DNA from: Cafeteria roenbergensis | Lineage: Eukaryota > Sar > Bigyra > Bicosoecida > Cafeteriaceae | Reading direction: 5' to 3' | Assembly: GCA_008330645.1 (NCBI GenBank) | Contig: VLTN01000026.1 | Location: forward strand, 124,001 to 188,000 | DNA: 64,000 nucleotides | Part shown: piece after piece, positions 1 to 64,000 of the stretch | Position numbering within the stretch: the stretch's first letter is position 1 | How the letters are laid out: the number at the start of each line of letters is the position of its first letter | The notes under the pieces: generated by a model | The model's database searches: none | What the model was told of the DNA's origin: nothing | The model's input: only the letters and a program-made list of their open reading frames with translations | Program-made: the position numbers and the translations under genes

Positions 1-2644
1 TCTTGGAGATGAGGCGGCGCTGCAGCGTCTGCACCTTTTGCACCAGCTCGTAGGTGGACGGGTCGGACCCTTCGAGGCGGCGCCAGCGGTGGACGTTCAT
101 CGGGTTCTCCAGCTCCTCTGCGAGCGCCTTGGTCTTGGTTCTCTCGGCCATGAGCTCGCGCTGCAGCTGCACGATCTGGCGCTGCAGGCTCTCGACGCGG
201 CCCGCCGCGGTGTTCGCCGTGACCAGCTGCCTGCGGAGGTCCCCCACCTTGAGCTTGAGGACGCGCATGTCCTCCAGCCGCTCGCTGTACTGCGCCGCGC
301 CCTTCTTCAGCGTGGACTCCATGATGTCAATCTTCTCGTGAAGCAGAGCCACTTCGTCGTTGCGACGGATGAGCTGCATGCCGACCATGTCGCGCTCGTT
401 GACCAGCTTGCCGGCCGTCCGGCGCTGCTCCGCGGCCTCGGCGTCCATCCGCTTCACCGCGGCGTTGAGCTCCGCCACAACGGCCCGCAGCTGCTGCACC
501 TCCCGCTGGGCCTTGACGAGGGCCCCGCGCAGCTCGTCGGCCTCGCGCGCCTTGTCCTCGAGCTTCTTGCTCGACGTCTTGGAGTCGAAGCGGACCGCGA
601 CCAGCGTGCGATCCTTGGCCGCATTGTCCAGCTCCAGCTGCTCCGCCTGCCGCGTTTTGGTCCTGATTTTGCGCCGCAGCTCCGTGTTTTCGTCGCGGGA
701 GGCGATGAGCTTCTTCGAGTAGCGGTTTCGCTCGTTGCGGACCTCGTCGTAGAGGGTCTTCTGTTGCCGGAGGCGCCCCTCGGCAGCCGCCTCGCGCTTC
801 TCGGCCTCCTTCACCTGGGCCTCGCGCGCCTTGACCGTGTCCGCCGCCTCGCTGCGCGCGGCCTCCAGGTCCAGGATGCGCCGCTTGAGGGCGGAGACCA
901 CCCTGTCGAGCGCGAAGAGTTTCTTGTTCAGGTCGGCGTTGACACGCGCGTACTTTTCAAGCTCCGACTCTGTGCGCTTCGCCGCCGCCTCCGTCTCCGC
1001 GGCCGCCTCCTCTGCCTCCATCTTCCGCGTGGCCTCGATGCGGACGCGCTCCGCCTCCTGCCGCACGGCGTGCTCCAGTCGCGAGACCTGGTTCTGGGCC
1101 TGCCCGAGCGCGCGCGTGCCAGTCTCTGCCTCCTTCTCCTTCTCGGTGAAGGCGGCCCTGACGGTCGCGGCCTCGGACTTGTGGTCCGCGATCTGCCGCC
1201 GGAGCGACGCCTCCACGGTCTCCGCTGCCGCCAGCTTGGCGAGCACGCGCCGCTTCTCGGCGTCCACCCGCGCGCTCTCCTGCTTGGCGCGCCGCGCCTC
1301 GTCGCGCTGCCTTGCGGTCTCGCGCTGCAGGTCGGCGATGCGCCGCTCCGCCTCCTCGGCCTTCTTCTTGTAGGCCAGCCTGTCCTTGGTGGCCAGCGTC
1401 ATCTGGTTCGCCGTGGTCTGGGCCAGGTCCTGCAGTCCCTCGATCTTGTCCTGCATGGCCTCCGCGTCCGTCACGGCGCGCTGGTACTCCCGCTCCAGCT
1501 CCGCGGCCTCGCGCTCGCGGCGGGAGAGGGTGTCCTTGACCTTATCCACCTCGGCGCGGAGGCGCGCCTGCCTGCCCGCCTCCCTGGCCTCCTCCTCCTC
1601 CCTGCTCTGCAGCTGGGCCCTGAGCTCGCTCACGAGCGCGCGCTGCTCCTTGAGCTTCTCCTTGCGTGCCTCGAGCCGGGAGAGCAGGTCGTCGGCCCGC
1701 TGCCGCTCGTACTTGGCTGCGTCTGCGGCCTCGTCGTAGCGCCGCTTGAACGCGTCCCGGGCCTCCATCACGTCTTCCAGCGTGTTGTCCTCCCCGAGCA
1801 GCCCCGTGTACCGCTTCACCACCCCGTTCAGCTGCTCAACGTCCGCCTGCAGGCGCTCCACGGTGGTCTGAGCCGCCTCCTCCTTGGCGTTTGCCGCCTC
1901 CACCATGGCGTACGCTCGCTCGACCTGCTTCCGCAGCGCCTCGATGTTGCTGTCGTCGTCTTCGGAGATGCGCAGCGCAGACGCCACCTTGGCCGCGTTG
2001 GCCATCGCCTCGGTGTTCTGCTCGCGGATCTTCTTCACCAGGCGCCGCTCGTTCGCTTGGGCCTGCGTGGGAAAGCGCAACGAAGCGCAGGGCCGCACCG
2101 CGTAGAGCACAGCGGTCGCAGGGCGGCTGGCGCGTAGACCGGTTGAAGCCCCGCACCAGGCTGCGAACTGCCAGAGCGCGCGCCGGCCCGCTCCCCGAGC
2201 CGCGAATCCCCGCGCGAGGCGGCGACGGGCGCGCCCACGCAAGCTGGGTGCGGGGGCAAGCATTGCGCTTCCGGGGGAGGGGGCGCAGGCCCAGAGGATC
2301 GGGCCCGCTGCCGGCCGGTGGGGGCTCAGCGCTCACCTTTTTCAGCGCGTCGAACAGCCGCGAGTACTCGCCCCGGAACTTTTGCAGCGTGTCGTCGCCA
2401 GTCAGCTCGTCGAGCACCTGCGGCATGCGCGCTAAATGCACTCGAATGGGGATCTCGGGGTGAGGGCTTCGCGAGCGGCGGCGGCGCTGAAGGCCTGGCA
2501 AGCCGACTGCGCCAACGCACACCACGGCCTGCCAGTGGCTCTCACGCGCTGAAAGTCCTTTTCCAGCGCGTCGAACGCTTGCGTGTCGTCGTAGTCATCT
2601 CCGCCGTCCATCGCGCCCGCGGCCTTGACCTCGGCCGCGGCCAT
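1..2644 (-). CDS. CFAP58: CFAP58 (CCDC147) flagellar coiled-coil protein, C-terminus cut by window start
   Basis: Axonemal/flagellar coiled-coil protein of the CFAP58 family, needed in other organisms for motile cilia and sperm flagella. Three exons: 2546-2644, 2337-2417 and 1-2062 (continuing out of the window); donors GTGAGA and GTGAGC, both phase 0. Exon 1 ends in ALEKDFQR and exon 2 gives VLDELTGDD then FRGEYSRLFDALKK, matching the family N-terminus (EFMRVLTEL, FRIEYEKLH). Exon 3 opens AQANERRLVKKIREQNTE and ANAAKVASALRISEDD, like the human segment ELNAEIVVNSAKVATALKLS. Near the window edge ENPMNVHRWRRLEGSDPS matches the human ENPLNVHRWRKLEASDP. About 747 residues are visible, almost entirely heptad-rich coiled coil; roughly the last 110 would lie outside. 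Start at 2644 is the first ATG before the conserved block. Divergent from EAF6, 152 bp between start codons. Confidence 0.9.
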
Positions 2645-2796
2645 TGGACTCGCGCGCCCTGGGCGTCGAGTGGAGGCCCGTTTTTCGCCTGCTGCAGGGC
2701 TCTGCAGGCCGGCTGGGTGGGCAACACCGAGGCTCGCGAACGGGCCCACTCGGGCCCAGCCCCCTGCGCGCAGCGCGAGCGCTGGGCGTGCTGTGC

Positions 2797-3146
2797 ATGG
2801 CCGAGGATGGCCACAAACTCATTGCGGCGCTGCGAGAGGACGCGTCGCTGGCAAGAGCACGGCGAAAGCAGTGAGGTTGCCCTCTGCAGCCCAAGACTGC
2901 GGCAATGCGGCCCAGAGCACGGCACAGCCGGGGCATGCGAGACGCGTATTCTCGGCTGAGCATCCCCGTCACGGTTGCGGGCCGCGCTGAGGTGATGCTG
3001 CACCGTCGCAGGATCGAGGCTGAGCTCGCTCGCGTCGAAAGGCAAGTGTTCGACCTTGAGACCACCTACCTGCGAGAGGCCCCCGAGGCCAACCTAGGCG
3101 CTGGGTTCGCCGCTGCCGTTGCGTCTGTCCGTAAGCCCTCTGGCGG

Positions 3147-3177
<31 letters not shown>

Positions 3178-3327
3178 GCGGCGGCCGCTTCGGGCGGCAA
3201 AGGCTCGGGCGACGCCAAGACCGTGAATGACGCGCATCGCATCTTTTCTGCCACGTCTGCCACCTCCCCGCTCTACGCTGCGGCCGTCAAACCGCCCGGG
3301 GCGCCAGGATCCAAGCCAGACGCGTAG
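2797..3327 (+). CDS. EAF6: EAF6/MEAF6, histone acetyltransferase complex subunit
   Basis: Small shared subunit of NuA4/TIP60 and MOZ/HBO1-type histone acetyltransferase complexes. Two exons, 2797-2870 and 3012-3327, joined across a 141-bp GTGAGG...TCGCAG intron, give 129 residues. The splice creates ARRKQIEAELARVERQVF followed by DLETTYLREAP, the diagnostic NuA4 (Eaf6) coiled-coil block (family: RRQELEETLANLERQIY, FEGSYLEDT). Further on AHRIFSATSATSPLY matches the ERLFSKSSVTS segment. Between the two conserved blocks is a Ser run encoded by TCG repeats (about 3147-3177) and a Gly/Ala-rich linker, longer than in animals. The first exon supplies an N-terminal LxxL-type helix. Divergent from CFAP58 and convergent with the BuGZ gene. 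Confidence 0.87.
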
Positions 3328-3711
3328 GCGACGGGTCTGGCTCGCGATTGCTTTTGCGACCAGCAGCGCCGCTGCGTAGCAACGCCGGTTACGCTGCGCG
3401 TGAATGTGTGTCTCGCCTGTGCATGCTGCCCATCCGATAATTGTGTCAGCCCCCACCCCCCCGCGCGCCCGCAAGCACCGGTTGGCGCCTGTGAGAATCG
3501 CAGCATGGGCGCAAGCCCATTGCACAGCAGCCCTGGCAGCCGCCGCCGCTTCGCAGTGTGGGGTCGTGGGCTCAGGCGCCGGCCGCGCATCTCTTGCATT
3601 GTTTGCACGAATTCAGGAGCCGGGCGCTGCGCGGCGGCCAGCCAAGCCGGCAGTACACCGAGGCCGCGCCGCCAGTGCAGGTGCGACTCAAACCACACCG
3701 CTGTCAAGCCG
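3328..3711. other. Convergent intergenic region, EAF6 / BuGZ
   Basis: The 384 bp between the two stop codons hold no recognisable gene. A short GTGTGT tract at about 3405-3412 lies 80 bp past the EAF6 stop, like the TG tracts seen after other stop codons in the window. Confidence 0.5.
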
Positions 3712-5252
3712 TCAAGCCGTCACGGCGATGCCCGCCTTGGCGTAACGGGGAAGCATGGCACGCTTCTCCTCAGGGCTCATGGCTTCGTCTGTGAAGACGA
3801 AGCGGATGCCGCTCGGGCCAGCGACGGCGGCGGCCGTAGCAACCTCCACTGTGTTCACAGCGGCGGGGCCAGCACCGGCACCGGCGCCGGCGCCAGCGGC
3901 GCCACCAGCAGCTGCGGGGGCGGCGGCGGCCGAGTGGGCGGGGGTCCCGCTCTCCCCCGCGGCGTGCTGCGCTGCAGGCATCACCGGGAGCGGGCTCTGC
4001 AGGCCGCCCATGCCGGACGGGGGAGGCGCCAGAGCCGACCCGTAGCCGTTGGACACGGAGGGCACGGAGGGCATGCCGAGCGAGCGACCGGGCGTGAGGG
4101 GCGCGGCGGGCGCGGCGGGCGCGGCGCTCCCCGGCGCGGAGGGGCCGGTCGGAGCCGCGCTCGCGGCCGCTGCTGGGGCGGGTTGCGGGTGGGGGGGCAG
4201 GTGGCGCATGTGTGGGGGCTGGGGGTAGCCGCCCGGGCCCATGTGCGGGGGCGGGGCCCCGTAGGCGGGCCCTCCGTATGCAGGGGGGGCGTAGGAGGGG
4301 GCCCCATAGGCGGGGGCCCCATAGGCCGGGGCCCCGTATGCCGGGGCCCCATAGGGAGGGTGGTACGGCGCGGCGCCATAGGGAGCGTGGCCGTGAGGCG
4401 GGCCCCCATAGGCGGGCTGGCCGTACGGCTGCGGCGGGGCGCCGTAGGGAGCGCCCCACCCAGCAGGGGCGGGCTGACCGGGCATTCCACCGTGCGCGCC
4501 TGGCAGGCCAGCGGGGGCTCCGCCTGGCGCCGCTGCGGCAGCGCCTGGACCCGGCGGCGCAAGCGCGGCGGCGCCAGGAGCAGCCCCTGCCGCCCCGGGC
4601 ACGGCCGCCGCAACCGGGTCCACGACAGCCACGCCCACGGGGACACCCGCGGCCGCAGCCGCCCCCGCGCCCGCCACCGCTGCCAGCGCCTCCTTGGCCG
4701 CCGGGTCGCCGTGCTCCGCCATGAGCTGGTGCATGAACCACGCGGGCGCCCCGTCCATTCCCACGCAGTTGATGTTAGGGTCGTCGTGGCCCTCCTTGGC
4801 GTTGGGAACGCGCTTCAGCTGCACCTTGTGCACCCCGTCGAGGTGGTGGCGCATCGCCGACAGCGTCCGGAGCTTGCGATTGCACTCCACGCACCGGAAG
4901 TGGCGAGCCTGCGCAACGCGCAGCAAGGGGGAGCATGCGTCAACAGAGTTTGGGGGTATTGGCGGGCTGCGCCTCGGCAACCGGCCGCGCGTCCACCGCA
5001 ACCGGGGCAGAGGGGGATGGCTTAGGGACGGTGGGCCATGCCAAACGGGAGCGGCGCGTTCGGGCCAAGCGGCGCTCCGTGCGCGCTGCGCTGCAGGGCG
5101 GGCGGCGCTGCACGTCGAGCGCAGGCAACGGCTTGCCTTCGCACCTGTTGGTGAGCCACGAGCGTGGTCTCGTCCTGGAACTCCCGCATGCAGTAGAAGC
5201 AGATGCTTGGCAGCTTCGCCTTTGCGCTGCCGCCGCGTCCTTTGCGCCCCAT
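3712..5252 (-). CDS. BUGZ: BuGZ/ZNF207-family zinc finger protein with Tyr-Pro-Gly low-complexity tail
   Basis: C2H2 zinc-finger protein of the BuGZ/ZNF207 (plant SUF4) family; animal BuGZ loads Bub3 on kinetochores, binds microtubules and phase-separates through its disordered tail. Exons 5145-5252 and 3712-4908 (36 and 398 codons, phase 0; the donor GTGCGA is atypical for this window). Exon 1: MGRKGRGG, then CFYCMREFQDETTLVAHQQ; exon 2 begins ARHFRCVECNRKLRTLSAM and HHLDGVHK, the same order as human CWYCNRDFDDEKILIQHQ, KHFKCHICHKKL, HCMQVHK. VPNAKEGHDDPNINCVGMDG matches the human VPNAIPG...YGMEGIP block. The remaining 300 residues are Pro/Gly/Ala/Tyr-rich with tandem YGAPA repeats near the middle. 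434 residues in all. No clear GLEBS (Bub3-binding) motif was recognised, so a Bub3 role is inferred only from the family. Confidence 0.87.
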
Positions 5253-5531
5253 GGCTCCTGCTCCGCTGCGACTGGCCCCGCCCTGCTACGCAGGCGCTGC
5301 GCCTGGTCTGCACTGGCCCGAACGAGCTGGGGACCTGCGCGATCTGGAGCGTGCTCCGCTCGTGTGCCGGTCGTGGCGCCGCCAGCTGGCAGAGCTGCTC
5401 GAGCGCGCGAGCCAATTGCAACCCGAGCGCCACCTGAGTGGACGCCAAGCCCCTGCGGAGAGGACCGGAGCGCGCGGGGCCGGAAGCCAGGCAGCGGGGC
5501 TCAGCCCTCCGCCGGATGGGCAAGCGGAGCC

Positions 5532-7256
5532 ATGGCTGACGACGACGGAGGCTGTTCTGGCCCGCTCGACCCAGCCGCCCTCTTGTCGGGCGTCAGCGGA
5601 GACTGGGCATGGCTGGGAGAGTGTTCGGCACAGGCCGCAGAACTGTGCGGCGCAGCGAGCGGGCAGGACGCCGCGCTCCTGCGCGACTCGGCCGTCGCCG
5701 GCCCGATGGCGCGGGCAATGGTGGCTCACGAGCGGCTGGCCACGCCGCGCGCCCTGGCATGGCTGGCGGCCACGCGACGCCTGCAGGGCTGCACCGCGCT
5801 CGCGGAAGGGGAAGCGACCGTCACCGAGGCGGAGTTTCGTCTCGCGCCCTACGAAGACGACGAGTCAGTCGGCGGGGCGGCAGAGGCGAGAGGCGGCGAG
5901 GCCGCCGATGGGGGCGCGCGCGGCGAGGGCGCAGCGCTGCCTGGCCACTCGACAGGCACGGGTGGCGGGATGGAGCAGTGGGCGAAGCTCGCGGGAGGCA
6001 GGGCGGTGCAGTGCCTCGCCGTTGCCCCGCAGTTCCGGCGGGGCTGGGAGACGGCTCTCACTGCGCATTCATCGGGCGAGGGCGGAAAGGGCGAGTGCGA
6101 CGGTGGCCACGACGCATCCGGCTCAGAGAACGGCGGCAGACCGGACGCACACGGAGCCGCGCCGACAGCCGCCGCGTTCGCGAGCGCGCTCTGGGACCTG
6201 CCCCGGGAAGACACTCTGGCCGCCGCTGCCGCGAGCGTGGCGCCGACCGTTGACATCCCGAGCCCCCCCTGCGCGCGGGGGCGCCGGAGCGGGACCGTTG
6301 CCGCCGCCCAGGCCGCCGAAACCGGAGACGGGAGTGGCGCAAGGGTGCTTCGCTCGCCAGGGTCCGAGCGGGCCGCGCAATGGCTGACGGCTGAGTCGCC
6401 GGTCGCCTGCGTGCTCGGGCCGGAGCTGATGCCTGGCGCGTCGGACAACGCGGCCGCGGCGCACCCGGTGGCGGCGACGGCTCCGCTGGGCCCGCGACCG
6501 CTGGCGCAGGAGGAGCACGGTACGGACGAGGGGAGGGCAGCCGTGCTGCTGTGGGAGGTGAGTGCGCCCCCGCCGGAGCAGGCGCCGCGGGGACGGGGCA
6601 GGCCGCGGAGGGAACGCGCAGACGCTGCGCGTGGAGAGCTGCTGGCGGTCGTGGAGTCGCTGGCGTCCTCCACGGTGCAGGGGCTGCTCGAGGCTTGCAC
6701 CAGCGCCCTGGGTGGGGGTGGGCGGCCCAGCAGCGCGGCTGCGATTGTCGGCGGCGGAATCGTGGCCGAGACAGGCGGCGTCAGCGGCTCCAGCGCTGGT
6801 GGCGGGTCGGTGGGCAGGTGGCTGCAGCGGTGGAGCGAGGCGCTGGAGCCGACGGCCATGCCGTCCGGAATGGCCGGGCTGGTGGCGCGGCGGGCTGGTG
6901 CGGTGCGGGTGGGTGACCTGCGGCCCCGCTTGGCTGGGCGCTTCGTCCTGCTGCTTGCCGGGGACGCGGGCAGCGGGGACGGGCGGTGGTACGAGATGCG
7001 GTGCGTGGACGTCCGGCAGCGGTGCGCGCACGACGACCCCAGGGACAGCTCGTTCCCGGCGGCAGTGTTCGCCAGGCTGACGCACCGTGCTGCGGCTAGC
7101 TGCTCCCGATGCGGGGTTCGACCCGGCTGCCACGCGGTGGCGGGCGGGGCGCTCGCGTGGCTTCCGGTGGACCCTGGCGACGAGGGTGCCGCCGTGTGCG
7201 GCCCGTGCTTCGAAGCGCTGCGCGAGGCGGGCGCCTTTGACGAGGGCGAGTGGTGA
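5532..7256 (+). CDS. Hypothetical protein, 574 residues, C-terminal Cys cluster
   Basis: Not recognised. Open from ATG 5532 (a Kozak-like GCCATGGCT context) to 7256 with no intron needed. The start was chosen because it is the first in-frame ATG beyond the shared promoter with the BuGZ gene, 279 bp away. The first 110 residues are helix-rich with acidic stretches, the middle is a Gly/Ala/Ser low-complexity region, and about residues 370-480 are more ordered (LLAVVESLASSTVQGLLEAC, and LRPRLAGRFVLLLAGD). The C-terminus has CSRCGVRPGC followed 26 residues later by CGPCFEALR, two CxxC-like pairs that could bind one zinc ion. Codon use matches the neighbours. A zinc-ribbon adaptor role is only a guess. 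Confidence 0.6.
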   Translation: MADDDGGCSGPLDPAALLSGVSGDWAWLGECSAQAAELCGAASGQDAALLRDSAVAGPMARAMVAHERLATPRALAWLAATRRLQGCTALAEGEATVTEAEFRLAPYEDDESVGGAAEARGGEAADGGARGEGAALPGHSTGTGGGMEQWAKLAGGRAVQCLAVAPQFRRGWETALTAHSSGEGGKGECDGGHDASGSENGGRPDAHGAAPTAAAFASALWDLPREDTLAAAAASVAPTVDIPSPPCARGRRSGTVAAAQAAETGDGSGARVLRSPGSERAAQWLTAESPVACVLGPELMPGASDNAAAAHPVAATAPLGPRPLAQEEHGTDEGRAAVLLWEVSAPPPEQAPRGRGRPRRERADAARGELLAVVESLASSTVQGLLEACTSALGGGGRPSSAAAIVGGGIVAETGGVSGSSAGGGSVGRWLQRWSEALEPTAMPSGMAGLVARRAGAVRVGDLRPRLAGRFVLLLAGDAGSGDGRWYEMRCVDVRQRCAHDDPRDSSFPAAVFARLTHRAAASCSRCGVRPGCHAVAGGALAWLPVDPGDEGAAVCGPCFEALREAGAFDEGEW

Positions 7257-7503
7257 AGCGTGCGGCCCCAGCGAAGCAGCGAACGAGAGCGGGTGTCGCT
7301 GCCAACCGTCCCTCACACAAACACAGCGCCCGAATCCGCTCGCCGCTTCGCTTGCCAAGCGGCGCGGGCCGCAGTGCGGAGACTCACCCGCTACTCCGTG
7401 GCCGCAGGCAGCCGCGGCAGCGACTCGGACGGGCAGCGCGACGCCGCTCGCTGCTCGCGGGGCTTGCAACAGGCGCGAGCAGGAGGGGCGCGGGCAAGCG
7501 AGC

Positions 7504-10500
7504 TCAGAGCTCGTCCTTGGCCTCCTCCGCCACGGCGGGCTCCTCCTCGGCCTCGGCCTCCTCCTCGAGCTCGGCGGCCTCGAGGTCCTCGTCGGTCACC
7601 TCGTCGTCGTCGGGCACCTCGATGGGCTCCTCGAGCTCGAGCGACTGGAGGTTCATGCCGCTCTGCAGCAGGCGGTACATACGCTGGGCGAAGCCCTTGG
7701 TGTCCTCCATCTGGAAGCCGGAGTTGAGCATGGCCGTGTCGTGCAGGGCCCACGCCATGTTCGCCGTCTCCTCGTCGGGGGTCTCGGCCTCGGTGGCGCG
7801 GCGGTTGAGCTCGACCACGATGGGGTGGCGGGGGTTGATCTCCATCGTCTTCTTGGAGGCCATGAACTTGGAGCGGGAGGAGTCGGCGAAGGCCTGGCTG
7901 CGCATGATGCGCTCCATGTTGGCGGAGTAGCCGTACTGGGAGGTCACCATCACTGCCGGGGCCTGGGCCACGCGGGAGGAGATGACGACCTTCTCGACCT
8001 TGTCGCCGAGGAGCTTGGTGATCATCTTCACAAGCGGCTGCATCTGGTCCTTGTAGAGGTCGGCGCGCTTCTTGTCCACGTCCTCCTCGTCGCCGAACTT
8101 GAGGTTCTCCTTGGTGATGGACTGCAGGCGGTGGCCGTCGAACTCGGGCAGGTTCTGCACGGCGTACTCGTCGATCGGGTCGGTCATGTAGATCACCTCG
8201 AGGTCCTTCGCCTTGAGGGTCTCCAGGAAGGGGCTGGCCTCCGCGGCCTCGAGGCTCTCGGCCGCGATGATGTAGATCTGCTTCTGCCACGGCTTCATGC
8301 GCGCGACGTACTCCTCGAGCGAGAAGAGGTCATCGCTGTCGGTGGACTTGGTGGTGCGGAAGCGGAGAAGCTTCGCGAGCTTGGACCGGTTGGAGGTGTC
8401 CTCGATGACGCCGAGCTTGATGCTCTTGCCGTACTGCTTCCAGAACTTGATGTACTGCCGGGACGTCTCCTTGAGGCGCGCCTCGGCCTCCTCCTCGGCG
8501 TCGTCCTGCTCCTCGCCCTCCTCGCCCTCCTCGGCCTTCTTGGCGGCCTTCTCCTCGAGCTGCTTGCGCGCGGCGATCTCGTCGCGGGCCAGCTTGCGCA
8601 GGAGCTCCAGCGACTTGCGGACCAGCTTCTTGCCCATGATCTTGAGCACCTTGTGCTGCTGGAGGGTCTCGCGGCTCACGTTGAGCGGGAGGTCGTCGCT
8701 GTCCACCACGCCTCGCATGAAGCTGAGGTAGCGGGGCAGGAGCTCGTCGAACTCGTCAGAGATGAGCACGCGGCGGACGTACAGACGCAGGGACGAGGCC
8801 TTGCCGTAGTAGTTGTCGTACAGGTCGTAGGGCGCGGTGCCGGGCACGAACAGAATGGCGCGGAACTCGATCTCGCCCTCGGCGGTGAAGTGGATCCAGG
8901 ACATGGGGTCGTCGTAGTCCTTGCTGATGGCCTTGTAGAAGCCCTTGTACTCGTTGTCGGTGATCTCCTCCTTGGAGCGCTGCCAGATGGCCTTCTGGTC
9001 GTTGACCAGCACCCACTCCTGGGTGCGCTTGGTCTCGAAGCGGGTCTTGGGCTTGGGCTCGGCGTCCTCCTCGTCCTCCTTCTCCTCGCCCTCCTCGGCG
9101 GCCTCGTTCAGGTCCTCGGCCTCCTCCTCGACCTCCTCCTCCTCGACGGGCACCTCGATCTCCTCGGTCTTGGTGGACTCGAGGTAGATGGGGAAGGTGA
9201 TGAACTCGGAGTAGCGCTTGAGCAGGTCGCGCAGCTTGGTCTCGTCGGCGAACTCGGCGGCGTCCTCCTTCAGGTACAGGGTGATCTCGGTGCCGCGGCC
9301 CAGGGTGTCGCCACGCGGGTCCTCGGCCACGCTGAAGGTGGCGTCGGCAGTGGACTCCCAGATGTGCTGGGAGTCCTCGTTGTGCTTGGACACCACGCGG
9401 ACGCGGTCGGCCACCAGGTACACGCTGTAGAAGCCAACGCCGAACTGGCCGATGAGGTTGGAGTCGCCGCCGGCGGCCACGGCCTCCATGAACTGGGCGG
9501 TGCCGGACTTGGCCACGGTGCCCAGGTTGTTGATCATGTCCTGCTTGGTCATGCCGACGCCGCGGTCGCGAATGGTCACGGTGTTGGCGTCCTTGTCGAA
9601 GGAGACGCGGAGGTCGAGCTCCGCGTTGTCCCCCTCGCCGAGCTGCTCGGGGTCAGACAGCGACAGGAAGCGGATCTTGTCGAGCGCGTCGGAGCCGTTG
9701 GAGATCAGCTCGCGAAGGAAGATGTCCTTGTTCTGGTACAGCGAGTTGATGATGATGTCCATCAGGCGGGACACTTCGGCCTGGAACTCGAAGGTCTCGC
9801 GCTTCTCCGAGAGCTGCTCCTCCTCCTCCTCCGAGAAGCCGACCACCGGGGAGCCAGCGTCGGCTGCCTCAGACCTGCGGCGGGCGGGGACGGGCGAGCG
9901 CAGGGGAGGGGCACGAGTCGCACGGGTCAGGCCGGGAGGCGCGGCGTGCCGCAAGCCACAACAAGTGTGCAGGTGCATGCCGAGGAGAGGGCCTCGCCAA
10001 AGGCGGCACGGGTCGGCGGTGCCAGGCAGACACCCTCGGCGCGACCCGGTGTGGACCCTGCTGGGGCGGCCCGCTCGCCCAAAGCAGCGCACTCGACGTC
10101 GGAGCAAGGCCGTGCGCCCCCCCATCCCGATGCGCCAGCACTGGCAACTGGCTGTGCGGCAGCGCGCCGAGCGGCGGAGCGGCGCAAGCGGGGAGGGGTC
10201 GGGCGCAAGGGCGGGACGGCCAAGCCACGTGGCTGACGCTCACACTGCGACCTCCTCTGCCATGGCAAAGATGGGCATGGCTGCGGGCACGAGACACGGG
10301 AAAGCGCGCAACACGAACAGCGGGTTGGAGGCACGCGCCCGCCCTTGCAAAGCAGTCCGCGCCGGGGCGCGCCTGCTGCGCAGGGCCGCGCCGCCGGGTG
10401 CAACGTGGCGCCGCTATGCCATGGCTTTGCACGTCGGCCACCCGGGCCGCCCACGCAGGCCAGCTCGCCGCGCTCACGGCTGAAAACGGTCGCCGCGACC

Positions 10501-10538
10501 AGAACGGTCGCCGCGAGCATCGCGGTGATGAGCCGCAT
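7504..10538 (-). CDS. HSP90B1: ER HSP90 (endoplasmin/GRP94)
   Basis: ATP-dependent chaperone of the ER lumen. Exon 1 (10478-10538) encodes only the signal peptide ([20 protein letters not shown]); exon 2 (7504-9863) holds the whole mature protein, 806 residues in total. The in-frame acceptor is taken as GAGGCAG at 9864; a CGCAG slightly upstream would break frame, so this boundary is the least certain part. GHKL ATPase motifs: [33 protein letters not shown] and [14 protein letters not shown] long Glu-rich charged linker follows ([15 protein letters not shown]), then the middle domain ([17 protein letters not shown]) and the C-terminal dimer domain. The C-terminus KDEL is the ER retention signal. 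Tail-to-tail with the unknown gene; a CA-rich tract about 180 bp past the stop is TG-rich on the sense strand. Confidence 0.95.
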
Positions 10539-10879
10539 GACTGTCCTCTCGCGCCGCGCGCGTCAAGGGTGCCCGAGGCCCGCGTCGGATCGCCACCCGG
10601 CAGAGCTCTGCCGCCTTGCCCTGCCAAGTCGGAGCATCAAGGCCCCGTCGCTCGGGCACAGCGCTCACAAGCTCGCGCACACTCGGCACGTCGGCCGCCC
10701 CTCCCGGTGCTGCGGAGGAGACTCGCAGCGGCGGCTCGTTTCAGCGGGAGTGCTTGCAGCGCAGAGGGCTTCGCTCGGCTCGCGGCACGGTTTCGCTTGG
10801 CCGGAGGCACGCACATGCAAAACGGCGGACGCAACTTTGACACTCGGCGGGCGGGGGACACGAGGTTTACAGATACATT
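10539..10879. other. Intergenic region between MPV17-family stop and HSP90 start
   Basis: 341 bp that must hold the HSP90 promoter and the 3' end of the MPV17-like gene, both read on the minus strand. No gene, TATA box or heat-shock element array (nGAAn) could be recognised. Confidence 0.4.
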
Positions 10880-11743
10880 CTAAATCTCGCTGGCCTGCTG
10901 CTTCGCCTCGCCCTTGGGCCGCGCGATGTGGCTCAGCAAGCCGTTCCAAACTGTCGCCATGCACGTGGTTGCGAGGACCTGGAATCGCAGCGGGACGAAG
11001 CGGAAGTTGAGCACGTTGAACGCCGGCCACAGGCAGTAGTTGGTCTGCGATGTCGGGCCAGCAAAGGACACGCTCGCGCTCGGTGGGACGCTGCGCTGCG
11101 GGCGCAGGGAGCTGCGCAGCCGCAGTTGCCGCGAGCCTCACCTTGAGCGCCGGACCAACGCGGTCCCCGGTCTCTTTGATCGATTCGGACAAGGTCATTC
11201 CCCTTGACATATTCAAGAGCGGGAAGAACGTAAACATGAAAATCGGCGCCCAGATGAGCTGATCGCAGGCCATCCTCGACACCACCATGCGCATCGCCGT
11301 GCCGGGGAACCTGCCGTTCAGAAACCCGTACCACCGCAGCAGAATCGGCGTCAATATCACGCGGGTTACCGCGAGCTCCGCTGTCCTCCTTGGTCTGCGC
11401 ATGCGTCACGGCACTTTTGGCAGTCCCACGCACAAGGTCAACCACAGCGCGGCACGTCGCAGAGGTGACAACTTCCTGTTGCTTTGCTTTTTGTTCAATG
11501 CCACGCGCGCCACGCACTCGCGCCGTGCGTGTCCCAGGCCCGACGCGCATCATGACGGATGCATCACGACGGTGATCCCCGTCGCAGGCCACAGAAAGCT
11601 CACGCGTAGGTGTGGTCGTTCTCGATGGCCTGGCAGGCGATGTCCCCCACTGCAGCGAGGCACACGCCAGACACCATGTTAGTTGCCAGCGGCCGGGCAT
11701 GCAGCACGGCAAGGTAGCGCTGCAGGATCGCAGCAGCTGCCAT
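10880..11743 (-). CDS. MPV17/PMP22/SYM1-family membrane protein
   Basis: Small four-helix organelle membrane protein of the MPV17/SYM1/PMP22 family (mitochondrial inner membrane or peroxisome; channel-like, linked to mtDNA maintenance). Three exons: 11604-11743, 11142-11394, 10880-11044, giving 185 residues with consistent phases. Exon 1 has QRYLAVLHARPLATNMVSGV and AVGDIACQAIE; exon 2 LTPILLRWYGFLNGRFPG and DQLIWAPIFMFTFFPLL; exon 3 NYCLWPAFNVLNFRFVPLRF then WNGLLSHI. These match the family signatures W-Y-x-x-L, GD-x-x-x-Q, the GP-x-x-H-x-WY region, K/C-DQ-x-x-x-P, and WP-x-x-Q-x-x-NF-x-x-VP. No cleavable presequence is evident, as is usual in the family. The start lies 300 bp past the stop of the upstream MutS gene on the same strand. 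Confidence 0.9.
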
Positions 11744-12044
11744 GGTGTGGGTGGGCGGGGGCAGGGGCAAGCGGCCAGGGAGCGGGGAGGCAGGCCCCGC
11801 TGCTGCCGTCGGGTGTCCTCCGCAGACGCGAGCGCGGGCAGAGCTGGTGGTCGGCGAGCGCAAATGCAACTGCGAGCCAGCGAGCCCCACGCGCTCGCGA
11901 CCCTTTGGCAGGACGCTCTCTGGCTGAGGAGCGAGTGGCGAAAGCTGGCAGGCGCGACGCGCCGCCGTGCGCGGTCCGGTTTGCGAGCGGCTGCTGTTGC
12001 GACCAATCGCGCGCTGGGCAGCGGCACGCAAGCGCCCCTCGCAA
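11744..12044. other. Intergenic region between MutS stop and MPV17-family start
   Basis: 301 bp on the minus-strand path from the MutS gene to the MPV17-like gene. It is GC-rich with no feature recognised. Confidence 0.4.
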
Positions 12045-15000
12045 TCACCTCTCTGCGTGCAGCGCCTCCATGAGGCCGGCGGCCTTCGCCACGGTCGCGG
12101 GCGGGACGCCAGCAGACTTGGCTGCGACAAGCCCAAATGATCCCTCGGCCACGCCCGGCACGATGTGGTGCGTGAACACGGGCGCCTCGCCAGGACTGCC
12201 CAGCCGCACGGCGATGGTGCGACAGCGCACCGCGGACGCGGCGCACGCGCAGCCGTTGCCGGTGGGGTCCTCCTTGGCACGGAAGGCGTCGCACGCCGCC
12301 ATGGCGACCGCCAACCGCCGCGTGGCGGCAGCTCGCATGGGCACGCTGTCGCAGGCCGGGCAGCTCTGCGACCGCTCCCAGTCCATGTCGGCCAGCTCGT
12401 GGTAGTGCGTGGCGAAGAGCGTGCGCGCGTCAATGCCCGGCGCCGCTAGGTCGTGCAGAGCCGCAGCGGCAATGGAAAGCCCGTCCACGGCCGCAGTGCC
12501 TCTGCCAAGCTCGTCGACGACCACGAGCGACGACGGGCCCGCATGCCGCAGAATGCCTGCGGCCTCTTCCATCTCAACCAGGAAAGTCGAGAGCTCGCGC
12601 GCAAGGTCGTCGCTCGCCCCGACACGCGCGAACACCCGGTCGCAAGCGCCCACGACGGCGGCCTCGGCGGGAACGAAGCTCCCCATCTGTGCCAGCAGAG
12701 CCGCTTGCGCCGCGGCCCGCAGCACGGTGCTCTTGCCGGCCACGTTGGGGCCCGTGAGCACCCACTGCCTGCCCTCCTGTCGCAGGGCCTCCGCTGCGGG
12801 GGCCATTCGCTCTGCGACGTCGCGAGCCGAGGCCGCAGCAGACCCCACCGGCGCCGCAAACGGCAGGCCAGCCGCTGCAGCGCTTGCGCCGGCCCCCGAA
12901 GCCGCTGCCCCTTCGCCCGCGCCGCCGCTCGCACCACTGACCCTGCCCCGCAGCACCACCTGCAGCGGAACAAAGGACTTGGCACTCGCCCCGGCGCGAT
13001 CCTCCCGCCGCGCCTCGCTGCCCGGCCCCGAGACCAGCCACGCGTCCGATCCGGACGCAGCTCCCTCCCCTCCTCCGCCGCCCTCGCTCCCCACGGAGCC
13101 CGGGCCGGCCGTGCCTCCCTCGCCGCCGAGCCCGTCCCGCGCCGACCCCGCGCCCTCCGCCGCGTCCGCGCCCGAGCCGGCCCCTGAGGCCGCCCCCCAC
13201 CCATCCATCAAGCCCCTCTCCACCACCACGTGCCTCAGCCCCTCTAGGTAGAGCGACGTGCCGAGGTCCTCCTCCACCCCGCTGCCGCCCGCGCCGCGCT
13301 GGGCCGCTGTCGAGCAGGAGAGCCCTAGCTCCCGCTTGGCCTCCCCGGGCCCCAGCACGTGGGGGCGGCAGAGCCGCAGCTCTTGCGCTGCGAATGCCAG
13401 CCCCGCCGTGACGTCCAGCACCGCCAGCGCGGTCAGCACGACGCCGATCTCAGGGGCCGCTGAGGCGATGCGGGCGGCAAGCCTGTCAAACGCCTCGCCC
13501 TCGAGGCGCCCCACGCGCTCTGCCGCCTCCGACGCCGCCCGGTCCAGCTCCAAGAGGCTCCTAGACTTGAACCGCACCGATGACTTGAGAGTGCGGACTC
13601 GCCACAGCGCCCCGCTTTCCACCGCCGCGGCCACGCCGCTGGCCTCCTCGAACCGCCGCGGGACGTCAACGAAGAAGCCCCCCTCGCCAACTCGCTTCAC
13701 TCGCACGCCGCTCACCCCGGTCAGCGCCCGGAACTCCGCTTCTGCGGCCGCAACGGCCTCTGCGGCGCCGTCGCGGAGCGCGTACGCCTCGTCCAGCGCT
13801 GGAAGGTAGCCCCGTCGCAGCCAGCCGCCGTTGCCGCAGCTTCCCGCGTCCTCCGCGCCGTCTCCAGTCGACTCACTCTCGCCGGCGCTCCCCGCGCGAG
13901 AAGCAGCAGAAGCACCGCCGGCCGTTTCTTCCTCGGCCTCGTCCGCCTCCGACGCGCGCCTGGCCGTGGCGGCAGCCGCAGCGGCGGCGGCGGCCGCAGC
14001 ACGGTTTGCCGCCATCCGAGGAGACATCCCGAGGACTCCCACGCCAGCTGTTGCGCCCGCCGCCGCCGGCACCTCCTCCACGAGTGCCTCCCGCAGGTGC
14101 CGCAGCAGGTCAGTCACCGCGCTCGCCCCCTCTCCCACCGTTGAGGCCAGGGCTGATCGGAGCACTCCCTCGTGCACAGCTGGACGAGCGGCATCGCCGG
14201 GCGAAGCGTCGGCGGAGCCAGCATCGCCCCGGTCCACGGCCAGGCCGAGCGCAGCCTGCAGGCTGGCGGCCAGGGAGGGGGCGGGGCCGGTGCTCTCCCA
14301 GTCAAACTCCGCGCGGGCCGCAGCTTCCAGCGCCGACCACGGCGTTGCGTCGTCCCAGGCAGGCGCGAGGTCGCCGCTGCCGCCGCCACCGCCGCCGCCG
14401 CCGCCGCCGTCCCCCTGCACGGCAGCCTGACCCCGCGCTTCCTGCGTGGTCTCCCGACCCAGCGTCCTGGCCAGGGCGTCAGAGGCCTCCGCGGCGGCCA
14501 CGAGCGCCCCTCTCAGGGTGGCCAGGTCTGAAACCGACGCCCTGGACCGCCCGAGCGCGAGCCTTCGCACCGCGCGCTCCGCGTCGCCCACGCGGGACAG
14601 CGCGGATCTGACCGCCGTGAGCAGCACGACACGCCCCTGCACTGCCTCGACAGCATCAAGGCGCCGGCGCACGGCCGGCGCTGACGCCAGGGGCAGTCCA
14701 AGCCGCCGGTCCAGGAGCCTGCCGCCCCCCGCAGTGCCCGTCTTGTCGAGCACGTGAAGGAGCGAGCCCTGCGCGCGGCGGCGGGCTCCCGGCGCCATGG
14801 ACCGGTGAAGCTCCATCGCCCGCAGCGTGGAAGCGTCCATGACCACCACTGGCGGCGGCTTCCAGGCCGCCGACGTGCGCCAGTCCCGCACAGCCCCGGC
14901 CCCAGTGGCGCCACCGACAAGAGCGCGGGCTGTCGCCGCAGCCCGGCCTGCTGTGGCCGGCGAGCCACCCGCCGGACTGTCCGGAGCGAGCACCCCCGCG

Positions 15001-16597
15001 GCCGGCTCGTCGCCAGGGCCTTCCAGCGGGCCCTGCGCTTCGCCGTCCGCACGGGCCGATGCGCCGCCTGTCCAGCCGGGGGCGTCCACGTGAACCAGCA
15101 TCGGCGGCCCCAGCGAGGAGTCGAACGGCAGGGCAGGCGGTAGCGGCCCGTCGGCCGTCCAGCCCGCATCGGGCCCATCGGGGAGGCCCCCCCAGCCGCC
15201 GCAGGCGCCGGTCCACGCGACGTACTCTGCAGCGGCGACGGCAGCTCGCAGCCGGGGGCCGGAGAGGCCGGCCGCCCAGTGCTCTTCCGCCAGCGAGCCA
15301 GGGGTGGGGCAGCGCCGGGCCAGGCGGCTGCGCAGCGCAGCCTCGGCCTGCTGCCCGGCCGAGAGCGCGCTGGGAGCGGCCGCATCCCGACCCGGCGACG
15401 TCGCGCTGTCCGCCGGCGCGTGCGAAGGGGCTCCCTCCGCTGCGAGCCAGCGCTCTGCCAGCCAGGCGGTCCTCGCGTCCGCGCAGCCCGACACCGCGCC
15501 GCGGTGCAGCGCGGAGGCGAGACGCCTGACTCCCTCCTCAGCCGGGCTGGTCGGGGGCGCAGGGAGCACCACCTCGGCGGGGGGGTAGCGGGCAAGCAGG
15601 GCCGGGACAGCGTCCCAGGAGGGCGCCTCCGCCAGAAACAGCTGGCCCGTGGTCACGTCCGCCCAGGCCACGCCGATGCGCGAGCACCCGGGAGCGGGGG
15701 GCGAAACGGCCGCCACCAGCGGGGAGGGCGACGACGACAACGCGGAGAAGGAGAAACCCGGTGACGCGGACCCGAAGCCGTCGCTGCCGGCGCCAGCGCC
15801 GCCCGGCCAGCCACCTGAGGCAGCGACATCCGACGCCGTGCCGGGCGTGAGGATTCTGGTTACTTGCCGCTCGACGAGGGTCCCGGGCCGCGGCGTGCCC
15901 CGCTGCTCCACAACTGCCACCCGCTTCCCGGCCTCGAGCAGACGCGCCCAGTGAGTTGGAGCCGCGTGCAGAGGCACGCCCGCGAGCGGCACGGCGCGGC
16001 CCTCGTGGGTCCCGCGCGTGGTGCAGTTGATGCCCAGCAGCTGGGCGGCCAGGAACGCGTCTTCCCAAAAGATTTCAAAGAACTCCCCCATCTGCGGAGC
16101 GTCGCAGTCGAGGCGGCGGGGGCATGCGGTCGCAGCACGCCCAGTCAAGCAGGGGCGGCGTGCCTGCACCCCACCTCCGAGGCAGAGGCGAGCGTGGCGG
16201 GGGAGTGGGGGGGGGAGGGAGAGGGCGCATGGGGCCGACGCGGCCGCACACACACACCCTCCCCCGCACCGGACATAGTTGGCGCGACCAAAAAGCGAAT
16301 GCAGGGGCGACAGCGACTCGCCCCCTCATCGAGGCCAGCAAGGGAGCCGTCGTCGATTCCCGAGCAAACATTTCTCACTTGAAACATCAGCAAGTCGCAG
16401 CCGCGCAAACGGTACGACGATCGCAGGCCAAGGTACTGTTTCATCACGGGCGTACCCCGGATCGCCGTTCCCGCACTCGCAGCGGCGGTCCTGGAAAGCG
16501 CGCGCAGCGCGGCGCCGGCTGGCCTGCGACAGTGCGCCGAAGCCGCCGACCTGGAGGCGCTTGCCCGGGCGCCTCGGCCGAGCACGCGCCGCTGCAT
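12045..16597 (-). CDS. Organelle-targeted bacterial-type MutS mismatch-repair ATPase
   Basis: DNA mismatch-recognition ATPase of the MutS1/MSH1 group, probably acting in an organelle. Exon 1 (16379-16597) starts [20 protein letters not shown], an Arg/Ser/Ala-rich presequence with no acidic residues, and ends [10 protein letters not shown]...LLMFQ. Exon 2 (12045-16091) opens [20 protein letters not shown]: the joined domain I carries the mismatch-wedge Phe-x-Glu (FFE). Next is [20 protein letters not shown], then [11 protein letters not shown]. The core has [14 protein letters not shown]. The ATPase has Walker [10 protein letters not shown], Walker [12 protein letters not shown] and ATHYHEL; the end is [20 protein letters not shown]. 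1421 residues, longer than bacterial MutS (about 850) because of Gly/Ala/Ser-rich inserts, including a run of nine Gly near 14384-14411. No GIY-YIG nuclease domain (as in plant MSH1) was seen. Whether the target is the mitochondrion or a plastid cannot be told. Confidence 0.9.
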
Positions 16598-16732
16598 CCC
16601 GGATCCGTGCCAGAGTCGGCGCGTCTGGGTGGGGAGGGCGCGGCCCGAACGGCCTTGCTGGCCCGGCGCCGCACACGGCTGTGGCTGGCTGCCTGCTCCC
16701 TCTGCCGGGGCTCTGGAAGTACATAATCTTGA

Positions 16733-16760
16733 CCTTACAGCCAAATACCGTTTAGTAAGG
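16733..16760. repeat. Inverted repeat CCTTAC...GTAAGG
   Basis: CCTTAC at 16733-16738 and GTAAGG at 16755-16760 are perfect reverse complements around a 16-nt spacer. This lies 136 bp before the MutS start codon and shares the CTTAC(AG) word with the dyad array near 17300-17450, about 550 bp away. Confidence 0.6.
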
Positions 16761-17290
16761 CTTAAATATTAGTGTTGACACAAGCGACTCGGATTCTGCT
16801 GCCGCAGCTGTAAGCTTTCGAGCTCTGCTGGGCAGCTCGAAATCTGAACGCAGTGCTGCTGGTCCCCCAGGAGCTTTGTCGGGCGAAAGCCGGCTGCAAG
16901 TAGCACGTGTGAACGATTTGACGCGATGGGCATGGGTGTGGCCGACGCGCCCGTGCCGAGGCGTGAGATCGTTGCGGATGCTGTCGAGTCCGCGCAAAGC
17001 ACCGCATGGACCTCCGCAGCACTAAGGAGCCTTGCATCCATGTCGCGGGATGCATCAAGGAGAAGCTCATAGCACGGGTGGTCCGCGTCGCGCCGCGCGG
17101 CGACGATAAACTGAAGGAATGAGCAAGCCGAAGCACGGCTCGCGCCTTCCAGCCCGGCGCAAAGGCCATCCTCCACCGGCTCGTGGTCAGGCAGACTTGC
17201 CGAGACCCATGCTGCGGTTCGGGCGCGAAATCGTCACCCCAAGGCCATGCTAGGGCACGGGGAGCAGCCGTAAGGTATGCCGGCAGAAAA

Positions 17291-17453
17291 GCTTACAACG
17301 CCTGTCTGTAACCCTTACAGTGGCCGAAAAATTGTTAACTTTTGCTAACAAAAATTTGGACTCTGCCAGGCTTACAGAGGTCTCTGTAAGGGTTACAGAT
17401 GCTCTGTAAGCCTTACAACCTTACCGTAAGGCTCTGTAACCCTTACAGAGCAT
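17291..17453. promoter_or_regulatory. Array of TGTAA-N3-TTACA dyad motifs
   Basis: Several perfect or near-perfect dyads sit within 163 bp: CTGTAACCCTTACAG at 17306-17320; CTTACAGAG-GT-CTCTGTAAG at 17371-17390; TCTGTAAGGGTTACAGA at 17383-17399; CTGTAAGCCTTACAA at 17404-17418 (one outer mismatch); CCTTACCGTAAGG at 17419-17431; and GCTCTGTAACCCTTACAGAGC at 17431-17451 with 9-nt perfect arms. An imperfect AT-rich dyad (TTGTTA...TAACAA, 17332-17351) lies between. The array ends about 335 bp before the cyclin start codon. Spacing of exactly 3 nt in four sites looks like a binding site for a dimeric DNA-binding protein; a cruciform or RNA hairpin cluster, or an end of a small DNA transposon, are alternatives. 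Confidence 0.65.
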
Positions 17454-17787
17454 ATGTACTTCCAAGCCCCCCGGCCAGTCGACTGGCCGGCAGAGCTGCG
17501 TTTCTCCCCGCTGGCGGGCTGAGGCAAATCGGTCGTCGAGTGAGGCAGCGTTCGCCCAGCGCCCGCAGCACTCGCGCAGCGCAGTCGCCGCATGGTGAGG
17601 TTTGTGCTAGGCGCACCGCACGAGCAGGGCAGTGGAACACGGCCCGCCTGCCCGTCCTGGGCCCTGCGCCTCCGCGCTGCTCCTCGACGGTGCGCTCGAT
17701 CGCCTGCTGGCCACGGTTGGTCCTTGCGCCTCCCCCGACACGCGACCTACTGCCGCGCAGGCCAGCCGCGACGACTCCTCGATTGAC

Positions 17788-19455
17788 ATGGACGCACACG
17801 GGGACCTGGAGACCCGCGCCGTGGTGCGCGAGGAGACCAGGGCCGGCGTGAACCCCACGGATGTGAGTTCGCCGTTTGCTTGTGCAGCGTTTCTTGCCGC
17901 GGCCCCCCAGCTGTCCAACGCGAGCTTGACTGGGATCGCCCGCCCCGCGGGTGGAGGGGATCGCGCGCGGTGCATCCCATGTCTGCTTCCACGTCGTGCG
18001 CCTCGCGCTTGCTGCGCCCCAGGGCGACGCCAAGCGCGCGGGATTGCCGCAGCAGCGGCCCGCAGGCCGGGCGATGCAAGGCGCTTTGAATCGAGCCGCC
18101 CTGGCCCATGCAAGCGCTCAGCCGATCGCCGCCCCCGATGCACCCGACCTTGACCGTCGCAGGAGGCGCTCAACCGTGTGATGGGAGCGTCCGTGGAGGC
18201 CATGCAGGCCAACTTGCGGGAGATTGAGATGCGCGGCAAAATGCACAACCCCGACGCGAAGTGGCTGCTTGTGAGCCCTGGGCTCGCGCGAGCGCCCCGC
18301 CTGCCCCACTGGCACCGTTCGGCCCTAGCGGTCAATGCCGCGCGGGCAGCCCAGGCGTGAAAGCCCCAGGGCGCGGTCTTTGGGCACTGCGGTCCCTCCA
18401 TTTTGAGCCCAATCGCCCACCGTGACCGTGCATCACCCGGCGCTCCAACTTCGCGCGCGCCCGCGCCCCGTCCCCGTCCGCAGCATCGCCGAGGCATGGT
18501 TGACTGGATCTGCGAGGCCTGCGAGACCTACCGGCTGGCTCGCACCACAGCGCACGTTGCCTGCGAAATGATGGATCGCTTCTGCGCGGTCGACGAGGTG
18601 CCCACTCACCGGCTGGCTCTGGTCTCCCTGGCCGCCATTCAGATCGCTGCCAAGTACGAGGAGCAAGAGGAGGACGTGCCGCCCGTGCGTGAGCTGATCA
18701 AGCGCTCCGGCCACCCCATTCCCGAGGCGCAGCTGCACCAGATGGAGGTGCTGATGCTCACTGCCGCCGACTGGTGCTGCACCGCCGTCACGCCGATGCA
18801 CTTTGTCACTCTCCTCGCCAGCCGGGGCGTTGTCTTCCCTGACGACGTGGATCTCTCCGGCAAGCACCGCTCAGAGCACGTGGGCCGGTTCATGGACTTC
18901 TTCGCCGACCTCTGCTGCCAGGACTACGCCTTCGCGGCCTGCAGGCCCTCGGCCGTTGCCGGCGCCATTGTCCTCGCCAGCCGGCGGGCCCTGCGCTTCC
19001 GCAACGTTTGGCACGCGCGCCTGCCCGAGGTGCTCGACGCCTCGGTGCGCGAAGTCGCGGCCGTGTTCTTCCAGCTCTGGGCCGTGTACAAGGCGCAGTT
19101 CGGAGACGAGGTGACCGCCATCGACGCGGAGTACGCCCGCTCGGGAGTTCACGACAACGTCCACTGGCTCCGCCACACCCTCGAGAGCAGGCCGACCGCA
19201 GCGCCGCACGCCGCGGCAGTGCGCTCCTCCAGGGCGGCCCAGCCGCCACCACCGGGCGCCTTTGCGGCCCAAACCCCCCCTGTCCATGCGAATCCCGAGT
19301 TCGCGGAGGCGGCCCACATGACGGGCGGTCGCGTGGACGCTGACCCCGCCCTCAAGGCCGTGGACTACGCCACGCCCGCGACAGCGATGCAGGACACCTG
19401 GCCGCTGTCCGACGCCTCCCAAAGAGCGCAGGCCAGGGACGCTCGCCGCCGCTAG
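17788..19455 (+). CDS. Cyclin-J-like cyclin
   Basis: Regulatory subunit for a cyclin-dependent kinase. Exons 17788-17862, 18163-18270 and 18484-19455 (phase 0 throughout, donors GTGAGT and GTGAGC) give 384 residues. The N-terminal cyclin box reads LREIEMRGKMHNPDAKWLL, MVDWICEACETYRLARTT, MDRF, then AAKYEEQEEDVPPVREL, including the conserved Lys/Glu pair that contacts CDK. The second fold has TAVTPMHFVTLL, then DFFADLCCQDYAFAACRPS and LASRRALRF, resembling cyclin J ([24 protein letters not shown]). After the box is an 80-residue disordered Ala/Pro tail. The start is the first in-frame ATG (17788); a longer N-terminus on another exon is possible. Cyclin J is best known from animals; cyclin D or another cyclin type remains an alternative. 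Confidence 0.82.
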
Positions 19456-20198
19456 GCCTGCGCCGAGATCCTCGGCAGCAGGAGCCGCTCCGCCCGGCCG
19501 ACCCCGCCGCCCGCAAAGGCCTGCTCCCGCCGCAGCTCCCCCGCCCTCCGCCCCCTGCACCCCTCCTCGTGCGCCCGCGCGACGGCGCGCTGCCCACCCC
19601 GGCAGACCACGAGGAGGGGAGCAGTGGCGCGCGAGGCAGGGCCAGCTATAGGGATCGCGTGGCCCAGGGCGCGGGGCTTGGCTGCAAAGGGAGGGGGGCA
19701 AGCCGCGCCGAGTCGCCGGCTGCGGCGGGCGCGGCGCCGCGCAGCTCCCTTTGCCTGGCGGTGCACCTTCGACGTCCGCCGGGCTCTCTAGTTCCTGTGC
19801 TCGTATTCCGCTCCTCCCCCACCCCTTCCCCTTCATGACTCCCCCGTGCATGCCACGGTGGGCGCCCAAGCTTTCATGACCCAAGTGTGTGTCCCTGTGA
19901 GTGCGTCTTCACATCCGTGTGCGTGTTCCTTCGTTGCGCCGTCTTCCGCACCCGCCACCGCTGCTGCCCGCTGCTGCGGCCCGCTTCGGGACGGGCGGTG
20001 GTGTGTGCTTTCCGACGCCGACGCGTCATTTAATCGATCAATGTTTGTGCCCGACGAAACCCGCTTCAATCACCACGCGACCTCGGGACAGCGCCATACG
20101 CAGCGCGGAGCCCGCTCGCGCGACCACGCCATGGCTGGATGGTGTGCGGGGGCGATGTGAGCCCCAACGCGGGGGCGTCGCGATAGCCAAACAACCGC
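19456..20198. other. Convergent intergenic region, cyclin / RidA
   Basis: 743 bp between two stop codons. It has a pyrimidine-rich stretch near 19800-19840 and GTGTGTG/GTGAGTG words at about 19885-19921 (TG-rich on the cyclin sense strand), but no recognisable gene. Confidence 0.45.
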
Positions 20199-20950
20199 TC
20201 ACTCGTCGATCTCGATAATGGCCTCCACCTCGACAGGCACGTTCATGGGCAGCGCGTTGGTGCCCACAGCGGAGCGCACGTGCACGCCGCGCTCGCCGAG
20301 GACCTCGCCCATGAAGTCCGAGGCGCCGTTCAGCACCTTCGGCTGCGCGGAGAAGGCGTCCACGCAGTTGACGAAGCCGGTCAGCTTGACAACGCGCTTC
20401 ACCTTGTCCAGGTCGCCAATCTCGGCCTTGACCGTGCCCAGGATGGCCAGCGCGCATTGGCGGGCGGCAGTGTACGCCTCCTCGGTCGTGAAGTCCTTGC
20501 CGACCTTGCCGTTGAAGAGCTGGCCGTCCTCCTGCATGGGCAGGTGCCCGGCTGCGGCAACACAAGCGAGGGGGCACGCGGCAGCTGGGCTCTCAGCAAG
20601 CGCACGCCGGCGCCAGCCCTGGGACGAACCGCGCGACTTGCGTCAAGCCCGCGAGCAAAGGGCAACTGGCGACCAAGATTCTGCCGCGGCAAGGCTTCCG
20701 CAACGTTCGGCCCCGGGTTCCACGGCAGCTGCTCCGCGATTCGGCTCGAGCGCGCGGCCTCACCCGTGAAGAGCAGGTTTCCAACGCGGTGGCACATGAT
20801 GTAGTTCGCGGCGGGAGTCGGGGGGGTCGGGAGCTTGAGGCCCATCTCCTCGATCTTGGCCTCGGTGTGCACGCCACGGGCAGCCAAGGCGCGCACGGCG
20901 GGCGCAGAGGTAGCGCGCATGGCGGCGGTGGCAGCGCGGACGACGGCCAT
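20199..20950 (-). CDS. RIDA: RidA (YjgF/UK114) enamine/imine deaminase, mitochondrial
   Basis: Hydrolyses reactive enamine/imine intermediates such as 2-aminoacrylate made by PLP enzymes. Exons 20764-20950 and 20199-20551 (phase 1) give 179 residues. Residues 1-28 (MAVVRAATAAMRATSAPAVR and on) form an Arg/Ala-rich, acid-free presequence, indicating a mitochondrial or plastid location. The core runs LPTPPTPAANYIMCHRVGN, the splice-made LLFTAGHLPMQEDG, then KVGKDFTTEEAYTAARQCAL, LGDLDK-type segment GDLDKVKRVVKLTGFVN, QPKVLNGASDF and GVHVRSAVGTNALPM; the Arg of RSAVG is the substrate-binding Arg of active RidA proteins. The C-terminal VEVEAIIEI strand is intact. Divergent from PIGL, 161 bp between starts. 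Confidence 0.93.
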
Positions 20951-21111
20951 TGGTTTGGGGTGGTCGCGGGGAGTGGGGGCGAGCCCACTGTTCGGCGGCG
21001 ACTCGAGCGCCAGTCGCGGCTCAGCGGCTGCAGAGGCGCGCAGCAACGAGTATTGCCGAATCGCCGACGCCCCACGGCTGCCCTCTCCTACGAAAGGCAC
21101 AGGGCGGGAAC

Positions 21112-22024
21112 ATGGACGACTGGACCCCCCATGTTGTGTGGGCGGTCCTCGTCCTCGCGCTCGTGCTGGGACTGGCCGCGCAACGGGGGCCGAAGCGGTG
21201 GCCTGGCGGGGTGGCTGCCAGCGACCGCGCCGTGGCCCTGCTGGTGACCGCGCACCCCGACGACGAGATCATGTTCTTCCTCCCGGCCGTGCGATCTCTT
21301 CAGGCCGCTGGGTTTGATGTGTCTGTGCTGTGCCTCTCCAATGGTGAGGCCACGCTGGCGGGCTGGCCCGAGTGCCTGCCTCGCGGTGCCTTGCGCTGCT
21401 TCCCACGCTGGTCGCGCCCGCGGCGTGTCCTCCTTCGCAGGCGGTTACGACGGGCTGGGCAAGACCCGCGAGAAGGAGGCAGTTGCGTGCTGCACCGAGG
21501 TCATGGGTCTGAAGCGAGCACTTGTGCGAGTTTTGGACGACGAGGCGCTTCAAGACGGGCCTGCGTCGCCGTGGGCTGCCAAGGACGTCGGGGCCGCCGT
21601 CCAGGCGTGGGTCGCTGAGCTGGAGGCGGGCGGGAAGCACCGCGTTGAAGCCCTCGTCACGTTTGACGACGGCGGGGTGTCGGGCCACCCCAACCACATT
21701 GACACTGCCCGCGGCGTCCGCGCCCTGCCCCCCCGCGACGGCCAGACGGTGTGGGAGCTCCTGTCTGCGCCAGTCCCCGTCAAGTTCTCGGGCGCCATCG
21801 GGGCGGCCCTCGCGCTGCTGCTCGACAGCGCCACGACCCCGGCGGCGAGTGCCGCCCCGGTCAAGCCAGGCGCCGTGAGCCTTGTGGGCAGCGTGTCCCC
21901 TGATATGGCCCTCGCGCTGCACCGCGGGATGCAGGCGCACCGCTCCCAGTACGTCTGGTTCCGCTCGCTGTACGTGGCCTTCAGCCGGTACGCCTTCGTC
22001 GCCGGGATGAGGCGCCTGGCGTGA
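21112..22024 (+). CDS. PIGL: PIG-L, GlcNAc-phosphatidylinositol de-N-acetylase
   Basis: Second enzyme of GPI-anchor synthesis, on the cytosolic face of the ER. Exons 21112-21343 and 21441-22024 give 271 residues; the junction makes LSNGGYDGLGKTREKE, matching human SAGNYYNQGETRKKE. An N-terminal membrane anchor (HVVWAVLVLALVLGLAA) is followed by the metal-binding HPDDE motif in LLVTAHPDDEIMFFLPAV and by VTFDDGGVSGHPNHI, whose His residues complete the site. The C-terminus has MQAHRSQYVWFRSLYVAFSR, like human CHRSQLLWFRRLYIIFSRY. Full length for the family (about 250). Convergent with the nucleoside hydrolase, 210 bp between stops. Confidence 0.93.
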
Positions 22025-22234
22025 TTGCGCAGGGGCGGGTGCAGGCGGCAGGTGCGGGTGCAGGCATGTGTGCAGCGGCTGCCCGGTCAGGGCGGGAGCG
22101 CCAAGGGGGAGGGGGGGCGGGCGGAGGCGGCCTGGCCGCTGGCGGCGCAGCAGTCACGCGCCCTCGTGTGGGGCGGCATCGCATTCAGGCGGTCGGGGGT
22201 GGCGCGAGCCGGTCACACCGCCATCACGCAACAG

Positions 22235-23590
22235 TCACGCGCTGGCCTCTTTGGCTGCCGGCTCCAGCGAGAGCGGCGAGACGCGGTCCACGGCCGCGGC
22301 CGCCTCCAGCATCGCGTCCCAAAACGCTCCCACGTCCATCTCTGTGGCTACGCTGACAACAGGGGCGGCCGCCCACAGCCCAGCTGCCCCCCTGAAGCTC
22401 GCAGCTCCCGTGGCGGCGCTGCCGGCGGCGTCCGCGCCGGCAGAGCCAGTCCTCGCCGCTGCCGCCGGGTCGACTGCGGCGCCGCCCGCCGACGCCGCCC
22501 CCTCCGCGTCCGGCGGCGCCATCACGCCAAGGACGTCGACCACGGTTCTCCCGGCGCAAACGCCCTCGCGCTCCACAATCACGCGGCTCTGCTTGCACGC
22601 AAAGAGCCCCGGCCTCAGAGCCAGCAGCAGCGCGCAGGGGTCGTGGACCGGGGGCCCCAGCTTGAACCCGAACACGCGAGCGTAAGTGTCGGCGAAGAAC
22701 GACAGCAGGCCCAGCAGCATCGCGGGCACGCCCTGGCCGGCGCCCGCACGCCACCTCCAGCCGTCGGGCGGCGTCCCACGGGCCTCTCCCATCGCGGCCA
22801 CTCTGGCGGCTTGCTCGCGGCCGAAAATGGCGGTGTGTGTCACGTCCAGCGGAACCATTGCCACGCTCACGTGGTCGAACGCGGCCCCGCTCGCAGCCCC
22901 GCCGGCCGCCCCCAGCGCGCTGTCGGCCTCTGCCTCAAAGGCGCCCGGGCGCGCGGCTTCCAAGACCACGGCCGCCGCGTGAGGGTCCACCTCGATGTTG
23001 AACTCGGCGGCGGGGGAAGTGTTGCCAAGCCCGGTAGAGCCCCCCATGATCACCACGCGCGTGAGGCTCCCGCGAGTGACAACGTCCGGCCGGCAGCGCA
23101 GCAGCAGCGCCACGTTGGTCAGCGGGCCCGTGGCCACCAGGACGGGCAGCGGCGAGCCGTCCCGACGCGCCGCTGCGGCGGCCGCATGCAGCGCGTCGGC
23201 CATTGCAGACACTGCGTCCAACGGCGTGCCCGAGCTGCCTGCAGGCGGCTGCGGGGGGATGCTCCCCCTTGGCGCGGGGACCGGGCTGTCCAGGCTCGGC
23301 CAGTGGTCGAAGCCGTCCATGCCAGTCTTGCCGTGGATCTCGTGGCAGGCGACGGCCTCCCGCAGCAGGGGGCGGGACGCGCCTTGCACCACGGGGATGT
23401 CGGGGCGCCCGCATGCGTGAAGCATGCGACGCGCGTTGCGCGTGGTCGACGAAACTGGCACATTTCCGGCGACCGTCGTCACCAGAACGAGCTCTGCGTC
23501 AGGGAGACCGCACGCAAGGAGGATGGCCATCGCGTCATCGTGGCCCGGGTCGCAGTCGAGCACTATGGGAACTGCTGCGCGCTCCTCCAT
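22235..23590 (-). CDS. Inosine/uridine-preferring nucleoside hydrolase
   Basis: N-glycosidase that frees bases from nucleosides (IUNH family; RihA/URH type). Single exon, 451 residues from ATG 23590. The N-terminus VPIVLDCDPGHDDAMAILLA carries the calcium-binding DxDPGxDD signature. Then VTTVAGNVPV, LVATGPLTNVALLLR, VVIMGGS, AEFNIEVDPHAA and VHDPCALLLA, the C-terminal HD pair that completes the metal/ribose site, all in family order. Ala/Gly-rich inserts near residues 255-275 and 385-420 make it longer than the usual 310-340. An in-frame ATG 22 codons upstream could add a short leader; the later one was chosen because the family begins right there. Substrate preference cannot be read from the sequence. 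Confidence 0.9.
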   Translation of the reverse strand: MEERAAVPIVLDCDPGHDDAMAILLACGLPDAELVLVTTVAGNVPVSSTTRNARRMLHACGRPDIPVVQGASRPLLREAVACHEIHGKTGMDGFDHWPSLDSPVPAPRGSIPPQPPAGSSGTPLDAVSAMADALHAAAAAARRDGSPLPVLVATGPLTNVALLLRCRPDVVTRGSLTRVVIMGGSTGLGNTSPAAEFNIEVDPHAAAVVLEAARPGAFEAEADSALGAAGGAASGAAFDHVSVAMVPLDVTHTAIFGREQAARVAAMGEARGTPPDGWRWRAGAGQGVPAMLLGLLSFFADTYARVFGFKLGPPVHDPCALLLALRPGLFACKQSRVIVEREGVCAGRTVVDVLGVMAPPDAEGAASAGGAAVDPAAAARTGSAGADAAGSAATGAASFRGAAGLWAAAPVVSVATEMDVGAFWDAMLEAAAAVDRVSPLSLEPAAKEASA

Positions 23591-23775
23591 CCCTCGCTCC
23601 CAGCCGGAGGCGTGTGCGCGACCGCTCGGCGCCGGAGGTTTTCCGGGGCTCTGCATTTGCTGCGGCGCCACGTCGATGCAACTCGCCCCGGCGTGGCACC
23701 TGTGAACGTCTGGACGGGAGGTCAGGCCGCAGGTCGCAGACACATCCGAGGATCGCGTAGCTCTGGGGAGGCGCC

Positions 23776-24437
23776 ATGCCGCGGTGCACGCCGGGCGTGC
23801 TGATCGAAGGGTGAGACGCAGTGCATTTGTTAAGCGTCGCTGGACGCACGAGATTGCGCCGGCGATGGCTGACCCGTGGCGCCCGCTGCCCCTCTCGGGT
23901 CCGCAGAGACGTGTCGATCATCATGTTCATCATGTGGCTGGACGACAGGGAGAAGCTGCGCGGTGCGGAGCCGATCGTGATCGATGCGGTCTCCCCGACG
24001 GCAGTGTTCGTGGCCCGCAACAAGGCCGAGCTGGTGCAGGAGCAGGTGCGGCGATACGTGGCCGCGTCGGCCACGCTCAAGAACAAGACGCACGTGGACG
24101 AGGAAGACGACGGGCTGGGGGCGCGCCGGCAGCCTGAAGCGGAGGCCGCTGCGCCCAATCGAGCGCCTCGCAAGCCCAGGAGCAAGGCCCGGTCCCCCAA
24201 GGCGGCAGCGGCCTCCGGGGCCGCGGCCGGTGCAAGCGCGGACGCCTCAGCGCGGGATGAGCTTCCCGTCACGGGAAGGTCGCTTGCTGGCCGCGTGAGG
24301 AGGCGTTCGGCAAAGAGCGCAGCCGCTGCGGCCTCTGCCGAGCTGGAGCGAGAGGCCTTGGGCGAGGACGAGGACCACGACGACGGGGCTGATGGCGAAG
24401 GCAGTGGCGCGGCCGCGGCCCCTGCATACGTGGACGA

Positions 24438-24477
<40 letters not shown>

Positions 24478-24516
24478 TTTGCGGAAGAGCCGAACGACGA
24501 CGACTTTGAAGCGTGA
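23776..24516 (+). CDS. TFB5: TFIIH subunit TFB5/TTDA (GTF2H5) with acidic C-terminal extension
   Basis: Smallest core subunit of the transcription/repair factor TFIIH; stabilises the p52 (TFB2) subunit and XPB activity. Exons 23776-23810 and 23907-24516 give 214 residues. The splice makes MPRCTPGVLIEGDVSIIMFI, aligning with human [20 protein letters not shown]; then MWLDDREKLRGAEPIVIDAV, SPTAVFV and LVQEQVRRYVA match LYLDES, KKFIIQDIDDTHVFV and ELVNVLQERV. This TFB5 fold takes residues 1 to about 62. The remaining 150 are unlike any TFB5 I know: a Lys/Arg/Ala-rich basic stretch, then an acidic end with about ten consecutive Asp encoded by GAC repeats (24441-24474) and EFAEEPNDDDFEA. One uninterrupted frame joins both parts, so the fusion is encoded as such; a missed intron cannot be excluded. 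Confidence 0.78.
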
Positions 24517-24642
24517 GCGGTGCTTTCGGGTGCGTCTGCGCACTGTGCGTGCAGCTAGCGATGCTCGGAGTGACTGCAGCGAGCCGGTGATGGCCACGTC
24601 GCCGCGCAACGTTTGCACTGAGCGAGCGATATCGAACTCACC

Positions 24643-24690
24643 CACGCGCGCACACAAACACACAACCTCATGCACACACGAACACACGCG
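24643..24690. repeat. CA-rich tract (TG-rich on DPY30 sense strand)
   Basis: A run of CACACAAACACACAAC and CACACACGAACACACG words between the TFB5 and DPY30 stops, starting 113 bp past the DPY30 stop on its sense strand. It belongs to a recurrent set of 3'-region TG tracts. Confidence 0.6.
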
Positions 24691-24803
24691 CAGCACGAGT
24701 GCGAGGCACAGCTGCGCCTGCTCGCGGCGCGGACGCAGCCGCTCGCCGGCCTCATGGCTGGGAGGCGGCGCGGGGCCGCGGCCAGCCATACGCGGCCACA
24801 CAA

Positions 24804-25509
24804 TCACTCGGCGGCTGGCGCCGGGGCAGGCATGGCAGACCCCTCCTCCTCCGCGGGGGCGTCGTCGGGCCGGCCGTCGGGGTTGTTCTGGAGCAAGTAG
24901 TGGGCAAGATACTCCACCGGGTGCGGCGGCCTGCGCCGGCGGCAGCGGCAACGGACGCAGCTCGAGGTGGCTCGCGAATGGCGCCCGCTCAGCCAGGGCC
25001 CGCCCAGCAGCGCGCCCAATACGGCTGCGCGAAACGGCTGCCCTGCGACCTCGGCTCAGAGCACACCTGGCAGGAGGGGGGCGCCGTGACCGACTCACCG
25101 CTCCTTGGCGAGCTGCGCGAGCCCTTGCAGCAACAGCGGCACCACGGTGCGGTCCAGGTACGCGCGCACCGGCAGCACAGCAGTGTCCAAGTCAGCCGTC
25201 TCGGTTTGCACGGCTGCCTCGATGGCCTCCCCCTGCGAGCGAGCCAAGTGGCAGCGGGAGCTCCGGGCGTCGAAGGCGAACGCGGCGCGATGCCGCGGGA
25301 AGCACCCAACGCAGCTGGCGCGCGGCATGCCTGCGGCATACCTCTTCGCGGCTGCCGCCAAGGGCCGCAGCAAGGTCTGCGAGGCAAGCGGGCAAGCGGA
25401 ATGGAGTCCCGGGCTGGGGAGAGGGCGTTGCGGCAGCTCGACACCGTGGTGCGCTCAGCGAGCGGCTGCAGCTCGCGCCGAGCGCCTCACCGTCGGCAGC
25501 AGTGGACAT
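24804..25509 (-). CDS. DPY30: DPY30, COMPASS/MLL H3K4 methyltransferase subunit
   Basis: Dimerising core subunit of the SET1/MLL histone H3K4 methyltransferase complexes. The diagnostic DPY-30 motif spans a splice junction: [43 protein letters not shown], closely matching human [20 protein letters not shown] and ERPPNPIEFLASYLLKN. Exon 3 is 24804-24930 and exon 2 ends at 25099; both are firm. The 5' part is less certain: the model uses exon 1 at 25491-25509 (MSTAAD) and exon 2 from 25330, giving 125 residues, but an acceptor nearer the motif is possible. The C-terminus is a short acidic/Pro-Ala tail. Related DPY-30 domains also occur in radial-spoke and other axonemal proteins, but here the domain stands alone, favouring the chromatin role. 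Confidence 0.85.
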
Positions 25510-25834
25510 GGCTGGCTGCTTTCAAACCCTTCAATGCGCGCTCCTCCTGCGGGCCCCGGTCCGGCCCCGAGCAGTTGTGCATTTCCCCCGACAGGCCTGC
25601 TTGAATAGTTGCCCCGCATGCAAGATGTTTGCCGGGTCAGACCGTCGAAGGTAAAGCTCACGACGCAGCCGTGAATGACAAGAGTGTGCGTGTGCTCGTG
25701 TGAGGAATGACCCAGGGCGAGGAATGCACGCTTTCGCCCCAACGCAGCGCGCGCCGCGCAGGCAAAATGCGACGGGGCGCGTTTGCCAGCGCTGCCAGGG
25801 CTCGCCGCTCTTGGCCGCGCCGCATCGCGAGGCC
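25510..25834. other. Intergenic region between BRR2 stop and DPY30 start
   Basis: 325 bp on the minus-strand path between two tandem genes. No gene recognised. Confidence 0.4.
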
Positions 25835-28800
25835 TCACTCGTCCGGCACCACCACAAGGCTGAGGCTGAGCTGCTTGTCGCACCCGAGATAGGCGTCGGA
25901 CATGAGGAGCAGGTCGAGCCCGTGCGGGCCCACGTCCTCGGGCGCCTCGAAGGGAACCGCCACCGTTGCCGCGCGACCGAGCGTCACCCGCTTGAGGCCG
26001 TACAGCCTGTTCTTCTTGCTGTCCCCCACGAGGAGCCACCAGCCCTCGGTCTTGGGCAGCGGGAAGCGGGGCGCGATCACGGCGCCGAGCCCCGCCCCCT
26101 CGTCCATGCCCTCCGCCCCCTCATCGCGCTCCAGCCGCACGCGCAGCTTGAGGGCGCTGGCGGGCGCTGTCTGGGCCGGCGAGTCCTCTGACTGCCCGTC
26201 GCCCTCGCTTGCCCCGAGCAGCTCCCACTGCATATCCACAACGGGATAGCGGTTGCAAAAGGCGGAGACATCGGTCGCCTGCTCGGCGGTGAGGCCGCGA
26301 AGCACGGTGGCGCGGGTGTCGTCGTCCGCGTCCATGAGGGCGACAACGCTGTCCACGGGCACGGGCTCGGCGTCCACGTCCTCGTCCTCTTCGTCCTCGT
26401 CCGGAAGGGGCGTGTACTCGGTGTCGAGGCAGAGCTTGACTCTGTCCGGCGTGAAGTGCGGCAGCTGCAGGAGCGACGCCGCCTCCGCGTCGGCCCACGT
26501 GCCCTGCACGAGCATCTGCGACAGCTCCATGGCCGCCAGGGCCGGGCGCAGCCAGCCCTCCGACGCGACCACGTCGACCATGGCCCCCACCAGCCTCAGG
26601 CTGCGGCGGAGCAGCCACTCCAGGTCCCGGCGAAGGTCCACGGGCAGCGGGGAGCGGAACACGTGGCAGAGCAGCAGGACGTGCGCCTTCACGTGCGGGT
26701 CCTCCCAGGCAGAGTCCTCCGCGAGGGTCACGGGGAGGTGCAGAGCCAGCCGCTCGACCGCGGCCGGCTCCCCGGCGCGCACTGGCAGGTCGTCGAACTC
26801 GGCCGCGGCCGCCAGCACCTCGATGAAGCCTGCCTGCTTCGTCTTGGCAGTGAGCGCCTCCGCCATGACCTCCATCGTGGTGTGCTGCACGTCGAAGAAT
26901 GCGGCCACTCTGCCCAGGTTGAGGGGCACGACGTCGGCCCCGTCCTCCCCCTCCAGAGCCACGCAGCCTGCCTGCTCCAGGTCGCCCAGCACCGCCTCGA
27001 CCAGCTCGGAGAAGAAGTCGCTCAGGTGCGCTGAGGACGCCGCGGCGAGGTTGTAAAAGTTGGGGTTGCGCGGGAGCCGGCGGAACAGGTAGGTCCACGT
27101 GAGCCAGTCGACGGCCTCCTGCTTGGAGGAGATGGTCTCCGCGGCGGCCTCGGCGCACAGAGGCTCGTGCAGCGCCTGGTCAAGGTGGCTCTCCACGGGC
27201 AGGGGCTCGCTGAGGAAGCGAGCGACGAACTCCCTGCGGGCTGCGCCGCACAGCACGGCGACGAAGGCGCCCTCGTCCTCGCGGGGGCGGCTGGAGCGGC
27301 CCACCATGCGGAGGAGGGAGGCCACGGGGAGGTCGACCTGCTGCTGCTCCCGGCCGTCGAAGGCCTGCGTTCCCATGATCACGACGGCGTGGGCGCGAAG
27401 CGTCACGTCCCAGCACATTGCTGAGACCACCACCACAACGGCAAGGCGGCCTGCTGCGTGGAGGGCCTCGACCGCGGCGCGGTCGGCATCGCTGAGCGCC
27501 TCGTGCACAAATCCCACTCCCAAGGCGACGCAGTGGCGAAGCACGGGGTCTTCGAGCGTCGCTGCGTCAGCGGCGGCAGCTGCGTCGGGCACTCGCTGGA
27601 ACATGCTGGCGTCGCCGTCGCTGGCTGCGAAGGCGAGAAGGTCGATGGCAGTGACGAGCACCTGGCTGCGGGAGGGAGCGAACACCAGCCCGGGCTTTCC
27701 CGCGACAACGGCGTCTTCCGCCGGAGCAGGCGCCGCAGCTGCAGACGACGACGACGACGAAGACGAGGACGAGGACGACGAGGACGACGAACACGAAGAC
27801 GAGGACGAGGACGAGGACGGTGCCCATGCGGCTTCGCGGGCGGCCTGGGGCGTGGCACAGCGCGCCGAGATGTGCGCGTAGCAGGGGCGCGCCATGGCTG
27901 CGAGGCGGGCCTGGGCGTTGGGCACGTCAAAGGCCTGGATGCGCAAGTCGAGGGGCTGCGGCCTGGCGCTGGGGTGGAAGGCGAAGCGGGCGGAGGCCGG
28001 CACGCCGAGCCACTCGGCCATGTCGCGGCTGTTAGCTACCGGGGCAGCGAGGGCCACGATGCGGAGGGGCGGGGGCAGGTCAGCTGACCTGGGCTTGGGG
28101 CGACCGGCCTCCGCCGCGTCCGCCTCGGCCTGGAGCTTGTCCGCGGCGTGGATCTGCGCCCCCATGAATCGCATGCGGCTGCAGACCACCTCCAGCCGGG
28201 GGCCCTCCTGGCCGCCGACCAGGTGGACGTCGTCGACGACCACGAGGCGCGTGCGCTGCACCGCCTGGCGCTTGCGCCAGCGGCGAGAGAGCCTGTCCCA
28301 CTGGGCGGCCGTGGCGACGACGAGGTGCGCGCCGCGGGTAAGCTTGAGGTCGGCGGCTGCCTCGCCCGTCAGCTCGACCACGGACTTGCCAAGGCCCAGG
28401 CCGAAGCGCAGGCTCCAGTCAGCAAAGGTCTCGCGCGCCGCTGCGCCGTGCGGGGCGACGTACACGGCGAGGCCGTCGGGCTCCGCGCGCCAGAGGCGGA
28501 GGAGCGCCAGCTCTGCACACAGAGTCTTGCCCGCCCCCGGCGCGGCCGCCACGAGGCAGTTGTCGGACGACTTGTAGAGGGCGGAGAAGCACTGCGTCTG
28601 GATGGGGTTGAGCGCGGACACGGCACGGTCGGCGCCCGCCGCGCGAGCGTCGTACAGGACCGCGAAGGCCGGCACCTCGAGCGCGTCGAGGCGCTGGGGG
28701 CGGAGGTCCAGGAGCTCCGTGGGGGGCAGGAAGCGCTGCGGGAGGACGAGCCGGCGGAGGGAGACGGGGTGGGTCGCCTCGGCGTGGAGCCAGCGGTCGG

Positions 28801-31800
28801 AGATGACGCGGAGGTAGATCTGGGGGGGCACCGGGTCGGGGAGGGGCACGACGAAGGACACGGTGTGGGGCTGCTTGGCGAAGCGGCCGCGGATGCGCAG
28901 CTGCTCGTGGTGGAGAATGACCTCCCCGTCGCCGTCCTCGGCCAGAACCCAAAAGGTCTGCGAGGGCCCGTGGAAGCGCGCGTCCCACTCGAAGTCCGGC
29001 GTGACGGTGAGGTCCACCCGCAGCATCGAGCGCGAGATGGGCTGCACCTGGGCTGAGAGCTCCACGCGGGGGAAGCAGTGCACGAGGGCGTGGAGGGAGA
29101 CGCCCAGCGAGGGCTTGCGCACCAGCTCCCCGAGGTCGGCCGGCTTGAGGTCCACGTAGCGGTCCCACGGCAGCTCCCTGCGCTCGAGGAGGTGGCAGAC
29201 CTCCTCAGGGAGCCCGATCGCGCCTGTGCTTGCGAACTGCCGCAGGGGGGTGTGGGGGAGCCAGACGCGGTGGTCCACCATCTGGCAGAGCTGCAGGAGG
29301 CGCCGCGCCAGGCCGGCCCAGGACCGGCGCAGGGCCACTTCGAAGAGCGCGCGGAAGATGCGCGAGGCGGACTGCTGAACGTAGGTCATGTCCGCGACGA
29401 GCGCGAGGCCCTCCAGCCGGAGCCGGGAGATGTAGGCCTGCAGGAGGACGTTGATCTTGCAGGCGGGCTCGTCCGCGCCCTCGCGGATGGGCACGGGCAC
29501 GGCCTCGCGGAGGCGGATGAGCTCCTCGCGCTCCTCGTCCCGCACGACGACGTTCCTGAACTCGTGGGAGAGGGCGAAGAGGCGGAAGATGCCGATCTCC
29601 GTCATGGCGGGGCGCATGTGCTCGTTGTAGATGGCGATGGAGGGGTGCGTCACGTAAAAGTGGGCGGCCACGCGGCCGAGGGCGGTGGTCTGGAGGGCGC
29701 CTGTGGCGCGGTCGTAGCTGACGAGGCCGTGGCGGTCCAGGAGGACGGCCGCCGAGTGCGCCAGGTTGAGGCGGTGCTGCAGCAGGCGGGGATCGAGGTC
29801 GAGCGCCGACTCGTCTCCGCCCGGCACGCCGTACACCGAGGGACTGCGCAGCATGCGCACGTACAGGTAGGTGTACGTGAGCCAGCGGGCAGCGTCGCGG
29901 AGGTCGGCAACGGACCCAGCGGCCACTTCGGCGCTGAGGTGGTCCGGCAGCGCCTTGACCATCTGCGACTCGATGGGCAGCTGCTCGTTGAGCAGGCTGG
30001 TGTAGTAGCGGAGGTGCTCGTGCCCGGTGATGAGGACGCCCTCGCCAAAGGTGTCGAACTGCGGACGACCGGCTCTGCCGAGCATCTGGAGCACGTCCTG
30101 CGGGGAGAGCTCGCCCCAGGCGCCCTTCTCGGGGTCGTACACCTGCGTGCCCTTGATCACCACGGTGTGCGCGGGGAGGTTCACGCCCCACGCCAGGGTC
30201 GCGGTCGAGCAGAGCACCTGGACGTGGCCGTCCTCGAACAGGTCCTCCACGAGGGACCGGTCAGCGCGGGCCATGCCGGCGTGGTGGATCGCGAAGCCGT
30301 AGGGGAGGAGCTCCTTGAGGTCGGCGCTCTTGACCGTCTCCGCCTTCTCCTGGAGGATCTCTCGGGACGCGGAGCCCTCCTTGAGGAAGCGGCCGATGGC
30401 GCCGCGCTCGAGGGCCATGTCCCGGAGGGCGCGCGCCGTGCGCGCGGTGTCCTTGCGAGAGTGCACGAAGACGATGCCCTGGTTGCGGCCTGCCTCCGCC
30501 TCGAGCTTTCCGTAGGCCACCTCGTTCATCGTCGCGAGGCGCTTGAGGGCCTTGCGGTCCGTGATCCCGACAAACGTCTGCTGCAGCGGGCAGGGGCGGT
30601 AGGAGCTGTCGAAGAAGAAGAGCCCGTTCTCGGGGTTCACGCGGAGGAAGGCGGCCACATCTTGGTAGTTCGGCAGCGTCGCGGAGAGGCCCACGATGCG
30701 AGTCTGCTCGCGCGTGGTCTCCACGGTGCGGAGGGTGCGGGCCACGATGGCTTCGAGCACGGGGCCTCGGCTGTCGTGCAGCAGGTGGACCTCGTCGATG
30801 ATGAGCAGGCGGACGAGGCGGGTGTAGGAGCGACCCTCGCCTGCCTTGCGGGTGACGATGTCCCACTTCTCGGGGGTGGTCACAATCACCTGCGTGTCGC
30901 TCAGCTGCGAGGCGGTGAGGTTGTTGTCGCCCGAGAGCTCCTTCACGTTGACGCCGTACGCCTCCGTGAGGCGGTTGGAGAGGTTCGCGACGACCTCCTG
31001 CACGAGCGCCTTCATGGGGGCCACGTAGACGACCTTGAACTTGCTCGTGTCGATGGTGCCGTCCGGCAGCCGGTGCTGGCCGAGCTGCTGGAGGATGGTG
31101 AGCACTGCCACATTGGTCTTGCCAGCGCCCGTGGGGGCGCAGAGGAGGAGGTTTCCCGCCGAGCGGAGCGCCGCGTCGCAGAGGCGGGACTGCACGCGGT
31201 TGAGGGAGGTCATGCCGGCAAAGGCGGGCCGCGCCCAGGCCGGAAGCTCGGCGATGGGGATGAGCCGCTCGTCGGCGCCGAGCGGGCGGGAGCGCAGCGC
31301 CGGCACGTGCACCTCTTCGTACCCGCGGTGGCTGGTGGTCGTGGAGCCCTCCAGGACGACGCGCGAGTTGGTCATTTTCATGGCGCCGTCCTTGAACGCA
31401 AGGGCGTCCAGGTCGACCTCGCGGAGCGAGTCGCTGCCGGGGGCGCCCCCCGCGCTAGCTGCGCCGGCCGCGGACGCTGCTGCTGCTGCGGCGCCGGCGC
31501 CGGCGGCGGAGGAGGAAGAGGCCGCGCCGCCGTTGGCGGCAGCACTAGCGGCGGCGGCGGCGGCGGCGGCCCTGAGCTTGAGGACCTCCTCCTTGGAGCG
31601 CGCGATGAGGCCGGTGCCCACGGACCCTGACCAGCTCTTCGGGTCAACGCCGGCGTCCAGCTCCGCCAGCACGGAGGCGCCGCAGTCCCGGCCCACAGGC
31701 ATGTCCGCGGCGGCCGCCAGCGCGGCGTCGTGCGGGCCTGCGTCCGCGACCGGAGCGCGGTCAGCGTCCATGGCCGTTCTCAGGGCTGCGCGCTCTGCCT

Positions 31801-33430
31801 CGGTGGTGGTGGCTCGCAGCCTTGCCATCCACACCAGTCGCGCGCGGTTTCGCACCAGGGCGTGAACGAGGTCGAGGTGCTCGAATCCCACGATGTCGAG
31901 GAGGTCCGCCTCGAGGGGGCGGGCGTCGGTGGCGGCGGCGAGCAGGCCGAGAACGCGAGAGGCGGCCGTCTGGGCCGCCTGCTCGTCCGAGAACGCGGGC
32001 CCGAGCTTGCGCTGCACCCAGAAGGCGTCGATCGAGGCGAGGGGGACCAGACCCCTTGCGGCAACACCGGCGTCGGCAGAGTCCTCTTCTGACGCCCCGA
32101 CCACAAGCGCAGCGCCTCCGGACGCGGCAGAGGCAGCGGCGCCCGCGCCGTCCAAGCCCTCGTCGACGTCCTCGTCGTCCTTGTCCTCCTCGTCCGGCAC
32201 CACCTCCGACACCAGCGCCCCTGTTCCGGCCGCGAAGCCGCGGCGCCCGTCCTCGTCCTCGTCCTCGTCGAACACCACCGCCATATCCACGTCGGCGCCC
32301 ACGCCGGCGCCGCCCGCTGGCGCGCTCGCGTCCACCCCGCTCTCAAAGTCTGAGAGCCGCATCGCGTGGTCCTTCACCGCGTCCCATGCCGGGCGGGATC
32401 CCAGGAGCTCCGCCCCGGCAGCGGCGCGCGCCTCCTCGTCGCCGTCGAAGTCGGCGCCGCGGGCGATCGCGACGGCCTCCTGGGCAGCATCTGCCAGTGC
32501 GTCGCTGGGCACGTCGCCGACGGCGTCCCGCACCGCGCGGAGAACGGCCTGCCAGACGGCGCGGGTGGATGCGCTGGAGGGTTGGTACCGCCCTGCGCCC
32601 CCGAGGAGGTCCACGGAGGCGGCCGCGGCGAGGATGCCGCCTGCAGAGCTCTGGCCGGCAAAGGAAGGGGCTGCTCCGGCCGCACGGGCGCGCGCGCTTG
32701 CACGGTCGCTGCGGACAGGGTGTGGGTAAGGGGCAGAGAGGAGGGGGCGCTGGGCGATGGGGGGGGGGGGGGACGGTGCTGAAGGCCGCCCGCGTGGAGG
32801 CGAAACACACCGGCGCTCGCTCTGGCAGGCGAGCGATGGTGAACGCGATGGCAAAGCGGACGCGGGAGCGGGGGCGGGGCAGCATACGCCCTAGGTGCAC
32901 CGCATTCGGTAGGTTGGCTGGGGCCCGGCGCAGCCCCACCCGCTGCGCGCTCCGCTCCACCGCGATCCCGACGGTTCCGATTCGGCTCGGGCTGCGAAGC
33001 GCGCTTGCCACGCCCAGTCACCAGTGTGACGCCCCTCTGCAAAGCGCGCGCGCCGGGGCTCACGATGCGCGCTCCTTGAGGGCCTTGGGGACCTCGCGGC
33101 CGGCGCGGTCGCCCATCTTGAGGCCCTTGACGCGGTCCCGCATTGACTCTGCCTCTCCAGTCGGAGCGCCATGCTCGCGGCGGCCCGAGGCAATGTTCAG
33201 CACATAGTTTGTGTTCTGCGAACGTCAGGGCAAGACGCACGGACGGCTCGGGCGGATGGGGTGCCTAGGCAAGGCCTCTGGCGCCGCCCTCTCGCGGGAA
33301 GCGCCACGGTTGGCGAAGCTCGGGCGCCGCGCGGCTTGCGCCGGGGCAGGAGCCGGGCGGGCAGCGCCGAGCGCGCCCAACTCACGGCCTTGTACTCATA
33401 CTTCCTCGAGCGGGCGACCTCATCAGCCAT
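25835..33430 (-). CDS. BRR2: BRR2/SNRNP200, U5 snRNP Ski2-like RNA helicase
   Basis: Helicase that unwinds U4/U6 during spliceosome activation. Exons 33386-33430, 33064-33215 and 25835-32708 give 2356 residues (human 2136). Exon 1 MADEVARSRKYEYKA and exon 2 NTNYVLNIASGRREHGAPTG, VKGLKMGDRAG match the human start ([39 protein letters not shown]). N-terminal helicase cassette: RVQSRLCDAALRSAGNLLLC, Walker A APTGAGKTN, DEVH in LLIIDEVHLLHD, SATLPNYQDVAAFLRV, LGRAGRPQFDTFGEG, followed by a Sec63 unit. C-terminal cassette: AAPGAGKTL, degenerate motif II DDVH, LRMVGRSSRPREDEG, then the second Sec63 unit ending near FMSDAYLGCD-like LMSDAYLGCDKQLSLSL. Extra length is Ala- and Ser-rich inserts, one a Ser run encoded by GAC-complement repeats (about 27743-27820). 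Both introns lie within the first 66 codons. Confidence 0.97.
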
Positions 33431-33729
33431 CTCTGGCCGGAAGGGTGCCCGGTGCCCGCGCGGAGCCCTCGCTCGGCGCATATTTGCCTCGACGAGAGTC
33501 CGTGGGCAGAGCCTGCATTCGCCCGGATTGCGGCGGTCGCTCGCCTGCGAGTGCCGCGGCGCAAGCTGGCCAAGCGCTGAGTGACTGGCAGCCACGAGCC
33601 GCGTGTGCGTTGCGCTCCGCGCATTGCGCTTGCCAGGACCCCCGCTTGGGCGAGAGCTCCTTCGTCACGAACGGCAGGACTGATCCTGTTTTGCTCTCCA
33701 CACGAATCCGCAAAGCAGCTGGAGTCTGC

Positions 33730-35145
33730 CTACTCCGCGCGCTCGAGCTCAACGCCAAGAGTGTCAGGCAAAACGCGCTCAAACGCCAAACCCAGCTCGC
33801 TCAAGATGTCTGGCGTCACCGTCGCGCGGCGATGCTTGGCAAACGCGCTTCGAGCAGCGTCCCGCAGGATGGCACATGCTGCTGCGCTGGCGGCCGGCAG
33901 GTCGTCGCCGGCCCATGACGCAAGGGCTCCCAGCGCGCCCGCCAGCACGTCACCCTGTCCACCGCACCGCCTGGGGCTGCCGGCATGCGACACAGCAAAC
34001 GCCTCTCCGCCGTCGGCCCCGTCCGCACCCGCAGCTTTGGCCGCGGCGCTGCCCGGCACGGGCGCGCGCGCGACCACGTCCTCCGCGCCCTTGAGGACTA
34101 CCGTTACCCCCCCCCCAAGCGCCTTGGACAGGCCCAGCGCTCCTCCTTCTTCCGCCGGGCCCGGCTTGGCAGCAGCAGCAGCGGCCCTCGCGTCGGCCGC
34201 TGCCGCCTCCGGCTTGGCCGCGGCTGCAGCTGCGGCCGCGATCCGCGCAGCCTCGGCGGCGTTGGGCGTAATCACAACGCGACTGCCCCCACGCACGATG
34301 CTGGGCTTGCACGCCACTGCCCACAGGGCATCCGCGTCCAGCACGACAGCAGGTCCCGTGCCGTCCTCCCCGCCCTGGCAGAGCATCTCAATGGCCGCCG
34401 ACACAGCCGCTTGCACAGCCACCTCGCGGCCGAGCCCAGGGCCCACCACCACGGCAGAGGGCCTCGCAGCGCGCACGAGGCCGAGGAGGTTTTGAGCGGC
34501 CAACCTTGCGACAGCATCCCGCCGTGCCGCGGGCAGGCGGGCCACGCGCTCGTTCTCCTCGCTGGGGCAACGGGACGGGAGGGGGAGGGGGGAAGAGGCG
34601 GAGAGGCGAGCAACGGTCGGCCGCCAGAGAGACCGGTGGGTCGCTGCACCACGGCTCGGGCTGCAAGACTGGCGGTCGCAGCAGGGGTGGCGGCAGCACA
34701 GCAGCGACGCAGCCGGGTGACGCCCCCAGGAGCGCCGCGCGCGTGGCCCCGGAGGGGTGGACGCTGCTGACCAAACCAACGAAGCGCTCAGCTCACGCAG
34801 AGGGCAGTCCCGGGATGACGATGAGCTCTGGCGAGAACGCCTTGATTGCGCCAGCCGCTTCCGGCGCGCAGATCACCCACGCAAGGTCAGCCCCTGTGCG
34901 CAGCGCTGCCATCGCAGCATAGCAAGGCGCACCTGAGTACTCGATGCTGCCCCCGATGACGACAACCCTGCCTGCGGGGCGCGGCCCAGAAGCAAGCGCC
35001 GAATGTGCTGGAGTGAGTGTCCGCCGCAGGCTGGGAGCTGGCTCACAAGCTCACCGGGCTGCAGCTCACCATGCTGGCCCTTGTGGAACGGCACTGCGAA
35101 CGAGGGCACAAACTTCCGAGCCCGCAAGCACGCCTCGGCTGCCAT
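33730..35145 (-). CDS. NAXD: ATP/ADP-dependent NAD(P)HX dehydratase (CARKD family)
   Basis: Repairs hydrated NADH/NADPH (NADHX), a metabolite-repair enzyme of the ribokinase-like fold. Exons 35070-35145, 34797-34971 and 33730-34561 give 360 residues. Exon 1 ends FVPSFAVPFHKGQHG; exon 2 GRVVVIGGSIEYSGAPCYAA, ALRTGADLAWVICA and AFSPELIVIPGL; exon 3 [33 protein letters not shown], then the nucleotide/catalytic block [20 protein letters not shown]. All match human CARKD ([54 protein letters not shown]). An Ala-rich insert of about 30 residues separates the TPN motif from GGGVTVVLKG. There is no obvious targeting peptide, so it is probably cytosolic. Divergent from the PKA gene, 153 bp between starts. 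Confidence 0.93.
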
Positions 35146-35298
35146 CGCGGACACGAGAGTGCGCAGCCCGCTTAATGAGCCCCGAGCTCTGTCGTGGCCG
35201 CCGCGGCTCGGCCCCACTCCAGCGCAGCTCGTGGCCGGTGACCGGGGGCTGGAGTCTCGCACCCGACTGCGCAAGCCTCAGGCGTGCCCTCGCTCGGC

Positions 35299-36662
35299 AT
35301 GGCGGCGGCTGCTGCGGCCGCAGCGGCCGCGGCGGCGGGGACGGGTGAGCCCGCCTATCGGTGTCTGCTCCGCTTGCAGCTCGCGTTGCCGAGTGGAAGT
35401 TGACGCGCGCGCCCCTCGAACGGCACGGTCGGCATGCGTTTGCTCGCAGGTGCGGCTCGGAGTGGCGCGGCAGCCGGAGGCGTTCGCGTGACCTCGGCGC
35501 TGACGAAAACCGATTTCGAGTTTGGCCCGGTCATCGGCGTGGGGACGTTCTCTCGCGTCTACGTGGCTACACACGTCGCGTCCCGGAGGGTTTGGGCTAT
35601 CAAGTGCATGTCCAAGGCCGAATGCATGCGGCTGCAGCAGGCGGACCACGTGCGGTCCGAGCGGGCGATTCTCGAGTCGAACGACCACCCGTTCATCGTC
35701 GGCTTCGGCGGCACGTTCCAAGGTGAGTCCTCAGGCAGCGGCTGACGCCAAGGCGCGCGGGGGGGAGCTTCCCTCGCCCGCGCCGGCGCTTGCGTACTTG
35801 ATGGCTGGATCGCGACGCCGACCGCGCGCCGCCTGACCCCCGCTGGACTTGCACCACCCCCCACGACACCTCCCTCCCCTTTAAACACGCTTCATGCCCT
35901 CCCCCTCCCCCCCTGCTCCTCATCTGGCCTCACGTTGCAGACGACCGGTGCGCCTACATCGTGATGGAGTTCGCGCAAGGCGGGGAGCTCTTCACGCACT
36001 TGCGCAAGGCGGGCCGATTCCCAAACGAAACCGCCCGCTTCTACGCCGCGCAGTGCGCCCTCGCCCTGGAGCACCTGCACCGCCGCTCTGTCATCTACCG
36101 AGATCTCAAGCCCGAGAACGTGGTGCTGGACAGCCGCGGTTTCGTGAGGCTAGTGGACCTCGGCTTCGCCAAGCGTGTCGCGTTCAAGACCTTCACCCTC
36201 TGCGGCACTCCCGAGTACATCGCCCCGGAGATGCTTCTGAACAGGGGCCACGACAAGGGCGTCGACTGGTGGGCGCTGGGAGTGCTGCTGTTCGAAATGC
36301 TGGCCGGCCAAGCGCCCTTCATCGACGACGACCCCATGGGGGTGTACGGCCAGATCATTGAAGGCACCGTGGTGTTCCCCAAGTACATGGAGCGCGGCGC
36401 CCGCTCCCTCGTCAAGCGTCTGCTGCACCCTGACCCTGCCAAGCGGCTCGGCTGCCTCCGCCGCGGGGCAGTGGAGGTGCGCGAGCACCGCTTCTTCGAC
36501 GGCTTCGACTGGGACGGCGCTTATGGGAAGACGATCACGGCCCCCATCGTGCCTGACCTGCGGGGGCCAACGGACGTGAACGAGTTCGACCCGTATCCGG
36601 ACGAGGAGGACGAGCCGACGCTGCCGGCGTACGAAGGCGAGGACCCGTTCGCCGAGTTCTGA
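35299..36662 (+). CDS. AGC kinase, cAMP-dependent protein kinase catalytic subunit-like
   Basis: Ser/Thr kinase closest to the PKA catalytic subunit. Exons 35299-35344, 35450-35722 and 35941-36662 give 346 residues. Exon 1 encodes Met plus 12 Ala. Gly-loop GVGTFSRVY (about 45-53), VAIK-type WAIKCMSK, catalytic loop YRDLKPENVVLD, activation segment TFTLCGTPEYIAPEMLL with the PDK1-type Thr in place, and KGVDWWALGVLLFEML. The metal-binding motif reads DLG (LVDLGFAKRV) instead of DFG. The C-tail ends EDPFAEF, equivalent to PKA's terminal FTEF hydrophobic motif, with no residues beyond, which is typical of PKA rather than PKG, AKT or S6K. No regulatory domain is fused. It ends about 420 bp from the TyrRS stop. 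Confidence 0.9.
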
Positions 36663-37078
36663 CCGCGCCGCCAGCGCGGCGGTGGACACCCGCCACCGCT
36701 GGCGCGCATTGCACTGCGACCCGGCTGCGTTTTTGCCCCGACGACTGAGCCCCGAACCTTGCGCCCCGAAGAGCCGCGACACATGGCCTGGCCTGGCCTG
36801 TGCCTGAGGAGCACCGAGTGTGCAGCGCCGCGGCGTCAGTGCGAGCGCTTGCCTGGCGGGTGCGCGAACCCACACGGACACCAGCACACACACACGAACT
36901 CGGAATCGCACTCAAAACTCGCGCTGTGAAAGTGAATCGCACGTGGAGCGGACGGCGCGCAGGGCGGAAGCCGGCTGCTCGTGGCGCCGGATCCAGAGCC
37001 AGAGCCGGGGCCAGGCGCCGGCTCCGCGCGCGGCAGGCCACGCCCTGCGGCCGTTCGCGCACGGACTGGTGCCGGTGC
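36663..37078. other. Convergent intergenic region, PKA / TyrRS
   Basis: 416 bp between stop codons without a gene. A CA-rich tract (36871-36896) lies about 185 bp past the TyrRS stop and is TG-rich on its sense strand. Confidence 0.5.
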
Positions 37079-38419
37079 CTAGCGGGTGACCTTGAATGCC
37101 TTGACGCGCTTGAGGAGCGCCTTGGCCTTGGGGTCGCTGGTGAAGTGCTTGCGGACCGGCTCGATGAGGTCGTTGATGGTGGCGGCGAGGCTGGTCTTGA
37201 GGTCTGAGGGGTGCAGCGCGCCGGAGACGAAGTCCGCCTCGAGGGCCTCGTATGAGGCGTAGGTCTGGGGGCCGCCGTCCTTCTCGGCGCGCTCCACGGT
37301 CCAGGACGACTCGCGGCCGAAGACGAGGTGCTTGGTCCAGTCGAGGACGGGGTTGCCGTCGACGACGCCGATGGGGCAGAAGGCCTTCTTGATCTTGGAG
37401 CGCACGGTCATGGCGTCGTCCTCCATGAAGATGGCGGAGTTGGGGTCGCTCTTGCTCATCTTCTCCTGGCCCTCCTTGAGGCCCATGAGCATGTGGTGGG
37501 ATAGGATGACGGGCTTGTTCTTGCGCTTGCTGGCGGTGCAGTACTCACGGGCGAGCATGTTCACCTTGCGCTGGTCCATGCCGAGCTGGCAGATGTCCGC
37601 CTTGAGGTAGAAGATGTCGGCGCACTGCATGCAGGGGTAGAGCACCTGCGCGGCGGAGAGCTCGTCGGCCTCGGCGCGGCCCATGATGGTGCAGCAGCGC
37701 TTGATGCGAGCAAGGCTGTTCTGCCGAGCGATGTCCATGACCAGAGACCAGTACTCGTCGGGGCGGGCGTTGATCTCGTCCGAGGCCCACAGGAACTCCA
37801 CGTTGTCCATGTTCATGCCGGCGGCCTTCCACACCTCCACCATGTACTCGCCGACCACGCGGATCTTCTTGAGGTCGCCGCCCATCTTGTTGTTCAGCAT
37901 GGCGAACCAGTCGGCGACCCAGAACTTGAACACGCACCCGGCAGCCGTCAGCTTGTTCACGTTGATGGCCTTGAGGATGCCCTGCGCGATGTGCATGCGG
38001 CCCGACGGCTCGAAGCCGTCGTAGCACACGGGGAAGGGCTTCTTCTCCAGCAGCGCCGCAAGCTCCTCCTCCTGGATGCACTCCTCGCCAACGCTCAGCG
38101 CGGCGCGAATGCGCTCTTCCAGGGGCAGCGTGGAAGCGACGTACGCCTTGGCCGGGCCGGACGACGCGGCGGCGGCGGCGGCGGCGGCGGGAGCGGCAGC
38201 AGCCGCGCCCTTGCCCTTGGGCGCAGCGGCAGGCGAGGCGCCCGCCCCGGCAGCCGACGATGCGGCGGCAGCGGCTGCTCCAGCGGAGGCGGCGCCAGCG
38301 GCGCGCTTTGCGGCGGCCGCCTTGCGGGCCTTGGCGTCCTTGGCGAGAACGACGACGCCGTCCACGACCTTGAACTTCTTGTTCAGGCCGGCTTCGAAGG
38401 ACACTCCCATGGCAGCCAT
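37079..38419 (-). CDS. Cytosolic tyrosyl-tRNA synthetase, plant type
   Basis: Charges tRNA-Tyr. Single exon from ATG 38419, 446 residues. Class I signature GRMHIAQG (HIGH-type, residues 140-147) in FEPSGRMHIAQGILKAINVN, and KMSKS (320-324) in GQEKMSKSDPNSAIFMED. The blocks WVADWFAMLNNKMGGDLKKI and EFLWASDEINARPDEYW resemble the plant/apicomplexan cytosolic TyrRS group more than the animal enzyme, which carries an EMAPII domain absent here. The first 90 residues are Ala-rich with scattered Lys, following a short MGVSFEAGLNKKFKVVDG start; they are probably disordered. Divergent from ARP3, 287 bp between starts. Confidence 0.94.
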   Translation of the reverse strand: MAAMGVSFEAGLNKKFKVVDGVVVLAKDAKARKAAAAKRAAGAASAGAAAAAASSAAGAGASPAAAPKGKGAAAAAPAAAAAAAASSGPAKAYVASTLPLEERIRAALSVGEECIQEEELAALLEKKPFPVCYDGFEPSGRMHIAQGILKAINVNKLTAAGCVFKFWVADWFAMLNNKMGGDLKKIRVVGEYMVEVWKAAGMNMDNVEFLWASDEINARPDEYWSLVMDIARQNSLARIKRCCTIMGRAEADELSAAQVLYPCMQCADIFYLKADICQLGMDQRKVNMLAREYCTASKRKNKPVILSHHMLMGLKEGQEKMSKSDPNSAIFMEDDAMTVRSKIKKAFCPIGVVDGNPVLDWTKHLVFGRESSWTVERAEKDGGPQTYASYEALEADFVSGALHPSDLKTSLAATINDLIEPVRKHFTSDPKAKALLKRVKAFKVTR

Positions 38420-38706
38420 GGCGAAGTCGGTCGCAGGCAAGCGGACGCGGCGAGCGGGGACGCGCAACGGCAGTCCTGTGCGGAGAGCAGCGCGCGGCGA
38501 AGCGTCCTTGGCTTTGTTTTTTCGCGTCGCCCCCGTTTCTCGCCCCTCTGCGCCAGCGGCTCTGCCGGCGGGTGTTGTGCTGGCATGGCTCCGGGCTTGG
38601 CGTTCCCACATTGAACCCGGCGCTTCCGGACCCGCCGCCCTCGCCGCGGGCCGCACATCCGCGCTGACCAGGCCCGCACTCCCGGTAGCAGTCTTGCTCG
38701 CTCGCC

Positions 38707-40552
38707 ATGGCAGCAGCAGGAGCCTCGTGGGCGTCCTCCAAGCCGCCCGTCGTCATCGACAATGGCACTGGGTGAGCTGCGGCCCACTCCCCGGCGCTCG
38801 CACCACTGCAGCCGGCCCTCGCGAAGAAGCGCCTCGCCGGCGGCGATCGGCAGCGCCCGGCGCCTCGCCTGCGCGGCGCCGTGTCTGGGTACACGACCTT
38901 GGGCCCGCTGGGGGGGCAGAATTGCAGCCGCCGCCAGCTCCTGGGCCACGATTCCACTCGAATCGCACCGGGCCCGACCGGAAGCTTCCCGAGCTCCGAG
39001 CGGCGACGGACCGGAGCGTGGCCGTGTTTGCTGCGACCGGCGCGGCAGGACATGCCGGCGACCCGGGAACGGGGCGGAGCAGAGACCAAGGCCGCGCGGC
39101 CAGAGCGATCACAAGAAGCGCTCTGGCCGCAACGCGGATCCAGCCTTGCCTGCAGCCGCCGCCACGGCAAGCCCCGCGCCGCCGAGGAGCGCCAGTGTCT
39201 GTCATTTGCTTCGGACCGTGCGTGCCCGCCCCGGGCCCGCCTCGCCCTGACCGCGCCACCTTGCTTGCTGCATCGCCGTCCAGTGCTCTCGAGACGCCCC
39301 TCGCCGCGCTGCTGCGCTCGCCTGCCCGCGCAGGTACACCAAGATGGGGTACTCGGGGAACTCTGAGCCGTCGTACATTGTGCCGACCGCCATCGCCACC
39401 AAGGACGGCGTGCGGGCGGGCGACCACCGCGCCAAGCGCACCGAGATGGAGGACCTGGACTTCTTCATCGGCGACGAAGCCGTGGCCAGGAGCAGCACGC
39501 ACGCGGTCAACTACCCCATTCGCCACGGCCTCATCGAGAACTGGGACTCCATGGAGCGCCTGTGGCAGCGCTGCATGTTCGACTACCTGCGCTGCGAGCC
39601 GGAGGAGCACGGCGTGGTGCTGACCGAGCCCCCTCTCAACCCGCCCGAGAACCGCGAGTACGCTGCCGAGGTCATGTTCGAGACCTTCAACGTCCCCACG
39701 CTGTACATCGGCGTGCAGGCGGTGCTCGCCCTCATCGCGTCCTGGACGGCCAAGCCCGACGCCGAGCACAGCCTCACCGGAACCGTCGTGGACAGCGGCG
39801 ACGGCGTCACCCACGTCATCCCCGTCGCAGAGGGGTACGTCATCGGCTCCTGCATCAAGCACATCCCGCTGGCCGGCCACGACATCACCAAGTTCGTGCA
39901 GCAGCAGCTCCGCGAGCGCGGCGAGCCCGTGCCCCCCGAGATGAGCATGGACGTTGCCCGCCGCATCAAGGAGGACCACTGCTACGTGTGCAAGGACGTC
40001 GCCCGCGAGTTCGCTCGCTTCGACGCCAACCCCGGCAAGCACTTTTCCAAGTTCGAGGGCCGCCACCCTCGCACTCGCAAGCCATGGACAGCCGACGTCG
40101 GATACGAGTCCTTCCTGGGCCCCGAGCTCTTCTTCAACCCCGAAATCTACTCCAGCCAGCACACCAAGCCCCTCCCGCAGGTGGTGGACGACGCCATCAT
40201 CGCGTGCCCCATCGACACGCGCCGCGCGCTGTACAACAACGTGGTCCTGTCGGGCGGCTCCACTCTCTTCAGCAAGTTCAGCAAGCGGCTCCAGGGCGAC
40301 GTCCAGTCCATCGTGGACCAGCGCATCGAGGCCAACCAGGCCTCCCTTGCAGCCCGCGGCCACGCGGTGCGCGAGGTGAAGTTGCCCGTGAACGTGGTTT
40401 CGCACCCGTTCCAGCGGTACGCCGTGTGGTTCGGCGGCTCCATGCTGGCCGCGATGCCCGGGTTTGAGCGCAGCTGCCACACCAAGGCCCAGTACGAGGA
40501 GGAGGGGCCGCGCATCGCCAGGCACAACGCGGTGTTCAGCGCCACTATGTGA
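38707..40552 (+). CDS. ARP3: Actin-related protein 3 (ARP2/3 complex)
   Basis: Subunit of the ARP2/3 complex that nucleates branched actin filaments. Exons 38707-38771 and 39334-40552 give 427 residues. The 562-bp intron splits the phosphate-1 loop: the joined sequence is VVIDNGTGYTKMGYSGNSEP (human VVDCGTGYTKLGYAGNTEP). Then DLDFFIGDEA, PIRHGLIENWDSMER, LLTEPPLN-type LTEPPLNPPENREY, FNVPTLYIGVQAVLAL, DSGDGVTHVIPVAEGYVIGS, VGYESFLGPELFFNPEIYSS, NNVVLSGGSTLFSKF and QRYAVWFGGSMLAAMPGF. All the ARP3 hallmarks are present and the length is close to human (418). Its presence implies branched-actin machinery and so amoeboid or endocytic actin use. Confidence 0.97.
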
Positions 40553-41173
40553 CGGTCCGTTCATTTCGCATTGGCGCAGGCCCAATCTGCAATGCATATC
40601 TTGCGCGGGCTGGCTTTGGCGGCTCTCCGGTCGCTCGCCTGCCGAGACACACACACACGCACAACATCTCACCTTCCCTTGCTTGGGGACATCGCTCGTG
40701 TGCGCCCGGCGCACTCCGGCCACTCGAGTGTTCAGTGCGCAACAGCGCTGGCGGGTAGGGAGGTGGTTGTGTGCCGCACCGCTGCCAAAGGCGCGGCAAT
40801 CAAGGAACGAGCAAGCGTCTTTGTGATAGGTGGGAGGGTGCGGGGGGGGCGCAAAACTCGGCCACACCGAGGCGGGCGGGTTCCGCCCACTCACTCAGCC
40901 ACAATCACATCGAGGCACAAACACGCACGGGGGTGGCCTCCACTCCAGGCCCTCCCGCCCGCGCAAGCAGATGCGCCGGTGCCGCGCCCGGAACCGCGTC
41001 CGGTCAGCAGGGGGCGCGCGCTTCACGCCGTCAAGCAGACGGCGGATCACGCGAGCGCCCTCGAGACTCGGGGACTCGGTCCCAGGACAACAGCACGGCG
41101 CCCGGCTGGTCCTCCAGCCCGCGCGCAGGCCGGCTTCGCAAACGGATCAGCCGCTGCCGAGTCCAACCCGGAT
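40553..41173. other. Convergent intergenic region, ARP3 / mitochondrial HSP70
   Basis: 621 bp with no recognisable gene. CA-rich tracts at 40646-40663 and 40897-40928 are TG-rich on the HSP70 sense strand. A GGGGGG-containing purine run lies near 40830-40850. Confidence 0.45.
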
Positions 41174-41983
41174 TCAAGAGGACTTGTCCTTGGTCTCGGT
41201 CTTGTCGGTGAACTCGGCGTCCTTGACGGTCTCGTCCTTGGCCTCGTCCTTGGCCTCGCCGTCGGCCGAGGCGCTCTCGTCGGCGTTGGCGTACATGGCC
41301 TGGCCGATCTTCATGGCAGCCTGCTGGAGCTCCTCGAGGGCGCCCTTGACGGACGAGAGGTCCTCGGAGTCCTTCACCTCGCGGCCCTTGGAGATGGCGG
41401 CCTCAATGGCGGTCACGTCGTCGGTGCCGACCTTGGAGCGGTTCTCGTTGAGGCTCTTCTCGGTGCTGTAGATCAGGGAGTCGAGGTCGTTGCGGGCCTC
41501 GGCGAGCTGCTTGCGCTCGCCGTCCTTCTCCTTCATGGCCTCGGCCTCCCTGACCATGTTCTCGACCTCGGCGTCCGAGAGGCCGCCGCTGGACTTGATG
41601 ACGATGCTCTGCTCCTTGCCGGTGCCCTTGTCCTTGGCGTTCACGTTCACGATGCCGTCGGCGTTGATGTCAAAGGTGACCTCGATCTGGGGCACGCCAC
41701 GGGGGGCGGGGGGCACGCCAACGAGCTCGAAGTTGCCGAGCTTCTTGTTGTCGGCGGCCATTTCGCGCTCGCCCTGGAGCACGGTGATGCCCACCTGGGT
41801 CTGGTTGTCGGCGGCCGTGGAGAAGGTCTGGCTGCGGCGGGTGGGGATGGTGGTGTTGCGCGGGATGAGCTTGGTCATCACGCCGCCGAGGGTCTCGATG
41901 CCAAGGGACAGCGGGGTCACATCGAGGAGGATGACGTCGGTGACGTCGCCCTGGAGCACGCCGCCCTGGATGGCAGCGCCCAT

Positions 41984-42014
<31 letters not shown>

Positions 42015-42994
42015 GAGGGCTTGCGCTTGAAGGTCTCCTCAACCACACCGGCCACCTGGGGCATGCGGGTCATGCCGCCGACGAGCAGCACCTCGTCCAC
42101 GCCGCTGGCGTCGAGGCCGGCGTCCTGCAGCACACGAGGAAAGGCCGACAGGGCACAACGAAGCGAGAGCAGCACAGAGTGGCTTGGGAGCGCAGCGGGG
42201 AAGCATCGCGCGGGGAGAAAGCTGAGCGAGCGGGTCCGAGAGCAGGAGTCGCGAATTGTCGGGGAGAAGGACTGGCCTTGCGTTCAGCAGCCGAGCAAGC
42301 CTCCGGGTGGGCCAGCCCCGACGTCCCCATGTTGATCTGGCTGTGGTGTTAATATGTTGCGCTGAGGCGGGTGGAGAGCATACCCCGTCCAGCGCGACCG
42401 TCCAACAGCAGGCAGGAAGGCAAGCGAGCACGACGAGCAAGCGAAGCAACGCAAAGCAGCTGCAGGGCAGGGTAGGGGGGGGGAGGTGCAAGGGTCGGTC
42501 TCACCTTGATGCACTTCAGGCAGGGGTCGCGCGAGCGGGCCAGAAGGGGGGCGACCATGTTCTCATAGGTGGCGCGGTTCACCTTCACGTTGAGGTGCTT
42601 GGGGCCGCTGGCGTCGGCGGTGATGAAGGGGAGGTTGACATCGGTGGTCTTGAGCTGGTCGAGCTCGCGCTTGCACTTCTCGGCGGCTTCGCGGATGCGC
42701 TGCATGGCGAGGCGGTCGCCGGTGAGGTCGATGCCGGAGTCCTTCTTGAACTCCTGCACGATGTGCTGGAGGAGGACCTCGTCGAAGTCCTCGCCACCGA
42801 GCATGGTGTCGCCGTTGGTGGCCTTCACCTCGAACACGCCGGAGCTGATCTCGAGGATGGACACATCGAAGGTTCCGCCTCCGAGGTCGTACACGGCGAT
42901 CACCTTGCCGTCGGCCTTGTCCACGCCGTAGGCGAGGGCGGCAGCGGTGGGCTCGTTGATGATGCGCTCCACGTTGAGGCCGGCGATGCGGCCA

Positions 42995-43025
<31 letters not shown>

Positions 43026-44179
43026 TGAAGTAGGCGGGCACGGTCACCACAGCCTGGGGCACCTTGCCGCCGAGGAACTCCTCCGCGGTCTCCTTCATCT
43101 TGCCGAGCACCATGGAGCCGACCTGCGAGGGGGACAGCTTCTGGCTGCCAGCCTCGACCCACGCGTCGCCGTTGTCGGCGCGCACGATCTTGTACGGCAT
43201 GTGCTTGATGGCCTTCTGGGTCTCCTTGTCGTCAAAACGGCGGCCGATAAGGCGCTTGACGGCGAAGAGGGTGTTCTCCGGGTTGGTGGCGGCCTGGCGC
43301 TTGGCGGCGCCGCCGACGAGGCGCTCCCCGTCCGGGAGGAACGCAACGATGGAGGGGGTGGTGCGCTGGCCCTCGCTGTTCTCGATCACGCGGGGGGTGG
43401 AGCCCTCCATGACGGCGACGCAGGAGTTGGTGGTGCCAAGGTCGATGCCGACGATGGACGTGGCGCGGGCGGCCGAGGTCGAGAACGAGCTCTGCGGGAC
43501 AATTGGCGCGACGCCAGCGCAGCAGGCGGGAGGAAGGGGGAGGCGGGAGCGGTTGGAAGGGGGCCCAGCGCCAGAGCGAAGCGAAGCTTCCATTGCGGAG
43601 CACGGCCTCGCATAGGGCTCTCGCCAGCTGGCGCGTCGCCTGAACAGGGTGTTCGCTGGTTCTCGAAGCAAGAACTTGCTCCGGCCCGCCCGAGTTGCGC
43701 CCACTGCCCAGCCCCGCAGGACCGGCCAAGCAACGCGACCGGCCCTCGGCTCGGCTGGGATGCTCGCTAGGCACGACCCTTCACGAGCGGCGGCGCGCTC
43801 GGCCCGGGGGCGGAGGCCATCGCGGCGCAAACCTCTGCCAGGATTCCACCACGCCACCGAGCCAGGGCGAAGTCTGTCCCGGCCAGCTGGCATCGGCCCG
43901 CCCGCGAGCCGCCCGGGCGCCGAGCGGGCGAAGGCGGGGCGCCGCTGCCGCGGGGCTGGAGCAAGCCTCCCGAACGCGCCGCCGCCGCGCGCGGTGCGGG
44001 CGGGCACGGGGGCTGGCAGGAGGCGCAGAGCAGTGGTTCGCGAGGAACACGTGGGACTGTCCTCGTCAGCGGTCGGTGCGCAAACACGGGCCCGCCCTGG
44101 GCGCGCGCGGACTCACCGACAGGGCTGCGCGCTGAAGCACAGCCGCCCGGCGGACGGAAGCGGCGCTGCGAGCGAGCAT
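41174..44179 (-). CDS. HSPA9: Mitochondrial HSP70 (mortalin/SSC1)
   Basis: Matrix chaperone for protein import and folding. Exons 44117-44179 (21 codons: [16 protein letters not shown] and on, a basic presequence), 42505-43491 and 41174-42124; all phase 0; 666 residues. The mature part begins [20 protein letters not shown], with the ATPase motifs [51 protein letters not shown] and the splice-joined [13 protein letters not shown]. Substrate-binding domain: [20 protein letters not shown], then [22 protein letters not shown] and [16 protein letters not shown] are mitochondrial/DnaK-type. An unspliced read-through starting [10 protein letters not shown] is also open across the first intron, but the separate presequence exon fits mitochondrial targeting far better. 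The C-terminus is a Lys/Glu/Asp-rich tail. Confidence 0.95.
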
Positions 44180-44481
44180 AGCGGACCTGGACCGGCGCGG
44201 ACACACGGTGAGTGGCGGCCACGCGCGCGCGAAGCGTCACCGCACCCTCTGCACGCGATCGACCAAGGCGGCTCTGCTCGGCGAACAGCGGAGGCGAATG
44301 GGTCGCGATTCGCGGCGTCCCGCCCTGGCCCCCGCCGCCACCGCGGCGCGCATCGCAGGGGCCGAGCAGGGCCCTCTCGCTTTCGCCTTCCGGCCGCAGC
44401 TCTCCCGCGCAAGGCACCCGAGCGGCTGCGCCGTCCGCGAACTCAGCTGCCGCCTGCGCACCACTCTGCTTTGCCGCTGCA
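44180..44481. other. Divergent promoter region, mitochondrial HSP70 / two-TM protein
   Basis: 302 bp between start codons; GC-rich with no recognised element. Confidence 0.35.
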
Positions 44482-44874
44482 ATGGCCGGCCCTGCGGTGC
44501 GGCCCCTCACGGCCGTGGAGCTGACAAAGCTGCAGGACAGGCGCGACGCCCTCACGGAGGAGATGGCAGGCCAGGGCCTGTACTTCGTCAAGTGGACGGC
44601 TGCGGGCCTCGGCGTCGGCGTGGCCGCCACCGCGCTGCTGCGGCTGCGCGGGCCCAAGGCCTACCTGCCCATGCTGGCGCTGGGATCCGTGGGGACCATG
44701 GCGGACTTTGCAGAGGCCCACCGCGCGACCAACCCGCTGCGGCAGCAGCTTCAGGTTGTGAGCAGCGCCATTTCACGGCCCAACGACACGGGCGCTCGCC
44801 AGGCCGTCGTGGACATGGGGGTGCTTCCAGCAAGCGCAATGGACCCCCCCGGCGGGAGCATGGAGCGGCGCTAG
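44482..44874 (+). CDS. Small two-transmembrane protein, unknown
   Basis: 130 residues, single exon, ATG 44482 in the context GCAATGGCC. Not recognised. The N-terminal 30 residues are a charged amphipathic helix (ELTKLQDRRDALTEEMAGQG). A membrane segment follows (WTAAGLGVGVAATALLRL), then a short basic loop RGPKAY, a second segment (LPMLALGSVGTMADFAEA) and a hydrophilic tail of about 50 residues. The layout, a hairpin with a basic loop and a charged N-terminal helix, resembles small mitochondrial inner- or outer-membrane proteins, but no family motif was identified. Codon use equals that of its neighbours and the divergent spacing is typical for the window, which supports a real gene. Confidence 0.65.
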   Translation: MAGPAVRPLTAVELTKLQDRRDALTEEMAGQGLYFVKWTAAGLGVGVAATALLRLRGPKAYLPMLALGSVGTMADFAEAHRATNPLRQQLQVVSSAISRPNDTGARQAVVDMGVLPASAMDPPGGSMERR

Positions 44875-45040
44875 CGCGGCTGCCTCTCCCCGCTCCCCGC
44901 CGCCCACAGCCGACGCGCGCGCCCTCCCTGCCCGGTTGGCGGTGTTTTCGCGTCCCGCGTGCTGCGCCCTGCGTGCCGCGTGCCTCCCGTCTCGCCGCTC
45001 CGGCCAGCAATGCGGGCTCTGAATGAACTGCGCGTCTCTC

Positions 45041-45096
<56 letters not shown>

Positions 45097-45224
45097 GGCC
45101 GTCGGCCAGGGCTGTGGACACAGAGCCCTGGCTCCCGAAGGCCCTCCCGGGCCAGTGCGCGCTCCGGCGGCACTCCCCCCGTGAACACACGCACACACGG
45201 GCGGACCTGAGGAACGCGGGCCGC
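44875..45224. other. Convergent intergenic region, two-TM protein / cupin
   Basis: 350 bp between stops, holding the ACGC microsatellite and a CA tract (45184-45198) just past the cupin stop; no gene. Confidence 0.5.
45043..45096. repeat. (ACGC)n microsatellite
   Basis: About 13.5 uninterrupted copies of a 4-nt unit (GCAC/ACGC) between the stops of the two-TM gene and the cupin gene. On either strand it creates spurious open frames reading Arg-Ala-Cys-Val repeats. Confidence 0.95.
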
Positions 45225-46295
45225 TCAAGCCTCCGGCGCACTGCGAGCGGCAAAGGTGATGTCGAGCGTCTGCATGTGGGTGTGCAGCCCCACGTCCTGC
45301 ACGGGCAGCACCCAAGCCTCCTCGTCCGTCTCGTTGTGGTGGGAGTGCCACCACCCCGGCGGCGTCACAAAGGCCGCGCCGCTGCGCCACTCCATCCGCA
45401 CCGGGTCAACCAGCTCTCCGTCCGGGCCCAGCTTTGGGCTCATCAGCGTGTACACGCCGCCGCCTTCCGGTGCCTGCACGGCCAGGTCGATGGCCACCGA
45501 GTTGTGCTTGTGAGGCGGCTGCACCGTGCGGCCCGGCAGCACGTTCAGAAGCGCCCAGAGGGTCGGAGTGAGCGTCTTGGTCCGCTCCGCCCACCCCGCC
45601 TTGCACGACAGCAGGATGCCGAGGCGGTTGCGGTGCGCCGCGCCCGGCTCGTGGCGCACGCGCTCCACCTCGGCCTCGAGCCGAGCGCGCTCGTAGAGCG
45701 CCGGCTCGAACCGGCTGCAGACCGGCGCCACGCCCAGGTAGGAGAGCAGGGGGGCGTCGTGCACCCAGTACAGGATGGCGGCCCCGCCGCTGGCCCCGCT
45801 GCTGGCCCCCTCGCTCGTGGAGGCCTCCGGTGGAGGAGTGGCTCCGCCGCCATCCCGACGGCCCAATCGCGGCAGCTCCGCGCCAGAGTCGGAAGCATGC
45901 ACGCAGCGGGCCGCCGCTGGTACAGTGAAGAGGTCGCCTGCCGACCAGGCCACGGCCCTGTCCTCCTCCGCCGCTCCTGGCCAGGCCATGCTTGTGGAGC
46001 CTCGGCCGCGCACGACAAAGAACGCCTGCGAGGTGGCCACCGCATGCGTGCTCACACTGCTCCCGGCAGCTACACGCACGAAGCCTGCAGCGAGATTCGG
46101 GGACGACGCTGGGCTGTCAACGCCCATGTGGTCAGACAAATCGAGGTAAGTCACCCCGCCGATTTTCGCGTCGGCAGAGTCCAGCGCCCGCACCGGCAGC
46201 GGCTTGAGCCAGTCTCGCGGCTGAGCCGCGCAGTGGTACTCGTGAATGACGGTGGGCTCGCCGGACAGCGCCGCTGCGCCGCGAGGGTCGGCCAT
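45225..46295 (-). CDS. Double-cupin protein, gentisate-dioxygenase-like
   Basis: Bicupin of the type seen in gentisate/salicylate ring-cleaving dioxygenases; the true substrate is unknown. Single exon, 356 residues from ATG 46295. First cupin (about 70-165): FVRVAAGSSVSTHAVATSQA, FFVVRGRGSTSMAWPG, GDLFTVPAAARCVHAS; its metal ligands look degenerate. Second cupin (about 255-350): LLNVLPGRTVQPPHKHNSVA with an HxH pair, then GAAFVTPPGWWHSHHNE supplying further His ligands, and ending GLHTHMQTLDITFA. A Gly/Ser/Ala linker separates them. Upstream in-frame codons continue but the later ATG was chosen because the ordered sequence starts there. Other bicupins (for example germin-like or bacterial storage-type) are less likely given PPHKHNS. 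Confidence 0.72.
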   Translation of the reverse strand: MADPRGAAALSGEPTVIHEYHCAAQPRDWLKPLPVRALDSADAKIGGVTYLDLSDHMGVDSPASSPNLAAGFVRVAAGSSVSTHAVATSQAFFVVRGRGSTSMAWPGAAEEDRAVAWSAGDLFTVPAAARCVHASDSGAELPRLGRRDGGGATPPPEASTSEGASSGASGGAAILYWVHDAPLLSYLGVAPVCSRFEPALYERARLEAEVERVRHEPGAAHRNRLGILLSCKAGWAERTKTLTPTLWALLNVLPGRTVQPPHKHNSVAIDLAVQAPEGGGVYTLMSPKLGPDGELVDPVRMEWRSGAAFVTPPGWWHSHHNETDEEAWVLPVQDVGLHTHMQTLDITFAARSAPEA

Positions 46296-46682
46296 TCGCG
46301 CGAGCGGGCGGCGAATGTGCGCCGGAGTGGAGATGACGGGGCGACGCGCTCTGCACCGCGCCTGGCACCCTCTGGCAGCCGCCGAGCTGGGTGGCAACAC
46401 GATCGACTTGCAGGCGTTGCAGCCACACACAAGCACAGGACTCGTATACTCGGCGGGATTCCGGGAACGGGCTCGTCCGGATCGGGACAAGGAAAAGGTC
46501 GCCTCGGTGCAGCCGTCGCCGCTCCGGGCCTCTGGAGCTGGGCCGGTGTCCAGCTGGCGGCGAGCCATCACGGGCGCGGAGAAGCTCCAGCGACGCCAAG
46601 GCTCTCCGGCCCGTTTCTGCCTCGCTGTCGCTTCCGTATTCTCTCGCCCGCTCTCGCTCTTGCTCGAGTGTCACTCCGCTGC
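46296..46682. other. Intergenic region between CIPK-1 stop and cupin start
   Basis: 387 bp on the minus-strand path between tandem genes. An open frame runs through part of it but shows no conserved sequence. Nothing else recognised. Confidence 0.4.
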
Positions 46683-48568
46683 CTAAGCCAAGTGCCTGGA
46701 GGAGAGTTTCGCCTCGAGGCCGGCCGTGGCCCGGCGGAGAGAGACGCAAACGTCGCGGAAGGCCATGGGCTGTCCCTGAGCCCGACGGATGTGAACAAAG
46801 GAAAGGGACTCCGTCACGGTGTGCGCCTCAACGTTCACGGTCACGAGCCCGCGGCTCGTGGCAAACGAGGCCCGCACGGATGTGTCACTGACCATTTCCA
46901 CCGACTCGGCCTCGTGGCCGGACTGCAAGGCAGTTGCAGCGCGCGCAACAGCGCTCAAAATCACCGCGGGGGTCTTGCTGGCCAAGAAAGAGGGCCCAGC
47001 AGCCCCGGTTGCCCGCTCGGAGTCTGAGCTAATGAGGGCACCGATTGCCACTCCTCCGAGAACGTTGACCAGCGCAAAGGCGTTCAGGGAGGCAGAGCCC
47101 GAGTCCTCCACGCCTTTTTCCTCGACGTCCTCAGCCACCTCGCTGGAGTCGCCCGAAGATGCGGCGGCTGCTGCAGCCGCAGCGCCGGAAGCCGTCCTGG
47201 CATCCGTGGCCTCGGCCTCCTCGCCAGAGGGAGCATAGCCACCAGAGATGTCGGGAGGGGTGTAGCCGTCGGTTCCCACGAACCAGGGGTGCGCCATGAT
47301 GTCGTCCACAGTGACGCGCTTGGTGGGGTCGGGCACGAGGATCCGGTTCACCAGATCGCGCGCATCGCCCTTGATGAACGCGGGAAAGTCAAACTCGGCT
47401 TTCTGGATCTTCTTGAACAAGGCGGACATGTGGGGCTCGTCGAACGGCAGGAAGCCCGCCAGCAGCACGTACAGGATCACGCCGCACGACCACACGTCCG
47501 CCGCGCGCCCGTCGTAGCCCTTGTCGTTCAGGACCTCGGGGGCCACGTAGTTGGGCGTGCCGCACGTGGTGTGCAGGAGCGTGGTGCGACTCACATCGTC
47601 GCCCTCGCCGGTGTAGAGGGCGGACAGGCCGAAATCGGAGATCTTGAGGTCGCCGTGGGCATCAAGCAGCAGGTTCTCGGGCTTGAGGTCGCGGTGGGCA
47701 ATGCCCTTGGAGTGGCAGTAGCGCACTCCTTCAATCAGCTGGCGAAAGTAGAAACGAGCGGTGGTGTTGTCGAATCGCTGCGCCGCAACAATCTTGTCGA
47801 AGAGCTCGCCGCCCGTCACCAGCTCGAGCACGATGAAGATCTTCGTGCGCGACGCAAGCACCTCGTGCAGCTTGACGACGTTGGGGTGGCGAACCATCTT
47901 CATGATGGAGATCTCCTTCTTGATCTGCGCGCCCATGTTCTGCTGCTGAATCTTGTGCTTGTCGAGGATCTTGATGGCGACCTCCGTGCTGGTCTCCTCA
48001 TTGATGGCATACTTGACGCTGCGGTTTAGAGGGGCGGGGGAAAGGGACGGGGAGCCACCGGTTTAGGAGAGGCCGAGGCGGGGCGAGAGTCAGGCGGGAG
48101 TCACCAAACTTGCCAAACCCGACCGAGCGTCCACGAGGGCGGCCAAATCAAGCAGGGCAGGCCTCAGTCAGCGGCCCGGGCTTGTCAAGCGCTGCCTCGT
48201 CGAGATAGCAGCCCTGGGCACGGCGGGCTGCGAGGCTTGCTCAGGCAAGGCAGCTGGCCTTGACGGCGAGCCGGGCGACGGACAGCCTTTGCCACAGGGT
48301 GATGAAACTGGCGCAGCGCAATTCCGCTCGGACTGCCTGCAAAGCCACTGCTACGGTCCCACAGCGACAGCCCCGTGCCTGCTCGCTTCAGGCTCGCCGT
48401 GGCCGAGCGAGGGGTGGCCTTGGGCGGCAGGAGGGGCGAGGGGCACAACCGGGCGTCCAAGGCTCGCCCCGAGCCACGTGCGTGCCTGCGCCTGCGGCAG
48501 CCTCACCGGCCAAACGTGCCCTCTCCGAGCGTCTGGCGGAGCGTGTACCTCCCAACGCGCTTGGGCAT
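46683..48568 (-). CDS. CBL-interacting-type protein kinase CIPK-1 (SnRK3 family)
   Basis: Ser/Thr kinase of the plant CIPK/SnRK3 family, normally activated by Ca2+-binding CBL proteins. Exons 48507-48568 and 46683-48018 give 465 residues. Start MPKRVGRYTLRQTLGEGTFG; then EVAIKILDKHKIQQQNMGAQ, KIFIVLELVTGGELFDKIV, AHRDLKPENLLLD, DFGLSALYTGEG, LLHTTCGTPNYVAPEVLNDK, a characteristic CIPK activation segment. After the kinase comes an Ala-rich linker and SLNAFALVNVLGG, which fits the NAF motif that binds CBL and autoinhibits, followed by a degenerate PPI/KA1-like region ending LSFVHIRRAQGQPMAFRDVC. The plant CIPK length is 420-480. Paralog of CIPK-2 8 kb away on the same strand. SNF1/SnRK1 was considered, but the NAF segment and N-terminus favour CIPK. 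Confidence 0.86.
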
Positions 48569-48901
48569 GGCTGGGAACTGCGAGCTCCGGGGGCGCACAG
48601 CAGTGCCTGGCTGGAATTGCCCGCGAGGTGGCCGGCGGTTTCCTTGAGCCCGTCCTTTGCCGACGTCGCAATTCTGCGGCATTTCAGGCGAGCTGATTCG
48701 ACCGCCGGTCAAATAAATGGTCAGAGTTGTGCAACGATATTCGGTCGAACTAGCTCGGAATGGCTCTGCCCGCTTGCTGCCGTTTGGGGTTTTCCTTTTG
48801 CAGGCGGTCTTGCACAGGCTGCTCGGAGCGGGAGAGCGCACGCAGCCTGAGCCGGGGCCAAGCTCAAGTGCGATCGGGCAAGGGGCCGCAGGGTCACTGC
48901 A
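48569..48901. other. Divergent promoter region, CIPK-1 / multi-TM protein
   Basis: 333 bp between start codons. It contains an AT-rich word CAAATAAATGG at 48710-48720, 182 bp before the plus-strand start, a possible TATA-like element; little else stands out. Confidence 0.35.
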
Positions 48902-51100
48902 ATGGACCGCCCAGCAAAGGGAAGGAGGCGCCAGGAGCCTCGCGGCGCTGATTTGGGCAGCTCTGGCTCTCCGAAGCCTTCCACTGGTAGCCGGCACAGA
49001 GACGGGGCCAGTCCTCGCGAGGGCAGGTCGCTGGGAGGCAGCGGGAGCCCCGACGCCGCGGATGCTCGGCGCTCGCGCAGCGGGGAGGCGGAGCCGAGGG
49101 AGGCGCCGTCGCGGCGGCAACGGCGGGCGCGCTCGCCACGCGCGGCTGGCGCCCGCGGCCCCCGCAGCGGCGCCGGGCAAGGCGCCATGGTCGTTCGGAC
49201 CGACCCTGACACCGCCCTCGTGCCCTGGTCGCGCCGCTCGGGAGGCGGGCGGCTGCGCGTTGAAGCTGGGGATGTTGCAACGGAGTCCGTGCAACCGGCC
49301 AGCGTGACCGCCACGCTGGCCATGGCCCGCTCCCTGAACACCGCTGCGCCCAATTCGGACGTCATGCTGGTCCCCCACCCTGGCGCTGACGCTGCATCCA
49401 GCGTGGGCGCGCGCACGCTTGGGGGTCCCGCAGTCGCCGGCGCAACCGCGCGGTTCGGTCACTCGGCCGCAGCGCACGGCGCAAGCACCCCGAGCGGCGC
49501 GGTGGCCGCCACAGACGGAACAGCAACCGTTGCCATCGGCACTGGCGTGGTGGCTGTCGAGTCGCGAGCCGCCGACCGCGGGGCCCAGTCCGGCGCTGGC
49601 GGCGGAGGCGGCGCCTGGGTCGAGAACATCGGCACTGGCCGCTTCCACCCGTGGAGGGGGCGCAAGCAGCCCCCTCCCAAGCCTGCAGCGCGGCAGCCGC
49701 GCCCCGGCATGGCTGGCGACGAGGAGGACGAGGACATCGCGGGCCGCGACTTCAGCGAGTGGCTCAGCGAGGCCGTCGACGCGGCCGCCTCCCTCGCAGC
49801 GGGCCTCCTCGCAGGCATCAGCCTGGCTGTCCTGGTCGTCACCAGCGCCTTCGCCTCCGACGCGCTCGTGGCTGCGGCCGTCGCCCCCGCCGCCGCCAGC
49901 CTGCGCGTCATCGTTGCGCTGCTCGTCGCGGCGCTTTGGGTCACTGCGGCTCTGCCACTGACCCGTCCGAGGCGCTACCTGGCCCTGCCCCACGCCATGC
50001 TGGGCTCGCTGGGGCTGGTGGAGGGCCAGCTCGCCGCGGCCGCCATGCGTGCCTCCCTCTCCGGCGGGGGCAGCCTCGTGCCCGACGACGACCTAGACGC
50101 CCTGGCGGCGCGCGGCGAGGCGGACGTTGGCGCCCTGGTGGCGGGAACTGCGGCCGCCACAGGCGCGGGTGCCAGGGAGGCGCTGGCGGCGCTTGCTGCG
50201 GCCGCGGCCTTGCTGGAGTCCGGAGGACCCGGCTTTGCAGCCGACTCGGATGGCACAGCCAGGCAGCGCCGCTCCCACGCGGGGGCGGCAGGCGACGCGC
50301 CAGGGGCGCTGGGTGCCGCCGTGGAGGCCGCGGGGCAGATTCACGCCGGAGCGGACCTGCGACGGAGCCACAGGCGGTCGGCCGCCACCCTGCTCCGCAG
50401 GGCAGCGCTCGGCAGGGCTACGGGGCGCGCGCTGGAGGCAGCTCTGGAGCTGAGCAGCGAGACGGGGGGCGCCGAAGGGCTGGCCGCCCTCGGGAGCGGC
50501 GCGGAGGGCGGCGGGCGCTGCTGCTCTGGCGGACGGCGGACCACAGTGGGGCCCGACGGCGCTGCGCCGGCCAGGCCTGCGGCCGGAGGCGTGTGCAGCT
50601 GCGCGCGGCTCGCTGCTAGCGCCCGAGCTGTCAGCGGGCGGGGCTGCTGCTCCAACGGCGGCGGCTGCTGCGGCGGCATATCCGCCAGGGGGCTGCGCTG
50701 GGCCGTGCTGGCGTCTGCAACGGCGGCTCTGCTAGCCTTTTGGCTCTCGGCCCCGGCCGAAGCTCTGCTGACAGCGTCAGCGGCTGGGGGCGACAGCACG
50801 GGACTGCTCGAGGCGACCGCGGGGTGGCGAGCCTGGCTCGCCGTGCGCACGGTGGGGGCCATCCTGGCCTGGGCGCTGGTCACCGCCCTGATGCAGCGGC
50901 AGCGAGCGGCGCTCAAGGGAGCCAGGCTCGTGGGCTGGGCGGAGGCGGCCGGCAGGACCTCTGGCGAGGTAGCGCTGGCAGTGGCCGCCAGCGACGCGGG
51001 CATGATCGGGGCGCTGCCACCCAGGTGGGTGGAAGCTGCCGCTGCGACGCAGCTCGCAGCCGCGGACCGCACGCGCGGAATGGCGGACGCCGTGGCCTGA
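48902..51100 (+). CDS. Putative membrane protein with four TM segments, unknown
   Basis: 732 residues, single exon from ATG 48902. Residues 1 to about 275 are Arg/Ser/Gly/Ala-rich and disordered. Two hydrophobic segments follow closely (LAAGLLAGISLAVLVVTSAF and SLRVIVALLVAALWVTAALP), then an Ala-rich helical region of about 230 residues with a Cys-rich stretch (GRCCSGG, CSCARL, GCCSNGGGCCGG), then two more segments (WAVLASATAALLAFWLSAPA and WLAVRTVGAILAWALVTALM). A later ATG at 49187 is an alternative start. The arrangement (long disordered N-terminus, TM pair, soluble loop, TM pair) recalls the ciliary transition-zone protein TMEM237, but the match is only architectural. Divergent from CIPK-1. 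Confidence 0.6.
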   Translation: MDRPAKGRRRQEPRGADLGSSGSPKPSTGSRHRDGASPREGRSLGGSGSPDAADARRSRSGEAEPREAPSRRQRRARSPRAAGARGPRSGAGQGAMVVRTDPDTALVPWSRRSGGGRLRVEAGDVATESVQPASVTATLAMARSLNTAAPNSDVMLVPHPGADAASSVGARTLGGPAVAGATARFGHSAAAHGASTPSGAVAATDGTATVAIGTGVVAVESRAADRGAQSGAGGGGGAWVENIGTGRFHPWRGRKQPPPKPAARQPRPGMAGDEEDEDIAGRDFSEWLSEAVDAAASLAAGLLAGISLAVLVVTSAFASDALVAAAVAPAAASLRVIVALLVAALWVTAALPLTRPRRYLALPHAMLGSLGLVEGQLAAAAMRASLSGGGSLVPDDDLDALAARGEADVGALVAGTAAATGAGAREALAALAAAAALLESGGPGFAADSDGTARQRRSHAGAAGDAPGALGAAVEAAGQIHAGADLRRSHRRSAATLLRRAALGRATGRALEAALELSSETGGAEGLAALGSGAEGGGRCCSGGRRTTVGPDGAAPARPAAGGVCSCARLAASARAVSGRGCCSNGGGCCGGISARGLRWAVLASATAALLAFWLSAPAEALLTASAAGGDSTGLLEATAGWRAWLAVRTVGAILAWALVTALMQRQRAALKGARLVGWAEAAGRTSGEVALAVAASDAGMIGALPPRWVEAAAATQLAAADRTRGMADAVA

Positions 51101-51666
51101 CTGCCGCGGGGCGGCTGTGGCCAGCGGCCCGCGGGCAGGCTGCAAGCCGCGCAGGCTGCAAGCCGCGCAGGCTGCAAGCCGCGCAGGCTGCAAGCCGCGC
51201 AGGCTGCAAGCCGCGCAGGCCCGCGCAGCAGTGGCACGGCCGGCCCGGCGGACTGACTGTGAGAGGCAGCGAGCGTGTGCTGCCCTGGTTGGACGCGATC
51301 GTGTGCAGCGTTTTGGGGGCACGCAGGCCAAGTTGGCTCCGGGGCAGGGCCAGCCGGCGACGCAGCTAGCTCGCAGCGAGCGCCCAAGCCTCACGCGGCA
51401 GGCCAAACCCATGCACGCACCACCCCTCGCCCCCCCCCCCCTTGCCCGTCTTGCGGCTGCGCGTATTGCGCGCGCATATCCTATTGCTCAATGTCTTGCT
51501 CCCCGCCATGCTGGCGCACGCCCCTGCCAGGCCTGTTCAGCTGCCGCTTGGGAGGGTGGCGCCACGGCCGCGGGTCGGCTCGGACACACCGCAGCCCGCC
51601 TGGCCGGCCAAGCCGCACTCACGCCTTCGCAGAGGCTCTGGCCTTTGGCCGAGTGCCCTGCGGGCG
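51101..51666. other. Convergent intergenic region, multi-TM protein / DHHC enzyme
   Basis: 566 bp between stops with a 16-bp tandem repeat array near its left end, a C9-10 homopolymer near 51430-51441, and no gene. Confidence 0.5.
51135..51221. repeat. Five tandem copies of a 16-bp unit, each with a small dyad
   Basis: The unit GCAGGCTGCAAGCCGC is repeated five times without a mismatch (51135-51214), plus a 7-nt partial copy. Each unit contains GGCT-GCA-AGCC, a perfect 4-bp stem with a 3-nt loop. It starts 34 bp past the stop of the multi-TM gene, so it would lie in its 3' UTR. Confidence 0.9.
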
Positions 51667-53497
51667 TCACTCGCGGGCTGCGACGCTGCGCTGCCTGAGC
51701 TCCTGCTCGACGAGCCTGTCGATGTCCCTGGCGTCGCCTCCCTGGGCTGCGAGCGTCTCGGCGTCCAGCGCGGGCGGGGGGCCGTAGTCGACGCGGGGCC
51801 ACTCGTCCTCAGACCGCAGGGAGAGCGGCCAGATGACCTCCGCAAGGTTGGCAAGCACGCCGCGGTCGAAGGGGTTGATCGGGGGGTCGGATACGGCCAG
51901 GGCCTCGGCTCTGTCCTGCTCCGCAGTGCGGCGCGTGGGGGGCAGCCCGGCGGCCTCCCGGCGGCGCTCGATGTACTGGCGCACGCGGGCGCGGTGGCGG
52001 GCCTTGTTGGGGAGCGCGCTGTACTTGAAGGTCTCGTTGGTGGTGACGTTGGTCGCCGCGAGGACGATGTGGTAGCCGGTGAAACCGACGAGGACGACGC
52101 CCATGACCGCGCACAGCACCTGGATCATCATCAGCTCGGGGTTGTTTGACATGAGGAACTGGAAGATAATGCCGTACGACGCCGGGATCTCCTCCCCCGT
52201 TCGGGTGTTGACGAAGGTGCGCTCCAGCATGCGGTGCTCGTGAATCTCGGAGAGGAAGATTGAGGCGCACGCCACCGCCCCGTAGAGCAAGACCACGGTG
52301 TGGCTGATCAGGTAGAGCAGGAACCAGCGGTAGGTGCGCTCTCCCACCGCCGCGTTGAGCCACACGCAGTAGTGGTCGAAGCGCGCCACGCAGCCCCCCA
52401 TCATGTTGCAGTGCTTGGAGCGAGGCGGCTTCACGACGCCGCACGTGCGGCACATCGCGGGGCCCTCGTACAGGGCCCCGTCGAACGGGAGGGTGCAGAA
52501 GCTGGGGTCCGCCGGCAGAGCCTCGCACTCGGCCACGTCGTCGGGCCCGGTGTCGTCCGCCTTTTTCGGGTGCGGCCCCGGCTTGGCTGCCCGCTTGGAC
52601 GTGGCCTCGGCTGCCCGGAGGCCGCCCTTGGTCTTGGCCCCCTTGGGGCGCTTGCCGCCGCGCTTGGCAGCGCCGGCCTTGCGCTCGCCTGGCTTGACCA
52701 TACCCGGATCCGCGAACGACGCGAGGAGGAACGACACAAGGCACACCAGCATCACCACGATGCCGATGGGTCTGCGCGCGTTCGGTCGACGCAGGAGGGG
52801 CGACGAAGTGGAAGCACGCGTGCACGGGTGGGGACTGCCTGTGCACGGGGGCGGCACGTGCGCTGGGGGCGAGGGAGCGATGCCGCCCGCGGCGATCAGC
52901 GAGGGGGACGCGCGCCCCAGGGCTGCCGGCGCGGGGAGGCGGGCGGGTGGGGCAACGGCTGACGGCCAGTGCGGGAGCGCCGGCGCCGTGTTCGCGAGCG
53001 GCTCACTTGTGCCATGCGGCCATGTACGGGTTTGGAATGCGGGGGTACCCCAACACGATGAAGACGATGAAGCCGCCAAAGGTGAGAATGCAATAGCCGA
53101 TCTGAACAATCGGGTTGCGCTGCAAGCAGCACATCCGAACCGCCCCGAGCGCGGCATCCTGCACCCACGCGGCCCCGATCGAGTGGAGCCAGCGCCTGCG
53201 AGGCGGGGCGGGCGCGAGGGCAGGAGGGCGGGGGCAACATAGGCTAGCATCGCACTCCCTCGCATCCAGGCACCGCAGCCCCGCCGTGCAGGCCCAGCCC
53301 AGCCGACTAGCGCGCCCATCCCAAGGGGGGCGCCCGGGCGGGGCTCACGAAATGGCCGAGGGGAGTGTGGCTTGCAGGAAATACGAAGCGCGGCCCAGGA
53401 GAGTGCTGCTGTAGGGATTGCCGCATCCGATGATCCCAGCCACCACCAGGAACAGGAAAATCCCAGAGTATACGACGACCCCCAGCACAGACACCAT
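51667..53497 (-). CDS. DHHC-family protein S-acyltransferase with DHYC active site
   Basis: Multi-pass enzyme that palmitoylates cysteines. Exons 53349-53497, 53007-53195 and 51667-52771 give 480 residues. Exon 1 encodes TM1 (SVLGVVVYSGIFLFLVVAGI), exon 2 TM2 (GYCILTFGGFIVFIVLGYP), exon 3 IGIVVMLVCLVSFLLASF followed by a Lys/Gly-rich cytosolic loop, then the CRD: MCRTCGVVKPPRSKHC and GGCVARFDHYCVWLNAAVGE. The catalytic motif is DHYC, as in the active yeast Akr1, and the Cys that usually follows (NNC[IV]G) is Ala (LNAAVG). TM segments after the CRD are WFLLYLISHTVVLLYGAVA and LCAVMGVVLVGFTGYHIVLA, followed by TTNE (the TTxE motif). The closest family resemblance is to ZDHHC4/plant PAT15-17. 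Divergent from the crotonase gene. Confidence 0.88.
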
Positions 53498-53661
53498 GTC
53501 TCCGCGCGCCTGCCTCCCTGGCTTGCGGTGCCGGGGCGCGCCTGCTGATCCAGCTGCCGGGGCGGATGCAGAGCCCGCTCGAGCGGCCCAAAAGCAGGCC
53601 GGCCAGCGCCCGCCGCCCGCACTCCGGGTCCAGGCCGCTCCGCAAAGTCAGCAGGCGCAGG

Positions 53662-54763
53662 ATGCTCGCTCGCGGCTTTTCGTGCGTTCGGGTCGCCTCT
53701 GCCCGCGTGGCGCAGTCGACGAGGGCGGCTTCGACAGCTGGGGCGCCTGGCTCGCTTGTGGAGCTCATCGGCCCCGACGCCCAGGGCGTGGCCACCATCC
53801 AGCTGAACGCGCCGGCCACGCTGAACGCGCTGACCATCCCCATGGGCGAGGAGTTCGAGCGCGTGGTTGCGCGCGTGGCAGAGGAGAGCAGCAGTGTCGG
53901 CGCGGTGGTCCTGCGCGGCGCCGGGCGCGCCTTTTCCGCCGGCGGCGACCTTGAGTTCCTCCGGCGGCGCAACATGGACTCCCCGTCTCGCAACGCCTCG
54001 ATCATGCGCCGCTTCTACGAGCGCTTCCTGAGCGTGCGGCGCCTTCCCGTGGTGAGAGCCCTAGGTGCAGACAGAGACCGGGAAGGGGCGATCCTGAGGG
54101 GCTGCAACCCGCGTTTCGGGTGCCCCCCTCCCCCCTCGCTGCCGCGCTGATTCACCCCCGCCGGTTCACGGCCCGTCCGCGAGCGCGCGCTCGCTCTCCC
54201 CCTCGCAGCCTGTTGTGGCCGCCATCAACGGGCCTGCCATCGGCGCCGGGCTCTGCCTCGCGCTCGCCTGCGATGTGCGCGTGGCCGCGGCCAGCGCCAA
54301 GATGGGCGTGACCTTTGTGGGGCTGGGCCTGCACCCCGGGATGGGGGCCACCCACACCCTGCCCCGCATCGTGGGCGCGCAGACCGCGGCCCGCCTCCTG
54401 CTCACCGGCGACGTGGTCTCGGGCGAGGAGGCTGCGGCTCTGGGCATGGTGGCGGAGGCCGTGAGCGGGGACGACGACGGCGAGGCCGCCGTGGCCAAGG
54501 CCACGGAGCTGGCCGCGCGCATGGCCTCCAAGGCCCCCGCAGCAGTTCGCGCCACCGTGCGCACTCTGAGGCTGGGCACAGAGGACGGACTGGAGCGCGC
54601 GCTCTGGCGCGAGGCCGACGCCCAGGCGCAGTCCTACGCCACCGCTGACCTGGTGGAGGGCGTGTCCGCCATCGAGCAGAAGCGGAGGCCCAACTTCACG
54701 CAGCGGGAGGGCTACGCGGAGGCCGGAGTCTGGCACGGCCCCCTCAGCGGCCGCCGGCTCTGA
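53662..54763 (+). CDS. Enoyl-CoA hydratase/isomerase (crotonase) family protein, mitochondrial
   Basis: Crotonase-fold protein. Exons 53662-54051 and 54209-54763 give 314 residues. The start at 53662 gives MLARGFSCVRVASARVAQST, a basic mitochondrial presequence; an in-frame ATG at 53566 would leave only 68 bp to the divergent gene. Fold motifs: IQLNAPATLNALT, VVLRGAGRAFSAGGDLEFL (oxyanion hole strand), AAINGPAIGAGLCLALACDV, then MGVTFVGLGLHPGMGATHTL. Both glutamates that act in classical enoyl-CoA hydratase (after GGGC, and in the QPE segment) are replaced, here by Cys and Phe, so simple hydratase chemistry is doubtful. The LGLHPGMGAT block resembles a bacterial enoyl-CoA hydratase/isomerase subgroup. 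The true reaction is unknown; isomerase or thioesterase-like roles are possible. Confidence 0.85.
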
Positions 54764-55342
54764 GGTGCCGACTCGTGCCGACTGACCGGCGGGAGGGGAG
54801 GGGGGGGGATTGCCGGTGGGCGGGGTGGCGGCCGGGTGCTGTGGTCTGGTCAAGCCTTCTTCGTGTGCGTTGCGTCGCTCTGAGCAGCTGCCGCGGCTGC
54901 GGCCGGCGGCCAACTCGCTTGTTCGGTCAGGACCCTCCCGCCCCGCACACACGCCGCGTTGCTCGCGTCTCTCTGAAAGCCATGCCGGGAGAGAGAGAGA
55001 GAGCGAGCGCGCGCGATTTTGTGTGTGAGTGTGTGTTTGTGTGAGCCTGAGCGTGCGCGAACACGAGCGCGCATGCAGCCGCCGGGCGGCCGAGAGCGGT
55101 CTGATTGCTGGGAACCGTTCGCACAAGAAAATGCCAATCGCGCCCTCTTACGCGCTCGACGAGGCAGCGACTGCCCGGCGGCGCCCACCCCAGCGGACAA
55201 GGCGGTGGCCCAGGCAGACGAAGAGGAAGTGGGGGATATGGCGGGGGGAAGGGTCGGGGGCCGGCCTCAACGGCAGCGGCGAAGCTCGGCCGCGAAGGGA
55301 GGCGGAGGCGCCCCCTCCCCCCCACCCCACCCCGGGAGCAAC
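54764..55342. other. Convergent intergenic region, crotonase / CIPK-2
   Basis: 579 bp between stops. It contains an AG-repeat (GAGAGAGAGAGAG near 54990) directly followed by a GTGTGTGAGTGTGTG tract at 55021-55044, TG-rich on the crotonase sense strand about 258 bp past its stop. No gene. Confidence 0.5.
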
Positions 55343-57616
55343 TTAAGCCTTCTCGGCGCCAGACACGCCCGCCTTGGCAAGCTCCGCCCGGAAGCGGGAG
55401 TACACCTCCGCGTAGGCGAGGAGGTCCCCGCGGCCGCGCTGCAGCTCGACCAGGGCGAGGGTGTCGGAGAGCGCGGACACGACGACGCGGATGGACACGG
55501 CGCCGTTGCGGGTGATGACCTCGCCGCTGACGGAGGTGGTGCCGTCCGTGCAAGTGGCCCCCATGCGAGCAAAGGCCTTGGTGGCGCCGGAGATGACGTC
55601 GGCGGGCTTGCTCTCCGAGATGAACTGAGGCATCGAGAGAGCGGTCTCCTTGTCGTAGGAGGTCAGCAGGCCGTTGAGGGCCATGCCCCCGAACATATTC
55701 ACCACGTCAAAGGCCGTCGCCTCGGCGCCCATGTCGTCGTCCTCACCGTCGTCCCCGGCCCCATCGCCCTCGGCGGGCGACACGGAGGTCATGGCGGCGC
55801 CGGCGCCCGACGTGGCCGCCGCAGAGGCGGCCGCAGCGCTGGCCCCGGAGGCGGCGCCGGCCGAGGCCGCCGGCGCGGGCGGCTCCTCGCCGCCGGCAGC
55901 GTGGCCCGGCGTGAGGGTGGGCGGCTTGTAGCCGTCGGTTCCCACGAACCAGGGGTGCGTCATGATGTCGTCCACGGTCAGGCGCTTGGTGGGGTCGGGC
56001 ACGAGGATCTTGGCGATGAGGTCCCGGGCGGACTCCTTGATCCAGACGGGGAACTGGTACTCTGCCTTCTGGATCTTGGCGAAGAGCTTGGACATGGTGT
56101 CCTCGTCGAAGGGCAGGAAGCCAGCCAGCAGCACGTACAGGATCACGCCGCACGACCACACGTCCGCCGCGCGCCCGTCGTAGCCCTTGTCGTTCAGGAC
56201 CTCGGGGGCCACGTAGTTGGGCGTGCCGCACGTGGTGTGCAGGAGCGTGGTGCGGGTGGAGTCGCCCTCGCCGGTGTAGAGGGCGGACAGGCCGAAATCG
56301 GAGATCTTGAGGTTGCTCCGAGGGTCAAGCAGCAGGTTCTCGGGCTTGAGGTCGCGGTGGGCAATGCCCTTGGAGTGGCAGTAGCGCACGCCGCCGATGA
56401 GCTCGCGGAAGTAGAAGCGGGCCGTCTCCTCGCTGAAGCGTCCCTCGGCCACGATCTTGTCGAAGAGCTCGCCGCCCGTCACCAGCTCGAGCACGATGAA
56501 GATCTTCGTGCGCGACGCAAGCACCTCGTGCAGCTTGACGACGTTGGGGTGGCGGACCATCTTCATGATGGAGATCTCCTTCTTGATCTGCGCGCCCATG
56601 TTCTGGCGCTGGATCTTCTCCTTGTCGAGGATCTTGATGGCGACCTTCTGGTTCGTCTCGGTGTCCACGGCCCACTTTACCCTGCACGCGAGGCGCGGGT
56701 GGGGGCGGGAAGCGTCACGGGGAGGCGGGAGGCACGATGGCAGCGTAGGAGAGGGCGACAGGCCCATGCAATCACTCGCTTAGTTTGCCCGATGGCAGCG
56801 TGCGTCGCCACGAGCAAAGGCCCCTCCCGCCAACTTCAGGATTGGGGAGTCTGGCCACTCCATGTGCAGCCCAGCAACCGGCTGCAGCGTGCGTTTGCCA
56901 GCGTTTCCTGGGAGCCGTAGAACCTGCCACCAAGGAGTCAGGCGAGTGCCGCAGCAGCGCTGCTCGCTGGCGAGGCGGGACCCGGACTCACTTGCCAAAG
57001 GTCCCCTCGCCAAGAGTCTTGCCAATCTCATACCTGCGACGCTCGAGCAAGCGGGTGGCGCGCGGGGGCGGGCGGGGGACGGGGGAGCGGATCGTCGCCG
57101 CCGCAAGCAGCAGCTAGCTCCGACGCAGTCGCTTCCAGCCTCGAGGGAGGGGGCGCGGGCCGGGCGCCACGCACACGCCCGATCCCTGCCGCGGCCGGCA
57201 GCTGCGCCCTCCAGAGCAGCGCTGCGCTGCAGAAGCACGCGCGCCCGGGCTGCCGCACAGCCTCGCGGCGGCTGGCGAGCGGGCGTCAGCGCGCTCCGTG
57301 GCGTTGCAAAGCGAAGCAGTTTTCGCGGGCTGGCGCCCTGCTCACTTGCCGACCTGCGCGGGGGAGACGGGCAGGCGGAAGGAGGGCCAAACGGGCAAGC
57401 GGCAGAGGTCGCGCACCACGGCGAAAGCACGCCGCCCGGCCCCCGCGCGGCGACCGGGAGGTTGGCGATGCGGCCGGGCACAGGCATGCGCCGCCATCGC
57501 GAGCGTGAGAGACCTCGCCTCGCTGCACCCCGCAGGCGCCACGATGTGCGGCGCACCCACTGCTACGGGGCCACGAGGCGACGGGAAAGGCCCTTGGCAC
57601 TCACACGCTTGGGCAT
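55343..57616 (-). CDS. CBL-interacting-type protein kinase CIPK-2 (SnRK3 family), with 8-nt microexon
   Basis: Paralog of CIPK-1. Four exons: 57605-57616 (ATGCCCAAGCGT), microexon 57346-57353 (GTCGGCAA), 56992-57033 and 55343-56681; 466 residues. Joined N-terminus: MPKR|VGK|YEIGKTLGEGTF..., matching CIPK-1 MPKRVGRYTLRQTLGEGTF and the plant consensus RVGKYEVGRTIGEGTF. Donors are GTGAGT, GTGAGC, GTGAGT; acceptors GCGCAG, TCGCAG, GTGCAG. Skipping the microexon would break the frame. Kinase: VAIKILDKEKIQRQNMGAQI, AHRDLKPENLLLD, DFGLSALYTGEG, LLHTTCGTPNYVAPE. The NAF position reads TAF (ATAFDVVNMFGGMALNGLL), then a PPI/KA1-like region (FISESKPADVISGATKAF, ALVELQRGRGDLLAYAEV). The Ala-rich linker is longer than in plants. 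Divergent from SPAG6, 187 bp between starts. Confidence 0.88.
57346..57353 (-). other. 8-nt microexon of CIPK-2
   Basis: GTCGGCAA, preceded on the sense strand by CGCGCAG and followed by GTGAGC, exactly the intron borders used elsewhere in the window. It adds VG plus two bases of a Lys codon. The 12 + 8 + 42 nt of CIPK-2 exons 1-3 equal the 62-nt first exon of CIPK-1, codon for codon. Confidence 0.82.
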
Positions 57617-57803
57617 GGCAAAGGCTGCGCCTGCTGGGCTCCGGGCAAGTGGCGATGAGCGCCTCGGATCCCACCGGCAACTGGGCATAGTCCGGCTTGG
57701 CATTTCGCAGTTCCTCGCAAATGAGGCAGAGCCGCGAGCTGCTCGTTGCGCTAAAAAAGACTCCACCCTCGCGCGTTCGGCCCCGCCTGCCGTCGCGGAG
57801 ACC

Positions 57804-60046
57804 ATGTCGTCCTCTCTGCTGGCCATCTTCGAGCAGTACCAAAAGGCTCGCGTGCAGTTCGTCCAGGCAGTGGCCGAGGCCGCCACGCGGCCGCAAAACA
57901 TCGACACTATGCAGAATGCTGGCGTGATGCAGCTGCTGCGGCCGCTGCTGCTCGACAACGTGAGGCCACCGCGCGCCATCCCGCCGGGCTGGGTCCTGCG
58001 CGGGACGACGGCACGCACGCTACCCCCGGCGCGACGACCTGCCGATGTTCAGTGCCAGCTCGAAGGGCGTTTCGGCCTCTGCACGCGGCGAGCCGTTTGG
58101 CAAGCAGCGCACGCCGTTGCGGCCGAGCGGGGAGGATGGGCGACGGGCTGCTCGCGGGGATTGGGAGGGTATCAAGTGCACGCACGCCTGAGGGGCTGCT
58201 GTGGGCCGCAGGCCGCGCTCCAAGGGGCGCTGACCGTGCAGCGTCGGCCTGGCCGCAAGTGCAGCCAGCCCAGCACTGCCGAACGGCCGGCTGGCGCAGC
58301 AGCAGTGCTCCTTTCCCCCTTGCCCCCCGCTCATATCGCCTCGTTGCGCGCACACCCAGTCCCAACCCCTGCCGGCTTGCCCCGCTCCTGGTCCCGGGCG
58401 GCCATGCCAGACTTGCAGCACTTGCGCAAATTGCGCCCACGCCGCCGCCGCTCCGCTCTCATCGCCCGGCAGCCCGCGATCACCCCTCCCCTTCCCCCCT
58501 CTCGCCTTCTCCGGATCCCTCGCAGGTCCCCAGCATCCAGCAGACCGCCGCACTCGCCCTCGGCCGCCTGGCCAACTACTCGGACGACCTCGCCGAGGCG
58601 GTGGTCGCGCATGAGATCCTCCCGCAGCTCGTCTACTCACTCGGAGAGCAGAACGTGAGCCGAGCCGCACCCACTGCCGAGCCAATATGCCCGCCTGCCC
58701 CGCTCGGCAGGTGCTTCCGGCACGCGGCGCCCGAGCGCGGCGCGCCACGACCGCCGGCCCGCTTGCCACCCGCCCCCGCCCCCCCCCTCTTCCCTTCCCT
58801 GCCGTCTCGCGTGCCGCAGCGATTCTACAAGAAGGCCGCCGCGTTTGTGCTGCGCGCCGTCGCCAAGCACTCTCCCGAGCTCGCGCAGGCGGTGGTGGAC
58901 AGCGGCGCCCTCGAGGCGCTCGTGCTCTGCCTGGAGGAGTTCGACCCGTCCGTGAAGGAGGCAGCCGCCTGGGCTCTCGGGTACATCGCCTCCCACACCC
59001 CCGAGCTCGCGCAGGCGGTGGTGGACGCCGGGGCCGTTCCCCTCCTCGTCATGTGCGTGCAGGAGCCGGAGGTCTCGCTCAAGCGCATCACCGCCTCGGC
59101 GCTCAACGACATCGCTAAGCACACGGCAGAGCTCGCGCAGTCCATCGTGGACGGCGAGGCCGTCACCTACCTCGCCCCGCTGATCGAGCACGACGACTCC
59201 AAGCTCAAGCGGCAGGTGTGCTCCTGCCTCGCTCAGGTCGCGAAGCACAGCGTGGACCTCGCCGAGGTGGTCGTGGAGGCGGAGGTCTTCCCCAAGCTCT
59301 TCAACACGCTGCGCGACATCGACGTGTACGTGCGCCGAAACGGCGCGACCTGCATTCGCGAGATCGTGAAGCACACGCCCGAGCTCGCCCGCCTCGTCGT
59401 CAACGGCGGCGGCGCCGACGCGCTGGTGGACTTTGTGCGGGAGGCCAAGGGGAACGTCCGCATGCCTGGGATCATGGCCCTGGGCTACATCGCCGGCTTC
59501 TCGGAGACCCTCGCCCTGGCCGTCATCGTCGCCAAGGGCGTGCCGGCTCTGCACGAGGCCTTGCTGCGGGAGGCGGGGGACCACATCCAGTCGGCCACAG
59601 TGTGGACGCTGGGCCAGATCGGCCGCCACACGCCCGAGCACGCCCGCGCCCTGGCCGAGGCAGGCGTCCTCAAGCCCATGGTCGTGCTCCACGTGGCCGA
59701 CTCCTCCTCCCCCGACCTCAAGACCAAGGCCAAGCGCGCCCTCAAGGCCGTCCTCGTCAAGTGCACCGACGGCGCCGCCCTCGCCCCGCTCCTCGAGGAG
59801 GCCAACCCCCGCATCCAGAAGTACGTGCTCGCCCAGTACGCCAGCATCCTCCCCCACGACGCCGACACCCGCAGGGCCTTCATGGAGAGCGGGCTCCTGC
59901 AGCGCGTGCAGGAGATCAAGGCGGGCGCCGGGCCCAAGGTCCTCGAGTCCATCGCGCGCATCAACGCCGCCTTCCCAGAGGAGGTGGTCAAGTACTGCGA
60001 CCCCGGATACGGCGAGGAGCTGCTCCGGCAGATCGACGAGTCCTGA
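57804..60046 (+). CDS. SPAG6: SPAG6/PF16, central-apparatus armadillo-repeat protein of the axoneme
   Basis: Armadillo-repeat protein of the C1 central-pair microtubule, required for flagellar motility. Exons 57804-57959, 58526-58654 and 58820-60046, all phase 0, give 503 residues (human 509). Start FEQYQKARVQFVQAVAEAAT (human FEQYQKARTQFVQMVAELAT), then PQNIDTMQNAGVMQLLRPLL; exon 2 VPSIQQTAALALGRLANYSD and LPQLVYSLGEQN; exon 3 RFYKKAAAFVLRAVAKHSPE, CLEEFDPSVKEAAAWAL, HSVDLAEVVVEAEVFPKLF, GNVRMPGIMALGYIAG, TLGQIGRHTPEHARALAE and the end EEVVKYCDPGYGEELL. Eight or so ARM repeats run the whole length. It is direct evidence, with CFAP58, that this organism builds a motile 9+2 flagellum. Confidence 0.97.
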
Positions 60047-60601
60047 GCCGTCGCGTCAGCACCCACCCTCCCCGCCCGTGCCCATGTGTTCGCCACCCCT
60101 GTGTCGACTTGCGCCAGCTTGCGTGATGAAGCCCTGCGTGCGTTGTTCAATTGCAAGTCTCTGCTCCCCCGCCCGCTGCGCATCACGCGAGCCCGTCAAA
60201 GTGCGGAAGTGTTTTGGGCGCGCCGCATTGGCCCGAAACGACACCCCATTTGTTGCAGGCCATCGCCCAAGCCCGTCCGTTTGGTCCGGACGTCATGCGC
60301 GCCAGTCGGGAGAGTGCTGCAGGGGCGGCTCGCGACGTTGGACGGATCGCCGCAACACGCAAGCACAGACACACAGACACACACAGTGGAGGGGGGGGCA
60401 AGGCACGAATGACGGACGCAGCACGCAGCACGCGGTCGCGCGCCGGGCGGGCGGTCGGAGCTACGCTCGGAGATGGGCCCGCCTCCGAGCAGCGGAGCAA
60501 TGCTTGGCCGCAGAGCGGAAGCGAGTCTATCGGGGCTGCCAGCAGCCGTGCTGCCCCAAGCCGCCAGGTGCTGGGCCGCGGGGCGCGCCCTGGCCAGTCG
60601 C
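60047..60601. other. Convergent intergenic region, SPAG6 / TXNDC9
   Basis: 555 bp without a recognised gene. A CA-rich tract (60363-60386) lies about 215 bp past the TXNDC9 stop, TG-rich on its sense strand. Confidence 0.5.
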
Positions 60602-61177
60602 TCAGCCGCACGCGGACTCGAAGACCATGCCGTGGCGGAGCAGCACCGCCTCGAGCGCCTCCGTGGGGAAGTCGTCGGTGCCGCCCATCTCGTCGAAGCC
60701 GATGATGGCGTGGTCGGTGCGGCCGTCCTTGATGAGCACCATGGTGGGCAGCATCATGACGCGCAGGCGCTCCACGAGGAAGGGGCTCTTCTCGGCGTTC
60801 ACCTTGAGGAAGCGAGTCTCCATGTGCTTGGGGGCCAGCTTGCCCAGGTGCTTGTCCACGACGTCGCAGCGCCACGTGGAGGGGCGGTAGAAGTGGATGA
60901 CGGCGCGCTTGCTCTTCTTCATGAGCTTGAAAAAGTCCTTCTCGTCTGTGAGCTCGGCGTACTCGCCGTGGCCAGCGGCGTGCCACTCAGCCTTTTGCTT
61001 GGCGATGCGGCGCATCTGCTCCATGCGCTCGCGGCGCAGCTTCTCGAGCTCGTCCTCCTCCATGCTCTCGAGGTGGTGGATCTCCTCGTCCACGCGGTCC
61101 TCCGCGGCCTCCAGGGTCGTGAGCAGGCGCTCGCCGAGGATGGCTCCCACGTCCGCAGGCCCTGATGCAGCAGCCAT
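60602..61177 (-). CDS. TXNDC9: TXNDC9 / phosducin-like protein 3 (Plp1)
   Basis: Thioredoxin-fold co-factor of the cytosolic chaperonin CCT, modulating tubulin and actin folding. Single exon, 191 residues from ATG 61177. N-terminal helix: LLTTLEAAEDRVDEEIHHLE, DEDELEKL-type EEDELEKLRRERMEQMRR and WHAAGHGEYAELTDEKDFF, matching human LDQMDEDELERLKEKRL and WLSKGHGEYREIPSERDFF. Thioredoxin-like domain: VIHFYRPSTWRCDVVDKHL, HMETRFLKVNAEKSPFLVER, LPTMVLIKDGRTDHAIIGFD and GGTDDFPTEALEAVL. As usual in the family the redox CxxC is absent (STWRC keeps one Cys). The acidic C-terminal tail of animal TXNDC9 is missing. A TXNDC9 function fits an organism that makes flagella and actin filaments. Confidence 0.94.
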   Translation of the reverse strand: MAAASGPADVGAILGERLLTTLEAAEDRVDEEIHHLESMEEDELEKLRRERMEQMRRIAKQKAEWHAAGHGEYAELTDEKDFFKLMKKSKRAVIHFYRPSTWRCDVVDKHLGKLAPKHMETRFLKVNAEKSPFLVERLRVMMLPTMVLIKDGRTDHAIIGFDEMGGTDDFPTEALEAVLLRHGMVFESACG

Positions 61178-61732
61178 GGCAACCTTCTGCGGCGCCACCA
61201 GACAAAACGACAACGCGAGGGGCAGGGCGCACGGTCGGCAGCGGCGGGCGCGCGGGCCGAGGGGGCGATGCTGTTGCTGCCGCCGCCATTCGTGCCAGAC
61301 GAGCGGCGCTCTCGCCGGCCCGCTGACGCAGCGGGCGGCCGGGCACAGCACGCTGGAGACCACCGCCTGGGGTGCGAGGCGCCCGCGGCTCGCGGGCCGC
61401 GCGCTTCGCCTCCGGCGGGGCGGCCAAACGGCGAGCTCAAACGGCGGGCGCTCGTGCCGGGCCTGCCAGCTCGCCACCCCGAGCGCCGTGTGCGCCGCCC
61501 CTCCCGGCAATCGTGCTGCGGGTGCACACGGCTCATTTGTGCGGGGCCGCGCTGGGGCTAGGGCCTCACCGACTCGCGCTGGGGGTGGTCGTTGCGGCGG
61601 GGCGAGCGGCAGTTCGAAGCTTGGCCTCGCACTCTGGCGGCCTTGCGATCGACCATCGGCGCGACGCATGTTTGGCGCGCGGCAATGTTCTGCGGCGATG
61701 GCCGGCTCGCACTCGCCACGAGCAAGCCTGCG
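61178..61732. other. Divergent promoter region, TXNDC9 / Rab GDI
   Basis: 555 bp between start codons, the widest divergent spacing apart from MutS/cyclin. GC-rich; no gene or clear element recognised. The GDI frame stays open upstream of the chosen ATG without conserved sequence. Confidence 0.4.
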
Positions 61733-63540
61733 ATGGCCGCCGCTGCTGCCGCGTCCTCTGGACCCGCCGAGCCCCCCGCCAGCGTCACCATCGATGGCAA
61801 GGAGTACCCCACCCTGGCGGACGGCGAGTACGACTACATCGTGCTGGGCACGGGCCTCAAGGAGTGCATCCTTGCCGGCATGCTCGCCGCCGCGCGCCAC
61901 AAGAAGGTGGGTCCGCCCCTTGCGCCCCCGGATCCACAGCGCGCTGCGTTGCGGGGCGCTCGTGGCCGCCGCGCTCCGGCCTTGCGAGGCTCCCCTCGGA
62001 GGGTGGCCAGGCCGGAATGCAACTTGCGCAGCCGCCAGGTTCCTTGAGCCGATCCGGCCCGCCGCTGGCTCCGCGCCGCCCCTGAGCCGCGCCGCACCCC
62101 CGCGATGCCCGGGCTGCGCGTGTGCGCACCCGCCATCTGCCTTTCTGTCCCGCCTCCCGTCGCCGCGGCGTGGCGCAGGTGCTGGTGCTGGACCAGTCCG
62201 CTTCTTACGGCGGCACGTGCGCTTCGCCCAACCTCACCGACCTGTTCAAGCGCTTCAACGATGGTGCCGAGCCCCCCAAGGGCCTCTTTGAGGCCCTTGG
62301 CCGCGACCGCGACTACAACGTGGACCTGATCCCCAAGTTCATGATGGCCGAGGGCGCGCTCAAGGACGTGCTCGTCAAGACCCGCGTGCACACCAGCATC
62401 CAGGCCACCGCCGGGTTTGCAGGCATCGGCGGCTGCTACGTCTTCTCCAAGACGCTCGGCAAGGGCTGGTTCTCGGCCGGCGCGGCCGGGGTGGAGAAGC
62501 TCCCCGCCACCCCCTCGGAGGCCATGAGCTCCCCGCTCCTCAGCATGGCGCAGAAGCTCTCCCTCCGGTCCTTCCTCGTCTTCGTCAACGGCTGCGAGAC
62601 CCCGCAGCGCGGGCCCGACGGCACCGACCTCACCAAGACCACCTCCCGCCAGCTCTACGCCAAGTTCTTCTCCTCCAGCGACGCCGACCTCCCGCAGTTC
62701 GTCGGCCACGGCATGGCCCTCTTCCCCTCGGACGAGTACCTCGACCGCCCCGCGTCGAACCTCGTGGCCGCCATCCAGCTCTACCGCGACTCCATTGAGC
62801 GCGTCAAGACCAGCCCGTTCATCTACCCCATGTACGGCCTCAGCACCCTCCCCGAGGCGTTCTCGCGCCTCTGCGCAGTGCAGGGCGGCGTGTTCATGCT
62901 CCGCACCGCGGTCAAGGGCCTCCTGTACGAGGACGGCAAGGTGGCTGGCGTGCTGGCCCAGCCCGAGTTCGCGGACGAGCCCCAGGCCGCCCGCGCATCG
63001 GTCGTCGTCGCCGACGCAAACTTCCTCCCCGCCGAGAAGCGCGGCAAGTCCCTCGGCGACGTTGTCCGCGCCATCTGCCTCACCAGCGCGCCCCCCCGCG
63101 GCGTCAAGACCTCCTCGGCGCAGATCATCGTGCCCCAGGCGCAGGTCGGCCGCCGCAACGACATCTACATGAGCATGCTCGGCGAGAAGCAGATGGTCTG
63201 CGCCAAGGGCAAGTACGTGTGCATCGCCTCCACCACCGCGGAGGGAAAGGGCTCCCTCGACGCCGAGCTCAAGCCCGCTCTGGACCTGCTCGAGGGCGAC
63301 AGCGTCATTGCAAAGTTCGACTCAACCGCGCCCCTCTACGCGCCCTCCAAGGACGCCCCCGAGGACAACGTGTACTCCACCGGGTCCTACGACGCCACCA
63401 CCCACTTCGAGTCGGTGATGCGCGACGTGGCGCATCTGTGGAACCTCATGACCGGCGAGACGCTCAAGGACTTTTCCGTGCCGTCGCCGGAGGAGGCTGC
63501 CGCCGCCGCAGCAGCGGCTGCCGAGTCGGCAGACGCCTGA
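61733..63540 (+). CDS. GDI1: Rab GDP-dissociation inhibitor
   Basis: Extracts prenylated Rab-GDP from membranes and recycles it in vesicle traffic. Exons 61733-61906 and 62179-63540 (phase 0; donor GTGGGT is atypical here) give 511 residues. An Ala/Pro-rich N-terminal extension of about 30 residues precedes DYIVLGTGLKECILAGML, the SCR1 dinucleotide-fold block; the junction gives KKVLVLDQSASYGGTCAS. Then DRDYNVDLIPKFMMAEGALK, FLVFVNGCE, TSRQLYAKF, PMYGLSTLPEAFSRLCAVQG, SSAQIIVPQAQVGRRNDIYM, GKYVCIASTTAEGKGSLDAE and YSTGSYDATTHFE, all in GDI order. REP (Rab escort protein) is excluded by the length and the lack of REP inserts. The C-terminus is an Ala run. A TG-rich tract starts right after the stop. 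Confidence 0.96.
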
Positions 63541-64000
63541 ATATGTCAGTATCTGTGAGTGTGTGAGTGTGTGTGAGTGTGAGTGTGCGTGCGAGCACGC
63601 GCGCGCGCGCGCTTGCGTGGCCGCCTGTGCCCCGCCCGAGCCTTGCCACGGCCGCTCAGCCAGTTGCGCCCCCAAAGCGCCCACGCTCACCACCCGCTGG
63701 CACACGACACCGCCCGCTCAAGGCAAGTGTGCGCACTCAGTCGCTGCCGCGTGCGTGTGTGGGGGTTGCGTAGTGGGGGAGGGTGCAAGAGAGGTCGAAT
63801 AAGTGCGCGTGGCCGCAGAGCGTGGCCAGCCGTGTGAGCACTACGTGCGACGGATCGCGTTGCACCGCGACGGCCAGGGCGTGGAGAGCGTTGCGAGCAT
63901 GCCGCGACGGGATACGCACACGCACGTGCCCCGCGCGAAGCGCAGTGGCGGCCGGCGCGCGATGGGGAGACACAGACGGGGTTGCGGCAGGGCAGCGCGG
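63541..64000. other. 3' flank of Rab GDI to window end
   Basis: 460 bp. It begins with a GTGAGTGTGTGAGTGTGTGTG tract (63554-63592) and a CGCGCG run. A 78-codon minus-strand frame (63737-63973) has a mildly protein-like composition and could be the last exon of a gene entering from beyond 64000, but nothing supports it directly. Confidence 0.4.

Follow-up and report, generated by a model that had tools for sequence, protein, structure and literature searches.

We put at about 0.93 the probability that positions 16708-17470 of the window hold a full-length copy of a non-autonomous DNA transposon that was mobile recently, has short inverted ends and is flanked by a CNG target duplication, and that the dense array of TGTAA/TTACA dyads at 17291-17453 is its right subterminal region. 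The window is the whole 64-kb stretch that was analysed, C26:124001-188000 in a genome of 36.3 Mb and 167 contigs. The cyclin gene in it, together with junctions that look by eye like splice sites, indicates a eukaryotic host. The regulatory reading of the array in the first-pass annotation gives way to a mobile element. That annotation had itself counted the terminus of a small transposon among its alternatives, and dispersed near-identical copies, inverted ends and target duplications now bear this out.

Copies, ends and target duplication

A genome-wide count of the motif CTGTAA-N3-TTACAG, which the first-pass annotation had proposed as a check, found 16 exact matches. All 16 lie inside copies of one dispersed element, the outcome named there as speaking against a regulatory array; 15 fall in five groups sharing spacings of 78 and 50 bp, and the remaining one belongs to a truncated copy. 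Allowing one mismatch gave 37 dyads per strand and 41 with the reversed control; ten of the 37 did not belong to known copies, and of these a pair on C5 was separated by 264 bp.

A genome search with 801 bases around the array returned at least 20 matches. Those listed comprise five full copies on C26, C1, C28, C45 and C12 (99-100% identity), a copy without ends on C13, a fragment on C27, eight pieces on C107 and C114 that add up to four copies of a short version, and five self-matches of the array in the reverse orientation. Any two of the five full copies are separated by 2-13 mismatches and 0-2 gaps, or 2-15 positions altogether, and the flanks of full copies on different contigs look dissimilar by eye. 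The short version (246, 246, 246 and 249 bp) retains roughly the outer 100 bp on the left and 150 bp on the right, with most of the array, and is bordered by a CAG duplication. Its four copies have common flanks and are therefore counted as one insertion. They lie at C107:34783 and 37575 and at C114:6510 and 9294, in units 2784-2792 bp apart with the same flanks; an Rfam search of the two loci with these units gave no match. Truncated and decayed copies are also present in the genome. On C27 the matching sequence falls into two pieces separated by about 2.1 kb; this relative is perhaps a longer and more ancient member of the family.

In the window the element measures 763 bp (16708-17470, plus strand), its ends being set by the target duplication, an equal CCG on either side (16705-16707 and 17471-17473). 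The left terminal inverted repeat, GGGCTCTGGAAGTACATA (16708-16725, plus strand), and the right one, GGGGCTTGGAAGTACATA as read on the minus strand (17453-17470), match as inverted repeats at 15 of 18 positions; the ends begin GGGCTC and GGGGCT. The 3-bp CNG duplication is perfect at four of the six insertions, with CAG at two (the short version included) and CCG (C26) and CGG at the two others. It is imperfect at C12 (CGG/CGA), and at C45 a CTG faces a damaged right end and the duplication is missing. The length of the duplication is not fully settled, since a 2-bp reading (CN) fits five of the six insertions and would give symmetrical first bases to the ends.

The dyad array and its neighbourhood

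Six dyad-symmetric sites were located in the 163 bp of the array, consistent with the six or more first noticed. Four of them had been described as sharing one half-site and a 3-nt spacer. This is exact for three, 17306-17320 (spacer CCC), 17384-17398 (GGG) and 17434-17448 (CCC), while the fourth, 17404-17418 (GCC), carries one mismatch (TTACAA). The perfect 9-nt arms reported at 17431-17451 are read in the sequence as GCTCTGTAA-CCC-TTACAGAGC. The overlapping dyad at 17371-17390 is also present, in the form CTTACAGAG-GT-CTCTGTAAG, with longer arms (9 nt) and a shorter centre (2 nt) than described. The sixth site is CTTAC-C-GTAAG at 17420-17430. Two further half-site copies lie towards the left end of the element, CTTACAG at 16734-16740 and CTGTAAG at 16808-16814. 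The order and spacing of the dyads are the same in the other full copies and largely kept in the short version.

One hundred dinucleotide shuffles of the window gave no CTGTAA-N3-TTACAG. On the plus strand of the 64 kb, all five CTGTAA and five of the six TTACAG fall within the transposon (16705-17473). The array is AT-richer than its surroundings, as first remarked: G+C is 44% at 17291-17453, 56% in the transposon and 70.6% elsewhere in the window. As single-stranded DNA, the array stretch is predicted to fold far more strongly than its shuffles (n=200, z -7.1).

Outside the element, an open frame for a cyclin lies on one side (18361-19455, plus strand; Pfam Cyclin_N 1e-20, Cyclin_C 2e-9) and a divergent open frame for a MutS-family protein on the other (12045-16325, minus strand; Pfam MutS domains I-V). 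Dense dyads in the intergenic stretch between two such genes had suggested a cis-regulatory array, on which a host transcription factor would control the cell-cycle expression of the cyclin. We now regard this as highly improbable: the exact motif is confined to the copies of a near-identical dispersed repeat whose surroundings otherwise differ, the array travels with the ends of the element, and eight frames within 1.5 kb per side of four other insertions gave no Pfam match (0/8) and no cyclin. Transposons can carry regulatory sites, and this copy sits between two divergent genes, so that it might have been taken over by the host and now drive or insulate the cyclin and MutS genes. Such a takeover appears very unlikely, if somewhat less so than the original regulatory reading, and the copies are too alike to reveal selection on the one in the window. 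A third reading starts from TGTAA as the usual polyadenylation signal of green algae; present on both strands, it would end transcription from both sides of the array. This is the least credible of the three. On the plus strand of the 64 kb, five of the six TGTAA and seven of the eight TTACA are inside the element, and since these motifs are nearly confined to it, the other genes of the window do not use a TGTAA signal.

The transposon reading offers another role for the dyads. By analogy with related elements, the inverted TTACAG(AG) half-sites are probably where a dimeric DNA-binding protein, provided in trans, docks. We consider docking the likeliest role because a Myb-like accessory protein of the PIF/Harbinger superfamily is thought to bind DNA, both proteins being required (according to passages of PMC2836001), and because internal sequences can matter in mPing (passages of PMC9921582). 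The docking protein would usually be this Myb-like accessory protein in the superfamily, and otherwise the transposase; once bound to the array, it would pair the two ends so that cut-and-paste transposition can proceed. The position of the array beside the cyclin gene would then reflect nothing more than the landing place of one insertion. The short version has preserved most of the array, which agrees with a role in cis; mere loss of the middle would also leave it so. The earlier suggestion of a dimeric DNA-binding protein, drawn from the inverted half-sites, stays plausible, with that protein now assigned to the transposition machinery.

Coding content and superfamily placement

Two frames of at least 150 aa are found in the 763-bp element, of 154 and 176 aa, and no complete transposase. 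The 154-aa frame (16769-17233, minus strand) has no Pfam or NCBIfam match. The genome search with it, copies and relics of the element aside, yields a match to a single gene, which starts at 147928 on C12. This gene has two exons (C12:147928-149518), the first of which (C12:147928-148527) resembles the internal frame with 46% identity over 57 aa (E 7e-13 pairwise, 1.4e-7 in the genome search). To judge from this similarity, the frame is likely a remnant of the N-terminal part of a protein encoded by the element.

On visual inspection, the second exon of the C12 gene resembles a DDE domain of Harbinger type in which the second and third catalytic residues are replaced, and the gene is perhaps a domesticated one. 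Exon 2 has no Pfam match over the cut-off (best YAcAr, E 0.14), and its predicted structure, from a two-sequence alignment, has a mean pLDDT of 35. It matches a frame on C80 (E 0.0099 in the genome search, 1e-4 pairwise) whose sole Pfam match is DDE_Tnp_4 (PF13359; E 4.6e-4, 20.3 bits, under the curated cut-off of 24.8). These similarities weakly link exon 2 of the C12 gene to PIF/Harbinger (DDE_Tnp_4) transposases. Just downstream of the gene are long repetitive open frames (LRQALRQALRHVF...; extract L077, about 4620-5600).

Eight DDE_Tnp_4 matches in the genome exceed the cut-off, and five have identical scores, which suggests a repeated autonomous family, likely one active recently. The five lie at C12:509644, C16:279944, C43:219563, C50:33724 and C138:8419, in open frames of 457-540 aa. 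None of the genes over the cut-off appeared in the genome search with the internal 154-aa frame. A 431-aa frame in the C27 relative was considered as a second protein of the element and set aside; it has no Pfam match and finds only itself in the genome.

A search of the 36.3-Mb genome by end pattern found no autonomous element with these ends. With up to two mismatches, TYKGGAAGTACATA occurs in 94 places, 56 of them forward and 38 in reverse, fewer than the 132 given by the reversed control. Away from known copies, exact matches are absent, single-mismatch matches number three and are scattered (C24, C72, C83), and the one inward-facing pair of two-mismatch sites lies on C56, 9.3 kb apart. 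Two-mismatch end sequences also recur in one orientation, in an array on C26 and as TCTGGAAGGACATC on C51, C78, C108, C112, C113 and C122. Near the start of C26 a single 14-base match returns every 3.09 kb or so (C26:10133, 13226, 16317, 19408), a recurrence pointing to a tandem array. Viral relatives were sought as well: among 40 viral-contig stretches with the 15-base end, one has the 18-base end, one has one dyad and none has both, and the stretches therefore look like chance.

On balance, and by a narrow margin, we think it likely that the element arose by internal deletion from a member of the PIF/Harbinger superfamily (PHIS), and that in target site and ends it comes nearest to the NuwaI group. 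NuwaI elements, as described in parts of PMC4482050, produce CWG duplications; their ends usually begin with GGG, their terminal inverted repeats measure 12-61 bp, and they were known only from animals as of 2015. The present element shares the GGG ends and, at 18 bp, a terminal repeat within that range, and its 3-bp duplication, here CNG, recalls the CWG type; its weak protein link to DDE_Tnp_4 may be a further likeness. In contrast to the NuwaI target as given there, the centre of its target is not confined to A/T (CCG and CGG also occur), and the one-sided GCAGAGC preference set out below is not described for NuwaI in those parts of the source. A further difference is that neither a transposase nor the Myb/SANT partner expected from the second frame of autonomous NuwaI copies was found here with the ends of the element.

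mPing and the other Tourist MITEs, which Ping/Pong mobilize, as portrayed in portions of PMC2836001 and PMC9921582, are likewise short derivatives with terminal inverted repeats that need proteins made elsewhere, produce a 3-bp duplication and have an insertion preference broader than the duplication. However, the target of mPing is TAA, and the same portions report no promoting internal sequence common to mPing and mPong, whereas the present element has an ordered array.

Membership of another superfamily, for example a CACTA-like one with duplications of 2-4 bp and possible subterminal arrays of inverted sites, seems unlikely to us. CACTA ends start with CAC and those of the element with GGG. 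The sole protein lead is to DDE_Tnp_4, in a genome where this was the transposase family searched for. In favour of such a placement, Suppressor-mutator (En/Spm, CACTA) has several internal TnpA sites, thought to join the ends (passages of PMC9921582), and duplications of the CMC group measure 2-4 bp (passages of PMC4482050). The multiple sites inside the ends make Suppressor-mutator, so far as PMC9921582 describes it in those passages, a resemblance in way of working only; it has other ends, and the element has no CACTA protein lead.

A candidate motif beside the target site

In the host DNA of the window, the candidate target-guiding motif GCAGAGC lies at 17490-17496 (plus strand), its first base 20 bp past the right end. 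Six insertions were taken into the count, with C27 and C13 left out. Beyond the right, array-bearing end, the motif is found on the plus strand at 20 bp (C26), 21 bp (C1), 32 bp (C28), 9 bp (C45, where the offset is uncertain because the end is damaged) and 20 bp (short version), that is, on the same strand within 9-32 bp at five of the six insertions; at C12 it is on the opposite strand, at 37. The decayed right end on C27 has GCAGAGG about 3 bp beyond. On the left sides, an inverted CTCTGC touches the C26 element and a GCAGAG lies further out at C28.

GCAGAGC is frequent in this DNA, with 53 occurrences on both strands of the window against 14 of the reversed form and 101 in 145 kb, and 1.5% of random positions have one within 45 bp on one strand. 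To allow for a motif picked out only in hindsight, the random test accepted any shared 7-mer (either side, same strand) in sets of six positions: five sharing one was seen in 0 of 20,000 sets and four in 23. Among the 101 occurrences no consensus wider than 7 bp is evident. The five offsets share a phase at periods of 10-11 bp (p 0.0036 when compared with offsets drawn uniformly from 4-40; n=5, periods chosen by the analyst).

The empty target site of the window would also form a perfect 30-bp palindrome, CTCTGCC...GGCAGAG, of which the first 8 bases are 16700-16707 and the other 22 are 17474-17495. Arms of 15 bp were found at none of 3000 random positions. Insertion into hairpins remains a minor lead: three further sites have 7-bp arms, as do 9.7% of random positions, and two of the six have nothing. 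A link to tRNA genes was dropped, tRNA-Leu genes being present beyond the C27 relative only and absent from the other loci scanned and from the window. The C27 genes, beyond the decayed transposon end (extract L076, 4655-5900), are four tRNA-Leu genes, three with anticodon AAG and one with CAG.

GCAGAGC resembles the half-site of the array, TTACAGAGC / TTACAGAG(C), as in GCTCTGTAACCCTTACAGAGC. The simplest account of this likeness would be one DNA-binding protein that reads both, but with six insertions the sample is small; the protein that binds the ends may choose the target as well. We advance only tentatively, as a rather doubtful proposal, the full scheme of a NuwaI-like PHIS transposon in a presumably non-animal host, in which the protein on the TTACAGAG(C) array would also grip GCAGAGC and direct insertion in one orientation at a CNG about 1-3 helical turns away (9, 20, 20, 21 and 32 bp). 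A limited literature search, itself a weak negative, found no precedent for a distant one-sided target motif.

The analysis adds a recently active non-autonomous transposon family to a compact, very G+C-rich eukaryotic genome. A young non-autonomous transposon is an ordinary kind of element, and what is unusual about this one is the possible target rule. Should further insertions obey the GCAGAGC rule, this would be a simple, testable case of an end-binding protein choosing the target. For the PIF/Harbinger superfamily, site choice through a one-sided target motif at helical spacing would, if true, be new.
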